Below are positions 1-64,000 of a stretch of DNA of 64,000 nucleotides, in pieces. This stretch comes from Muscardinus avellanarius (taxonomy: Eukaryota > Chordata > Mammalia > Rodentia > Gliridae), in the NCBI GenBank assembly GCA_963383645.1, contig OY726561.1:135239404-135303403 (forward strand), written 5' to 3'. Both the position numbers and the translations under genes were made by a program. Below the pieces are notes generated by a model, which saw nothing but the letters and a program-made list of their open reading frames with translations, had not been told where the DNA came from and did not search any database. Every line of letters starts with the position of its first letter. Positions within the stretch are counted from its first letter, which is position 1.

Positions 1-227
1 GTTTTGTTTTTTGTTTTCGTTTTCAGGTTTTTTGTTTGTTTGTTTTTGTTGTTGGTTTTTTTTGTGTGTGTGTGGTACTGGGGCTCCTGGAACGCTTCTT
101 CCTCCGGGCTACACTCCCAGACACCTATTTTTTATATTTTTATTTGGAAACAGGGTCGAACCTGCGTGGTCCTCCTGTCTCCACCTCCCAAGTGCGGGGA
201 TTACAAGCGTGCGCCACCACGCCCGGC
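1..227 (-). mobile_element. B1-dID dimeric SINE with GT-rich tail
   Basis: Read on the minus strand, the element starts at 227 with the B1 head (GCCGGGCGTGGTGGCGCAC) and runs into the ID half near 73-135. A T- and GT-rich stretch (1-72) is the expanded A-rich 3' tail. The internal stretch that other copies carry between the two halves (CTCTTAAGCCAGCGTGGCTG) is missing here, so this copy has an internal deletion. Confidence 0.85.
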
Positions 228-834
228 TCCTCCCCAGTTTTAAGGCCTGTATTTGTTCAGAAGCCCAGGAGTCTCGATTGCAGGGACGATTGGGTTCTTT
301 CAAATAGTTCCCTGCAACACTACCTCCATGTAATTTTTTTGCATCTTCTTCAAATGCATCTGAAGCTATTTACTGGGATGATTGTAAACAGGAGGATAAT
401 ATACAGAATTGGGGGAATTAGCATTAATCCTTAAGGCTCCAAAACGCCACAGCGGTCCACTGACAGAGTGAGGCTCATGGAGCTTTGGAGACAATTCGGC
501 TCGATGCTATTTCATAGTAATCCCCATGCATCTACTGATCCTCACTGTGCTTATTTTCTAAGTTTTTTAATGCATAATTAGAATAGATATACGCAGCAAC
601 TAGTAGAACCCCTATGTTTTCTCTTTGACCTAAGAAATAGGGTTCTTATAGTCATAAAGTCCTAGGATATGCTTCAGTAGCTTGCTCTCTGTCGTAGGGT
701 AGTAAAGCCAAAAGGCAAAACCACATCCTCAGAGGAAACTGCAGAGATTAAATCCCTGCAAGATACCCACATCTCGTTTACTTTAATCTCCTGGTTTGCA
801 TGGGAGGTGAATAAATGTGGATTATTATTCACTT
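228..834. other. Unassigned non-coding sequence
   Basis: AT-rich single-copy-looking DNA. I see no long open frame, RNA gene or repeat I can name. Its right end leads into ERVL-like sequence, so part of it could be decayed retroviral DNA. Confidence 0.4.
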
Positions 835-1365
835 AATCAGAGGCTAATGCCAGTGATAGCTGCTATACCAGATGTGGAATCTTTACTGGAAAAATGGACA
901 CAATCCCTGGAAACTGATAGACAGCTGTTTGTATTGTAAATGCTCTTAGCACTGCATCAAATACCACAAGAAGTTCTCTTCTTTCATCTGGCAAGGGCCA
1001 CAGTATACCTTTATCATTGCCTTTAGGCTATGCCAACCCTCCTCCCTCTGCAGAATTGTTAATCATGACAATCCACAGAACATTACCCTGGTAACTGCTG
1101 ATCCTGAAAATACCAAGTTCCTTGGAAGCATTAGTAATGACATTAGTGCCAGAGAATTAGAGACACATTCCACTGGAATTCAGGAGCTTATGACTTCAGC
1201 GACAAGTCCAGGGGTTCCGGGGATCTACACCCTATGAGATATGAAATACAGGATCATATTGGATATGCCCCTCAACGTGAAAGACAAGCTCCCTCACCAG
1301 GCGCTCACCTATCACTGAGAAAATGAATAAAACATTCTGGGGATCGCTTTAAATTTGAGAAATAA
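835..1365 (+). pseudogene. Decayed ERVL pol fragment, 5' part (reverse transcriptase region)
   Basis: The sequence resembles the reverse-transcriptase part of ERVL pol. The recognisable stretch around 985-1020 corresponds to the family's WQGQQYTFT segment, followed by a decayed version of the region after it. Stop codons and frame breaks are frequent, so nothing here can be expressed as a protein. The fragment is cut at 1381 by the L1-derived element and seems to resume at 4165. The host is mammalian and the copy is old. Assignment rests on remembered family consensus; boundaries are approximate. Confidence 0.65.
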
Positions 1366-1381
1366 CACATACTACATTTAA
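1366..1381. repeat. Target-site duplication, left copy (element copy 1)
   Basis: CACATACTACATTTAA here is repeated exactly at 4149-4164. A 16-bp perfect direct repeat next to a poly(T) is the signature of L1-type target-primed reverse transcription. It also implies a fairly recent insertion. Confidence 0.93.
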
Positions 1382-1397
1382 TTTTTTTTAATTTTAT

Positions 1398-1403
1398 TTT
1401 ATT
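1398..1403 (-). terminator. L1 3'UTR polyadenylation signal (AATAAA), copy 1
   Basis: On the minus strand, GTGCACCAATAAAAT lies just before the poly(A). The same block ends copy 2 (62094) and the L1 3' ends at 28.57 and 38.43 kb. Confidence 0.75.
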
Positions 1404-1740
1404 GGTGCACTGTATTCATACATCATAGTAGGATACATACTTTTGTAGACATACATGCACACATCGCCCAGTCAGCCCCCACCCGATCCCCACCCTATTC
1501 CCTCCCCATCCCTCCCTCCCATGCTTGGCTTAGTGGTTGACATCTAGTATTATAGCAATTTATCCAAAATTAGAAATGATAATCTCACATAACAGTTTCA
1601 TTTGTCTGATACCAAGCTTTTGATGACTTAAAGATAACATTTCAATATTTCTTTTTGCTTTCTTTCTTACCAGAGAATATTTTTTTCTTTTTTTTAGGTG
1701 AAACTATCATATATTTATTTTTCAGAAAAAAATCTATCCT

Positions 1741-2412
1741 GATATGGAATATGGACTCTAGATACCCAAAACAATCTCGAAGCAAAAACAAAGCTAGAAG
1801 ATGTATATTTTCTGATTTCAAACCATATAAAGCTACAATAATTGAAACAGTGTAGTACTGTTCTAAAGGCAGATATATAGACCATTGGAGTTAAATACAA
1901 GCCTAGAGCTAACTTCTTCCCTATATTGTCAAGTTATTTTTGACAAGGTTTCCACGAACATTTGGTGGTGGAAATAATAATCTTTTAACTAAATATTGTT
2001 GAAAAATAATAATTACATGGAAAAGAATAAAATTGGACCCTTACCTAATCCCACATACAAGTATTAACTCAAAATAGATAAAAAACCTAAATATAAATCT
2101 TAAGACTATAAGCTTTTAGGAGAAAATCTGGGTCATAAAACCTCACAACATTGAAATTGGCAGTGATTTCTTGGATATGATTTCAATGGCACAAGCAACA
2201 GAAGAATATACAAGCTCCCTAAAAAATAAAAGAAAATATTGTATATCCAAAGACAATGTAAACAGAGTTAAAAGTTACTAATAGAATTGGATAAAATATT
2301 TCCAAATGCTATATCTGAAGGTATATTAATATTCCAACTAGAAATCCTAAAAATTAACAACAATAAAGGCAAACAATACAATTTAGAGATAGGTAAAAGA
2401 CTAACATAAATA
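1741..2412 (+). pseudogene. Inverted L1 ORF2 3' fragment inside copy 1
   Basis: Read on the plus strand, opposite to its host element, this matches the region of L1 ORF2 downstream of the reverse-transcriptase core. Landmarks are the stretch that in other L1s reads GACTTCAAACTATACTACAA (here near 1815-1840), the segment around TTGGACCCTTACCT (2034-2047), and the AGGTAAAAGACTAACA block (2391-2406) that corresponds to the usual GGCAAAGGAYCTGAACAGAC. It has stops in every frame and encodes no protein. The same fragment with the same ends is inverted in copy 2. Confidence 0.82.
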
Positions 2413-2436
2413 ATGGATCTCCACAGATAACCAATC

Positions 2437-3354
2437 TTAGTTGTCTGTTGGATGGAAACTCTTGTTTCTCTGGTTCTGGTGAGTGTTACCTATTTCTTCT
2501 TTGTAGTTAATCTCTTTGAGTATTTTCTCTAGCGCTGGTTTTGAAGACATAAATTCCTTCAGTTTCTGTTTGTCATGGAAGCTTCTTATTTCTCCATCTA
2601 GTTTGATAGAAAGTTTTGCTGGATAGGAAATTTTTGGCTGGAAGTTGTTTTCTTTCAGAGTTTGGAATATGTTACTCCAAGCCCTTCTGGCTCTCATGAC
2701 TTGGTTTGGGAAGTCTGGAGTGATTCTAATTGGTTTGCCTCTGAATGTCACTTGGCCCTTTGTTTTTGTTGCCTTTAAGATTCTCTGCTTGGCTTCCACA
2801 TTGGTCATTTTGACAATTATGTGGCGTGGGGATCCTCTTCTCGGATCCTGTCTAAAGGGAGTTCTATAAGTTTCCTGGATCTGTGTATCAACCTCTTGCT
2901 CTATATTTGGAAAATTTTCTGCTATTCCTTCCTTGAAGAGATTGTTGATCCCTTTGGTATCACTTTCTTTTCCCTCCTCTATTCCAATTATTCTTAGGTT
3001 AGCTCTCTTAAGATGGGCCCATATTTCTTCAATGTCAGATTCCTGCTGTTGGATATCTTTTTCTAGATTAGAAACTATGCATTCATTTTTGGATTGCTCA
3101 TCTTCTAAGAGCGAGATTCTTTTCTCCATGTGGTCTAATCGGTTGTTTGTGCTTTGAATTGAGGCCTTTACTTCATTAATTGCATCCTTTATCTCTTTTT
3201 GGCTCTCTCTGAGTTCTTTTCGAAGCACCTCTATTATTTCTACAGTTATGTTCCTGATTTGATCTTCTATAAATCTCTGATTTTCTGTTTTATCAGGTTC
3301 TGATGTTGTGGGGTTGTGCACATTCATTGCTCCAGAGTTATTCCTCTTTCCCAT
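2437..3354 (-). CDS. LINE-1 ORF1 protein (nucleic-acid chaperone), intact, copy 1
   Basis: L1 ORF1p is a trimeric RNA-binding protein that coats L1 RNA in cytoplasmic particles and acts as a nucleic-acid chaperone during target-primed reverse transcription. I start at the MGKRNN methionine because L1 ORF1p typically begins MGK; the frame is open 15 codons further upstream but begins there with GTG and has no ATG. Length is 305 codons, within the usual mammalian range (human 338). In order: a charged N-terminal tail; a long heptad-rich coiled coil (about residues 25-115); an RRM domain starting near NLRIIGIEEG; and a C-terminal domain with RHIIVKMTNVEAKQRIL, RRAW and YPAKLS motifs. No stop or frameshift. 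No ORF2 follows; an inverted ORF2 fragment takes its place. Whether it is transcribed cannot be seen. Confidence 0.93.
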   Translation of the reverse strand: MGKRNNSGAMNVHNPTTSEPDKTENQRFIEDQIRNITVEIIEVLRKELRESQKEIKDAINEVKASIQSTNNRLDHMEKRISLLEDEQSKNECIVSNLEKDIQQQESDIEEIWAHLKRANLRIIGIEEGKESDTKGINNLFKEGIAENFPNIEQEVDTQIQETYRTPFRQDPRRGSPRHIIVKMTNVEAKQRILKATKTKGQVTFRGKPIRITPDFPNQVMRARRAWSNIFQTLKENNFQPKISYPAKLSIKLDGEIRSFHDKQKLKEFMSSKPALEKILKEINYKEEIGNTHQNQRNKSFHPTDN

Positions 3355-4148
3355 GATTTCGGAGGTTTGTGCCTTCTCTGGGTTCTTCCCTTGGGTCACT
3401 ATGGCTTCACTTAAGGTGCTCTGGATCTCGAGTCTGTATTATCTCAGAACCTACTAATCCTTTACTGGGTTGTATCACAGAGTCTCCGACCCAGGGAGTC
3501 GATAGAGGCTGCTTTAAACTATGGGGGGTGCCAGGTTGCACGCTCTCCTATGGTGTGATATCTCTGCCACCACTACTCCCTCACTGGGTCAAGTCCCAGG
3601 AGGCACAATACTGGGATTTCTCCTCTGTGGCCCGCAATTTGACTCACTGTTCTTGAGTACGTAGATGTAGCTGTACTGGACTCGGTGAATTCACTGCTGC
3701 TGCCGCCGCCGGTGGCAATATGGCGCCTCTGCCACGCCCTTGGCCATGAGGCTGGCGTATTTTTTCTTCTCTGGTTTTGATTTCCACTCTGAATCCCTGC
3801 AGCATGTGCTGAGCTCAGCCACTGGGAGCTTTAAATGCTGTCTGCGCCGAAAGATCCCGCCTGGCTGTTCCGCGTCGGCTCACCTCGGCTTGCTGTAGCC
3901 TTCCGCTGAGTTCACCGCTGCCGCCGGCAGTATGGCGCTGCTGCCGCGTCCTCGGGCGCGTGTGTCTCCTCTGTGGCCCTGAGCTCTGTTCTCAGTCCGC
4001 TTTCTCTCTGGAGACTGGTGGTTTTTTTGTTTTTCTGGTGTTGGTGTTTTCTGGCTATGAAAGGCGCTCTTTTTGTGGTAATGGAGATTGGTTGTTAGCG
4101 GGACTCTTAAGCCCCGCTTTTCTCGGTCGCCATCTTCCCGGAAGTCCC
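3355..4148 (-). promoter_or_regulatory. L1-type 5'UTR / internal promoter, copy 1
   Basis: A GC-rich leader of about 0.79 kb precedes ORF1. Its first bases, read on the minus strand, combine an ETS-like CTTCCGG and a YY1-like AAGATGGCG (4129-4137). This recalls human L1, where a YY1 site near +13 sets the transcription start. Repeated GCCGCCGGC/CAGCAGC blocks follow. The leader is nearly the same length as that of copy 2. Promoter activity is inferred. Confidence 0.65.
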
Positions 4149-4164
4149 CACATACTACATTTAA
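4149..4164. repeat. Target-site duplication, right copy (element copy 1)
   Basis: Exact repeat of 1366-1381, marking the 5' end of the inserted element. Confidence 0.93.
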
Positions 4165-4800
4165 ATGTGATGTTTAGCTCCTTGTCAAGGAAAACCAAAA
4201 TTTGGGGGTGGTTTCAGATAAAGAGAAGGCTTTGTAGGAATGTTAAATTCCAGAGAAAGGGGCTCTGTCTCTTGGCTCCTATGACCTAGTAGGTCCAACA
4301 TCCCATAAATCTTCTGGAGGTTCTTGTATCTTCTAGCAAGAATCACAATGGAAACCTTAGGATCTTGGAGAAACTTATTTCTCTTCTACAGGTAACTGTT
4401 CTTTATTGGAAAAATAGAAATGTTATTGGTGATGCTCATCGTGAGAGTATTTTAGGACCCTGCAAGCCATAAGGTTAGGCATGCATGAAAGCAATCCATT
4501 ATAAAGTGAAAATAATGACATAAATGACCCAGCACCAGCAGGCAGGTCCTGTGGGCCCAAATCAGCTGCATTCACAGGTGACTCACACTTCTATAGCACA
4601 TAGTCTAGTTGCATTGCCTCCTCTGCCTCTACTCATGCATAAAGATGGCATCATGGGAAATTCCCTAACAATAATGACCCACCCCCCAGGATAAAACAAC
4701 AACACTGGCATTTAGCTTACAGACAATTTTGGATGCTATGCTGGCACCCACTGGAAATAAAGTGTATAATTTTTCTATCCAGATAGTTTATGTTGCTGCT
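4165..4800 (+). pseudogene. Decayed ERVL pol fragment, 3' part (RT end / RNase H region)
   Basis: Continues the ERVL similarity interrupted at 1365. Stretches around 4265-4310 and 4335-4410 resemble the connection region after the reverse transcriptase, and 4700-4760 resembles the RNase H segment. Multiple stops and small deletions make it non-functional. Right boundary uncertain. Confidence 0.6.
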
Positions 4801-6070
4801 CTGACAAGATATTCTAGATCTTGTCCCCCCTCCCCACTGTGGCCCCTTTTGTTTATAAGTAGTCCTGGTCCTTTGCCATTCCTTTTTCCCTTTACCATCC
4901 TTAGCAGGTGCTTCCAATATTGTATAGTGGCAAGATGGTTACTGCGCTTCCAGACACCATTAATACAGGAAGAAACGACAAAGGAAATGCCAGTTGGTTT
5001 TCCCATTAATCAACTTTTACTCAAACCTCATTGGCCATGACTGTGTAAGCAGAGCATCTGTAGCTTCAAGGGAGAAAGGAAATGGTTTAATTCCTCATCT
5101 TCTGGGGAAAAAAAGAATCAAAGGATAAGGGGGTTAAGAATGGCTGTTGTGTCCATCAACCACCAGTGTCAGCTGCAGGCAGAACTAGTGGTCAGTTCTT
5201 CGCAATGACCAAAACTGCTATGTGGAGCCCCTCCCAGGAATGCTAGACCGTCTTCAGAAGATGGTCACTGGCCATCTTTTTCTGCTTCAGCCAGCAAATA
5301 CAAATTCCAATCATCTAAAAATATCAGGACAGGTCCAAAGCTCAGACTTTTTTTTTTTAAATAATGGTGATTTTGTGAAAATGAAGGGCATTTTTTTTTC
5401 TGTCTGGTTCTTGCATATAAATTCTTTGAAAGAGAATGAAGCAACTTGGGTCAATAATGAGGTTGTACAACTTGGGCCAAGTTTGATTTCTGTCTGTGGT
5501 ATAAACAGTGGATGACAAGATCAATACATACTCCCATGTCTTGGGTTATCTTTACTTGTGTTTCCAATTAAGGGAAAATGGACCTCGCCAGAATATGCTT
5601 TTAGATTGAGGTGGCTAGGCCTGTAGCTTATCTAAAAGAAAGTCCTAGGGTATATTCAATTGGCTGATATGATTTCAGAGAAGTGGGAATTGCCTTTTTC
5701 AGGTTCATTAAAAAGACTTAGGGAACCATACCTGCCCAATTATCTGGGATAAAGTGTTTTGCAAGGGCCAGGGCCTGTAACCAAGGGAAAGTTTAAGGGA
5801 ATCCTAGAACCAGAATTCATCCAAAAAGGCTTCTTTGGCTTCAGGCAGTAAATTAGATATTGTATCATCACTGGGGAAATTCTGAATTCAATTTGACATG
5901 AGTGGGTGTTACATCACTGCAGATCTAAGAGCCACCTCTCACTCAGACATCCTACATAACCATCCTTCGCAGGCCTGGCTTTAGGCCACTTTTGCTGTGT
6001 ATAAATATTTGTGGCAATCTCTTAGTAGGATTTTAGGAATTGAAGAATAAAATACACATACAAAGGCACA
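4801..6070. other. Unassigned; possibly further ERVL-derived sequence
   Basis: No gene or named repeat is recognisable. Short open frames have no family features. It might be the decayed 3' part of the same provirus, but I cannot show that. Confidence 0.35.
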
Positions 6071-6565
6071 CAGATCATACGTGTCTAGTTTGGTGAATTT
6101 TCATGACCTGGACGTATGCATGTCCCCTGCACCTAGGTCAAGAGCAGAACATTACCAGCATCCCAGATACCCTCTGGGCTCCCCGCTTCCTATTAACACT
6201 CCGCCTTCCAAGAGTGACCGCCATTTTGACGTATAACAGCATAGATGTAATTCACTTGCTTTCAAAATGTATATGAAAAGAATCATCGGGCATGCAGTCC
6301 TTTGTGCCTGGCTTCTTTCACTCAGATTATGATGATGGGATTCATCCATGTCGGTGCATGTAGTAGTGACTCATTCATTCCTATCGATGTACAACATGCC
6401 ATTGTGTGAATACAACATCATGGCTGGGTCTGTTCTTCTGCTAATGGTCATCTAGGTCATTGCACATTTGAGGCTAGCATGCACCTTGTGGCTATGAACG
6501 GTCTTGCATCTGACTTTTGGTGATGGATAATGTGTCATTTCTGTTGAATGAAACTGCTACGTCAG
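6071..6565 (-). mobile_element. Old L1M 3' end fragment
   Basis: On the plus strand it reads as the antisense of an L1M 3' end. Landmarks are GAGCAGAACATTACCAGCA (6142), GTGCCTGGCTTCTTTCACTC (6304) and the ATTCATCCATGT block (6341). Many small differences from the consensus indicate an old insertion. Confidence 0.72.
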
Positions 6566-7587
6566 GAAGTATGCATATCTTCAGCTTCAGTAGATGTAGT
6601 CCACTCCTTACCCAGAATTTTACCCTCAGCCCTGGAGGCTCCGGGCTGAGCTTTTCTCTGGAAGTGGTACAGCCTCTGGCTTTTGCAGAGAAAAAAATAA
6701 CTTGGGATAAAATGTATAATGAGTTCATAGCACCATCTCACAGGCTCCTCTGAAGAGCACATGTTGTTAATTTTCTCAAATTTTTATTATTTTTAGATGT
6801 TTCCTGGAAATTCTCATTTAACCAGCTCCTCTACTGATTATATTTGGGAACAGCACATGCCTACCATGTGCTGCTGCTCACTGCTAGATGTTAAATGTCT
6901 TTTACTCAAACTTCATGTAAGCGCATAAAGAAGGTTTGCTTCTTTTACTGATGATAAATACCCGTGTCCAGAAAGGGGAGTCGTTGAACAAGTACTGAGA
7001 CCCAATCTAGTTTTCTTCCAGGCATCCAACCTTGCTTCCCAACTTATTCTGAGACCTGGCCTGAACAAAACTGGCATTTACCAAAAGCTGAAAGATGCAT
7101 CACAAGACATTTCTCCCAACTTGCTGGTCTCTGTCACAAGAGACGGTGTGAAGAGACCTGATGACACTGTTGGTAGAAAGTTGGAGCTTTGAGGATGCTT
7201 GAAAATCTGCAAAGTAACTGCAGGGGAGTAAGTAAGAGAAGGGTCTGGAAAGTTGGTGATGCAGATCAAGCTTTGCTGAGGAAGTGAGACCACGCTTGTG
7301 CCGTTGCCTGTGCCAGGTCCTGGGTCGGCATGATGTCCTGGGCACTCAGGCATCCACTTGTTCAGTAAATGCTTCGAGTGATTTTCATGTCAAGGTGGTA
7401 GGCGCTCAGGATGCAGAGATGTGACCAACCTGGAGGAGCTCACAGTATTGGAGAAAGCAGGTGGTTAAACAAATCATCACACAGACTTGCTAAGGTGCGT
7501 TAATAGGAATAGGAGACAGGTAGGGCACAAAGAAATAACCGGTTCTCTTAAGATGGGCCAGGGCGTGGTTAAGAAGGATCGACAGAG

Positions 7588-7590
<3 letters not shown>
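6566..7590. other. Non-coding; L2-like patches
   Basis: No gene is seen. 6895-7030 and 7345-7530 have the flavour of L2 3' ends (for example TTGTTCAGTAAATGCTTCG followed by an inventory of 'gcgctcaggatgcagagat' type), but divergence is high. Open frames at 7078-7353 overlap such patches and show no protein family. Confidence 0.4.

Positions 7591-7633
<43 letters not shown>
7591..7633. repeat. (TG)n microsatellite at a SINE tail
   Basis: About 21 uninterrupted TG units directly abutting the 3' (tail) end of the minus-strand SINE at 7634. Confidence 0.95.
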
Positions 7634-7635
<2 letters not shown>

Positions 7636-7827
7636 TTTCTAGGGTATTGAACACAGGGGTATTCTACCTCCCAGCTATATTCCAAATCCTATTTTACTTT
7701 AAAACATAATCTCACTAAGTTGTAAAAGGCCTCACTAAGTTGCTGGGGCTGGTTACAAATCTGCAACCCTCTTGCCTCAGCCTCCCAAATGCTGGGAACT
7801 AAGAGGACAACTGATGTACCTGGTTTA
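7634..7827 (-). mobile_element. B1-dID SINE, old copy
   Basis: Contains the ID half (GGTATTGAACACAGGGGTATT) and B1 half (CTTGCCTCAGCCTCCCAAAT) in minus orientation, with several substitutions in the terminal B1 box. Confidence 0.8.
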
Positions 7828-9451
7828 GAGGAAAACGTTGGGGGGGGGTAGCGGAGGGAACAAGAGCCCAGTGTAAGGGAAAAATTAAACTATAGACTAG
7901 ATAAAGACAAGGTATGAAGACAGGGAGTCACCATGAGTTTTTAGCAAGTTCCTGGAGCGGCTCCTAACTGCTTCTGGCCAGCATGATTTCTGGAATGTAA
8001 CAGTAACTGTGGTAAGAGGCTGGGTTTGTGTGGGGATCAGGCCCTCTCCTGTGATATGGTGGGAATTTGATCTTGTTGGCCAGATCTGTTGTCCCCCAAG
8101 GGATCTGTTGGCCACAGACAGCTGTTGGTGACCGGCCAGGATAGCTGTTTACAAACTCCTTCAGGCTGAGCTGTGGAGCCTTATGAGTGTTTGCCCTCCA
8201 AAGGATAGTGCTCCCTGGAGACAGGTTCTCCTGTGCTGTGTCTTAGGGGATACATATTGTCGGTGAAGTGAGCTTTCACACTTTCAGCAAGGAGACGTGA
8301 TACTATCGGAGAAATAAAATGGCTGAGTCCTCCCAGGAGAGGCTGCTGTAGATGATGTGCTGAAAGGGTTTCCTGGGCAAAGCCACCCTTTTACCAAGTG
8401 TTCATCCAGGGATGCGTTATTTCTACTCAGTGGAAAGAGAGAATTACATCTTCCCTGAGACCTTATAGAATAGATGGAAGCTCTGTTCCTGAGCCCAGGG
8501 GAAAGATCCGCCTCTCTTCTGGGTTCCTACAATGCTTCAGAAACCTGCTATGTAAGAGAAGGCGGGAGAATGTGGGGGACAGATGCCCAGAGGAATTCCT
8601 TCTGGGTAGGGCTATGTGTCCCAAGAATCCCTATGTCTAGGGTCTCAGAGATGCAGACTTCCCCTCTAGATGGAGGGCTCCCTTAGTGCCAGGCAGCCCT
8701 GATTCCCAGTGTGTTCTATCACAGGAATGGAGGAAGGAGGTGTGCTAAAGAGAAAGATGACTCTGGCCTTAGGCTACATGATGTGTAGGCTCTCCTACAT
8801 GGATACCCATTTCTACTTCTGCTGCTAACAAATCCTAGGTCTTCTCAGGACTGGATACACGGTCCAAGTTAGACCATTCACATGTCCTATCCTGGGAATA
8901 ACAAGTGGGGGAAGAAAGTGAAAAGCTGGCATGTACCACCGGAGAAGATTGCCTCATTCCTACTGAGGCCGAGGTGCAGAGAGCAGCCTTGTCCCTGAAA
9001 TTCCGCATTCCACAGCCAACTTGTGCTGAGCCTCTCTGTGAGCTACTTCAGGAGGCTTCTGATTAATTATACACAGACTCCCCACACTTCTGGCTTTGTT
9101 ATCCCTCCCCCTGCTTACGTCAATCATAAAGGGTTTCTGTTGTTGCAGCAAAAATCTTAGCTGAGATAGAAAATTGGTTCCAGAAATTAGCTGTAGGCAG
9201 CAGGCCCTCGGGGTATGTGGGATTGGTCATGGCTCAAATAGAATCTGTAAGTACAGAGAGAAGGAGCAGCTGATCCAGTTACCTGTTGTGCTCACCTGAG
9301 ATGACACAGTCCAATTAGAGTGTAGCGCTGGAGATCAGTAGCTGCTGCCATAGAACACAAAAGGGAATGAGAGATGGGGATGACGGAGACTTCTGAGCGC
9401 ATCTGATAGCCTAAAGCAAGAGACCAGCATCAAAACTCTCTCCCGAGACTG
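7828..9451. other. Unassigned non-coding sequence
   Basis: About 1.6 kb without a recognisable repeat or gene. Open frames stay under 85 codons and lack family features. A run of nine or ten G at 7841-7849 is the only low-complexity feature. Confidence 0.4.
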
Positions 9452-9780
9452 AATGTATTAGTTAGCGTTTTTTTGCCGCTATGACCAAAATACCTGACAA
9501 GAACAACTTAGAGAAGGAAAGATTTGTTTGGTGCATGGTTTTAGAAGTTCAGTCTATAGTTGGCCAGCTCCAAGACAGTAACATCATGGTGGCAAGGCAT
9601 GGGTGGAGAAAAGTTACTCAACTCATGGTGACCACAAACAGGGAAAGAGAGAGAGAGGAAGTGGCTAGGGACAGTGGACCATGACTCACCTCCTCTGGCC
9701 AAACCCCACCTCTGAACCCTGCTGCTTTGCCAACACATGGGCATTTCTGGGGAGTCGTCTGTCATTGCAAATGGCCGTTG
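9452..9780 (-). mobile_element. MaLR-type LTR remnant
   Basis: The plus strand opens TGTATTAGTTAGC and reads through TGACCAAAATACCTGACAAG. In antisense this is the terminal part of a MaLR/ERVL-type LTR whose 3' end reads GCTAACTAATACA. The far end (ACACATGGGCATTTCTGGGG) matches the start of the same LTR family. A central part is missing relative to the family, so it is internally deleted. Confidence 0.62.
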
Positions 9781-11200
9781 GGCTGATACTCCTTTGAAAA
9801 TTTCAAGTACTATTATGTTCTGTGAGTGGCAATACTAATTTACAATCTCATCAACCAGGGTCATGGGTGATGGGGCTCATGACACTGGGATGGGAACATC
9901 TGTGAGCACCACAGTACTCAAGGACCCTGCCTCTCACAGGACTCAAAGATCTTGCCTCTCCAAACCCTTCTGAAATACTGTCCCCTTCCCTGTTCCATCG
10001 TGCCTACAGGAGTGGTGCTGACTTTCTGTCCCCATTTCTTTGATGTTCGCTACATAAGCAAGATATGGACCAAGATTTGAACTAAGCATGGTCTGGAAGG
10101 TGAAATGAATTACCAGGCATAGAAGTTAAAGGTTAACCCAGAAATAATTTCAGGTTCATTGTCAGGGGAAGCATGGGAGACATAAATATTGAGAGTGTTT
10201 AAATAGTGAGGGTGTACCAGAACCTTAAGTAAGCCAGAATATTCTTATGTTATAGGTGTGCTCATCAGATCCTACCTGCTTGGACCCTCGGCTGGATTCC
10301 AGCAGCTTAATATCTGCATTAATAAAAATCTCTACTGATAACTAACCCATGCTGGGTGAACCCAAAAGGCCAGAAAACTCTGCAGAAATATGGAGAAGGG
10401 AAATCAAAGACCTACTCTATTGCAATTTTCTAAAAAGATTCTTCTATTTCTCTTGCCTTGAAAAATATATAATTTAAAAATCAGAATCTATTTAAAATGC
10501 TGTACTGATAGTCCGTGCAGGGCCAAGAATACTGTGGATGAGAATCAGTGGTCTTTGGAGATGTTAGAAATCTAAGGGTCCCTGTTGTTCTGGATAGATG
10601 GAATAATCCTAGGGTGAAACCGCCTGGGGTATGGAGGAAACAAAGCAGTTTGGACTCTAAATAGGCATGTTTGTAAGTGTTACAGTCAGTACTCAGTGAG
10701 TGGTCCTGCCCAGTAGCTAGTTGTGATTAATCCACCGTGAGGCCCCTAGAGACCACGACCACATCACCCTCTGCATTTCTTAAGCTAGGTTATGCTGCGG
10801 TAAACTCCAGCATCACAAATGCCAAAGATGTCAATCTCACTCACTCAACTCATTATTATTTTTAATTTTTTTTAATGAGAGTGAGTTGGGGGATGGGGCC
10901 TGAGGGAGGGACCATTACCATCAAAGTTACCTAGGGTCCCAAACTCATAAAGCATCCATCACATGAAATGATGGCGGTCACAGTCCAGACAAAAAGGGAG
11001 ATCTGGAATATTTCATACCAGCAATTAAATACTCAGCCTCATAGGAGAGACCTTGGTGATTTCTTATTGGCTAATCCCACTCAGCCAAAAAGAGGCCAGG
11101 AAATGCAATCCTGCTATATACTTAAAAGGGAGAACCACACTCCTCTATGGACCTACAACTCCACGAGGAAGTTCCTGTGGTGTCTTAAAAACAATGGAAT
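9781..11200. other. Unassigned non-coding sequence
   Basis: No recognisable gene or repeat over about 1.4 kb. Open frames are short and featureless. Confidence 0.4.
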
Positions 11201-11425
11201 TACCAGGTGTTGTGATACATACTAGAAGCATGATGCCACACACCTGCAATCCCAGTCCACGGGAGGCTGAGGCAGGAGTATTGGGTTCAAGACCAGCACT
11301 AAAAATTTAGGGAGACTCTAAACCTAGACTAGTTTAAAAATAAAAACAACAACAACAGATAAATAAAATGGGGTTGTGGTGTAGCTCAGAGGTAGGATGC
11401 CCCAGGATTAAATACCCAGGGATAT
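11201..11425 (+). mobile_element. B1-dID SINE, diverged
   Basis: B1 half with CACACCTGCAATCCCAG and GGGAGGCTGAGGCAGGAGTA; A-rich linker with AAC repeats; ID half TGTGGTGTAGCTCAGAGGTAGG. Confidence 0.8.
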
Positions 11426-11900
11426 TTACAGCTTTCAAATGGTTCTAGCAAATGCCAGTACCACCAAGAAGTAGATGCTGGGAGTCACAGATCCACTTAG
11501 GGATGTCTGAGATGTCGCTGGGAAAGGGAATCTTCCCAGTAGAGCAATTTTACCTGGAGGGACCGATGTGTGGATGTGAGGCTCTCCAACGTACCTGGTC
11601 AGTGACTGTTGGATCAGGTGGGTGGTCAGACTCTCAGATGGAGTGGGACCAGAAGTCTCAGGACATGGGGAGAAATAAACTTTCCAAATGGATCCAGAGT
11701 TCTCAAATACCTATTTCTCTAGGAAAATGCACCAGAAGGGCCTGGGTAGGCCTTCCAGAATCCAGAAGTGAATTAGAGAAAAAATGACTTACCAAAGACT
11801 CCATTTTGACATCAGCTGGGAGATGACACCCTGTAATATGTGGTCCATATACTATTCCTCTTAGATTCTAAATAAATAGGTCCAGGGACCAAAAAAAAAA
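11426..11900. other. Unassigned non-coding sequence
   Basis: No repeat or gene recognised. A 111-codon open frame (11452-11787) has no features of a known family and is likely chance. Confidence 0.4.
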
Positions 11901-11903
11901 AAT

Positions 11904-11967
11904 TCTCTCTCTCTTCTCTCTTCTCTTCTCTTCTCTTCTCTTCTCTTCTCTTCTCTTCTCTTCTCTT

Positions 11968-12021
<54 letters not shown>
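11904..12021. repeat. (TTCTC)n then (CT)n polypyrimidine tract
   Basis: About twelve TTCTC pentamers followed by some twenty CT units. Arg-Glu-rich open frames on the opposite strand are a product of the repeat. Confidence 0.95.
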
Positions 12022-12024
<3 letters not shown>

Positions 12025-12039
12025 ATATACATATACACA

Positions 12040-12160
12040 TATACATGCAGCAAAATTCAATTTTAGTTGTGCCATTCCATGAGTTTTGACAAACACATAG
12101 TCATTTATTTATCCACCAACATGGCCATGATGTGGTTAGTTCTAGCACCCTACATTTCTC
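12040..12160 (-). mobile_element. L1M 3' end fragment (probable)
   Basis: CCATGAGTTTTGACAAACAC and TATTTATCCACCAACATGGC resemble an antisense L1M 3'UTR block. Short and diverged. Confidence 0.42.
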
Positions 12161-12982
12161 TCATGCTTTCTCTTTGTTCTGCTAGATGTTTTATGTGCAG
12201 AGGAGGGATGCTTCCACCAGGGAGCATAATAAAGGACTGGCTGTTGACCTGGAATTGTGATGGGATCCTCTCAATGCTCATGTAGCTTTCATTCTGATGC
12301 AGCACACTCTTGACTAAGTCTGCCATCCACCAAGAAACCAAGGCCCTGAGAAATGATCAAGGCAGTTCATCTGCCATTCTCTTCTGTAAGCAGCTGGTGG
12401 GAAGGAATTGGGAACAGAAAGAATTATGGCAATGGCTTTCATGTGTCTGGGGTGAGTGGAGAAAGGACACAGGACTTACCATATTCCCAGAGGTGGCTGA
12501 GGGCAGGGAAGCCTGGGGCTCACAGCTGTCAAAGCCTCGACCGGATGGCATCCTGCAGGATGCTGGGCTCAGGACCCATTCTGCTCACTGATGTGGCTGG
12601 CCTCCTTCCCAGGCTGTTGAGCCTGCAAAATCTTTGACTACCAGCATCCATGGATCACTGCCTTCCCTGAACTATACCAAGAGATGGAGCTGTGGGAGCC
12701 CATGGACCCTCCCTGTAGTCTGCCCAAGGCCACCATCACTTAGTACCTTCATAGCCCACTGAACCACCATGTGGTCTTCAGGGATGAAGGAAGAAGAAAT
12801 ACCAGAATGGGTGGGTCCCAAGATGAGCAAGTAGCCCTAAATCTGTGAGCTACAGGCCACCATTGGGCCTGGCCCAAATAGTGCATGAAAAGCTTCGTTC
12901 TCATGGAAGCTGAAAAAGCAGAAATGAGAAAGGAGAGATGCTTGAAACATGGGTGGGTGGAACTAAGGCTGCTGTGAGCACC
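12161..12982. other. Unassigned non-coding sequence
   Basis: No gene or repeat I can name. Open frames of 93-94 codons (12310-12637) have no known features. Confidence 0.4.
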
Positions 12983-13039
12983 TCTCTCTCCCTCTCCCTC
13001 TCCCTCTCCCTCTCCCTCTCCCTCTCCCTCTCCCTCTCC
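12983..13039. repeat. (CTCTCC)n minisatellite-like tract
   Basis: About nine hexamers, all pyrimidine on the plus strand. Confidence 0.93.
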
Positions 13040-13099
13040 TTCTTCATCTCCCTCTTCCTCTCTGGGTTTTTATTAGCGCATGTGCAGGAGATTGAGGAT

Positions 13100-13435
13100 G
13101 GTTGTGGGGAAGGAAGAGGAGCAGGAGGAGCTGGGATGATGGTGCAGGAGGACCTGTCTGATACTGGCCTCAAGGAGGAATAGGAGGAAGAAGAGGATGA
13201 ATGGGAAAAAGGAGGAGGAGGAGAATGAGGAAGAGGAGGAAGAGAAGGAGGAGAAGGAAGAAGAAGAGGAGGAGGGGAAGTAGGAGAAAGAATAGGAGGA
13301 GCAGAGGAGGAGGAATGGAGAAGAGGAGGAGGAAGGAGGGGGAGAAGAAGGAGAAAGGAGAGGAGGAGGAGGAATGGAGAGGAGAAGAAGGAGAAGGAGA
13401 AATGGGGAGGAGGAGGAGGAACTGGGATGATGGTG
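13100..13435. repeat. Purine-rich (GGA/GAA) tract
   Basis: Over 300 bases are nearly all G and A on the plus strand, with GGAGGA and GAAGAA runs. Ser-rich and Arg/Lys-rich open frames through it (for example 13073-13525 minus) follow from composition and are not genes. Confidence 0.92.
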
Positions 13436-15784
13436 CAAAAGCATATATCTAAAAGTGGCCTTGAGAAGGAGAAGGTGAAGGTGGTTTACTGGGCATTTCT
13501 CAGAGATCAGGATATAAATTCTCAATTATTGACTTGGTGATAGTGGCTTAGAAATACCCACTTTCCTACCACTGGGTCACACCCATATTCTGCCATATTC
13601 TAGGTATTGGCAGCAAAAAGTACATCAGTCTTCTTCTGGACCCATCTTCATAGCAAAAGCTTTCAGGGTTAAAGATGTCTCCCATCTCTGTGCCGCTTCA
13701 TTCCTTCGCTCATTCACAGATCATCCCCTCTTCTCCTGGGCCCCTCTTCAGTGCCAGGTCCTCACCATACTTAGGTGATCATGGATGGGCCTTGCCTTCC
13801 AGACCCACAGTCTCCTTCAGTAATCACAAGGACCGGTCCCTGGGAAAAGGGCTGATGGGAATAAGGGGCTGGGGCTCACAGCTCATGGAGGGTAAAGGGC
13901 TTTTATTTCTTGTCTAGCTGGGCTGGGTTGGGCCCAAGGCCATCCAGTAGGTAAAGGGTACCCTCAAGCCCAGGCCATGGGGACACTTGAGGGTGGACCA
14001 GAGATTTCCAGATCTGTGACTGAACCCCCAAGGAGCAAGTACAGGGTTGCTTGCCCTTGACAGTGCATTAAGTGTCCCAAACCTTATAACTATGATTATG
14101 TTATCCTGGCTTCTGGCCTGAAAGTTCCCTTAGTGAGGCTCAGCCTGCCCTCAGGCCACGCACACCCCCAGAAGATCCCCTGGCCCTGACACGGAGAGCG
14201 CGGATCCAGGGACAGGCTGCCTGAAAGTCATGACATTGTGGTGCACACACACCCAGATAGCTCCTGAGTGGCACCTGCTCAGGGTGAGAAGCAGAGATGG
14301 CTGGTCCAGGTCAATTGGAAATTGATTTACTTGACAGGTCCGTGTTATATGTCTCTTGGATTTCCAGATGGCTGATCTTCAGTTGATATCTTTTGCATCA
14401 GACAGAGGGTGATGAGATGGGCCATCTGCTGGGAGCCTGGCTCCTATAGCCTTTCCTTGGCTGGACTCTTTAACTTCCATAGGCAGGCACCAGCCTGCCA
14501 CTCTCAGAGACCACATTCAGCTCCAGGCAGGGGATATGTAAGGAGCCCAGGATATATGACTTTCTGGCTCAGAGTCCATCAGCTGGGTGTGGTTCCATCT
14601 CAAGTATCCCAGTCACAGAACACAGGTGGTCCCCCTTTCCTGGGCCATTTGACCTTGTGGACACATGCCTCCTCCTGGTGGACGCGTCTCTATGGTAGAG
14701 CCCCACATTTGGACACCAGCTCTTCCTGAACTGCGGCAGGCCCCGGTTGACCTCCACAGATTAGTCCTGCGGCTGAGTCTGAGTCTGACACGTCTTGGTC
14801 TCTGTCTTTGCCCCTTCTTCCCAGATGACCTATACCAGCAGGTCCATCCCACCCCTGGACCCAGCTGCTGGAGTCTGCCCTCCTGCAAGGGACACTTGCT
14901 GCTTTAGACCTGACCGCTGCACTCCAACCTCATAGTAAATGTCTGCCTGGACTATATCTTGGGATGTTGTCGCCATGGATGCGTGCTTATGTCCCCTGCC
15001 CCTGTGACCTAGGATCCCAGCTGCTGGTGGACGGGTTTAGTATTACTTCCTCACCTGTTTTTGCCATCCCATCTGCTAGGAGAAATTAGAAAGACTCCTT
15101 CCCATTCTCTGCTGCCACCATTGACCACCCTAGAATCCACTGGACTTGGACTCTACCCTGTATCTGCATGTTGGGCCTGTCTCTTTTGATGTATAAGTCC
15201 ATCTGCCTGTTCAGTCACCTGAATGTCAACTTTATATAGTCCAGCTGGGAAAGGGACACCATTTGACTCTCTGGAGGTCTCTAAAAGGATTATTATATTT
15301 GTGCTTAGAGACCTAAGAACATGTTCTGGGTTGGAGCTCTGTGGGTCCCACCAGGAAGGTGCAGACCAGCAAATAGGAAGCACTATAGTAACAGACTTCA
15401 GAAATTTGACCTTGCTTTGTAATTAATTACTTAATATCATGTTGCAAGCATGTACTGGGTACCTGCCATATTAAAAGCAGACAAGACAATCCTGACCATA
15501 GAAAGGGGTGTGATAGCATCCTATGTCTATCAGGTAAAGTTTGTTCTGGGCTTAACGCCTGGTTGTGGGCATATGAACTCAGTTTAGGGATTCTCTTTGA
15601 GTTGAAATATGACAGAGGAAGTTGGATCACCTAAACGAATCCTGCTGAGGTGGTAAGACCACTAGTGAGCTTCCTTCCCCAAAGGAAGCAGAGCCTTGGA
15701 GTGAGGATGTGAGTGGACGTATTCCAGTATTCTTCCCCTTTTGGAAATCCACCCTCCGTCATTGGCTGGCAGTGGTAGGGTGCC
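13436..15784. other. Unassigned non-coding sequence
   Basis: About 2.3 kb, moderately GC-rich. 13675-13800 hints at an L2 end (CATTCCTTCGCTCATTCACAG). Open frames up to 106 codons (14409-14729) show no family signature. No splice-consistent exon set was found by eye. Confidence 0.4.
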
Positions 15785-15965
15785 TACAAGCTCAGGCTTT
15801 GGACCAAGAGAGACCTGGATTCCACACTTTACTTCTCTCTGTTCCTCAGTTTCCTCACGTGTAAAACACAAATGCTAATGTGTACATCAGAGGACCATTA
15901 CAGCAATTAATTGAGATAATATATGTAAAACACTTGGCATAGTAAATTATCAATAAATTGCATCC
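15785..15965 (+). mobile_element. MIR SINE
   Basis: Core-SINE landmarks in order: GGCTTTGGACCAAGAGAGACC, CTCTGTTCCTCAGTTTCCTC (15836), AATTGAGATAATATATGTAA and the end block CATAGTAAATTATCAATAAA. Ancient and diverged. Confidence 0.85.
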
Positions 15966-16315
15966 ATTAAATTTAATCTGTTTTCAAACTTGAATAACTT
16001 ACATTTTGTTTTTATTCAGGAGGAAGGCGTTTTCCTTTTACTGCCCTGCTTGGTCATCTTCAGTAGCCTGATAATTGGACCTGAACTCTTCCCTAGGGTC
16101 TGGAGACTGTCCAGTCTCACTGTCTCACTGGCCAATTCACTGTTCAGCCCTCTATTTGATTCATTGGGGCCCAGCTCTGGAAGATGTCATCAAGAAGCCA
16201 GACACAGAGTGTGCAAAGCCTTTCCTTTTATACGGTTATTGCCTGAAGATGTCTTGATAATGCATAACCCACCATCACAGTAAAGGGCTCTATAAAGTGT
16301 ATGTTAAGGAAAATA
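15966..16315. other. Unassigned non-coding sequence
   Basis: A 97-codon open frame (15990-16283) crosses it without family features. Nothing else is visible. Confidence 0.35.
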
Positions 16316-16349
16316 CGTGTGTGTACATGTGTTCATATGTGCGTGTGTG

Positions 16350-16384
<35 letters not shown>

Positions 16385-16406
16385 CTGTGTGTGTGTGTGT
16401 GTGTGG
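16316..16406. repeat. (TG)n microsatellite, interrupted
   Basis: TG repeats with two CC interruptions, about 45 units in all. Confidence 0.95.
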
Positions 16407-17107
16407 TGAGTTCGAGGGTGAGGAAATACAGTACAACGCAGTCCCAGGCACTGGGTGAGAAGCTCCAGCTGGCACCCACCTTCTTCTCTGTGCCCAGCGG
16501 GGCATTAGACCTTGTATCTCCTGCTTTGTTCTCTTTATGCATCTAACTTGGGTCTTAAGAAACCTATCCCACTCAACACTAATTAGCTGTGCATGCAAAC
16601 TATCATTTTCACACCCTCTCTCCTTTTATCCAAATTAAGCATTTAATTATCTAATAAGTGTTTGTAAGATAATCAAAGGGAGGGAGACCCATGCAAGCCA
16701 GGGAAGGCTGGAGGAGAGACCCAGCACCAAGGAGTAGAGGTGTGCAGTGGGATGTGGGGGCTCCTCCCATCCCACCACCAGTGACCCCTGGGTGACCACC
16801 GCCAGGATTCAAGCCAGGCTTCCACTTCTAGCAGGCGGCCATGCTCGACACGCAAGCTCAGCTCAGAACTCCCCCAGGCTGGATAATTAGGTGTCAGCTG
16901 GGGGTCACTTTCCTTCTCTCTCTTCTTGTCTCCTCACTTCTTTATCCTTCTCCTGGTAGAAATAAACTGAAGAGAAGGTATTCATCTTGTGTCTCACTGC
17001 TTGCTCACATTCTATGTCCACTCAGTAGAAAACTTTTAGGATTATGTAAAATTTGACCAGATCAGCATAGATGTAAGAAAGGAGTATATGATCAAGAAAT
17101 AACTTCA
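16407..17107. other. Unassigned non-coding sequence
   Basis: No gene or repeat recognised. Confidence 0.35.
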
Positions 17108-17221
17108 GCTGGGCATGGTGGCACCCACTTGTAATCCTAAGACTTGGGAGGCCGGGACAGGAGGATTGCAGCTTTTACAGACTCAGCAACTTAGTGAGAT
17201 CCTGTTTCAAAATAAAAAATA
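17108..17221 (+). mobile_element. B1 monomer joined to the next SINE
   Basis: GCTGGGCATGGTGGCACCCAC through CCTGTTTCAAAATAAAAAAT: a B1 half whose linker runs straight into another complete B1-dID copy instead of its own ID half. Confidence 0.82.
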
Positions 17222-17406
17222 GGGCCGGGCGTGGTGGCACACTCTTGTGATCTCTGCGCTTGGGAGGTGGAGACAGGAGGATCGCGCAGGTTTGAAGCCA
17301 GCCTCGCTGGCTTAAGAGACCCTGTTTCCAAATAAAAATATAAAAATAGGTCTGGGAGTGTAGCCTGGAGGTAGAAGGGCTTCCAGAAACTCCAGTACCA
17401 CCAAAA

Positions 17407-17450
<44 letters not shown>
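17222..17450 (+). mobile_element. B1-dID SINE, young subfamily, with (AAAT)n tail
   Basis: Carries the young-type markers: AAGCCAGCCTCGCTGGCTTA, TTTCCAAATAAAAATATAAA, an ID half with GTCTGGGAGTGTAGCCTGGA, and the ending CCAGTACCACCAAA. The tail is about twelve AAAT units (17404-17450). Confidence 0.9.
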
Positions 17451-17458
17451 AAAAATAT

Positions 17459-17738
17459 GCCAGGTATGATGGCACACATCTGTAATCCTAATACTTGGGT
17501 GGCTGAAACAGGAGGATTGCAGTTCTGAAGATAGCCTCAGAAAGTAGTAAGACTCTCAGAAACCTAGCAAGACCCTTTCTAAAAACAATACATAAAATAG
17601 AGCTAGGGGCATAGATCAGAGGTAGAGCACCTCTGTGTTCAATCCCTAATGCCACAAAAATAATAAAATAAAATAGGGCTGGAGATATAGCTCAGAGGTA
17701 GAACCCCCTGGGTTCAATCTCCAGCCCTCTCCCCCTCC
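17459..17738 (+). mobile_element. B1-dID SINE with a second ID unit
   Basis: B1 half, A-rich linker, ID half (CATAGATCAGAGGTAGAGCA) ending near 17659, then a second ID monomer (GGGCTGGAGATATAGCTCAG at 17675) ending near 17738. Confidence 0.82.
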
Positions 17739-18339
17739 CACACATAAAAAATTCAGTTGATTTACTTAATGTCCTTACATTTGGAGAGGAAAGGTAATCA
17801 TTTTTCACAATGAAAAAGAAGGTCTATCTAGTGAGCTGGTTTAATGTCATGAGGGCAGGGTGGTACTCTGCACTGGAGGGCTCTACACCGCTCATCTTCG
17901 GTGTCCTTTTGGTCCCCTGCTTGTTCTTCCTTTCTTGCAGAGCTGGTTTACTGAGACCTGGCTCTTTGTGGTGCATGAAGCCGGGCACTGAGTATACAAG
18001 ACCAACAGGGGATGGTATCTGCCCTCAGAGGTTCGCCACTGGGTAAGGAAGTAGACAACTCAAAGGCAGGCCACCAAAGCCCTTCCCAGGGCAAGGCAGA
18101 GTGGTGTGGGTGTTTCTGCTTTCTGGTTTTCCCTGACCTTCACAGCAGTCTGTGAACCCCTGTCGGCGGATCTTTCACTCTCATATATTGTCCGTCCTCG
18201 TATTGAAGCACCATACAATGTACAGAAGGACTCGAGTCTTGACTTATAATTCCACAAAACTCACTAACCTTCCAGACATAATCAAAAGTAAATATTTGGT
18301 CTTTGTTTCATCATTTCCTGGCACACAGCTCCTAAAACC
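17739..18339. other. Unassigned non-coding sequence
   Basis: No gene seen. 17940-18065 has an L2-like flavour (tissue-inventory type 'actgagtatacaagacc' stretch), weakly supported. Confidence 0.35.
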
Positions 18340-18685
18340 TTTGGAATCTCTGCAGTGATAGGAGTGTCTTCCGTATGCTGGCACCACTGATGGCCGGGAG
18401 ACCCTGGAGAGCCTTAGGATGGACCTCAGGCTGCCAGAGAGACCAAGGCAGGATTAGAGGGTTGGAACCTTCAGCTCCGCCTCCGTGACCTCCAAGAGGG
18501 AGGGGGGCTAGAGGAGAATTGCCAGTCACCAATCGGCCATTGGAGACTAATCACCTGTCTCTTATGAGTGACCAATGCTTTAATAAATTGTGCTTACATA
18601 ATGTAAGCTCCTTAAAACCCCAAATGATGGGGTTTGTGGAGCGCCCAGGCTGAGGGGCAGAGGGTTCAGTTTTAGAGTGTGAAAT
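18340..18685 (+). mobile_element. ERV LTR remnant
   Basis: The run from 18475 (CTCCGCCTCCGTGACCTCC) through CCAATGCTTTAATAAATTGT and CCTTAAAACCCCAAATGATG (18610) to GGGGTTTGTGGAGCGCCC recalls a common mammalian LTR. The family name is uncertain and no clean ends are visible. Confidence 0.5.
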
Positions 18686-18689
18686 CGGG

Positions 18690-18884
18690 GTATATACACA
18701 CCACGGAGTTGTGCTGAGCCACAAACAACAACAAAACCGTGTCATTTGCAGGAAAATGGGTGGAATTCAAGAATATGATGCTAAGACTAGCCAGTCTCGG
18801 AAAGTGAAAGGCTTTATGTTGTTGCTCATATGTGGAAGCTGGAGAGAAAACAAGAAATAAAAGGGACTGCAGGTGAATGAAGAG
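18690..18884 (+). mobile_element. L1 3' end, upstream part
   Basis: Matches the end of L1 ORF2/3'UTR: GTCATTTGCAGGAAAATGGG, ATGATGCTAAGACTAGCCAG and CTCATATGTGGAAGCTGGAG. The match stops where the inverted block at 18885 begins. Confidence 0.8.
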
Positions 18885-19285
18885 CAAAAGCTGGAATCCT
18901 GAATACCTAGCAGCAATACATTTTGTCCCCCCTCCAAAGGCAGAGGTCCACAGCTTCACCACACAGAGTGGGATCCGTTGCTCCAAGCACGTACCCTGGC
19001 CCTCAGTGCTGTGCAGAGGAGCGCGGCAGCCATGAGCACTGATGTTTCCTGAGACGAGCATGGCACGGCAGCATGACCTGGCTATGTGGGGCTCCCTTTG
19101 ACACGCCCAGTACAGTTTTCTTACGTAGTATGTTGTCCAGAGTTCCTGAGCATGTGGGGCAGTATCAGTCTACTTTCGTGAAGATTTCTTCAAAAGTTCA
19201 AGGTGGATTAGATTGGATCTGTCTGCCTCTCCCAAATACTGGCTGCCGCCACTGCTGCCGCCATCTTGGTCCCCCCTCAATAATA
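18885..19285 (-). repeat. Inverted copy of the 25.6-27.0 kb monomer/tether family
   Basis: Read on the minus strand this gives CAAGATGGCGGCAGCAGTGG, then a monomer-like stretch, then GAAGCTGTGGACCTCTGCCT and CTTTTGCTCTT. It follows 26621-27020 almost module for module. It sits between two parts of an L1 3' end. Confidence 0.8.
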
Positions 19286-19440
19286 ATCTTAATAATAGGT
19301 ATGATGATGAGGGAGAATGGGGTGGGGATTGGGACAAGAATGCCTAAGGCCCTATGTGCATATATGTTTCTACACTCTGAATCTCATTGTGATGTATAAT
19401 TGCAATACACCAATAAAAGTATATTTGTATAAAAAAAAAA
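19286..19440 (+). mobile_element. L1 3'UTR end with poly(A)
   Basis: GGGGTGGGGATTGGGAC, ATTGTGATGTATAATTGCAA and CACCAATAAAAG followed by a tail near 19429: the standard end of the L1s in this window. Confidence 0.82.
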
Positions 19441-19617
19441 GATGATGGGAGGGTGGTATGACTGGAGAGAACATGGATGCTCCATGCCATGTCCCATACC
19501 TTGACCTATGCATTTCTTCCTTTAGGCTGATCTGGGCCGTAACCTTTATAATCAGTCCCAATTGTAAGGAAGGGCCTTCTTGACTTCTGCAAGCCAAGCT
19601 AGCAAATTACTCAAACT

Positions 19618-19828
19618 GCATATAATTTTTTTTTTTTTGGTGGTACTGGGGTTCCTGGAAACTCTCTACCTCTGGGCTACACTCCCAGACCTATTTTTAT
19701 ATTTTTAAAATTTGGAAACAGGGTCTCTTAAGCCAGCGTGGCTGGCTTCGAACCTGCACGATCCTCCTGTCTCCGCCTCCCAAGCACGGGGATTACAAGC
19801 ATGCGCCACCACACCTGGCTGCATATAA
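19618..19828 (-). mobile_element. B1-dID SINE, young, with target duplications
   Basis: Element 19627-19819 in minus orientation with a complete head (CATGCGCCACCACACCTGGC). TGCATATAA occurs on both sides (19618-19626 and 19820-19828). Confidence 0.9.
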
Positions 19829-21240
19829 ATTTTTGAAACAATCAGAATCAACAATCAGAAGTACAGGGGGGATCGTGGGGTTGGTGACTGACACGGAAGT
19901 AGGGACAGTCTCCTGGGACTGAGCCCTTCAACTGTGGGGTCTATGCTAACTCTGGGGAGCCAGTATCAGTACTGGATCCCATTGTAGGATGCCCAGGTGC
20001 TGTCTTTACCACTGAGGAATTGGATGGCATGGGAACCTCATCCTCTATATTTGATGTCGGAAGTATCATGGGTACGACCTGTTTGACCTTGTACCCAGTT
20101 TCTCTCATAGCAAAAATGACCAAGAGAAGAAGGAGCTCTGCCTGGCAGGTTTTGTGTTGTGATGAGAAAGGAAATGGTTCTAGAACTGGGGAGAGAGCTG
20201 TCTCTCAGGACAAGTGTGGTCCTATTGCACACTGTCACTGGTGACAAGGTCTCTCCTGTGAATCCTCTGTCCACAGGGAAGACATTATGGCTCTAGAATG
20301 ACTTCCCCGCAGCTGGCTCCACGAACACTGGTCCACTCCAAGCTTGGGCTGTCCCAGAAGCCCTACCACATGCCCATTGTGTTTTCCCCTCCTTCTCATG
20401 CCCTTCAGAAACTGCTTAAGGACCCTGGTAGCACTTGGTTTCCAAGCAGAACTGGGACAGGAAATCTGCTGCTCGCCCCTTCCCACAGATCCACAGCTGT
20501 TCCTGCACGGCGGGTAGAGAGCCAGGCCCGCCACTTAAGGAGAGGAGAACTTAGGTGCCACTGCCTCCTGCCAGCAAGAAGACGGGGTGTCTGCATCCCA
20601 TTGAAGGACATGCCCAGATCCTTCCTGGCCACGTGGTGAGCAAAAATCTGTCACTGAAGTCTGCTGCCTTGGCAGTCTACAGGCTGCAAGTTCATAGGGA
20701 GACCAAGAGCCAAGAAATTAGAGTTAGAAAGCAGCGTGGCTGCAGGCATACTGGGAGAGTCTGGCGCTGGGAAGAACTCAGAGGCAGGATGGTGAAGCCA
20801 CGAGACAGGGTCTCATCAAACCACAGGGCAGAAGAGCGCCAGCAAGACCCCAGAGGGGCAGGAAGAATATCCTCCTAAGAGCTTCTCCTAAATACCCTTC
20901 GAAAGGCTAGCTTCCTCTTGATGTACTTTCTTAGAAAATTCCCTTCAAGCTGCCGCTGTATGCTAGGGACATCTGATTCCAGACTCCCTAAAAGGCGTTA
21001 GCTGTGCCGCAGTGAAAACCGGCCAAGCCAATGCTAGTTCATAGACTCCAAGAGCTGTGGAGATAAACAGGACCTGTAAGAAAGTTCTTCCTTATATGGA
21101 CAGAAATTATGCCTCCCTAGAATTTCAACTTAATGTGAATTCTGAAGCTCCAGAGAATCAGGCTTCTCCTCTATGTGATGGCCTTCCAACACTTTCTCTT
21201 CTTATCCAGGCAAGTTAATCCCCTGTTTTTCCCCCTGTAA
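19829..21240. other. Unassigned non-coding sequence
   Basis: About 1.4 kb without a recognised repeat. 19880-19980 faintly recalls LTR-retroelement sequence. Open frames up to 113 codons (20298-20639; 20555-20878) overlap in several frames and show no family features. Confidence 0.35.
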
Positions 21241-21241
21241 T

Positions 21242-21308
<67 letters not shown>

Positions 21309-21380
21309 CTCTCTCTCTCTCCTTCTCTCTCTCTCTCTTTCTTTCTCTCTCTCTCTTTCTCTTTCTTTCTTACTTTCTTT
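21242..21380. repeat. (TTTC)n/(CT)n microsatellite at a SINE tail
   Basis: About sixteen TTTC units followed by CT-rich variants, ending where the minus-strand SINE begins. Confidence 0.95.
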
Positions 21381-21530
21381 TTGGTGGTATTGGGGTTCCT
21401 GGAAACCCTTCTACCTCCAGGCTACACTCCCAGACCTATTTTATATGTTTTTATTTGGAAACAGGGTCTCTTAAGACAGCGCAGCTGGCTTCGAACCTGC
21501 GTGATCCTCCTGTCTCCGCCTCCCAAGCCC
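21381..21530 (-). mobile_element. B1-dID SINE, 5'-truncated
   Basis: ID half and part of B1 are present (GACAGCGCAGCTGGCTTCGA), but the sequence stops at CCTCCCAAGC, before the B1 head. Confidence 0.85.
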
Positions 21531-21539
21531 TGTGATGAT

Positions 21540-21690
21540 TTTTAAATCCTTCTTTTGAAAAAACTTTAATTGGTGCATTGTAATCATACATCTCAATGAG
21601 GTACAAGATGGTAGAGGCATCCATGCACATATCACCCATTTAGCCCTTCTTCAATTCCTTCCCCACTTCATCCCCCTTCTTAACTCTCCT
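21540..21690 (-). mobile_element. L1 3'UTR fragment
   Basis: Plus strand TTTAATTGGTGCATTGTAAT followed by CATACATCTCAATGAGG and CCCCTTCTTAACTC is the antisense of the L1 3' end seen at 25.4 and 62.0 kb. Confidence 0.7.
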
Positions 21691-21865
21691 GTTTTAGATG
21701 TCTGCAACTGGTTACTTCAAGTGGGGTCCAGAGATCTGCAGCATCATCATTGCCTGGGGACTTGCTAGAAATGCAGGCTCTCGGGCCCCATCCTGGATCT
21801 CCTAAAGTCTCAGAAAGAGAAAGATGGAGATAGCGATTAGATAGATAGATGATAGGTAGAGAGAT

Positions 21866-22106
21866 AAGAGATTCTGAGCCGGGCGTGGTGGCGCACGCTT
21901 GTCATCCCAGCATTCTAGAGGCTGAGACCTGGAGGATCGTGGTTCGCAGACAGCCTCAGCTACGCTACTTAGGCCCTCTGCAACTCAGTGAGACCCGGTT
22001 TCAAAATAAAGAATAAAAATAGGGCAGGGGGTATAGCTCGGGGGTCGAACGTCCCTGGGCTCCATCCCCAGACCCGCAAAAAAAAAAAAAAAAAAAAGAG
22101 ATTCTG
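21866..22106 (+). mobile_element. B1-dID SINE with perfect target duplications
   Basis: Element 21877-22095; flanking AAGAGATTCTG at 21866-21876 and 22096-22106. B1 half carries the alternative 'GGATCGTGGTTCGCAGACAG' interior; ID half GTATAGCTCGGGGGTCGAAC; pure poly(A) of about 19. Confidence 0.92.
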
Positions 22107-22250
22107 TATGTTATTGGACTCCTATTGTCCCATCCTTACGACTTTACTTAACATTATTTAGTTCATTTTATAATCTGTATTTTAACAGGTGATCTATACA
22201 CACATTAAAGCTTAACAGGCACTGTTGCATGGCATCTCTGTAGCTATTCA

Positions 22251-22293
22251 CACACACACGCGCACACACACACACACGCACATGCACACACAC
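22251..22293. repeat. (CA)n microsatellite
   Basis: CA units with CG and TG variants. This one is not obviously attached to a SINE. Confidence 0.93.
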
Positions 22294-22579
22294 AGGTTTA
22301 TATGTAAACTCTGTGCCAAACAATGGGGGAATGATTAATTAAATTGTGACATATCCGGGCTAGGAGATATTATGCATTATGCATATTAACAACAAAGAAA
22401 CTGCACTGACACCTGGGGATGTGCTAATAATAACCTAAACGTTAGTTAACTAGTAACTAGCATTTGAGGAGAACACTCACGGCACCTGGACTCAGTTTTA
22501 GTGATTCCCTCCATAGTTATCACAATCATCTGCCAGAATAAACAGTGATGTCACTGACATTTTAAGAGTGATGAGCGGA

Positions 22580-22772
22580 GCCAGGCGTGGTGGCACACAC
22601 TTGTCATCCCAGCCTTTGGGAGGTTGAGACAGGAAGATTGTGGTTCGCAGACAGCCTCAGCTACTTAGTGAGGCGCTCTGCAACTCCGTGAGACCCTGAC
22701 TCAAAATAAGGAATAAAAAATAGGGCTAGGGGTATAGCTCAGAGGTAGCATGCCCCTGAGTTTCATCCCCAG

Positions 22773-22811
<39 letters not shown>
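22580..22811 (+). mobile_element. B1-dID SINE with (ACT)n tail
   Basis: Full B1 and ID halves; the 3' end CCCCAGTAC expands into about thirteen ACT triplets (22773-22811). Confidence 0.9.
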
Positions 22812-22839
22812 AAAAAATAAAAGAGCAGTTAGTGAAAGC

Positions 22840-23035
22840 CAAGTGGAATGGTGCACAACTGTAATTCCAGTACTTGGGAGGCGAGACAGGAGGATCGCCG
22901 TTTCAAGGCCAGCCTCAGCCATTTAGTGAGGCCCTCAGCAACTTAGCAAGCTCTTGTTTCAAAATAAAAAAATAAAAGAGGGCTGGGAGGGTAGAATGCC
23001 TCTGGGTTCAATCCCTGGTACCATGCACACATGAA
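22840..23035 (+). mobile_element. B1-dID SINE, older
   Basis: B1 half (GTAATTCCAGTACTTGGGAG), ID half partly deleted (GGGCTGGGAGGGTAGAATGC lacks the usual 'agctcagagg'). Confidence 0.82.
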
Positions 23036-24064
23036 AAAGGAGTGGTAAATGAGGCCCAGAGAGGGTGAAGACCTCGCTTATGGTCGGACAGCCAGAGCTC
23101 AGGCTGTTGATTGCAGAGTCCATGCGTCTCACTGCTGCTAACGTCAAATGACGAAGCCACAGGGAATCGTGTATGTGCCGTGACTGCAGCTACGAGGATG
23201 TATATAGAACATTCCCTTACACTGTCATATCGTGTTATTGTAATAAAGATAATAAAAACCAGCACGCCTCAAACTGACTACAGCTTTATCCAGCTGCAAC
23301 AGTATTTCTAGCACCTCTCTTACATTTTCCTTCAATTTAAACAATGTTTGCAATATAAGAATAATAGACACAGCACACACAAAAATCATATACGCGAAAG
23401 GGCGTAAAATGCAAAGTAAAGAATCCCTCCCCAATACTCCTCTTCCACCATGAGATAACCACGGTTAGCATTTTCTTGTACATCTCTCCAAAATATGTTC
23501 TGCATTTAAAATAGTGAACACACACATACACAGAGGTACATGTACAATACAACACGCACGCGCTCCACCCTTAGCTTGGATACACATGCGAAAGCAGCCT
23601 CGTGATTGGCTCCTGTTTTATTTATGATAAATTGGAACACCAAGATATTTCTCACATAAAGTGTTATTAAGTTTCCATCTCTCCATCTTGTGCGGGGGTT
23701 TTTCCCCCTCACTTAAATGTAGGATATTTTATGTCTTCTTATTACGTTTCATGTAGCTGGTTGTGTTCTAGCATTCCAGTGAATTGAATCTTTTTTTTTT
23801 TAATCCTGGTCCTAAAGTATAGAAGCTTTCTCTCTCACAAATCTCATAAGCATGCCCTGATTTTCCAGGCCTGGAGGAAAAAGCTGCAGGGCAGAGTGAG
23901 GGTTGGTTTATGAGGGTTGCTATAACAGTAAAGCAAAAAGAACCTACTAGAAGGTTACCAACGGTTGTCTGAATAATGGGGGAAATATTTTCACTTTTTG
24001 CTCTTCTCTGTCTTTCAAATGTTTAGCAATGAGCAAGGTCAGTGTTGTCATTATAGAAAGGACA
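23036..24064. other. Unassigned non-coding sequence
   Basis: AT-rich, no gene. A stretch near 23820-24060 has no repeat match I can name. Confidence 0.35.
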
Positions 24065-24238
24065 GCCGGTCATTGTGGTGCACACCTGTAATGCCAGGAC
24101 TTGGGAGACTGAGAACGGAGGATCGCAGGTGCACAGTCAGCCTCAGCAACTAAGTGAGACCCTGTTGCAAAATAAAAAGTAAAATGAGGTTGGGGGTGTA
24201 ACTCAGAGGTAGAATGCCCCAGGGTCTCATCCCCAGTA

Positions 24239-24278
<40 letters not shown>
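24065..24278 (+). mobile_element. B1-dID SINE with (CA)n tail
   Basis: B1 half, ID half GTGTAACTCAGAGGTAGAAT, then about twenty CA units grown from the CCAGTACCA end (24239-24278). Confidence 0.9.
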
Positions 24279-24283
<5 letters not shown>

Positions 24284-25029
24284 TAGGCACAAAAGGTATT
24301 AAAGGTAATATTTTATAAATTAGCCTTTTGTCTCCCTCTCTTCATATCTTTCTGAAAGACATTACGTAGCCATTTCCTTTGCTGCAAGGCCGTGGCATCT
24401 CCCGCCATGTCAGTCCACTGGCTTTGGTTTGGGCTTGAACCAGCAGACCTGCTCTGGCGCAAAGGGCACAGCATCTGATACGAGCAGGGCTTTATCTAGT
24501 GGCGTGGTTTGTCTTGGTCATTTGTGCTTCTGCTACTCACCATCCACCTTGGTTGAAACATGCCCCGAGCAGCTGTTGATCCCAGAACCAAGGGTCCTTG
24601 GGGCAGATGAACACTTGGGTCCCAACCTAAGAGTTTCTTCCATCGAGTCCACCTTCCCCTTTCCTCCCCTAGATGGCCTCCCTTCCACCATCAATCTATA
24701 GAACCCCAGTGAGGAAAATGAATGCAATTTGGGAAGTCTTTTGTACCAAGGGCCAACTCCTGGACAGGCTGAAGGTGCACCCCGACAGCGGGTACCTGCC
24801 CTCCTCTTTTGACCGCACACCCTGCTTCTTGCTTTGAGCCCCATCATCAGCCACTACATATATTAAAGTATTGACTCCCAGTGCCTTATTTGACCTTGTT
24901 TGGAAATAGATGCGGATGTAATTATTTGAGGTCTCAGTAGAACAGGGTGGGTTCCTGACCCAGTATGACTGGCATCACTGCATAAGGGAAATTAGGATCC
25001 AGAGACATAAACACTGGGAGGATGCTATG
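24279..25029. other. Unassigned non-coding sequence
   Basis: No repeat or gene recognised. Overlapping 90-104 codon frames on both strands (24429-24847) have no family features. Confidence 0.35.
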
Positions 25030-25515
25030 GGAACACAAAAGCAGCTCCATGAATTATGGGGCATACACGCAATGGAATTTTACTCATCCACAAAGAAGAG
25101 CAAAATTATGTCATTTGCAGGAAAATGGATGGAACTGGAGAATATTATGGTGAGATCAGCTGGTCACGGAAAGTGAAGGTTCATACGTTTCCTCTCCTAT
25201 ATGGAAGCTAGGGAGAAATTGGGAGACAAGAGGAACTCCAAATAAAGGAGAAGACGCCCTAGTGGAGTGCTGGAGGCCATCTAGGGGAGGAAAGGGGAAG
25301 GTGGACTCGATGAAAGAAACACTTCAAATGAAGCTACGGAGTTATACAAAATGATCAGTGCCAATCTCAATATCGTGTAAGGAAACGGGGAGGTGAGGGA
25401 GTGGGATGGGGTCTTGGAGGAAGCTCACTAGGTGCTGTGCGCATGAAGTCAGTAACTTCATTACGATTATTTATTTATAAAATAAATAAAAGCATATTAA
25501 AAAATAAATTGTCTG
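25030..25515 (+). mobile_element. 5'-truncated L1 3' end
   Basis: TTTTACTCATCCACAAAGAA, GTCATTTGCAGGAAAATGGA, ATATGGAAGCTAGGGAGAAA, then the G-rich 3'UTR (GGGAGTGGGATGGGG) and an A-rich end. Confidence 0.85.
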
Positions 25516-25577
25516 ACTTCTAGCCCACAATGTCACATACACCAAAGGGCTAATCATGAAAGTCTTACATACAAATT

Positions 25578-25589
25578 AAATCTCCTGAT
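25578..25589. repeat. Left flank repeat of the composite (candidate target duplication)
   Basis: AAATCTCCTGAT here matches AAATCCCCTGAT at 28617-28628 with one difference, directly after the A-rich tail of the composite. Confidence 0.6.
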
Positions 25590-25917
25590 TTAATTTGGGC
25601 GGGCAGCAGGTGGCCCAGCCTGTGCCCTGGAAGGCCCGGTGCTGGACAGGAGGCCGAGCCCGCATTCCGGGAGGCCCACTACTGAGCAAGAGGCTGAGCC
25701 GCGTGTCCGGAGGAACTCAGTGCCGCTGTGCTGTGCCGGAGCTGCCGTGCGCTGAGAACAGCAGATCCTGCTCTACGTGGTGAGGCTGTGGGACTCTGCC
25801 CTTGGAAGGGAGAAAAAATTCATTGCTGCTGTGTCCTGATCCCACAACCTCTTCAAACCACACATACTGTCCTATCTTATTTTAAAAAAGAAAAGAAGAA
25901 AAAAGAATAAATATTGG
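25590..25917 (+). repeat. GC-rich tether-like block of the composite
   Basis: Its second half (GTGAGGCTGTGGGACTCTGC, then GGAGAAAAAATTCATTGCTG) parallels 26938-26990 and, inverted, 18905-18960. It ends in AAAAAAGAAAAGAAG, an old A-rich tail. Confidence 0.7.
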
Positions 25918-26798
25918 AGAGGGTTTAAGATGGCCACGGCAGCAGCCAGGATTCTGAAGATGCAGACAAAACATATCCAGCTGACCTGGAACTTTTGGAA
26001 AAATCCCCGTGAAGGGTGACAGCTTCTTCCTTACATGTTTAAGAATTCTGGACATCATCTGTAAGGAGGGAGCTCAGTGGAGAACTAGGAGGAAGGTGGT
26101 GGCGGCAGTGGCGGCAGCGGTGGCTGCGGTGGCGGTGGAGGCTAGTATTTGGGAGAGGCAGAGATCTGATCCAACCCACCCTCATCTTCTGAAGAAATTG
26201 CCCCAAAGGTGGGATGCTACCCTCGCACATGCTCAGGAATACTGGACAACATGCAGTGTGGGAAAAGAGTTTGGGAAAGAATTGAGATGGTGGAGGCAGC
26301 GGCAACGACAGCGGCCAGTATTCAGGAGAGTCAGAGATCTGATGCAACACACCTGGATCTCTTGAAGAAATAACCCCAGAGGCAGAACACTACCACCGCG
26401 CATGCTTGGAACTTGGGACAACATGCTGTGTGAAGAGGGTGCTGGGAAGAGAACCGAGATGGCTATGACAGCAGCAGCAGTGGTTAGTATTTGGTAGAGA
26501 TAGAGATTCAATCCAATCCACATCATTATTTTAAAGAAATATCCTCAAAGGTACACCGCTACTGCTGCACATGCTCGGGAATTCTGGAAAACAAACTGTG
26601 TGGGAAGGGTGCTTGGGAGAGAACCGAGATGGCAGTGGCAGCAGCAGCAGTGGTGGTGACCAGAGTTTGTAGGGGCAGTCAGATCCAGTCCAGTCCACTG
26701 TGAACTACTGAGGAAATCTCCCCAAAAGTAGACTGCTCCTCCCACATATGATTGGGATTTCTGGACAACATGCTAAGTGGTAAAAGGGTTTGGGGGGT
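25918..26798 (+). repeat. Five tandem ~170-bp monomers (L1 5'UTR-monomer-like)
   Basis: Units start near 25918, 26081, 26281, 26451 and 26621. Each opens with a GA-rich box ending in a variant of GAGATGG/AAGATGG, then CAG/GGC triplets, GTATT, CAGAGATCTGATCCA, a GAAGAAAT block, and ends with GACAACATGCTGTGTG. Lengths are about 163, 200, 170, 170 and 178. The design recalls rodent L1 5'UTR promoter monomers; the AAGATGGCC of unit 1 fits a YY1 site. Confidence 0.75.
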
Positions 26799-27068
26799 TT
26801 CAGAGGGAGTCCCACATGGTCAGGGTGGACCACCACACTGCGGGTTCTGGGAATCATCAGCCTTCATGGCCACCATGCTCCTCTGCGCAGAGTGGGAGGC
26901 CAGGGTATGTATTCGGAGAGCAGAGCCTGCTCTCCGAAGTGAAGCTGTGGACCTCTGCCTTTGGAGGGAGAACAAAATTTTATTGTCACCGGGTATCTGG
27001 GGTCCCAGCTTCCGCAAAAGACATGTAGTGCTCCCTCATATTTAAAAATAAAAAAAAAAATCAAAGAA
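26799..27068 (+). repeat. Tether block with A-rich end
   Basis: Follows the last monomer: GGGAGTCCCACATGGTCAGG, then GAAGCTGTGGACCTCTGCCT and GTATCTGGGGTCCCAGCTTC, ending in an A-rich run at 27044-27060. Also present inverted at 18885-19090. Confidence 0.72.
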
Positions 27069-27266
27069 CGCCAGGCATGGTAGCACATGCTTGTAATCCC
27101 TTCACTTGGGAGGCAGAGACAGGAGGATTGCTCAGGCTCCAGGCCAGCCTTGCTGGCTTGAGAGACCCTGTTTTCAAATAAAACTATATATATTTTTAAA
27201 AAGTGGGTCCCTGAAAGTAAATCCAGAGGTGGAAGGGTTTCCAGGAACCCCAGTACCACCAAAAAA
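27069..27266 (+). mobile_element. B1-dID SINE within the composite
   Basis: Head GCCAGGCATGGTAGCACATG, GCCTTGCTGGCTTGAGAGAC, ID half GTTTCCAGGAACCCCAGTAC. The tail is AAAAAA then a run of ten G. No direct repeat of its own is visible. Confidence 0.87.
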
Positions 27267-27364
27267 GGGGGGGGGGAAGGGACCATCTGTAGACGACCTG
27301 CTCATAGTGACAGAGAACAGAGCCTGATGCACAACAAGACAGCAAGGCTGGAGGTGGAGCCTCG

Positions 27365-28190
27365 GAGGCCAGGATAGGAGCCTGCCAGGCGGCTAGGCCA
27401 GTGCTGGGGCAGTGAGGCCCATATCGGAGCCTGCTGTGAGGCAAAGCCAGTGCTGGGGCCTCGGAGGCTGGGATCTGAGCCTGCCGAGGGGTGAGGCTGC
27501 TGTCGGGGCCAGCAAGGATGAGATCGGGGCCTGATGTGAGGCAAGGCAGGTGCTGGGGCCTCCGAGGCCGGGATCTGAGCCTCCCAAGGGGTGAGGACAG
27601 TGTCGGGATCAGCAAGGCTGGGATTGGAGCCTGCTGAGAGGTAAGGCTGGTGCTTGGGCCAGTGAAACCAGGATCGTAGCCTACTGAGAGGCAAGGCCGG
27701 TGCTGGGGCCTCCGAGGCCAGAATTGGAACCTGCCGAGGGGTGAGACTGGTATCGGGGCCAGCAAGGCCAAGATCAGAGCCTGCCATGAGACACGACCAT
27801 TGCTGGGGATTCGGAGGCAGAGATTGGAGCCTGCCGAGGGGTGAGGTTGGTACCGGGGCTAGTGAGATTGGGATTGGAGTTTGCCGTGAGGCAAGGCCAG
27901 TGCTGGGGCCTCGGAGGCTGGGATTGGAGCCTACTGAGGGGGGAGGCCGGTGCTGGAGTCAGCAAGGCTGGGATCGGTGTCTGCCATTTGGTGAGGCTGT
28001 AGCTGGAGCCAGTGAGGCCGAAATAGGAGCTAGCCTAAAGACAAGGCCGGTGCTGGGGCCCCCAAGGCTGGGATCAGAGCCTGCCACGAGACAAGGCCGG
28101 TACTGGAACCAGCAAGGCTGGGAGCAGAATTTACTGGGTGGCCAGGCCTGTGCTAGGGCCTTCAAGAGTAGGATTGAAACTTGTAAAGCG
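27365..28190 (+). repeat. VNTR of 50-bp GC-rich units (about 16 copies, A/B alternation)
   Basis: Each unit begins GAGGC or AAGGC and runs 50 bases. Type A contains GCCGAGGGGTGAGG and ends CCAGC or CCAGT; type B contains GTGAGGCAAGGCC and ends GGGGCCTCG or CCTCC. Types mostly alternate, giving a 100-bp higher-order period. Long Pro/Ala/Ser-rich or Gly/Arg-rich frames across it on both strands result from the repeat. Confidence 0.93.
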
Positions 28191-28194
28191 GCAT

Positions 28195-28616
28195 ACACAA
28201 AGAAATATCACAGAAAATTTAAAAAATCGGATGCTCTCCCTAATATGCAAAACTAGGAAGAAATGGGTAATAGGAGGGAATATAATGGAAGAAGTGACCA
28301 ATCAGAGGGGAGGGGATGGGGGAAGATGGCATCTCTTTAAAGCACATGATGTATGTAAATAAATATATCAATGTTAAACAGTAAATCAAGCATGGGATTG
28401 AGGAAGGGTGAAGGAGTGGGATGGGGATTGGATAAAGGTTGATTGGACGATGTGTACTTGGATATCCTAACAAGTCTTGTATTCCATTGTGATGTTTGAC
28501 TACAGTGCACCAATGCATGTATGTCTACGCAAGTCTTTTATCCCATTATGATGTATGAATACAGTGCATCAATAAAAAATTTAATTAAAAAAACCCCAAA
28601 AAACCAAAACAAAAAC
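28195..28616 (+). mobile_element. L1 3' end closing the composite
   Basis: AAATCGGATGCTCTCCCTAA matches the same point in the L1 at 38130. The 3'UTR carries GGGATGGGGATTGG, and the end CAGTGCATCAATAAAAAATT is followed by an A-rich tail. A second, near-duplicate end block (CAGTGCACCAATGCATGTAT, 28502) precedes it. Confidence 0.82.
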
Positions 28617-28628
28617 AAATCCCCTGAT
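28617..28628. repeat. Right flank repeat of the composite
   Basis: AAATCCCCTGAT; partner of 25578-25589. Confidence 0.6.
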
Positions 28629-28639
28629 AGCACTAGAGT

Positions 28640-28860
28640 ACAGCTATCTCAGAGTACTCTTAATCTGCCAAGCTAGGGATTTTTACCAAATAAAGTAAAA
28701 TAAAGAAAGTTCAACTTAGAATATTAGAAGTGTAGAGTTAAAAAGGACCTAAAGATTGACTATCTCAAATCTCCCTTTTACTGATAAGGAATCGGAGGCC
28801 CAAGAAAGAAAATGACCTGGCTAAAATGAGTCCTGGGCAAAGACCAGAATATAAGGTTTC
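28640..28860. mobile_element. Ancient interspersed repeat (MIR/L2 class)
   Basis: TCCCTTTTACTGATAAGGAA followed by GAGGCCCAAGAAAG is the diverged 'ttttacagatgaggaaactgaggc' signature of ancient mammalian repeats. Confidence 0.5.
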
Positions 28861-28982
28861 TACTTTGGTTTTCCTATGACCACATTGACAAGATGATTTT
28901 TTTTTCAGGTGGGGAGGGGTCAGTGATGGCTCTAATTAATTGCATCTTTATTTTCTAATTATTCCATGATCATTTATTTAAT

Positions 28983-29199
28983 AATACTTTTCAGCCAGGT
29001 GCATGCTTGTAATCCCAGCATTCAGGAGGCTGAGACAGGAGGATCGTGGTTCACGGACAGCCTCGCTACTTAGTAAGGCCCTTTGCAACTCTTTGAGTCT
29101 CACTCTTTGCAACAGTGAGACCCTATTTCAAAATAAAGAATAAAAAAAATAGGGCTGGAGGTGTAGCTCAAAGATAGAATACCACAAAAAATACTTTTC
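28983..29199 (+). mobile_element. B1-dID SINE with target duplications
   Basis: AATACTTTTCA flanks the element (about 28983 and 29189). An extra 'ctctttgagtctcactctttgcaa' duplication lies in the B1-ID junction. Confidence 0.85.
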
Positions 29200-29339
29200 A
29201 TGTTATTTTTATTATAGGAGGAAACTTGCATATTGTTATGCAATTTCATATTGTACAGTAGAGCTCACCCTAGAAAGTAATACCTAGGTTGTCCCCTTTC
29301 ACCCCAAACATAGAAGATGCTCTCTCCTGAGTTAACCAC

Positions 29340-29449
29340 TCCTGTCTTCAGCCTCTCTCTTCCCTCCTCTCCCTCTCTCCTCTCTCCTCTCTCCTCTCTC
29401 CTCTCTCCTCTCTCCTCTCTCCTCTCTCCTCTCTCCTCTCTCCTCTCTC

Positions 29450-29484
<35 letters not shown>
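29340..29484. repeat. (CTCTCCT)n then (CT)n at a SINE tail
   Basis: About fifteen heptamers plus CT units adjoining the minus-strand SINE that starts at 29486. Confidence 0.95.
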
Positions 29485-29485
<1 letters not shown>

Positions 29486-29488
<3 letters not shown>

Positions 29489-29690
29489 GTGATACTGGGG
29501 ATTGAACCTCCATTCTACCTCCAAGCTACACCTCTAGTCCAATTTTTTATTCTTTATTTTGAAACAAGTTCTTACTAAGTTGTGGAGGGCCTCATTAAGT
29601 AGCTGAGGCTGGCCACAAACTCGGATCCTCCTGTCTCAGCCTCCCAAGTACTGGGATTACAAGAAGCATGGGCCACCACATCTGGCTGTC
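29486..29690 (-). mobile_element. B1-dID SINE, old type
   Basis: GATACTGGGGATTGAACCTC, ACTAAGTTGTGGAGGGCCTC, CCTCCCAAGTACTGGGATTA and CCACCACATCTGGCT in minus orientation. Confidence 0.87.
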
Positions 29691-29699
29691 TTTAGCGTT

Positions 29700-31060
29700 T
29701 CTGATAGTTGCCACAAAATAATATGCTTATCCTCTTTGGTTCTACTTTCCGGCAGGTTTAATTTTTAGCATTTTAAGTTATTACACTTATGAATAATGCA
29801 ATCAAACTTCTGTTTTTTGATTCTTGACTTCGGATATTACCTATTGCCTCCAATGAATAAAAAAGAAACCAGCTTTCATCTCTATGTTGCACTTTTTACG
29901 TGGTCAAAGTTTGTAACATTTGCTTTCAATCTGTAATGATAGCTTAGTTATGTTAGTAATCTGCCCATAACTTAATCCCAAAATATAAATACCTAACACT
30001 TCAAGTATTAGGAATACAGAAAGATTGTTCTCCAGACACCAATACTTTGGGTTTTTTCTCCTCATAAATATGTCTTCTCTGTTGTCACCAAGGCAGACCA
30101 CTCAGAAAGTACAAGTCAAGTGCTTTATCTTTTCTTAAATTTCTTCCAGCTCATCCCTTCAGTTCATAACCATACTCCCGCCCTAATTTGCTTTTAATGA
30201 TAGAACCAGGCCTTCCTTGGTCAGCCTTCCCGTTTTCCTATCTATCTTGAATTCCTGTTCAACATTTGACTAATAGACACTCTTTAAGTGTCTTATTTCT
30301 GCTGCTGATCAAATGATCTACTTTCCAGCAGGTTTAATTTTAATTTCTCTCCAAAGTGTTCTTGGTAGAAATGCTGTTTCCTGTTCTTGTGTAACTAGAA
30401 CACTCTTGGCTTGCTAAATACCTGTTACCCCATGTTGAGAAGCCACATTTTCTGTTTCTTTTATTTGGTTTGCAAGTATCTGGAATATAGCCTTGAGCCT
30501 TTTGGTCCCAGGGAATATACATGGAGGGAATGAGTGCACACTTTCTGGGTTGTCTTTATTTCACCCTCACACCTGACTGACCATTTAGACTGACATCGAA
30601 TTCTTGCTTGAAATTATTGTTCCTCAGAATTTTGAAGGCATCTCTCCTTTGCCTTCCCTCCAGAATCCCCCATTGTTCTCAGTCTCCGTCCATTTTCCTT
30701 TTCTTCTCTCGAAGTAATTTCTTTTCTTCTCTCGAGGAATTTGTAGGATTTTCTCTTATTCTTGAGACTAAGAGAAATTTCACCAAGCCTTCTCTTGGTG
30801 AGAGCTTTCATGCATGAATCTCAGCTGTCATTTGGTGGAACCTTTCTGTCCAAAGAATCACTTTCTTCTTTAGCTCCACATCACTTTCTCGTAATATTTC
30901 CTTGATAATTTGCCACCATTTATTTTCTAATTTTTTTCATGTTTCCCTCTAAATCTTTTATATGAATATTGGACCTGCTGCATCTGTCTTTCAGCTTCTT
31001 AACTCAATTACAGTTTTCATTTTGTTCTATATTTTGAGGCACTAACATAACTTTATTTGT
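29700..31060 (-). mobile_element. Ancient LINE remnant (HAL1/L1 ORF1-like, low confidence)
   Basis: 30590-30990 resembles antisense ORF1-region sequence of ancient L1/HAL1 elements: CAGAATTTTGAAGGCATCTC, TGTAGGATTTTCTCTTATTC, and GATAATTTGCCACCATTTAT followed by ATATTGGACCTGCTGCAT. The left half is too diverged to assign. Confidence 0.42.
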
Positions 31061-31379
31061 CAGAGGACCAACTTTGTCTTCAGCTGTGATCTTATTATTC
31101 AGAACACAATTTAATTTTGTATTTTTGCAATCATATTTGATTGGCAAGAACACTTTTTGTTTTCTGATAATGCATTTAAAATTATCTAGTTCTTCTAGGA
31201 ATACAATTTTCATTAAATTGTTGTGTATACTAATAATAATTATTTTTAGGCACATAGTATTTTGAATTTGCTCTTTTTGTTTAACGTTGTATATTGGCAA
31301 TTGTTACATCAGGATCCATAGGGCTGCTTTAATTTTTCAATAGTTAACATTAAACTGTGTTATCTATTTTATATATGTG

Positions 31380-32754
31380 TAATTTTTTTTGCAAAACATT
31401 AGCAATAGATGTCTGGTTTTTTAAAAAGAATTGATATTATTCAAATAATGCTGCTGTGATTTTCCTTGCATTAATCTCTTTGAATATATAGACTGTATTT
31501 AAATAGAATATATTCTCAGATATAAAAAAGGGATATTCAATTGAAAAGTAATCAAAAGAGAACCCAGGAATTAATAGACTCTGTCTATAACAAAGTTCAG
31601 ACAACTGAAGATAATAAATTACAAAAACCTAAAAAAAATTAAAAGGTGCATATCTACAGCTCATTTGGATAAATACTTTCAAGTCTCCATTCATTGAATT
31701 TATATCTATTTATGTTCCCCCCAAGAGTAGAAAGAGTTCTCTTTCCTGTAGCCCAACAAAGTATGCTATAGGCTTGATCCATATAATGAGTGAAAAAATG
31801 TGATTTTTTGGTTTGATTTGCATTTTTTCTTATTATGTGCAATATTAAATTTTATACGTTCAAAAGTCCTTTGCAATTCCATTTCTGCTAACTATTCAGT
31901 TAAACCTGGACTACATTTCTGTTAAGTTATTGACTTTTTAAAATGTTATATAGACCTTTCTCTATATATGTGTTAAAAAAATTAGTCTTTGTTATTATGT
32001 ATGTTAAAAGCATGTATGTTGACATACTCATGGAATTTTTGCTATCCTACATTTTCAATAGACATTCAATTTTAGGACACCTTTAGCTATTAAGAAAAAC
32101 TAAACATAGTACACAGTTCTTATATACTCCCTCCCAGTTCCTTCATTATTAACATCTTGTATTAGTATGGCTCAGTTGTAACAAGCCATGAACCAATTTT
32201 GAGAAATTGTTATTAACTCAAGCCCATAATTTATTTGGATTCTCTTCATTGTTATACAATGATGGTTTCTGTCCCAGAGCCCTGTCCCATATTCATTTAG
32301 TCATTATCTCTTCTTAGACCACTTTGGGCTGTGACAGTTTCTCAGACTTGCCTTGTTTGGGATGACCTTCACAGATGGAGGAATAATGGTCAGGTATTTT
32401 GCAGAATGCCCTTCAATCGGGGCTTGCCTGAAGTTTCTCTCATGATCACACTGGAGGAAGAGCAGTGATTCCCACATCATGTAAAGTGAACCCACTATAA
32501 ACACGACTTATCACCGCCGATGTTAACCTTTACTACCTGAAAGAGGCGGCTCCAGAGGTAGCTGGGTTTCTCTACCATAGACTTAACTCTCTCTCTTTCT
32601 GCACTTTAAACTTTGAAAGGAAATCGCCATGTGTAACCTACACTCAAGAGTGGGGCCTGAAACTCCAGTGTCTTGAAGCAGAATATTGTCATGCATTATT
32701 GAGAATTCTTTTGCACTGCCAACTAGTCCATTCTCCCTCTTGCCTGTGTGTATA
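31380..32754 (-). mobile_element. L1M remnants, antisense
   Basis: 31795-31990 is a decayed antisense ORF2 stretch (GGTTTGATTTGCATTTTTTC). 32030-32480 resembles an antisense L1M 3'UTR (TTCATTATTAACATCTTGTA, ACAAGCCATGAACCAATTTT). AT-rich and heavily diverged; possibly more than one insertion. Confidence 0.55.
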
Positions 32755-33158
32755 TGTTATGTTTTGGATATAAAGGTCTTCTGGAAAATGTTCAGGGGAG
32801 AAATAATTGAGTCATGAGTGTCTAATATCATCAGTGGATAATCCCACTGAGGAGTTAATAATTTGAATGGATTCCCTGCGTTGTAACTTAGGCAGGCAGA
32901 GTCACTGGAGGAGGTGGGTCACTGTGGCCTTGGGGACTATGTGTGTCCCTCGCCTCCTCATCTTGCTTTCTTTGTTTCTGGCCCTCATGATACGACAGCA
33001 GCATCCCTCCTCACACCCCACTGCTGTCACCGCCATTCATGCTTCCGCTGTCCTCCTGGACTAAAATCTCTAAAAATGCGAGCCCAACAAATCTTTCTCC
33101 CTCTAATTTTTGCGTATCAGATATTTAGATTACAGCAGTAAGAATTCTGGCTAAAACA
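32755..33158 (+). mobile_element. MaLR/ERVL-type solo LTR
   Basis: Opens TGTTATGTTTTGGATATAAA and passes through TCACTGGAGGAGGTGGGTCA. Near the end CCCAACAAATCTTTCTCC replaces the usual polyadenylation box, and it closes GGCTAAAACA. About 404 bp. Flanking pentamers (GTATA/GTGTT) match only partly, as expected for an old insertion. Confidence 0.65.
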
Positions 33159-34070
33159 GTGTTTTTGTTTATGCAATGTTTATTCAGTTTGGACTCATAT
33201 TTGTATTTTGACTTATAACCTAACACTACCTTAGTACATTGCTCAAATTGTTTCTGTGGTTTCTAGTCTAAGACTACTTTAAGTTGTTGCTCTAGTCATT
33301 AAAACTTACCAACAGAGTGGGATTTTAGCATACACATATATGTGGTGCCCCTGGGCACTCTTTCAGTTGGCGTAGGTCCCTTTGGCATATTCCTGTCATT
33401 AGAGGGTTATTTATTTTTTAAGCACTTCTTTATTTTCTAGCACCACAAGATGCTCCAGGCTCAACTTTTATAGATCTTGTCCCCGACCTGAAATCAAGCA
33501 TTTCTCTAAAGAATCTATTCTTTTCATTGGGGAATGGTATTAAGAACCAAGATCTGAGTTCTAGGTGGACTCATGACTATTGGACTATCGTTGCTTCTGG
33601 GCCATCTCCGCTGACTAAACAAGAGAATATATATGTATATGACAACCTAGGAAACTATGCACAACTATAAATATATGTATATGCAACCACTGAATCTTCA
33701 TTAAACAAGAGTTCACATTAATGTCTTGACTGGAATGACCCAGTACCACTTTATCCTGTCCATTTTTTTAAAAAAGTTTCACAGTTTTGCATTTTACACT
33801 TAGGTCTATGGTTCACGTCTAGTTAGCTTTTGTGAAGGGTATAGTCTGTGTCTATTTTTTTCTCTTTTGCACATAAAAGTCTCATTCTTCCAGCCCCATT
33901 TGCTGTGAATACTATCTTTTCTCCATTAACTGACTTGGTACATTCATCAAAGATCAGTGAATTATATTTCTACTCTTTTAAATATTTTCTGGATGATCAA
34001 TTCTGTTTAAAACTTCTGGTTTTGTGGTCTATATAATGACCATAATTTTGCAAGATTATTTATAAAAAAA
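33159..34070 (-). mobile_element. L1M ORF2 remnant, antisense
   Basis: CAGCCCCATTTGCTGTGAAT, CTCCATTAACTGACTTGGTA and CATCAAAGATCAGTGAATTA follow the antisense of L1 ORF2 downstream of the RT domain. Probably the same element as 31.4-32.7 kb, split by the LTR. Confidence 0.62.
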
Positions 34071-34162
34071 ATTCAGCTATGTCTTTGCTTGGTACTTTTC
34101 ATGTTTAGTGTTTTGTATATTTAAATTTGATACAAGTAGTATTTATCTAAATAAAAAATATG

Positions 34163-34378
34163 AAGCTAGGCGTGGTGATGCACACTTGTAATCCCAGCAT
34201 TCGGGAGGCTGAGACAGAAGGAGCGCGGCTCGTGGACAACCTCAGCTACTTTTGGTGAGGCCCACTGCAACTCAGTGAGACCCGGTTTCAAAATAAAGAA
34301 TAAAAAATAGGGCAGGGGGTGTAGCTTGGAGGTCGAATGATCCTCATTCCATCCACAGAGCCTCAAAAAAAACTAAAT
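34163..34378 (+). mobile_element. B1-dID SINE
   Basis: Complete B1 head GCTAGGCGTGGTGATGCACA, interior CCTCAGCTACTTTTGGTGAG, ID half GGGGGTGTAGCTTGGAGGTC, A-rich tail. Confidence 0.9.
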
Positions 34379-35219
34379 TAATAAATAAAAATGTGAGAAA
34401 AAGATTCAAATAAACTTTTTCTTCTGAGTGCTTCAGAGAAGTCTAAACACTGTGTATTGGTAAATCAGCCCTTTTTCACTGATAAAAATGCTACCCTTCT
34501 TATATATAAAATTTTGAGGGACTATTTGGTTTATTTCTCCATTACCTCTTTTGCTCCACTGACAAGTTTTGCAGTCATGTGTCAATAGCAAACTATAAAT
34601 TTATATTTCTATTACTTATGAAACTAATATATTCTCCATATTTTTTCAAATTGTTTAGATTTTTTAGCATGTTTATTTTTTCCATATTTGATGAAATTGG
34701 GTGCATTCAGGGTGGTATGACCATATAATACTTTTCCATATCAATTTAAAAAATATTAAGAATATTAAAAATCAATTTCAATTTATTTATTTCAAAAATT
34801 ATTTCCTAATTTTATCATGATAATATTAAGCTTATATATTAAATTAAAAATAACTGTCTTCTTTACAGTACTTATTTTTCTTATTCAATAATGTAATTAT
34901 CATTTATTAAAAAAAATTGTTTCTTCAAATAGTACTTTAAAGTAACTTTCAAAACAGGCTTATTCCATGATCACATTAAATGCAAATTATCTAACTACCT
35001 CCATCACAAAACTGAATTTTCAGACCGCATAAAAAAATAAGGCCTAACTTCTTGCTGCTTCTAAGAAATGCATTTTAAGTATAAAGACACAAGTAGGTTG
35101 AAGATAAAATGATGGAAAGCGATTCACTATGCTAACATTAATCAAAGAATATTACCAGAGATAAAGAAGGTTTTTCATGATGATAAAGGTATCAACACTT
35201 CAAGACAGCATCATAGCCA

Positions 35220-35326
35220 CAGCCTCAGCTACTTTTGGTGAGGCCCACTGCAACTCAGTGAGACCCGGTTTCAAAATAAAGAATAAAAAATAGGGCAGGG
35301 GGTGTAGCTCGGAGGTCAAATGCTCC
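35220..35326 (+). mobile_element. SINE core fragment lacking both ends
   Basis: About 105 bases nearly identical to 34232-34340 (differences: one T/C and one G/A), including CTACTTTTGGTGAGGCCCAC. B1 head and ID end are both absent, and there are no target duplications. It interrupts the old L1 ORF2. Confidence 0.8.
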
Positions 35327-36078
35327 AAATATATATGCCCCAAACAACAGCTTCAAAAGGCACAAGCAAAAGCTGCTGGCACTTCCAAAAGGAATGAATA
35401 AATCCTCGACGATCACTGAGGATTTCAGGACTTCCTTCTTAGCAACTGATAGGACAAATAGAAAACTACGATATAATGAAATAATGACAAGGAATACTTG
35501 GACTGTAAACCAACGTTGCCTACTTGACATTTATAGAAAACTCATCAAACAGCAGTAGAGTACATCTGAAGAGTCTGTGTTACATTTACCAAGATCCACT
35601 ATATCATGAGCCATAAATAAGTATCAATAAAGTAATAAAAATTATTCAAATCATTAAAGGATGTTCTTTGACCATAATGCAATTATATTACAAATCAGTT
35701 AAAAAAATGTTTAGAAAAATCTCCAAGAAATTGAAAAGTAAATAACATACTTTCAAATAAATTATGGGTCAATACAAAAATCAAAAGGGAAATTAAAATA
35801 TTTGGCATTAGGAAATTAAAAGCACCGTGTCTCAAACGTTGAGATTATATATAAGATAGTAATTGGGAGGGAAATATAACACTAAATGCCTAGAAAATAA
35901 GAGTAGAAAAGAACCTCAAATCATTTTTCTCAGTTTTAACCTCTATAGACCAGAAAAAGAGGAAATTAAACCTAGACATACAGGAGAAAGAAAACAATGA
36001 AGATCAGATAGAAATCAATGAAATAGAAATAGAAAAAAATCAATGAAAACAAAATTTTTACTTTTGAGAAGCTAAATA

Positions 36079-36289
36079 TATTACTAGACACTTTTTTTTG
36101 CAGTACTAACGATGAAACCCAGGGGCATTCTATCTCCAAGCAACACCCCCAACCTTATTTTTTAGTCTTTTCTATTTTTGAAACAGGGTCTCACTGAGTG
36201 GCGAAGGGCCTCGCTAAGTAGCTGAAACCAAATGCAAACCGAGATCCTATGTTCTCTGCTTCTCGAATACTGGTATTATATTACTAGAC
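36079..36289 (-). mobile_element. B1-dID SINE with target duplications
   Basis: TATTACTAGAC at 36079-36089 and 36279-36289 brackets the element. Old-type sequence, head truncated (ends ACTGGTAT). Confidence 0.82.
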
Positions 36290-36776
36290 TTTTAATCATC
36301 CAGGTTATAAAACTAAAGAGAGAAAACACTAATTATAAGTACCAGGAAATGATACAGATTGATACAGATTGTATAGAAATTAAGTTATTAATAAAATATA
36401 CTTTTACAGTAGCATATCCTTACAAATTTAAGTGACATGATAAAATTCTTTAAAATTTTAGTAATTTTAAAAAGTTACTAAGGCTTATTTAAGAATAAAT
36501 AAATATCCCAAAGAGCTCTATACTACTAAAGAAATTGAATTTATACTTAAAATATTTCCTACAACAAACTTCAGATCCTCTTAACATCAATGGGGAAATT
36601 TTCCAAATATGTAAGGAAGAAAAAAATACCTTCTAAGACTCTGTGAAAAGTCTTTCTGAAAATTTAAGATGAAGGAATAGTTTCTATCTCATTCTACATG
36701 ACCAGTATTATACTCATGTGTCAATTCTAGCAAAAACATTACATAAAAACAGCCAAGTAACATCCCTCTAAAAATA

Positions 36777-37019
36777 GATGAGAGCATTTTAATTAATTAA
36801 TTTATTAATTTATTTATTTAATTAGTTTTGGTGGTACTGGGGTTCCTGGAAGCCCTTCTACCTCCAGGCTACACTCCCAGACCTATTTTATATTTTTGAA
36901 ACAGGGTCTCTTACGCCAGTGTGGCTGGCTTCGAACCTGCGCAATCCTCCTGTCTCTGCCTCTTAAGAGCGGGGATTGCAAGTGTGCGCCACCACACCCG
37001 GCTGATGAGAACATTTTAA
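36777..37019 (-). mobile_element. B1-dID SINE, young, with target duplications
   Basis: GATGAGAGCATTTTAA (36777) and GATGAGAACATTTTAA (37004) flank a complete young-type copy (36826-37003). The AT-rich stretch 36791-36824 is its tail. Confidence 0.9.
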
Positions 37020-37030
37020 ATAAATTTTAA

Positions 37031-37228
37031 CTTTTTTTTTTTTGTGGTGGTACTGGGGATGGAACCCAGGGGCCTTCTACCTCCGGGCTACACTCTCAGA
37101 CCTATTTTTCTATTTTTGTTTGGAAACAAGGTCTCTTAAGCCAGTGAGGCTGGCTTCGAACCTGCACCATCCTCCTGTCTCCACCTCCCAAGCGCGGGGA
37201 TTATAAATGTGTGCCACCATGCCTGGCT
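37031..37228 (-). mobile_element. B1-dID SINE
   Basis: Complete copy; ID half GGGATGGAACCCAGGGGCCT, B1 head TGCCACCATGCCTGGCT. The next SINE's poly(T) follows immediately. Confidence 0.88.
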
Positions 37229-37352
37229 AATTTTTTTTTTTTTTTTTTTTTTGGTGGTACTGGGGTTCCTGGAAGCCCTTCTACCTCCGGGCTACACTCC
37301 CAGACCTATTTTTTTATATTTTTGAAACAGGGTCTCTTAAGCCAGCGCAGCT
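37229..37352 (-). mobile_element. B1-dID SINE, 5'-truncated
   Basis: Poly(T), full ID half and linker, then stops at CTCTTAAGCCAGCGCAGCT before the B1 body. Third same-orientation SINE in a row. Confidence 0.85.
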
Positions 37353-37629
37353 TAACATTAGAAAATTTCTAATTTAACATTAGAAAATCAGTTGATCAAC
37401 TTACCATATTATAACCTAAAACAAAACAAATAAAAGCAACATGTGGTCACTTCAATAAATACAGAAAGATTATTTTTAAAAACTCAACATTCATTCATGA
37501 TAAAATACTCATTGGACTGGGAATAGAAGTGAACTCCTCAATCCAACAAAGAGCATTTAGAAAATCCATATAGCTCTCATCACACTTAGCGATGAAAGAC
37601 CAGATGTTTTCCTTATAAGATCAAGAACA
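37353..37629 (+). pseudogene. Old L1 ORF2, RT-domain part
   Basis: ATGTGGTCACTTCAATAAAT followed by the ATTCATGATAAAATACTC region corresponds to the RT catalytic neighbourhood of L1 ORF2, decayed. Interrupted at 37629 by a younger L1. Confidence 0.72.
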
Positions 37630-38446
37630 GGGTAAGCTCATTAACAATTATAGAGATGCAAACCAAAACTACCCTGAGATTTCACCTAACTCCAACTAAA
37701 ATGGCAATCCTTAGGAACACAACAACAGATGCTGGTGAGGGTGTAGAGAAGTGGGAGCTCTAATACATTGTTGGTGGGATTGAAAATTAGTGCGACCACT
37801 TTGGAAAACAGTATGGAGGATCCTCAGAAGAATGGGAATGAACCTACCATATGACCCAGCAATACCACTTCTGGGTATCTACCCAAAAATGGAAACCAAA
37901 CAAGCAGACAAATGCATGTGTATCTATGTTCATAGTCACACAATTCACAGCTACCAAACTATGGAAACAGCCAGAATGCTCCTCAACAGATAAATGGATT
38001 ATAAAACTATGGGATCTGTACACAACAGAATTTTACTCAGCCATAAAGAACAAAATTACGTCATCTGTGAGGAAACGGGTGGAACTGGAGAACGTTATGC
38101 TAAGTGAGATTACCCAATCACAAGAAGTAAAAAATTGGATGCTCTCCCAGCTAGGGAGGAAAAGGATCATAGGAGAAACTCTAGACGAGGAAGGATAAAC
38201 CATAGACGAGCAAATAAGGCAACCGGAGTGATGGGAAGGGGGAAGAGAAAAATTCCCTACTGAACATGGTGCACTTTCACCTACATATCGAAGTCATTAT
38301 ATGTATGTGAATGTGCACCAGTGAGGGAGGGGGAGGAGGGTAGGGACTGGGAAAGGTTTAAATGAGTGTTTTGTGCATTCGTGCCTCTGCCATCTTGTGC
38401 CCCATTAAGATGTATGACTATAATGCACCAATAAAAAAATTAAAAA
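37630..38446 (+). mobile_element. Younger 5'-truncated L1 3' end nested in the old L1
   Basis: Starts inside ORF2 (AATTATAGAGATGCAAACCA) and includes the CATATGACCCAGCAATACCA and TTTTACTCAGCCATAAAGAA landmarks. The 3'UTR is G-rich, with ATAATGCACCAATAAAAAAA at the end. AAGAACA occurs at both edges (37623, 38447). A 115-codon frame (37851-38198) is the degenerate ORF2 C-terminus. Confidence 0.85.
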
Positions 38447-38600
38447 AAGAACACCCACCCTCACAATTTCTAGTCAACATTTTACTGGAGGCTTTATCTA
38501 CAGCAATGAAGTAAAAATGAAAAAAAAAACACAAAAGGATGGAGAAAGGGTGGGGAGAGAGAGAGAGAGATATTCAGGTTGGAAACAGGAATAAAACTAT

Positions 38601-38818
38601 ATTGCTGGGCTTGGTCACACACACTTGTAATCCCAGTGTTTGGGAGGCTGAGACAGAGGATCATGGTTCAAGGCCAGCCTCAACTACTTAGTGAGGCCCT
38701 TTCCAACTCTGTGAGACCCTGTTTCAAAATAAAAAGAATAAAATGTAGGAAATAGAGCTAGGGGTGTCACTTGGAGGTAGACTGTCCCTGTGTTCCATCC
38801 TGAGTACTGAAAAAAAAC
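38601..38818 (+). mobile_element. B1-dID SINE, old
   Basis: GCTGGGCTTGGTCACACACA, CAACTACTTAGTGAGGCCCT, ID half TCACTTGGAGGTAGACTGTC. ATAAAACT flanks both sides. Confidence 0.85.
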
Positions 38819-39551
38819 AACCTATAAAACTGTCTTAATTTGCATCAAAGTGCCTACATAGAAAATCCCAAAGGATACAGAGAAAGGCTAGTAGAATTAA
38901 ATGAATTTGGCAAGGTCAATATAAAAAATAAGTTGTCTGCATATATATTATAACTGAACATTTGGAAATATAAATTAAAAAGTTCCACTTACAATAGCAT
39001 CATAAACATGACATACTAACAAAATATATCCCAAGATTTGTATGCTGAAGCTATAAAACATTAATGAAAGCTATCAAGGAAGCCTTAAATAAATAGAGGG
39101 CTGCGTCTACAAATCTATAAATTCAATGCAGCCCTACTGAAAATACCAACAGGCTCGTGTAGAGATCAGAAAGCCGATCCTACAATCTATGTGGAGAAGT
39201 GAAGGAATTAGTATAGCCAAAGCAATCTTAAAAGAACCTAAAGAAGCGCTACTACCTCATTTTAAGACTTCCTACAAAGCTATAGCAATGAAGGCAGTGT
39301 AATATTTGTGAAAAAGTTAGACATATTGATCAACAGAACCGAACAGAAATAGTAGAAATAGATCCAAATATTTATACTCAATTGATTTTCATTGAAGGCG
39401 CCAGTGTAGTTCAATGGATAAGAGTTAGTCTTTTCAACAACTATTGATGGAGCAGCTGGATGGCCACACACAAAAATAAACAAATAAACCTCGACCAACA
39501 CCTGGTATCACATACAGAAACAATGCAAAATGAATCATACACCTAAATATA

Positions 39552-39772
39552 AAATGCAAAGCCTATGCCGGGCGTGGTGGCGCACGCTTGTAATCCCCGC
39601 GCTTGGGAGGCTGAGACAGGAGGATCGCACGGGTTCGAAGCCAGCCTCAGCTACTGAGTGAGGCTCTCAGCAACTTAGTGAGACCCTGTGTCCAAATAAA
39701 AATATAAAATAGGTCTGGGAGTATAGCCCGGAGGTAGAAAGCCTCTGGGTTCCACCCCCAGTACCACCACCA

Positions 39773-39828
<56 letters not shown>

Positions 39829-39839
39829 TGCAAAGCCTA
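39552..39839 (+). mobile_element. B1-dID SINE, young, (CA)n tail, perfect target duplications
   Basis: AAATGCAAAGCCTA at 39552-39565 and 39826-39839. Near-consensus head GCCGGGCGTGGTGGCGCACG. The CCAGTACCACCAC end has expanded to about 27 CA/CG units (39768-39825). Confidence 0.94.
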
Positions 39840-40094
39840 CCAGAGAAAAAAATAAAAGAAGCTATTACTGTTTTTATCTTTAAGTGAGGCCAAGATTTAT
39901 GGGAGAGGACAGAAGAGCACAAATCATAAAATAAAAATTAAAAGAAGAGAAATTGGGTTTAATCAAAATTTAAAGCATTTGCTTTTTGAATGTTAAGTAA
40001 ATAAAAAGAGAAGTCATAGACTGGATAAAATATCTGCATGAAAAACATCCGATAAAAGACATCTATCCAGAATATAGAAGGCGCTCTCTTTGCT

Positions 40095-40425
40095 GTCAGA
40101 AGTATCTTAGATTGATGTAATCTGCCTTGTTTCCCACTTGTTTATTTTGCTTTTTTTTTTTCTTGCTTATGCTTTAGGTGAGATATCCAAAAATTTTTGC
40201 CAAGGACACTAGCAAGGTACTTTCCCCCTATTTTCCTCAGGGAGCTTTATAATTTCAGGTCTTATGTTTAGGTCTTTAATCTGATCTGTGTTTTGTGTAC
40301 GGTGTCAGATAAGGGTCAGTGACATTCTGAATGTGGATATTCAGTTTTCCCAGTCCCAAGCAAAATAACAACAAAAGGAAGTAATGAGAATGGCATCCTT
40401 GTCTTGTACGGGATCTTAGAAAAAA
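40095..40425 (-). mobile_element. Antisense L1 fragment inserted in the old ORF2
   Basis: TTTAGGTCTTTAATCTGATC and AATGTGGATATTCAGTTTTC are antisense L1 ORF2. The sense ORF2 breaks at ATCCAGAATATAG and resumes near AAATCCAAATTAC. Confidence 0.6.
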
Positions 40426-40803
40426 ACTTTCAGAACCTCCGAGATAAGGAGTTAAAATCCAAATTACAAGTACCTCACACAATTCAATAGCAAATAATTA
40501 ATAAATGATTACATATAACAACAAACACAGAAAATCCCAAATAATATGATAAAAAGGGCAAAGATCTGAATAGACATTTCTTCATGGAAGAACTAAAGAT
40601 AACCAATAAGTGTGTGAAAAGGTACTCAACATCATTAGAGAAATGTAAATCAAAACCACAACACAATATCATCACATACCTGTAAGAAAGGCTATTATCA
40701 AGTAACAACATGTGTTGGTGAAGACAAATAAAGGAAACTTTGTTACACTCTTGGTGGAGATGTAGATTGGTCCACCAACTGTGGAAAATAGTATGAATTT
40801 TCC

Positions 40804-41012
40804 TTTTTTTCTTCTTGTGGTGCTGAGGACTGAACCCAGGGGCATTCTACTTCTGAACTACACCCCAGCCTTATTTTATTTCCTATTTTGAAACAAGGCC
40901 TGGCTAAGGTGCTGAGAGCCTTACCAAATTGCTGAGGCTGGCCTCAAACCTGTGATTCTCCTGTCTCAGCCTCCTAAGTACTGGGATTACAGGTGTGCAC
41001 CACCACGCCTGA
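40804..41012 (-). mobile_element. B1-dID SINE, old
   Basis: ID half GAGGACTGAACCCAGGGGCA, B1 half CCTCCTAAGTACTGGGATTA, head CACCACGCCTGACA. Confidence 0.87.
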
Positions 41013-41319
41013 CATTTATTAAAAATAAAACTTTTAGATGACTTAGCAACCCCTATTCTGTGTACATCATACCCAAAGGAAATGAAATCACCCCCTCCTA
41101 ATGATATATTATATCATTAATATATATTTAAATATGAAATCTAAAAAAATAAAGACAAAAACAAATTTGAATTTATAGAGATAGAGAATAGAAAGGTGGA
41201 TGCCAGATTGGGAGAAGTGAAGAGACAGAGGTAAGAGTTGTGGGATTAATAAGCCTAGTAATCTAATGTACAACATGGTGACTATAATTAATAATATTGT
41301 ACTGTGTAATATAAATTTC

Positions 41320-41524
41320 TTTTTTGGCGGTAGTGGGGATGGAACCCAGGGGCATTATACCTCTGAGCTATACCTCTAGTCCTGTTTTTTTTTTTTTTTT
41401 GAAACAGGGTCTCACTGAGTTGCAAAGGGCCTCACTAAGTAGCTGAGGCTGTCCAAGAACCTGTGATCCTCCTGTCTCAGCCTCCCAAATGCTGGGGTTG
41501 CAAGTGTGCACCACCATGCCTGGT
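41320..41524 (-). mobile_element. B1-dID SINE, old
   Basis: GTGGGGATGGAACCCAGGGG, internal poly(T) linker, CCTCCCAAATGCTGGGGTTG, head CACCACCATGCCTGGTT. Confidence 0.87.
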
Positions 41525-42641
41525 TTTGAAAATGTGTTAAGAGTAGATTTTAGATACATTTACCTTCAAAAACAACAAGAGGAAACTATATGAGATGGGT
41601 ATGTTAATATTCAATAAGAAATGGTCAAGATTTCTCGAGGGGCTGTTGCTCTGGATCTGAGCTGTCTCCTTATGATAATCACAAGAAATAGAGTTTTTCG
41701 AATTAAAAGGAAAAAACTCTTAAAACTCAAAAATAAGAAAAATAAACCAACAAAAATGTAAAAAGAGACGAACAGATGTTTCACACAAAATGGCAAGAAA
41801 GTGCATGAAAATATGCTTAACATCATTAATAATTATGGAAATGCAAAATAAAAGCACAATGAAATACCAATGCATACCTACTAGAACGGCTAAGGTATAT
41901 ATAGAAAAGATGCCCACAAAATAAACTCATGTATAAGGGCCTGAGGTAATTGAAATATTTGTGCCATGCTGCTAGAAAATAGAAATGGTACAACCACTTA
42001 GAAAGACATTTTGTCAATTTCAATAAAGTCAAACATGAACATACTATATGGCCCAAGAATCTACTCCAAACTAGTTGCTCAAAAGAAATGAAAACATATT
42101 TACATAAAGACCTGCACATGGATGTTTATAGCAGGGTGATTTATACTAGTAAAAATCTGGACACAACCCAAGTGACCATTACTTGGGTACATAAGCAAAT
42201 AAATTGTTGCACACAAGTACAACGGAATACTATTCAGGAATAAAAATAAATGAACTATTGATATGGCAGTGATATGGATTCATTTAAGCAAAAGAAGCCA
42301 GGTGCGCAGGGCTACATTCTTTATGATTCCAGTTATACGGTGCTCAGGAGAAGGCAAAAGTGTAGAGACCAAAGTTTGATCAGTAGTTTTCAGGAGCTGA
42401 GGGTGGAGGGAAGAAATTGATGACAGAGAAGGCAATGGGATCTTTATGGGTTGATTGGTACTATTCTATACTGATTATAGTAGTAGTTATGTGACCAGAT
42501 TTGCTTATCAGAACTCCTACATCTGTACACCTCAAGAGGGTGAACTTATGTAAATCATACATGTTGAGAAACAATTTTCCCTTGCTTTTTCATGTTTCTG
42601 TATGTCTTGTGGACCAGGTAATACTTGACCTGTGTATGTTT

Positions 42642-42793
42642 CTCCCCCACCCCCGGTACTGGGGATTGAACCCAAGAACATTCTACCTCTGAGGTGCATC
42701 CCCAGTCCTTTATCTTTTTATTTTTAACGGAGCCTCACTAAGTTCCTGAGGCTAGCCTTGAACCTCTGATCCTTCTATGTCAGCCTCTTTGGA
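42642..42793 (-). mobile_element. B1-dID SINE, 5'-truncated and diverged
   Basis: GGTACTGGGGATTGAACCCA, AGCCTCACTAAGTTCCTGAG; B1 head missing. Confidence 0.75.
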
Positions 42794-44544
42794 CTGTCTT
42801 TTTGGAATAGTGAATAGCCTTGGTGAACAGAGGGAGCATCACCTTCTGGTATAAGGTGCGGGCATGCTCACCATGCAGCATGAGAAAGACAATATTTCCT
42901 TCTGCAACAGAAAGTAAGGTGATGGTTGGGAAAGTTTGGAGTTCACCTGCTATAATGCAGCACCGTGTATAGGAAGCGTCACCCTGTAGGAACTAGGATG
43001 TAAATAACTAGTCTCAACAGGACAACATTTTTGGTTCGTGTATTTTCTGAGAATGATAAACTGTCCTTCATCTCCGACCAGGAATCTTGTGTCTTCTGCC
43101 AGCACCCATTAAAGGGTGGCAGGAGGACTCACTGGCTTTCAAGTGCAGTGGAATCTCTGGCCCTCCACAATTCTGACACTTAGTAGTGAGGATGGCTGCT
43201 GATGGAGAGGCGAGTTCCTGGAATAGGAAGGATAAAAACTCAGTGAGATGACAAATGGATTTAAAGAACTGGACATATTGACCAAATTTGGTGTGTTTAA
43301 CCAGGCAATAAATTGTCCTCTACTTGTGCCCATTAATGAGAAGGAATCAGGGGGGCGTTTGCAGGCCAAACACTACCAAGTAGGTTCAAATACAGCTGCC
43401 TCATACCAGCTTTGGTTGTCAACAACTTCCCTCCGGTGTGGGGATTTCCTCACCAGTCTGTGGTCAGATTCTTCTCAATCCATTATAATATTAGGCTTTG
43501 TTTTGGTAGCAGGAGCCTGAGAAATCTATATCAAATAACTGCTCCCGAAACACACACCTACACTTAGCATGAAAACAAGAGAATGTTGTGATCACTGCGT
43601 GCAGGAACCAGGGAGACAGATAGATCTTTAGCAGACTGACTTGGTAGACAAAGGAGGCTGAAGAATAGAACGCTTGCTAAGGAAGACTTGGAAGGGCTGA
43701 GTCATCGTACAGCCTAGTCTCTCCTGCAGTCTATCTTATGGATCTATGCTTACCATAAATCCATCGAAGGTGACAGTAACAGGTTTCGTTTTCTCCAGTG
43801 GGCACTGGCTGCTATAAAGGATCTTTCTCTAAACCAGAAAAAACTCCCTCAGAAAACCATAAGTGAGTCATTGATAGTACTCAGGGCCTTACAGCCCTGG
43901 ATTAGGTTTACAATAATGATGAGAGTGCTACACTGAAGAATGAGAAACTGGCCCACAGGAATCTAGATAAATGTTTGCTGTCAGCCTTGCAGGCCTGGAA
44001 AATTCCTCTATCCCTTATCTGGAAATCCAGTGAGAACACAGGCAGTGTTTTCTTGGTAATGGGAAATGATGCTGTAAGTTAATGTGGACACATCAAAGAA
44101 GGCTGCCATTGTGTGAGCGAAGCCCAAGCCAGCCAGAGGGCACAAATGCCGCGTAGCTGTGGTGTTGAACCATGACGTTCCCAAGGATGAAATAGATGGT
44201 GTCAGCCATGAGGACGTCACCGTTCAGTGTGATCCTGGGTTGGCTGAAAATGTTGCAGGTTCACGTGGTTGAGTTGAGAGCAGCTGCTCTGCTCACGATG
44301 GATAGCAAACGTGACTTGTTGAGTGGTGAGCAGCACTTCTCTCTCCAGTCTCCTGGATTATTCTCCCTCATTCTGCCCTGACCTCATCTACTTTATAACA
44401 AGTTATATGGTTGGGGATGAGCTAAGGTCTCCCCGTGTCCCTGAGAAGTACTGATAGCAGGACGTACCTGCTGGTAAACGTTGGAGAGAAGGACTTAAAT
44501 ATCTATGGTTGTGTTGGAAACAGGTGCCCGAGCCACCATCTTAT
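42794..44544. other. Unassigned; weak coding-like patch at 44.0-44.2 kb
   Basis: 1.75 kb with no repeat I can name. On the minus strand, 44230-44130 reads openly in one frame (LNGDVLMADTIYFILG) and 44140-44008 in the next. That could be a frameshifted pseudogene, but I recognise no family. Confidence 0.3.
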
Positions 44545-45420
44545 CTATAAAAGTTAACAAACATTTGAAAAATAAGGCATCCCTTCTATATAATAAATCT
44601 CAGTAAAGACAGGAACACCTTTACTTAAATATCTACATAATAGCAACAACTGATATCACACTTTATGGTGAGACAATAAAGGCACTTCTAATAGAAAGAG
44701 ATAAATATGCCTACCAATCTTATTATTGAGTATTTTTCTAAAAGTTCTGGACAATGCAATAAGGCAGGAAAATTAAATTTAAAACATTGACAAATTAGAA
44801 ATAATGGTCCTTTTGAATGGAAACTGTATTACTTTGTGTTTAAATAATAATAATAATGCCTAAACACAAAATAATAAAGTAAAAACGTTTTATTTTAAAT
44901 AATAAAAATAATGCATTTTATCAAAGAAATGTTAAATGATAATACTGCTCAGTATGTTATATAACTATAAAACATATACAAAAACAACTAGGATGTATAA
45001 TAATAAAGAGTACTCCGATTACAGCAAAATGTAAATTACAAGAACTTTAGCAAGAAAGACGTTTGCAATAAAAGTACAAAACTTTGCTGAAAACCATAAA
45101 AGATCACTTGATGAAGGGGAGAGAAATGCCATTTTTGTAAATTAGAAGACATATCTGGTGCAGATGTCTACTCTCTCCCATGTTAATTTAATATTTGGTG
45201 CTCTATCAATAAACATGCCAATGCTTTTGAATTTCACAGTTATTTTATAATTCACCTGGAAAAAAACATACAGGTGAAAGTAGTTTTGAGAATTATGAAA
45301 GCAAACAAGGATGGATGACTTATGCTGCACCATATTAAAGTGTGCAATGAGGCCGCAATAATGAAGGTAGTGCTAGCCTGAAATAAGAGTTGGCAGACTG
45401 ATGAGGCATCTCAGGTGTCC
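44545..45420 (+). pseudogene. L1M ORF2 remnant
   Basis: TTATGGTGAGACAATAAAGG (44663), TTCTGGACAATGCAATAAGG (44745) and TGCAATGAGGCCGCAATAAT (45344) follow L1 ORF2 in order, with heavy decay and AT enrichment. Confidence 0.62.
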
Positions 45421-46069
45421 ACAAACAGATACAGTACTCACCCAGGAATCCAGTGCAAAGGCATAAAATGAAGCAAGTGGGGATAGGCAGGTTATCTCCA
45501 CCCCCCACCACCGCAGGCAGCAATTCTACTGCTTTCAGTGCAGATACTGCAGTTACATATGTTCTTGTGAAATGGATATTGTTGCATAACATGCCCAGCC
45601 TTCTCTTTGCACACCCAACCATCTTATTATTCAATAAGGTTGCTATCTGGAAATCCAGTTGTTCATTATCTGGAATGCACAGCACCTTGTGATGTGTGCT
45701 CACCAGTCTAGCGACTGACTTCCCCACCAATAGATGCTCTGAGTGTCTGTCGCAATTCCTGGACACAAGACAACTTCTGGTAGTCTTGTAATATCAATCA
45801 CTTAGAATGGCTCCTTTCTCCTTTTTTTTTTTTTTTCTGTTACTAAGACCTTTTAATTCTCTTGGTCATTAGTTTTACACTTTTCAATGTGAATCCTTTC
45901 ACCCTGGCAAAGATGGGTGTCCCTGTGTGGTGATCAAGCCATAGCTGGAGGAGTTGGCTTTGCTGTGCGGTCTCTGCCTAGAGGCTGTGGAGTCTCCCTG
46001 GACCTCATGGTTAGACTCCTCATCCCGTTTGTGATCAGAGACTCTGTACCCACCTTTACACACTAGAGG
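45421..46069. other. Unassigned; 143-codon featureless open frame on minus strand
   Basis: 45335-45766 is open on the minus strand for 143 codons. It has no signal peptide, clear domain or splice context, and its 3' end overlaps the L1M remnant. Probably chance; no function is assigned. Confidence 0.3.
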
Positions 46070-46311
46070 CAGAGTGGGTTTTATTTTTTTATTTTTTGTG
46101 GTACTGGGGATGGAACGCCAGGGCCTTCTACCTCTGGGCTATACTCCCAGACCTATTTTATATTTTATTTGGAAACAGGGTCTCACTAAGTTGCTGAGAG
46201 CCTGACTAAATAGCTGAGACTGGCTTCAAATCTGTGCGATCCTCCTGTCTCAGCCTCCCAGGTACTGGGATTGTAAGCATGCACCACCATGCCAGGCTTC
46301 AGAGTGGGTTT
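46070..46311 (-). mobile_element. B1-dID SINE with target duplications
   Basis: CAGAGTGGGTTT lies on both sides (about 46070 and 46300). ID half with GGAACGCCAGGGCCTTC, head CACCACCATGCCAGGCT. Confidence 0.9.
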
Positions 46312-46317
46312 CAGACA

Positions 46318-46320
<3 letters not shown>

Positions 46321-46375
<55 letters not shown>

Positions 46376-46379
46376 TGTT
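46321..46379. repeat. (GT)n microsatellite
   Basis: About 29 GT units with one AT interruption near the end. Confidence 0.95.
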
Positions 46380-46394
46380 AGGATCAGTTTAATC

Positions 46395-46565
46395 AGGATT
46401 GAAATCCCAGCTTTGCTACTATCTGAACAGCTTTAAATAAGCCACATGGGCAGCTTTCCTACACCTCAGTTTTTATACTCGTGAAATGCTAATAGTGACA
46501 TCTCGTGCTTTAGGGCATGATAAGGCTTAAATGAGATGGTACGTGGAAAGTCCACTTGCTGTGCT
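46395..46565 (+). mobile_element. MIR SINE
   Basis: TTGAAATCCCAGCTTTGCTA, ACACCTCAGTTTTTATACTC and ATAAGGCTTAAATGAGATGG follow the MIR consensus in order. Confidence 0.8.
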
Positions 46566-46710
46566 TTGATTACGCCAGGCTGATTTGTGGATATGCAAGA
46601 CCAGGCGCCAGTGGTTTTGCTGGAATACTCTTCTATCGTGGCTCATTCCCTCACCTTCTACAAGCACTTGCTAAATTCCTTTCTCCTTAGTGAGTTCTAT
46701 ACTAGTAATT

Positions 46711-46949
46711 TTAATTAAAATTCTTTTTTTTTTTTGCAGTACTGGGGATGGGACTCAGAGGCATTCTACCTTCAAGTGACTGCCCCAGCCCGATTTTTTA
46801 TTCTTTATTCTTTAAACAGGGTCTCACTGAGTTGCAAAGGACCTCACTAAGTAGCTAAGGCTCTCTGCAAACAGTGTTCCTCCTGTCTCAGCCTCCCAAA
46901 TGCTGGGATTACAAGCATGCGCCACCACACCCAGCTTAATTAAAATTCT
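46711..46949 (-). mobile_element. B1-dID SINE with perfect target duplications
   Basis: TTAATTAAAATTCT at 46711-46724 and 46936-46949 flanks a complete copy. Confidence 0.93.
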
Positions 46950-47112
46950 AAGCCTCTCTTTTTCCACTCTCCAACTTTTCATTTTTCCTTATCACTCTTC
47001 ACCATAAAAAATAGTATTTTACTGAACATTTGTTTCATATATTTTTGGGCCATTTGTATTTCTTTTGAGAAGTGTCTATTTAGTTCAGTTGCCCTTTTTT
47101 TAAAATTTTTAT

Positions 47113-47293
47113 TTTTGGTGGTACTGGGCTCCTGGAAGCCCTTCTACCTCTGAGCTACACTCCCAGACCTATTTTATATTTTTATTTGGAAACAGGGTCT
47201 CTTAAGCCAGCGTGGCTGGCTTTGAACCTGTGTGATCCTCCTGTCCCCGCCTCCCAAGTGCGGGGATTACAAGCGTGCACCACCACACCCGGC
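47113..47293 (-). mobile_element. B1-dID SINE, young subfamily
   Basis: TTTGGTGGTACTGGGCTCCT, GTCTCTTAAGCCAGCGTGGC, CAAGTGCGGGGATTACAAGC, head CACCACACCCGGC. Confidence 0.9.
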
Positions 47294-47309
47294 CCATTTT
47301 TAATTTTTT

Positions 47310-47475
47310 TTTTTGGTGGTATTTGTTAAGTTTTCTGAGTTTTTTTTATATATTCTAGATATTAGTCCTCTGTCAGAGGAATAGCTGGTGAAGAATTTCT
47401 CCCATTCAGATTCTCAATTGTTTATTTTGCTATGCAGAGCATTTTAATTTCATATTATCTCTTTATTAATCATTA
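47310..47475 (-). mobile_element. Inverted 5' part of a twin-primed L1
   Basis: TATATTCTAGATATTAGTCC and TTCTCCCATTCAGATTCTCA are antisense ORF2. They join directly to the sense 3' part at about 47478. Confidence 0.72.
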
Positions 47476-47477
47476 AG

Positions 47478-47958
47478 TGTCCAGTAACAGTCGAATGGAT
47501 AAAGAAAAGGTGGTATATACACACAGCTGAGTTTTACTCGGCCATAAAGAAGAATAGAATTATGTCATTTGTAGAAAAATTGTTGGAACTAGAGAATATT
47601 ATGCTGAGATGAGCCAGTTTTAGAAAGATCAGGATTATAGGTTTTCTCTCATATGCAGAGGCTGGAGAGAAAATGGAAGACAAAAGGGACCTCAGATAAA
47701 CGAAGAGAGAGGCCAGAAGAATAGTGGACGGGGGAGGTAGGGAGAGGAAAGCAAGGATTGAGGAAGGGAACAGTCCAACTGATGCCATGTCCATCTATGA
47801 AGGTATCACTACCAATATCACTAAGTGTATTTAAGAAAGGAGACCCTGGGAGAGATGCAGAGGGAGTCCACCAAATCACAGGTGCATGGACTTTTATATC
47901 ACTTTCAGTCTCACTTGGATGTATGATTACAGTGCACCAACAGAAATATAAAAATATA
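47478..47958 (+). mobile_element. Sense 3' part of a twin-primed L1
   Basis: GTCCAGTAACAGTCGAATGG, TTTTACTCGGCCATAAAGAA and CATATGCAGAGGCTGGAGAG, ending TACAGTGCACCAACAGAAAT. Confidence 0.8.
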
Positions 47959-49070
47959 TGAGATAATTTTCATGTTATTGTTTATTGTTAGTCACCTATT
48001 CCCTCTTGCTAGGTCTTGTTGAGAACTGATAGTTCCTGAGCACCTGGAAAGAGTATCTATTCCAGTATCTATTTCCAAGTGGTTTGGGATCTCTACTAAG
48101 TAAATATTTGTTGAATGAGTGAATGCTGTACTTAGCAGTGCCAATATCAGAATAGTGCCGAGAGCCTACCTAAGATGCGTTCATGCGTCCACTCGAAAAG
48201 GTTAAGGTCTTTGCCGAAGGCAAACACTAGTCTGAGGTCTAGATGGGGTTGGGGTATCCCAGCAGAAATCCTTCACCCAGATCTTTACCTAAGAGGCGTC
48301 AGGCAGGCTGAGACGCCTTTGTATGAAGTAGACACTTAAATAAAGGTCTATTGACTGCATTTAGTGATGGCTTGCATTTGTAGACTTTGAGGATCAGGAC
48401 AACTGTGGTCTGGATGTTAACAGCTCTATGACCTATTGGTAAATATCTTTGCTCCTCTGGAGCAAGAGCTCAACTTTTACCTAAACTTACCTAAAATTCA
48501 GCCTGGGAGCTGTTATTCTCTGGTAGCTGAAAATAAAAAGGGAGGACCCATTGGAAAGAAAAGCTCAGGAGTCCACATGAACAAAAGCAGAACACACTTT
48601 CCAGCTTTCAGACCAGCAAAAAATAATGGTGCATCCAGTCTTGGTGTTGGAAAAAGCATTGGCTAGCTGGGGCCATGGGTGAGTCAGAGGTCAGATGCAT
48701 TCAGAGACGTGTCGACAAAGAGAGTGTCCAGGGAGTAAGACTAGGTGCTGGTTTCTGTGGAGTCCATGGAGATGGTTGAGGGCTGATTATTTGAAAACAA
48801 CTTGGAATGCATTGTGTGGGGACACTGTCTGAACACACAGACATACTCCCACACTTCTTTCTTGCATCCTTCCTTCTCCTCCTTGGACATTGCCTCCTCT
48901 CTTCCCTCACCACTCTTCAGTACCTCTGCCTTGGTTCCTCTGCTTTGGGAAAACAGTGGTCCCCACATTTTTGTGAGCATCAGAAGTACATGGAAACCTT
49001 ATAAAATTTCATTTCTGATCCACTGTATCTGAGTTGGGGCCCAAGAATGTGCATTCTTCATAAGCTTTCA
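47959..49070. other. Unassigned non-coding sequence
   Basis: 48030-48140 is L2/MIR-like (AGTAAATATTTGTTGAATGA). Otherwise no gene or repeat is recognised. Confidence 0.4.
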
Positions 49071-49074
49071 GGTG

Positions 49075-49096
49075 ATGCTGCTGCTGCTGCTGCTGG
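49075..49096 (+). repeat. (CTG)n trinucleotide repeat, short
   Basis: Six or seven CTG units. Confidence 0.9.
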
Positions 49097-49179
49097 CTGG
49101 AGGACTCACATTTTGAGAAGCACTGCTCTGCTGCCTGCAAAACCTCCCTAATTCTCTGTTCGCCTCTCTCATCATTGTC

Positions 49180-49566
49180 TGCTCCTCCTCCTCCTCCTCC
49201 TCCTCCTCATCATCATCTTCCTTCTCTTCCTTCTCTTCCTCCTCTTCTTCCCCTTCTCTTCCCTTCCTCTTCCTCCTTCTCCTCTTCCTCCTCCTTCTCT
49301 TCCTCCTCTTCTTCCCCTTCTCCCTTCCTCTTCCTCCTTCTCCTCTTCCTCCTCCTTCTCTTCCTCCTCCTCTTCTTCCTCCTCCTCCCCTCCTCTTCCT
49401 CTTCATCCCTTCTCCTCTTCCTCTTCCTCCTATTCCTCCCCTCCCTCCTCCTCTTCCTCCTCCTCCTTCTTCTCTTCTCCTCCTCCTCCTCCTCCTCCTC
49501 CTCCTCCTCCTCCTCCTTCTTCTTCTTCTTCTTCTTCTTCTTCTTCTTCTTCTTCTTCTTCTTCTT

Positions 49567-49618
<52 letters not shown>
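49180..49618. repeat. Long polypyrimidine tract (CCT)n/(CTT)n/(CT)n at a SINE tail
   Basis: About 440 bases almost wholly C and T on the plus strand: CCT triplets, mixed TTCCTC blocks, about seventeen CTT, then about 25 CT. It adjoins the tail side of the minus-strand SINE at 49625. Arg/Glu- or Ser/Phe-rich frames through it are repeat products. Confidence 0.96.
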
Positions 49619-49623
<5 letters not shown>

Positions 49624-49624
49624 C

Positions 49625-49831
49625 TTTTTGGTATGGGGATTGAACCCAGGGGCATTCTACCTCTACCTTCCACCAATCTACCTCCCACATTTTTTACTTT
49701 TTGTTTTGGAATAGGGCTTTGCTAAATTGCTGAGGGCCTTGATCAATTGCTGAGGCTGATCTCAAACCTGAAATCCTCCTGTCTCAGCCTCCAAAGTACT
49801 GGGATTACAGTATGAACCACCATATCCAGCT
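49625..49831 (-). mobile_element. B1-dID SINE, old
   Basis: GGTATGGGGATTGAACCCAG, AATTGCTGAGGGCCTTGATC, CCTCCAAAGTACTGGGATTA, head CACCATATCCAGCT. Confidence 0.87.
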
Positions 49832-49892
49832 ACTTTCGTCTTTCTTTTCTATTCATTCTTATTCATATTTTATAATTATTCTCTCTTCCTCT

Positions 49893-49940
49893 TCTCTCCT
49901 CTCCTCTCCTCTCCTCTCCTCTCCTCTCCTCTCCTCTCCC
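49893..49940. repeat. (CTCTC)n pentanucleotide repeat
   Basis: About nine CTCTC units. Confidence 0.93.
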
Positions 49941-52270
49941 CTTTGATGCTCTGATATCCCTGACTTCTATATTCATAGCTTACAATCAGGAGCAGGCTAG
50001 AGAAAGAAGTCCAAGTCCCATTACCCTATATCCTAGACAGAAATTCCCTTGTCTCTGATGCTCTCCTGAAGCCCAATGTGCATCTCCCTGCCAGTGACTG
50101 TGATGCCCTCAGAGACAAGGTGGGAGAGAGAGCTTCCATTCCCTCCACAGGACAGGTCTGTGCCTCTGCTCCTCTCTCCCACAGAGAATGCCTGAGAATC
50201 TTCAAAGACCCCTGGGGGAGGGGGGATGATAGAAAGTGAATCCATTAAGAGGCGCAAAAGCTGACAGTTTCAAAAATAATGATCTGGGCTTCCTCTTATT
50301 TAAGCCTACCCAGCTGCCCTGCTGCTTTCATAGCTCCTGCGACTGACACTCAGCGACGTTCAGAATTAAAAATACATAAGTGTTTTCTGAAAAAGCTGCT
50401 AATTTGAAGGTCATTAGCAGCCCCAAACATATTTCTTTCATTTATTAAAAAAGGTATTAAATAAAGCTATTCACATGTACCCTTCTCCCTCGGCGCCTGC
50501 CTGCGTATTCCCTCCAGAATAAAACTGTCTGCCTCACCTTGGCCCCAGCTATGTGGCCTCCTGCCGGCCTTCACCTCCTGCACCTGCCCTCTCCCTGACA
50601 CCTGCCTGGCAGCCCGCGATACCCAGAGGAGCCCATGACTCTCAGCGGACTGGGATGATGTAAACGGCCATTAGAGTCAGTGAAATGGCCCAGTCTTCCA
50701 GGAAAAGGGCACTTCCGGCAGTTAAGTGCTGATGGGTTCAGAGGCACTTGCCTCAGTAATGAGGATATTTGGGATAATTTCCCCTGCAAGCGGCAGCTTG
50801 TGCCCTAGATTCCTTAGGTCTATGTCACAGGAGCCCAGCAGGCTCACCTCCCGAGGGGCTGAGGCCCCTTGCCTCTATCCCACTGCTTCACCGAGATGGC
50901 CATCAGAAGTCAACGCTCACATCAGGACCCTGTGCATGCACATCAGGAGGGAGACGTCCACACCTTGCTTGGTCTTGCAGGCCCAGGTGCATTTGACTTC
51001 GCAAGGCTGTCAACTGCCGCAGCCTGGGACCTTGTCTTTACGTGTGCATGGGTGTGCATAGCATCTCTCCCCCCACCCCCTTCTCTCTCTCACATCCCTG
51101 TCCCCTGGTGGCTTTCCTTCAGCCAGCCCTGCTGCACAGCCCCTACTCTCTCTTCTAGACTATTTGTGTTAGAAGGGAAATTACTGGGAGCTCCACTTGT
51201 CAGCAGCTTCCTTGAAAATCCTACTTGCACAAGGAGGAGGGGGACGGGGGGGGGCAAGGGGAGGGAAGGCGATGAGGCTGGGGGTTGTGGTTGCCATAGA
51301 AATCTAGAAATGGGACTGACAGCTGAAAAGCAGCTCAGAGCATAGGAGGAGGGGGGAATAAGAGGGGCGTGAGTGGAGGTGGAGCCCGCAGGACTTGCTG
51401 CTGGCCAACATGAAACACATTAACAGGGAGGGCCGTGTGTGTAGGGTCCCGGCCCAGGGTTTTAAATTCTGCCAAAGAGAGCAGGACTGGGAAATTAATG
51501 CAATCACAGGGCCTGGAATTAGAGAAATATCGGAATCGACAGAAACAGGCAGATGCACAGGGGAATCATCCAACCGCTTGCAAAGCACCCCAAAGAGAGT
51601 GATCTCAAACCTTCCTGCCTGGGCGAGGTGCAGCCCATGTGTGAGGCCACCTTGGAATCAGGACGCGTAGCCAAGAGAAGCCAGCGGTGTGCTCCAGCTC
51701 CCGTTAGCGTCTTCCCTCTGAGATTTATTCCTTCATTATGAAAAAGTCATTTTGGGCTTACTTAACCAATTTTGCCTCACTGCTCCTATTTCTTCTAATT
51801 ACATGTGTGCGGCAGCCGATTATGCTGGCTTCTCATCGTCGGCTGGGAAGGGACGGCTTCCCCGTCGCCTGTGGAGTGCAATCAATCTTACCCCAGGTTG
51901 CCGCAGGAAAACTCTAGGGGCTCAGAGGCCTTGGAGGTGGGTTGACAGCCCTGAAAGCCAGTGTGGGAGGCAGGCGGCCTTCGGGTCCCAGTGACATTTG
52001 TGTAAAAGCTGGCAGCAGAGGTCCTGGTGGGCAGTGAGGAGGGATGCAGGCAGTTGGAGGCTGAGCCTCTCAAGTCAGCCCCTTTTCTGGAAGTGCAAAC
52101 CTGATTGATTCTCCCTGGGTGTTGGAAAGCCAGGGGCTGTCTGGACAGGGCCACCTTCCCACCTGCAGATTCCTAGCCCAGGAGGCCCAGAAATCAGACA
52201 CTGGATCTCCTTCAGGATGCCTGCCTCTAGTGTAGCACTTCTCATGCCATTTAAAAAAAATCTATAAATT
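49941..52270. other. Longest repeat-poor, GC-rich stretch; no gene identified
   Basis: 2.3 kb with little recognisable repeat. It has patches that look constrained: an AT-rich block at 50390-50470 (TAATTTGAAGGTCATTAGCA) and 51740-51840 (CTTCTAATTACATGTGTGCG). Open frames up to 158 codons (50869-51345) lack family features. It may hold regulatory sequence or a distant exon flank; neither can be shown here. Confidence 0.4.
51231..51304 (+). promoter_or_regulatory. G-quadruplex-capable run plus RFX X-box-like motif (candidate)
   Basis: Runs of 5, 10, 4 and 3 G separated by 1-3 bases (51237-51266) fit a quadruplex pattern. GTTGCCATAGAAAT at 51290-51303 resembles half of an RFX X-box (GTTGCCATGGCAAC). 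Function is inferred only. Confidence 0.35.
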
Positions 52271-52275
52271 TGTTT

Positions 52276-52331
52276 AACATATATACATGTATATATGCAT
52301 ATATATATACATATATATATACATATATAGA
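52276..52331. repeat. AT/ATAC-rich low-complexity tract
   Basis: Alternating ATATAC and TATATA, ending near 52331. Confidence 0.88.
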
Positions 52332-52361
52332 TTTACAGTTTAACATATTTAAGGAAAATTC

Positions 52362-53295
52362 TATTTTTTAATGTTTGATTTTTAAATTTTTACTGGTGTC
52401 TCTTAGTTATAGATGGTAGATTCATGGTGACACACTGATACATGCACACAGCATCTCTGGATCCCTCTCAGTCCCCACCCCTCCCCTTTCCCTCTCCTCC
52501 CACTCTGGTGATGCTTTCAGATGCAAACTTGACATTATTTGGTTTGTTTCCTTCTTCCAGCCTCGTTTCCCCCACTCTCATCCTCTTTCCCCCATCTACT
52601 TCCCCTATTCTCATGATCTCTCTCTTCCCATTTTCATAAAATCCTTTTCCTTTTACTCTTTTTCCTCTGGCTTCCACATATGTTGTAGTTAGATATAGCC
52701 CGGCCCTTGGAGAGCTCATAAATTGGTGTTTGGAGCAGATGTCATTGCGTCTTGAGAGTTGTAATCCCAACAGTGGATTTATCTGGGTGGTGGTCTGGCC
52801 CAACAAGATGTGCCTGGAGGGATGGATTCCTGGGGACGCAGCCTTGAGGACTATAAATGGTTCCTCCTCCCCTGCTCTTGTTCTTGCTTCTGGCTTCCAT
52901 GAGGAGCAAAGCTTTGTGCTCTCCCTCTCTTCGCCTCTGGCTGCCACGCCGTGAGATCGCTGTCCCCAGCCTCACATGGACTGAATCTGAAACTTTGAGA
53001 AAATAAATCTTCCTTCCTCAGAGTGGCATGGTCAAGTCTTTGGATTATGGCTGTAAGAATGCTAACCGGAACAACATACAAGAGGAAACACACAGACCTT
53101 GACTTTCTGAGTGTGGCTCATCTCATTATCATGATGTCTCCTCCATTTCCATCCATCTTCCTGAAAATGCTATGAGTTTGTTCTTCTTTATAGCTGAGTA
53201 AAACTCCATTGTGTGTGAACCACTTTTTTTATCAATTCATCTAGTGATGGATACTAGTTTGGTTCCATACCTGGACAATTGTGAGTTTTGCTGCT
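52362..53295 (-). mobile_element. L1 3' end (minus), split by a solo LTR
   Basis: Plus strand TTTTTACTGGTGTCTCTTAG begins the antisense 3'UTR. After the LTR it continues CTGAGTGTGGCTCATCTCAT and GCTGAGTAAAACTCCATTGT. It joins a sense ORF2 piece at about 53296, a twin-priming structure. Confidence 0.78.
52676..53078 (+). mobile_element. Solo LTR, MaLR/ERVL-type, with 5-bp target duplications
   Basis: LTR 52681-53073 opens TGTTGTAGTTAGATATAGCC and closes GCTAACCGGAACA (TG...CA). ACATA occurs at 52676-52680 and 53074-53078. GAGAAAATAAATCTTCC near the end holds an AATAAA signal. Removing it restores a continuous L1 3' end. Confidence 0.85.
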
Positions 53296-53480
53296 AATTC
53301 CTCACATTAATAGAACTAAGAACAAAAATATCATGATCACCTCACTAGATGTAGAAAAGGCATCTGACAAAATCCAACCCTCATTTGTGCTAAAAACTCT
53401 GAAGAAATTAGGAATAGAAGAAACTTATCTCAACATCATGTCATTTTTAATTGACCCCTATTTGACTGAGAGCTCTCATG
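53296..53480 (+). pseudogene. Sense L1 ORF2 RT piece (inverted end of the minus L1)
   Basis: TCACATTAATAGAACTAAGA and ATGATCACCTCACTAGATGT, then AAAGGCATCTGACAAAATCC, correspond to the RT core of ORF2. A short open frame runs through it. Confidence 0.78.
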
Positions 53481-54075
53481 GAGCCAAGACTGGGTGTGGC
53501 ACTCAGAGATTCAGTAAAGATTTATGAGTGAATGAATGAATGAATTTATATATGAATAAATATGTTGACCTCTTGAAGATTCTTCTCATGCCATTCACTG
53601 CCACTGCTCTCTCCTCTACTTCTCCAGCTTACTTGGTTCCACAGAACACCATTTGCCAAGGAGACAGATTCCACTGTGGATGACTGTCCTCTGTCCTGGT
53701 GCATTAGTCCGGAAACACTGTCTTTTCAGCACTGACCATGGTACATCAACTTTTCATCAGTCTCAGTTGTCTTGTGGAACTTTCTTTGTTTCTACCTTTC
53801 AGTAATGATAATCAGTATTGTAGTCAAATAAGATTCTCTTGAACCAGTTCTCAAGAATGATGGCAAGACACCACTGGTAAGGATTGCCTGATGAGGTTGA
53901 TTAGACAGCCCTAGGGTTTGGATTTACTTGGTGAGGCTTTTGCAGATATTTTACAGATATCCTAAACTTTACTACATCCTCTGATTCCGGAAGTTGCCTC
54001 TTCAGGTCGCCTTAAGCAGGTCATATCCAAGTTGACCTTAGTCCAGAGCAGGAGCTCTTTCTTACCACGGGATTA
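53481..54075. other. Unassigned non-coding sequence
   Basis: No gene or named repeat, apart from a short GAAT repeat at 53527-53550. Confidence 0.35.
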
Positions 54076-54315
54076 GACCAGGACTCAGCAAACTACAACC
54101 CAGGTCACATAAGTGGCCCACCTGCCATTATTTTTTGTAAATAAAGTTTTATTGGGATATAGCCATACCCATGCATCAAAACACTGTTTATGACTACTTT
54201 TGTGCAGCAATGTCAAGAGTTGGAAAGTTTCAACAGAGACCATATGGTCCACAAAGCCTAAAATATATTTACTATCTTGATTTTGATAGAAAAAATGTTA
54301 CCATCCCCGGGGGTA
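54076..54315 (+). mobile_element. Non-autonomous hAT-type DNA transposon fossil (MER class)
   Basis: CTCAGCAAACTACAACCCAG, GTAAATAAAGTTTTATTGGG and AGAGACCATATGGTCCACAA, then CCTAAAATATATTTACTATC, match a common mammalian MER element. Exact name uncertain. Confidence 0.68.
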
Positions 54316-55143
54316 GCTCTGCTGCACTAAAGCTTAGAAGAGATGCTTAGTTTGTTGTTCTCCTTCTTGCTGCATTTCTCACTAGCCATGCGACTGAGCA
54401 GCGCAAATAGTTAACTAAAGCTCAGCACCATATGACAGTTTGCAAATAAGACCAAAGGAATGATGTTCAGTCAAATGAAATCAGCTGTACAGTAATGCCC
54501 CCTGGGCCAGACAAGTTAATGCTTGGCAAACTGCCCTTTCTGTGAAACATCCCAGCAGGAGCTGAGCCCCATGGCGGAGGAGGGGGAAAAAAACAACAAA
54601 AAAATGTTAATTGTTAAATTGGATGTCACATAGAATATCTTTCAATGTTGCAGTGGGCACTTTGCATTCGGGAAATATCAAATAGTAAGTAAGGCTGCAT
54701 TTCACCAGTAAGAAGCGACGATCTCTCTGCACTGGGAATAATGGAGATGGAGTTGGTTTCATCTGCTCCATCCTACAGGGAGCCCTGCCACCAGGTGCCC
54801 TACTCAGCTACAGCGTTTCACTTGGAGCACAAACAAAACCACATGAGCAAGATGGTGTGCACAGGGTCCCAAAGAGTTGTGATAGAAATGATCCATCCTT
54901 GAGCCGGGGCTGAAGGAGCTTCAAGAAGAATCAATGTAATGATGAGAATGGTTGGGTTTCCTAGGTTAGAGGTGATTCATGGCATAGGCACCTGTGGTGC
55001 CTTGCTTAACCTTGGGAGACAGCTAAGAGAAGCTTCAGGGAGCCCTAAGAATGTGCACAGACTCCAACCAGCAGCACCTGCCATGTGACAACTCAAAGAC
55101 ATGTCCCCATGGCAAGCCCAGCTTGGGTTACAATAAAAATAAC
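54316..55143. other. Unassigned non-coding sequence
   Basis: No gene or repeat recognised. Confidence 0.35.
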
Positions 55144-55305
55144 AGAGCCCAGCAAGGTGAGACAGGAGAAATGCAGACTATAGACAGTCTCAAAAACTTG
55201 ATGAAAACCTGTTTCAGAATAAGATTTAAAAACTAGGGCTGGCAGTATAACTTAGATGTAGTATGTCCCTGAGTTCAATCCCCGGTACAAAAAAAAAACC
55301 AAGTA
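55144..55305 (+). mobile_element. B1-dID SINE, strongly diverged
   Basis: B1 half barely recognisable (GTGAGACAGGAGAAATGCAG); ID half clear (GGGCTGGCAGTATAACTTAG, GAGTTCAATCCCCGGTAC) with poly(A). Confidence 0.75.
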
Positions 55306-56820
55306 AACAATAAGAAAAAAAAGACCCATCTTTGAAGGCTCCATCAGGACCTGAGAGATGACCAAAACACTCTGAATCATACTATGACTGCTGAAGTGAT
55401 GCCATCCTCATGTATTTCCTCCTACTTATCACTCAGAAAAGTCTGCTAGAATAGAGGAGCCATGACACCTTCAAATGCATGTCTCACTCTAGAGGTGGCC
55501 CTCATTTTCCCTTGAGTGTGTATTTCTTGCTTTCTGAAATAAACTTGTCTGTAGCTCTCCTCTTTGTCCTGGAAATTCTTGTCCAACCTGTAATCTGTAC
55601 CTGGATTCAATGGTTAGTTCATTTATTCAACAGCTATAAGTGAGGTGACTATGTTTCCGGCCTGTAGGTCAGCCGAGAATGAGACAAGCCCCATGGCTTG
55701 GGGAAGCTCCTAGGGAAAAAGATATATGAAGAGAGTCTTACAGAAAAGAGGGATGCATACCAGGATGCTGAGAAACACAGGACCCACAAAGGAGAAGCAG
55801 CTAACCCAAGTTGGATGACTCTGAGATGCCTTTACGTAGAGCTGAGGGTCTAGTGATGGTCCGGTAGTTGCGAGGGTTGCAGAGGTAGACCAGGGTAAAG
55901 GCAGGAAAGTGGTTATCAGGTACTGTGAAGGTCTGGTCCATGCCAGAGGGGTGATGTTGGAAAAGAGAAAGGAAAGTGAGAAGAATTCATGTTTCCCAAC
56001 TTTCCTTTTTCAATTTTCTCCACACTAATTTTCCATATCCATACATCAATTGCTTAATTATTCAGTTCCTATGTTCCCTAATTCCAAGACATACTTTGAT
56101 TTGAATTATTTCCAAAGAATTTTTCATAATTTCTGCCTAGATAATGTACACATTTTTGTATTAGACAGGTTTTTCTTTAATGAACCTCAAAATAAATGTG
56201 CAGCTGTTTTAATTTTAGAGGACTGGGATGCATGCGTCCCCAAACCCAACTGACAACTGAGGTTGCACTCTGTGCTCTTTCAGAAGCCCAGCAGTTTGAG
56301 TCCCAAGGATTGCTCTGTGCTCAGAAGAAAATCTCTGAACAGGTATTGAGCTGAAGAAAGCTCTTCATATTGACCAACAGGTGGGAAATTGAGCTTCAGT
56401 CACAAAAAGAGATTTGGGCTAGGAAATACTGTTTAGGAAAGTCCAACAATGTACCTATGCAATGTATTAAAGAGAAGTTTCCAGAATCTAGCCACTGGTT
56501 CAAAATGACATAGCAGCTTAAAAATTCACCCAGGCTCAAGGGATACCTCGAGTCCAATCTCTGCAAACATGTGAAGTGAAGGGCAAAAACAATTAAGATG
56601 ACAGATACATGCAACTTTGGAGTTCACAAAACCCCCACATCCATGGAGGTTAAAGATTGACCTTTATCAAAAGGCAAGAAGACTCTTTACAACAAACCTC
56701 AGGCATTGATTCACTTTCTATTTTTAGGTATGCTCCCAAATCCTTAGAAGCAAAATAAATGCATACTAACCATTAGTTGAGTTTTCTCCAAGAACTGACA
56801 ACTAGATTCCATCATTTGTT
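55306..56820. other. Unassigned non-coding sequence
   Basis: 55615-55735 is L2-like (TTCATTTATTCAACAGCTAT). Otherwise nothing recognised; small open frames only. Confidence 0.38.
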
Positions 56821-57217
56821 TACTATGTGATTGATTTGATTGATTGATTTTTTTTTCTTGCAGTACTGAGAATTGAACCCAGGGGCATTCTACTTCTGAG
56901 CTACACTCCCAGCCCTATTTTTTATTCTTTATTTTTAAACAGGGTCTCACTGAGTTGCAAAGGGCCTCACTAAGTAGTTGAGGCTGTCTACAAACCCAGA
57001 TCCTCCTGTCTCAGCCTCCCAAATGCTGGGATTACAAGCATGTATCACCACGCCTGGACCTATTTTTTTATTCTTTATTTTGAAATAGGGTCTCACTAAG
57101 TTGTAGAGAGCCTCACTAAGTACCCAAGACTGGCCTTGAAACTGTGGTCTTTCTATCTCAGCCTCCCAAGTACTTGAATTACAAGTGCGTACCACCATGC
57201 CTGGGTACTATGTGATT
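56821..57217 (-). mobile_element. Trimeric SINE (B1 + B1-dID) with one pair of target duplications
   Basis: TACTATGTGATT at 56821-56832 and 57206-57217 encloses, in the minus sense, a B1 monomer (57205-57059), then a complete B1-dID (57055-56849). No duplication lies between the two parts. Confidence 0.85.
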
Positions 57218-57384
57218 TATATGTAGCCTCTCATTTCACCCTAACAAAAAAACCTCTTGTTTTTTGGTTATAGACCTGTAGCCTCAGAGTGGAAATAAGT
57301 CACCTGTGCAGTGTGACAGGACAGGAGTGGCCAGCGGGAATTTCCAGAAAATGTCCAGCTCAGGTAACAGTATTTTTTTAGTGC

Positions 57385-57585
57385 CCAAAGACACACTTTG
57401 GGCAAGAAGCTTGGATTCAAATTCTGGATCTTTATCATGATCTAGAACAAGCAGCTGAACTTCTCTGGGCCTTATTAACTCATTTGCAAAATGGGTATAA
57501 ATAACTCACCAGTTGTGTAAGTAACTGGTTTTTCTGGCTTATAGTAAAGCACTCAAAAAATTATAATTGTTGTTAACACTTATAT
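57385..57585 (+). mobile_element. MIR SINE
   Basis: GCTTGGATTCAAATTCTGGA, AACTTCTCTGGGCCTTATTA, CTCATTTGCAAAATGGGTAT. Confidence 0.83.
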
Positions 57586-58239
57586 TAGTGAATTTGTGAT
57601 TATTATTTTTGAGAATGTCTCAAGTGGTCAAATTTTCAGTTCCCAACCCAGGAATGCCACATCTAATTATCTGGCAGAAACACTTCTAAATGCAGGAGAA
57701 AGGAAATGGTGATTGTGGGACACAGCATATCTTAGTAGCAGTAACAAACAAAAATCTACCAAGAACAGCTCCTTGTCAAGAAAAACAAATCAGCACAGAT
57801 ATTTACAAACCAAAACACAAAAAAGGAAACCACGGCAGAAGAGGATCCCATGCTCAGAACCCTAAACCCACATCAAAGAGCCTCGGCACATGACCGACCT
57901 GGCATGGAGATGGCACTATCTCTGCCTGCTGGCCCGAAACACAACGACTGGCACTGCAGCCCCAAGAAATTCCATCAAGTAAACCAAAGACTTGAAGTGC
58001 AGAAAGTGGCAGCAGAGCACCAACATCTTAAGCGACCAGTTTTAGGGACAGAGAAAAAGATCCCAAAACCTGTGCGCTCACCTGAAGCCGGCACCTGCAG
58101 CAGTGGACTGCGCCACAGAGACCTGGGCCTGCAGGATAGTAAGTTAACCAGGTTTCTCAGTGGACTACAGCCCAGAGAAGCCGCAGGGACCCTGGTGGGC
58201 AGGGAGGTGCAGGACCAGGGCCGGAAGGCACAGAAAACA

Positions 58240-58545
58240 GAGCTAGATGGTGCAGAGCTTAGGGTCGGAAGGTGCAGAGCCGAGGGTCAGAAGGTACGGA
58301 GCCGAGGGCCTGAAAGTACAGAGCCCAAGCCCGGAAAGCTCAGAGACAATGCCTGGAAAGGGCAGACCGAAGCTACAGAACATGGAGAGCCAAGGGCCCA
58401 GAAAGTGTGGAGTCCAGGGCCGGAGAGTGTGAAGCCTAGAGCCAGAGAGCGCGGAGCCCTGGGCCAGAAGGCACAGAGCTCTGGGCCAGAGAGTGCAAGC
58501 CCAGAGCCAGAAAACACAGAGCCCAGGGCTGGAAAACTCTGAACC
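58240..58545 (+). repeat. 22-bp VNTR in the L1 5' region (about 14 units)
   Basis: Units such as GTGCAGAGCCGAGGGTCAGA+AG, each 22 bases with small variations. A 230-codon frame (57850-58542) spans the upstream unique part and the VNTR. Because 22 is not a multiple of 3, the protein period would be 22 residues; no known domain is seen. Confidence 0.88.
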
Positions 58546-59318
58546 ATGTGCTTGCATGGAATTCATTTACAGTGACACCAGGGCACAAAGCAGTCAGAGG
58601 AAAGAGAGGGGTGCAAACACTCATACAGTGGACCCAAAAGCTGACAACAGGTTTTGGAGCAAATGAGAAATAATGGAACATACTCCAGAATCTACTACAG
58701 TGAATGTGGGCCATATATATGTAAATTAGAACTACTGCATTTTATTGGTTGTTTTTTGTCTTTGATTTATATAATTGTTAGTTTTGTAGCTTAATTTGTT
58801 ATTATATGCATGTTTGTTTGCTCCCTCCCCCATTCTCTTCTTCCAAAACTTCTTTATTCCCTTACTGTATTTTCTCTTCTTCCAAAAGTTTTTCCCCCTT
58901 ACTGTATCTCCTTGTTTTATACTCAAGCTATTTCATATCTCCATACCTAAATACTCTATACTAACTACAAGAATCCTAATATATCACCATCTCTCATCAT
59001 CAACCTTATTATATTTAAATTTGTACTCAATTTTATCATATCCTCTACTTTATCATATCCCTACTTTAGTACCCATCACCCCAGCTCCTCCCCCCCTCAC
59101 CTAACCATCACCATTGGAAAAAAAAAAACATTATTCACCTTTGCATAAACCTGGTAATTCCTCAAAATACCTACTACAAAGACTGTATCAGACAGGTTAC
59201 CCACAGACTCACACACAAAGAAAGAAGATGCCAAGATAACAGAAACACAAACTCCAAAATTCTGAAACTAGAAAGAGGAACAGTGAGGAAATAAGAGAAA
59301 TCACAAATACTGACTTAC

Positions 59319-59333
59319 AAGAAATATAAGAGA
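59319..59333. repeat. Target-site duplication, left (element copy 2)
   Basis: AAGAAATATAAGA here matches AAGAAATATAAGA at 62129-62141. Confidence 0.85.
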
Positions 59334-60126
59334 GGACTTCCGGGAAGATGGTGACCGAGAAAAGCGGGGCTTAAGAGCCCCGCTAACAACCAATCTCCAT
59401 TACCACAAAATCAGCGCCTTTCATAGCCAGAAAACACCATCACCAGAGAAACAAAAAAAGCACCAGGCTCCAGAGAGAAAGCGGAGTGAGAACAGAGCTC
59501 AGAGCCACAGAGGAGATACACCGGCCTCACGCCCAAGGACGTGGCAGCAACACCATACTGCTGGCGGCAGCAGCGAGTTCACCGGACGGCTACAGCAAGC
59601 TGAGGTGAGCCGCTGCGGAACAGCCAGGCGGGATTTCTCGGCGCAGGGAGCATCTAAAGCTCCCAGTGGCTGAGCTCAGCACACGCTACAGGGATTCAGA
59701 GTGGAACTCAAAACCAAGAAGAAATACAGCAGCCTCACAGCCGAGGGCGTAGCAGTGGCGCCATATTGCCACCGGCGGCAGCAGCAGCGAATTCACTGAG
59801 TCCAGTACAGCTAGATCTGCATACTCAAGAACAGTGAGTCAAATTGCGGGCCACAGAGGAGAAATCCCAGTACTGTACTCCCTGGGACTTGACCCAGTGG
59901 GGGAGTGGCGGTGGCAGAGATATCACACCATAGGAGAACGTGCAACCTGGCATCCCCCACAGTCTAAAGCAGCCTCTATCGACTCTCTGGGTCGAAGACT
60001 CTGTGATAAAACCCAGTAAAGGAGTAGTGGGGTCTGAGATACTACTGACTCGAGATCCAGAACACCTTAAGTGAAGTCATAGTGACCCAAGGGAAGAACC
60101 CAGAGAAGGCACAAACTTCCGAAATC
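59334..60126 (+). promoter_or_regulatory. L1-type 5'UTR / internal promoter, copy 2
   Basis: CTTCCGG (59337-59343) and AAGATGG (59345-59351) open the leader. The copy 1 AAGATGGCG is AAGATGGTG here, a CpG decay. GCAAGCTGAGGTGAGC at 59595-59610 contains a good splice-donor consensus, also kept in copy 1. Confidence 0.62.
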
Positions 60127-61044
60127 ATGGGAAAGAGGAATAATACTGGAGCAATGAATGCCCACAACCCCACAACATCAGAACCTGATAAAATAGAAAA
60201 TCAGAGATTTCTAGAAGATCAAATCAGGAAAATAACTGTAGAAATAATAGAGGTGCTTCGAAAAGAACTCAGAGAGAACCAAAAAGAGATAAAAGATGCA
60301 ATTAATGAAGTAAAGGCCTCAATTCAAAGCACAAACAGCCGATTAGACCACATGGAGAGCAGAATCTCGCTCTTAGAAGATGATCATTACAAAAATGAAC
60401 GCATAGTTTCTAATCTTGGAAAAAATATCCGACAGCAGGAATCTGATATTGAAGAAATATGGGCCCATTTTAAGAGAGCTAACCTAAGAATAATTGGAAT
60501 AGAGGAGGGAAAAGAAAGTGAAACCAAAGGGATCAACAATCTCTTCAAGGAAGTAATAGCAGAAAATTTTCCAAACATAGAGCAAGAGGTTGATACACAG
60601 GTCCAGGAAACTTATAGAACTCCCTTTAGACAGGATCAGAGAAGAGGATCCCCACGCCACATAATTGTCAAAATGACCAATGTGGAAGCCAAGCAGAGAA
60701 TCTTAAAGGCAACAAAAACAAAGGGCCAAGTGACATTCAGAGGCAAACCAATTAGAATCACTCCAGACTTCCCAAACCAAGTCATGAGAGCCAGAAGGGC
60801 TTGGAGTAACATATTCCAAACTCTGAAAGAAAACAACTTCCAGCCAAAAATTCCCTACCCAGCAAAACTTTCTATCAAATTAGATGGAGAAATAAGAAGC
60901 TTCCATGACAAACAGAAACTGAAGGAATTTATGTCTTCAAAACCAGCACTAGAGAAAATACTCAAAGAGATTAACTACAAAGAAGAAATAGGTAACACAC
61001 ACCAGAACCAGAGAAACAAGATTTTCCATCCAACAGACAACTAA
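60127..61044 (+). CDS. LINE-1 ORF1 protein (nucleic-acid chaperone), intact, copy 2
   Basis: L1 ORF1p binds L1 RNA as a trimer and chaperones nucleic acids in target-primed reverse transcription. The MGKRNN methionine is taken as the start; upstream the open frame begins only with GTG. 305 codons, no break. Coiled coil about residues 25-115, RRM from NLRIIGIEEG, then the RRAW and YPAKLS motifs of the C-terminal domain. Over the whole open frame (320 codons) it differs from copy 1 at 22 residues by my count. Twenty of these are in the first 186, so the RNA-binding half is almost unchanged. No ORF2 follows; the next sequence is the inverted ORF2 fragment. Confidence 0.93.
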   Translation: MGKRNNTGAMNAHNPTTSEPDKIENQRFLEDQIRKITVEIIEVLRKELRENQKEIKDAINEVKASIQSTNSRLDHMESRISLLEDDHYKNERIVSNLGKNIRQQESDIEEIWAHFKRANLRIIGIEEGKESETKGINNLFKEVIAENFPNIEQEVDTQVQETYRTPFRQDQRRGSPRHIIVKMTNVEAKQRILKATKTKGQVTFRGKPIRITPDFPNQVMRARRAWSNIFQTLKENNFQPKIPYPAKLSIKLDGEIRSFHDKQKLKEFMSSKPALEKILKEINYKEEIGNTHQNQRNKIFHPTDN

Positions 61045-61049
61045 GATTG

Positions 61050-61760
61050 GTTATCTGTGGAGATTCATTATTTATGTTAGTCTTTTACCTATCTCTAAAT
61101 TGTATTGTTTGCCTTTATTGTCGTTAATTTTTAGAATTTCTAGTTGGAATATTAATATACCTTCAGATATAGCATTTGGAAATATTTTATCCCATTCTAT
61201 TAGTAACTTTTAACTCTGTTTACATTGTCTTTGAATATACTATATTTTTTTTTATTTTTTAGGGAGTTTATTTACCCTTTTGTTGCCTGTGCCATTGAAA
61301 TCATATCCAAGAAACCACTGCCAATTTCAGTGTTGTGAGGTTTTATGACCCAGATTTTCTCCTAAAAGTTTATAGTCTTTAGATTTATATTTAGGTCTTT
61401 TATCTATTTTGAGTTAATATTTGTATATGGGGTTAGGTAAGGTCCAATTTTATTCTTTTCCATGTAATTATTATTTTTCAACAATATTTAGTTAAAAGAT
61501 TATTATTTCCACCACCAAATGTTCATGGAAACCTTGTCAAAAATAACTTGACAATATAGGGAAGAATTTAGCTCTAGGCTTTTATTTAACTCCAATGGTT
61601 TATATATCTGCCTTTAGAATAGTACTACACTTTTTCAATTATTGTAGCTTTATATGGTTTGAAATCATAAAATATATATCTTCTAGCTTTGTTCTTTTTC
61701 AAGATCGTTTTGGGTATCTAGAGTCCATATTCCATATTAGGATAGATTTTTTTTTCTGAA
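61050..61760 (-). pseudogene. Inverted L1 ORF2 3' fragment inside copy 2
   Basis: Antisense ORF2: on the minus strand it reads from AGCTAGAAGATATATATTTT and ATAGACCATTGGAG (near 61590-61690) through GGACCTTACCTAACCCCAT (near 61425-61445) to AGATAGGTAAAAGACTAACA (61076-61095). Ends match those in copy 1. On the element's sense strand a long T-run ending in ATTTTTTAG (61254-61262) gives a strong acceptor-like site. Confidence 0.82.
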
Positions 61761-62093
61761 AAATAAATATATAAATATATGATAGTTTCACCTATAAAAA
61801 TAGAAAAAAATATTCTCTGGTAAGAAAGAAAGTAAAAAGAAATATTGAAATGTTATCTTTAAGTCATTGAAAGCTTGGTATCAGAACAAATGAAACTGTT
61901 ATGTGAGATTATCATTTTTAATTTTGGATAAATTGCTAAAATACTAGATGTCAACCACTAAGCCAAGCATGGGAGGGAGAGGGAGGGATGGGGAGAGAAT
62001 GGGGTGGGGATCAGGTGGGGGCTGACTGGGCGATGTGTGCATGTATGTCTACAAAAGTTTGTATCCCACTATGATGTATGAATACAGTGCACC

Positions 62094-62099
62094 AATAAA
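62094..62099 (+). terminator. L1 3'UTR polyadenylation signal (AATAAA), copy 2
   Basis: AATACAGTGCACCAATAAAA just before the poly(A). Confidence 0.78.
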
Positions 62100-62128
62100 A
62101 AAAAAAACAGTGAGTTCAAAAAAAAAAA

Positions 62129-62141
62129 AAGAAATATAAGA
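62129..62141. repeat. Target-site duplication, right (element copy 2)
   Basis: AAGAAATATAAGA; partner of 59319-59331. Confidence 0.85.
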
Positions 62142-62399
62142 AAGAGAATTCTGAATCCTGATCTTTAATATGATGAAAGGCCTCACAGTAAGTATACGAA
62201 AATAGAGGAGGAAATGGATATTAAGAAAGAATCAGAAAGAGGCTTGGAATGAAATGAAAGAATAAATAAATGAAATGACGAAAGCAATAGAAAGAAATTC
62301 TCGAAGATTAGATGAAATGGAAAACAGAATATCACTGTTAGAAGACAGTTTATTTAAAACTGAAAGCACAGTCAATAGTATACAGAAGACATTATAACA

Positions 62400-62658
62400 A
62401 CAGAACCTAAACAGCCAACAACTACGGGACAACATGAAACGTCCTAACTTACAAATAAAAGGTAGCCCACGGAACCTTCTCCAAAATATATCAAATGCTG
62501 GGCCACAAGGTAAATGCCAGCAAATTCAAAAGACAAAATATAATTCCCTGCATCTTTTCAGATCACAATGGAATGAAAATGGAAATCAACAACAGGAAGA
62601 CCAAAAGAAACTATTTAAATACATGGTGAATGAGGAGTGTTTAAGATCAGAAATAAGG
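62400..62658 (+). pseudogene. Older L1, ORF2 endonuclease C-terminal part, decayed
   Basis: Resembles the ORF2 stretch after the endonuclease: AACCTTCTCCAAAATATATC, CAGATCACAATGGAATGAAA, CAACAACAGGAAGACCAAAA. Cut by the LTR at 62658. Confidence 0.72.
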
Positions 62659-63558
62659 TGTTATGGTGAAAATGTTACAGGGGTCCTGTTGGGCTCTCGG
62701 ACTATTGCAGTGCGATATAGCCACAAGTTCTTGTTTTGAGCTATGTTTAGAAAACAATAGACTGAACTCTTTTGCTGTAACCTTAAGCAATTTTATTACT
62801 ACAAAGATGGAAAGATAGAAACAGATGGTAAAGCCCTACACCCTGAAAGGAGAGGGGTATAGGTAAGTGACTTGAACATAAGTCATTGGAGTTCTAGATA
62901 CAGAATAGCTTTTATAGATACATGGTCCTTCATCTTGCTCTTCCAAGTATTCTTTGGATCCAACTAGATCCACCCCTTCCCTGGGGGAGGTCTTTTGATG
63001 TGGGAATTTGTTCCTGTAGACCTGCCCTGTCTCTGGTACAGACCCCAAGCCTTTTGTTACACCTCAAAATGTGTTAATTGATTATCAGAGTCTGGGATCT
63101 CTTGAAGGCTTATGGCATCCCCACATGCTTGGGAAAGTTTGTTTGCCTTAGAAATGTAAAAGACACTGGGCTTCTGCTATTTTCTTACTAATAACCCTGG
63201 CACCTGGAACTCTGCAGAGTCCCTTCCCTGTCTGAATGCCTGTCCACATTCAAGCTTCTGGCTTTTTTTTTTCTTTTTTTGGTGGTACTGGGGTTCCTGG
63301 AAGCCCTTCTACCTCTGGGCTACACTCCCAGACCTATTTTTGAATACTTTTTATGTGGAAACAGGGTCTCTTAAGCCAGTGTGGCTGGCTTCGAACCTGC
63401 ATGATCCTCCTGCCTCTGCCTCCCAAGTGTGGGGATTACAAGCGTGCGCCACCACGCCTGGCAATCTTCTGGCTTTTTAATACCAAAGTTATTTTCAAAG
63501 CCATTTCCCAATACCAGCACCTTAATACATTTTGAAGCCCTTTCTCAATACCAGCACA
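62659..63558 (-). mobile_element. Endogenous retrovirus solo LTR with U3/R/U5 signals
   Basis: Minus-sense LTR opening TGTGCTGGTATTGAGAAAGG and closing TTTTCACCATAACA (TG...CA). TATA-like TCTATAAAAGC at 62917-62907 and AATAAA at 62797-62792 place U3, R and U5 in a normal order. Flanking hexamers ATAAGG and AAAGGG nearly match. About 700 bp once the SINE is removed. No retroviral genes are present. A ~46-bp tandem duplication (AATACCAGCACC/AATACCAGCACA) marks its 5' end. Confidence 0.8.
63252..63478 (-). mobile_element. B1-dID SINE, young, nested in the LTR
   Basis: Element 63267-63462; CTTCTGGCTTTT at 63255-63266 and 63466-63477. Near-consensus young type with GTCTCTTAAGCCAGTGTGGC. Confidence 0.92.
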
Positions 63559-64000
63559 AAGGGAAGAAATAAATAATTTCCTGAAATTAAATGAAAATAG
63601 AGACACAACATACCAATATCTGTGGGACACTTTGAAGGCAGTGTTAAGAGGAAAGTTTATAGCATTGAGTACCCACATAAAAAGAACAGAGAGTACCCAA
63701 GTAAACAACCTAATGACACATCTCAAGGACCTAGAAAAATAGCAGCAGTCTAATACCAAAGCCAGCAGAAGGCAGAAAATTACTAAAATCAGAGGAGAAG
63801 TAAATTAGAGAATAAAAAACAATAACAAAGGATCGACAAAACAAGAACTCGTTCTTTGAAAAGATTAATAAATTTAACAACCCCCTGGCCAATCTAACCA
63901 AAAGAAAGAGAGAATCAACTGAAATCATTAAAATCAGAAATGAAAAAGGAGACATTATTACAGACAGTAGGGAAGGATTATCAGAAACTTTTTTGAAAAT
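63559..64000 (+). pseudogene. Older L1, ORF2 towards the RT domain, decayed, truncated by window end
   Basis: ATATCTGTGGGACACTTTGA, AGAGGAAAGTTTATAGCATT, GTAAACAACCTAATGACACA and AAAATCAGAAATGAAAAAGG are typical L1 ORF2 sequence ahead of the RT core. At least one stop (AAATAGCAGC) breaks it. Confidence 0.78.

Follow-up and report, generated by a model that had tools for sequence, protein, structure and literature searches.

A probable HAL1-type half-L1 family of Muscardinus avellanarius whose 3'UTR, shared with open-ORF2 L1s, holds an antisense ORF2 block

Two retrotransposon copies in a 64,000-nucleotide stretch of the Muscardinus avellanarius genome (hereafter the window, meaning the whole stretch that was analysed) very probably belong to an abundant HAL1-type half-L1 family, which consists of a 5'UTR, ORF1, a 3'UTR and poly(A), lacks ORF2 and presumably relies on L1 ORF2p acting in trans. 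We place them there because their likeness to L1 ends 1 bp after the ORF1 stop and resumes in a 3'UTR that the two kinds of element share. As in HAL1s, the ORF1p gene is derived from L1, as seen from its Pfam domains and from its 89-94% identity to the L1 ORF1 of the same genome; ORF2 is missing, and only a decayed antisense piece follows ORF1; an L1 3' end, poly(A) and target duplications are found in both window copies and in four of six others; and the element has amplified as a family, its junction recurring at 19,784 places. It was the rearranged form as a whole that was copied and inserted, with poly(A) and target duplications.

The two window copies (copy 1, 1382-4148, minus strand; copy 2, 59334-62128, plus strand) lie in opposite orientation and align end to end over 2781 columns with 93.5% identity. 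Both have the same order of 5'UTR, ORF1, antisense ORF2 block, unclassified stretch, L1 3'UTR and poly(A) (Table 1), and the alignment puts the two inversion junctions at identical positions in the two copies. The 5'UTR of copy 1 is about 73-76% identical to that of related L1s across the approximately 510-545 bp in reach. The two target duplications differ in sequence, the flanks gave no match better than E 0.077 within 1.2 kb on each side, and beyond these flanks there are only SINE-like matches. The first-pass annotation of this DNA had the element order, the coordinates and both junctions right, and the alignment of the copies that it proposed has now been run, with an end-to-end match, common junctions and unrelated flanks as the outcome. 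It had further given each copy its own duplication, which holds, as does the perfect 16 bp of copy 1; the roughly 13 bp read for copy 2 had to be corrected to 15 matches in 16. At its very end (62100-62128), copy 2 has two A tracts split by CAGTGAGTTC, possibly a short 3' transduction from the source locus. An old L1 relic with similarity to ORF1 and endonuclease (62218-62587) adjoins the same copy.

Table 1. Positions of the parts of the two half-L1 copies and their target duplications in the window.
Feature	Position	Strand	Basis or remark
Copy 1 target duplication, 3' side of element	1366-1381		CACATACTACATTTAA; 16/16 identical to 4149-4164
Copy 1 L1 3'UTR and A-rich tail	~1382-1555	-	within 1382-1697
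Copy 1 unclassified stretch	~1556-1697	-	within 1382-1697
Copy 1 antisense ORF2 block (fossil)	1698-2436	-	match to human ORF2p; stops common to copy 2; outer end approximate
Copy 1 ORF1, 305 aa, open	2437-3354	-	Pfam domains
Copy 1 L1 5'UTR	3355-4148	-	alignment with copy 2; comparison with related L1s
Copy 1 target duplication, 5' side of element	4149-4164		16/16 with 1366-1381
Copy 2 target duplication, 5' side	59319-59334		15/16 with 62129-62144
Copy 2 L1 5'UTR	59335-60126	+	alignment; L1 comparison
Copy 2 ORF1, 305 aa, open	60127-61044	+	Pfam; 89-94% DNA identity to ORF1 of 11 fetched L1s
Copy 2 antisense block, first part	61045-61202	+	essentially confined to half-L1; absent from L051 and L052
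Copy 2 antisense ORF2 block, remainder	61203-61790	+	common to 3'UTR of L1s with 1278-aa ORF2 frame
Copy 2 unclassified stretch	61791-61935	+	present in same L1 3'UTR (L051)
Copy 2 L1 3'UTR	61936-62128	+	G-rich tract, AATAAA, two A tracts; resembles older window L1 3' ends and L051
Copy 2 target duplication, 3' side	62129-62144		15/16 with 59319-59334

An important aspect of these copies is how often their junctions recur. Searched as a 25-mer with up to 2 mismatches, the junction between the ORF1 stop and the antisense block occurs at 9,864 + 9,920 = 19,784 places in the 2.5-Gb genome, with none for the reversed-pattern control, and the second junction, between the unclassified stretch and the 3' end, at 23,739 places (control 0). 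For contig C1, 91 exact first-junction places are listed in the part up to 20.33 Mb; 42 of them have a second junction within 3 kb in the right order, and 38 of these 42 pairs are spaced 876-911 bp apart; two pairs had the wrong order, the pairing covering exact matches among the places listed. The ratio of first-junction counts (about 890 bp from the 3' end) to second-junction counts (near the 3' end) is 0.83, and few family copies seem to be 5'-truncated between the two, in contrast to most L1s. We fetched eight junction loci, which are the first exact places on C1 and no random draw: the antisense block is present in all eight (in L028 its first 345 bp only), the full-length ORF1 region in seven (L029 is 5'-truncated) and the 3'UTR in seven (it is interrupted in L028). 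Of the six testable full-length copies, four (L025, L027, L030 and L031) are enclosed by target duplications, which are 13-16 bp long and mismatched at one position at most; none was found for L024 and L026, nor for the older relative L023 described below. Comparisons of family-copy ends with other loci gave nothing but scores of 8 and 9, and the truncated L029 has an A-rich 13-bp match. L027 has a block-like target duplication, and a further copy is found on the opposite strand, which suggests that L027 landed in the antisense block of a different copy of the family. The claim that the rearranged form was itself copied and makes up a family is thus borne out by the 19,784 junction places, the block in 8/8 loci and the duplications in 4/6, the junction search that the first-pass annotation suggested having been run in the animal's own genome.

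Twenty 10-kb stretches of the same genome contained one further relative, L011, completed as L023. L023 has a 5'UTR (65%) and, of ORF1, the first ~165 bp and the last ~60 codons, these two pieces being separated by about 1.9 kb of other repeats. Downstream of ORF1 it has the block (83.5%), then the unclassified stretch and, last, the 3'UTR. In non-coding DNA nine family copies lie 0.020-0.045 (K2P) from their majority sequence, and L023 lies at 0.134.

The 305-aa ORF1 product of both copies contains the Pfam domains Transposase_22 and Tnp_22_dsRBD and is a standard L1 ORF1 protein; the frame is open in four of nine family copies. Selection may have kept ORF1, and the evidence from sequence comparison is mixed. 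In the C-terminal part, 11 of 567 positions are changed between copy 1 and copy 2 against 50 of 1037 in non-coding DNA (p 0.004), and 6 of 159 against 128 of 997 between L023 and copy 2 (p 0.0004), with p values of 0.0024 to 0.046 when the same comparison is made between L023 and five other copies. Over its whole length, ORF1 differs between copies 1 and 2 to an extent that is not significantly below that of non-coding DNA (p 0.22). The changes in ORF1 shared among family copies, 13 of 43 of them silent, do not depart from neutral (p 0.32), and neither do the 22 amino-acid-changing and 9 silent differences between copies 1 and 2 (P 0.20).

The antisense block matches human L1 ORF2p at residues 847-1081 (E 5.4e-23), and it is the decayed fossil of a different and much older L1 lineage. 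All eight in-frame stops of the copy 1 block recur in copy 2, where there is one more stop that copy 1 lacks. Simulated neutral decay produced at least eight stops in 15% of runs at 0.3 substitutions per site, in 7% at 0.25, and in no more than 2% at 0.2 or lower. The identity of the block to five further ORF2 copies from this genome is 51-57%, and these five are themselves 65-83% alike. Constraint on the block is not supported: it has 39 differences in 721 positions, and the remainder of the 3' part has 11 in 316 (p 0.21). The sequence at 61067-61094, in the 5' part of the block, occurs at 19,531 places, compared with 19,784 for the ORF1 junction. At 38 kb the window contains an older L1 whose ORF2 C-terminus is recognisable; no block precedes the 3' end of this L1.

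We searched for L1 copies of the same genome with an endonuclease stretch of an old L1 as query and scored 150 of 22,786 candidates. The scored matches included many that fall within an open ORF2 frame of 1278 aa, and 48 of these were taken from contigs C1-C4. Twelve L1 loci were fetched, among them L039, the locus from which the query came; in the remaining eleven, L040-L050, the frame at the match is open for 121-459 aa, hence these are not intact L1s. ORF1 lies upstream of ORF2 in all eleven, with 89-94% DNA identity to the half-L1 ORF1, and half-L1 and L1 are alike until 1 bp past the ORF1 stop and then diverge. In L023 the L1 similarity extends, by eye, about 17 bp further past ORF1 than in the younger copies, pointing to a small deletion that the ORF1 junction underwent later. 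An ORF2 frame of 1278 aa is found in an L1 at C1:38240060, preceded by the same spacer and by the last 112 ORF1 codons, which are open (ORF1 of this L1 was read in these 112 codons only). The 3' end of this L1, fetched as L051, consists of the end of ORF2 and about 40 bp that by eye resemble the beginning of the 3'UTR in older L1s. The antisense block, the unclassified stretch and the 3' end follow, the block beginning about 157 bp further in than that of the half-L1. A single L1 thus combines the end of ORF1, a 1278-aa ORF2 frame and the block. The exact L1-type junction lies 3842 bp downstream in 21 of the 48 typed 1278-aa L1s, and the junction occurs at 768 places in the genome (control 0). 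Of the 27 such L1s without an exact junction, one was chosen for that reason and fetched (L052); it has the junction with 2 mismatches, and the block.

Because open-ORF2 L1s (L051 and L052, with the exact L1-type junction in 21 of 48) have the block in the same place, what looked like an inverted ORF2 is part of a 3'UTR common to L1 and half-L1. The 1278-aa-frame L1s include many with near-equal scores, and L1 looks recently active in this genome. The ground squirrel has been cited as a case of LINE and SINE quiescence (PMC5857283). Two old full-length L1-like copies, L022 (1118-7332) and L006 (3481-9158), have a 5'UTR, ORF2 and a 3'UTR, and ORF1 was not found between the 5'UTR and ORF2 of either; either ORF1 has decayed or been lost there, or an ORF2-only lineage once existed.

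Several other explanations have to be weighed against a HAL1-type half-L1. The first-pass annotation had seen in the inverted ORF2 piece what sets the element apart from HAL1. Such a new composite class of LINE, with an inverted tail of its own making (by twin priming, template switching or recombination) that HAL1 lacks, would fit a tail that is antisense ORF2, whose two junctions are common to the copies and whose first ~157 bp are essentially family-only. Yet all eight stops of copy 1 are shared, the block is only 51-57% identical to ORF2 copies that are 65-83% alike, and L1s with an open ORF2 have the same block as 3'UTR, which leaves the composite class improbable and the supposed distinction from HAL1 unsupported, the piece being a decayed fossil that also sits in the 3'UTR of 1278-aa-ORF2 L1s. 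What stands of that reading is a rearranged family that was copied, with ORF1 and no usable ORF2 (ORF1 is open in both copies, and the ORF2 piece is decayed and antisense). The annotation was also right that twin priming of a single copy is inadequate: we reject self-inversion of this kind, as a sense 5'UTR and ORF1 precede the block, and the block comes from another L1 lineage and is decayed.

A split LINE, with ORF1 and ORF2 on two mutually dependent families, was suggested by the ORF2-bearing L022 and L006 and their want of a recognisable ORF1. It was rejected on the strength of L040-L050 and the L1 at C1:38240060, given that ORF1 precedes ORF2 in 11/11 fetched younger L1s and the end of ORF1 adjoins a 1278-aa ORF2, and we regard it as extremely unlikely. 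Less probable still, to the point of being negligible, is a segmental duplication or a pair of independent accidents, with which a distance of less than 58 kb between the two copies would agree, but not 19,784 junction places genome-wide; segmental duplication in particular is rejected because the target duplications differ and the flanks are unrelated, with SINE-like matches only further out.

If the family is a HAL1-type half-L1, its RNA would presumably be transcribed from its own 5'UTR, and ORF1p presumably made from that RNA and used. Insertion would proceed by target-primed reverse transcription with ORF2p supplied in trans by L1, a borrowed reverse transcriptase being implied because ORF2 is missing and target duplications are present. 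The half-L1 itself may have arisen by deletion of ORF2 or by template switching; about 157 bp of its block are missing from L051, and therefore it is no simple deletion of that exact L1.

This leads us to the question of which element held the 3'UTR first. Tentatively, and with somewhat less than even confidence, we suggest that the long 3'UTR with its antisense fossil existed first in the half-L1 and was later acquired by the autonomous L1 via recombination or template switching. In favour of the half-L1 as the earlier holder, the 5' part of the block is about as numerous as the half-L1 junctions (19,531 and 19,784), which makes it essentially half-L1-only, and L1s with this 3'UTR are few (768) beside the abundant half-L1. 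The presence of the block in the old relative L023, and its absence before the 3' end of the older window L1, point the same way. On the other side, subtracting 19,784 and 768 from the 23,739 second-junction places leaves about 3,200, some of which may be L1s that have their breakpoints elsewhere. Moreover, the two L1 copies in a small tree of the block group with L023 (support 0.62), with no supported nesting among the half-L1 copies.

Among known systems, the closest are the HAL1s. HAL1s are described as ORF1-only L1s with poly(A) and target duplications (PMC5322556) that arose several times (PMC5753468) and are thought to be L1-dependent (PMC5322556, PMC5753468, PMC4161310), and HAL1 families less than 1% from their consensus are tabulated for guinea pig and marmoset (PMC3183009). 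The half-L1 of this genome likewise derives from L1, has ORF1 alone, and shows both poly(A) and target duplications, but its 3'UTR contains a long fossil stretch of another L1 lineage in antisense, which it shares with open-ORF2 L1s. Twin-primed, 5'-inverted L1 insertions (PMC2837659, PMC12016303) also have L1 sequence of the opposite strand between a single pair of target duplications. In these the inversion takes up the 5' part of the insertion and derives from the same RNA, whereas in the half-L1 a sense 5'UTR and ORF1 precede a fossil of another lineage, so that neither a single RNA nor an inverted 5' end is found. SVA-type composites are non-autonomous, are presumed to use L1 proteins and may hold antisense pieces; in contrast to them, the half-L1 encodes L1 ORF1 and has L1 UTRs at both ends.

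The window contains a second composite repeat (~26000-28579) of GC-rich tandem units of about 50 bp, an L1 3' end and an A-rich tail, in an SVA-like layout, for which no target duplication was found. Similar GC-rich composite pieces occur in L002 (1147-6072), L005 (473-2904) and L013 (7983-6264), and inside L023 (1166-3107).

A family of such size may well be catalogued already. The accessible parts of the literature on HAL1 and squirrel retrotransposons do not describe the element, a literature search found nothing on HAL1 in Ictidomys, and the matches listed for 'half-LINE' or 'inverted ORF2' held nothing on the subject. Pattern searches with ORF1 and with DNA gave nothing informative in contigs of viruses and prokaryotes, and neither did phage and plasmid records or Rfam.

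Our results carry a caution, namely that an antisense ORF2 piece within an element can be an old 3'UTR fossil and no trace of twin priming. They also describe a half-L1 family of some 20,000 places that coexists with open-ORF2 L1s having the same unusual 3'UTR. This pair offers a natural setting for asking whether ORF1p acts on its own RNA, what the 3'UTR of an L1 must contain, and whether a parasite can return a 3' end to its host element. If the half-L1 was indeed the earlier holder of this 3'UTR, a non-autonomous element would have given a new 3' end to the element on which it depends.
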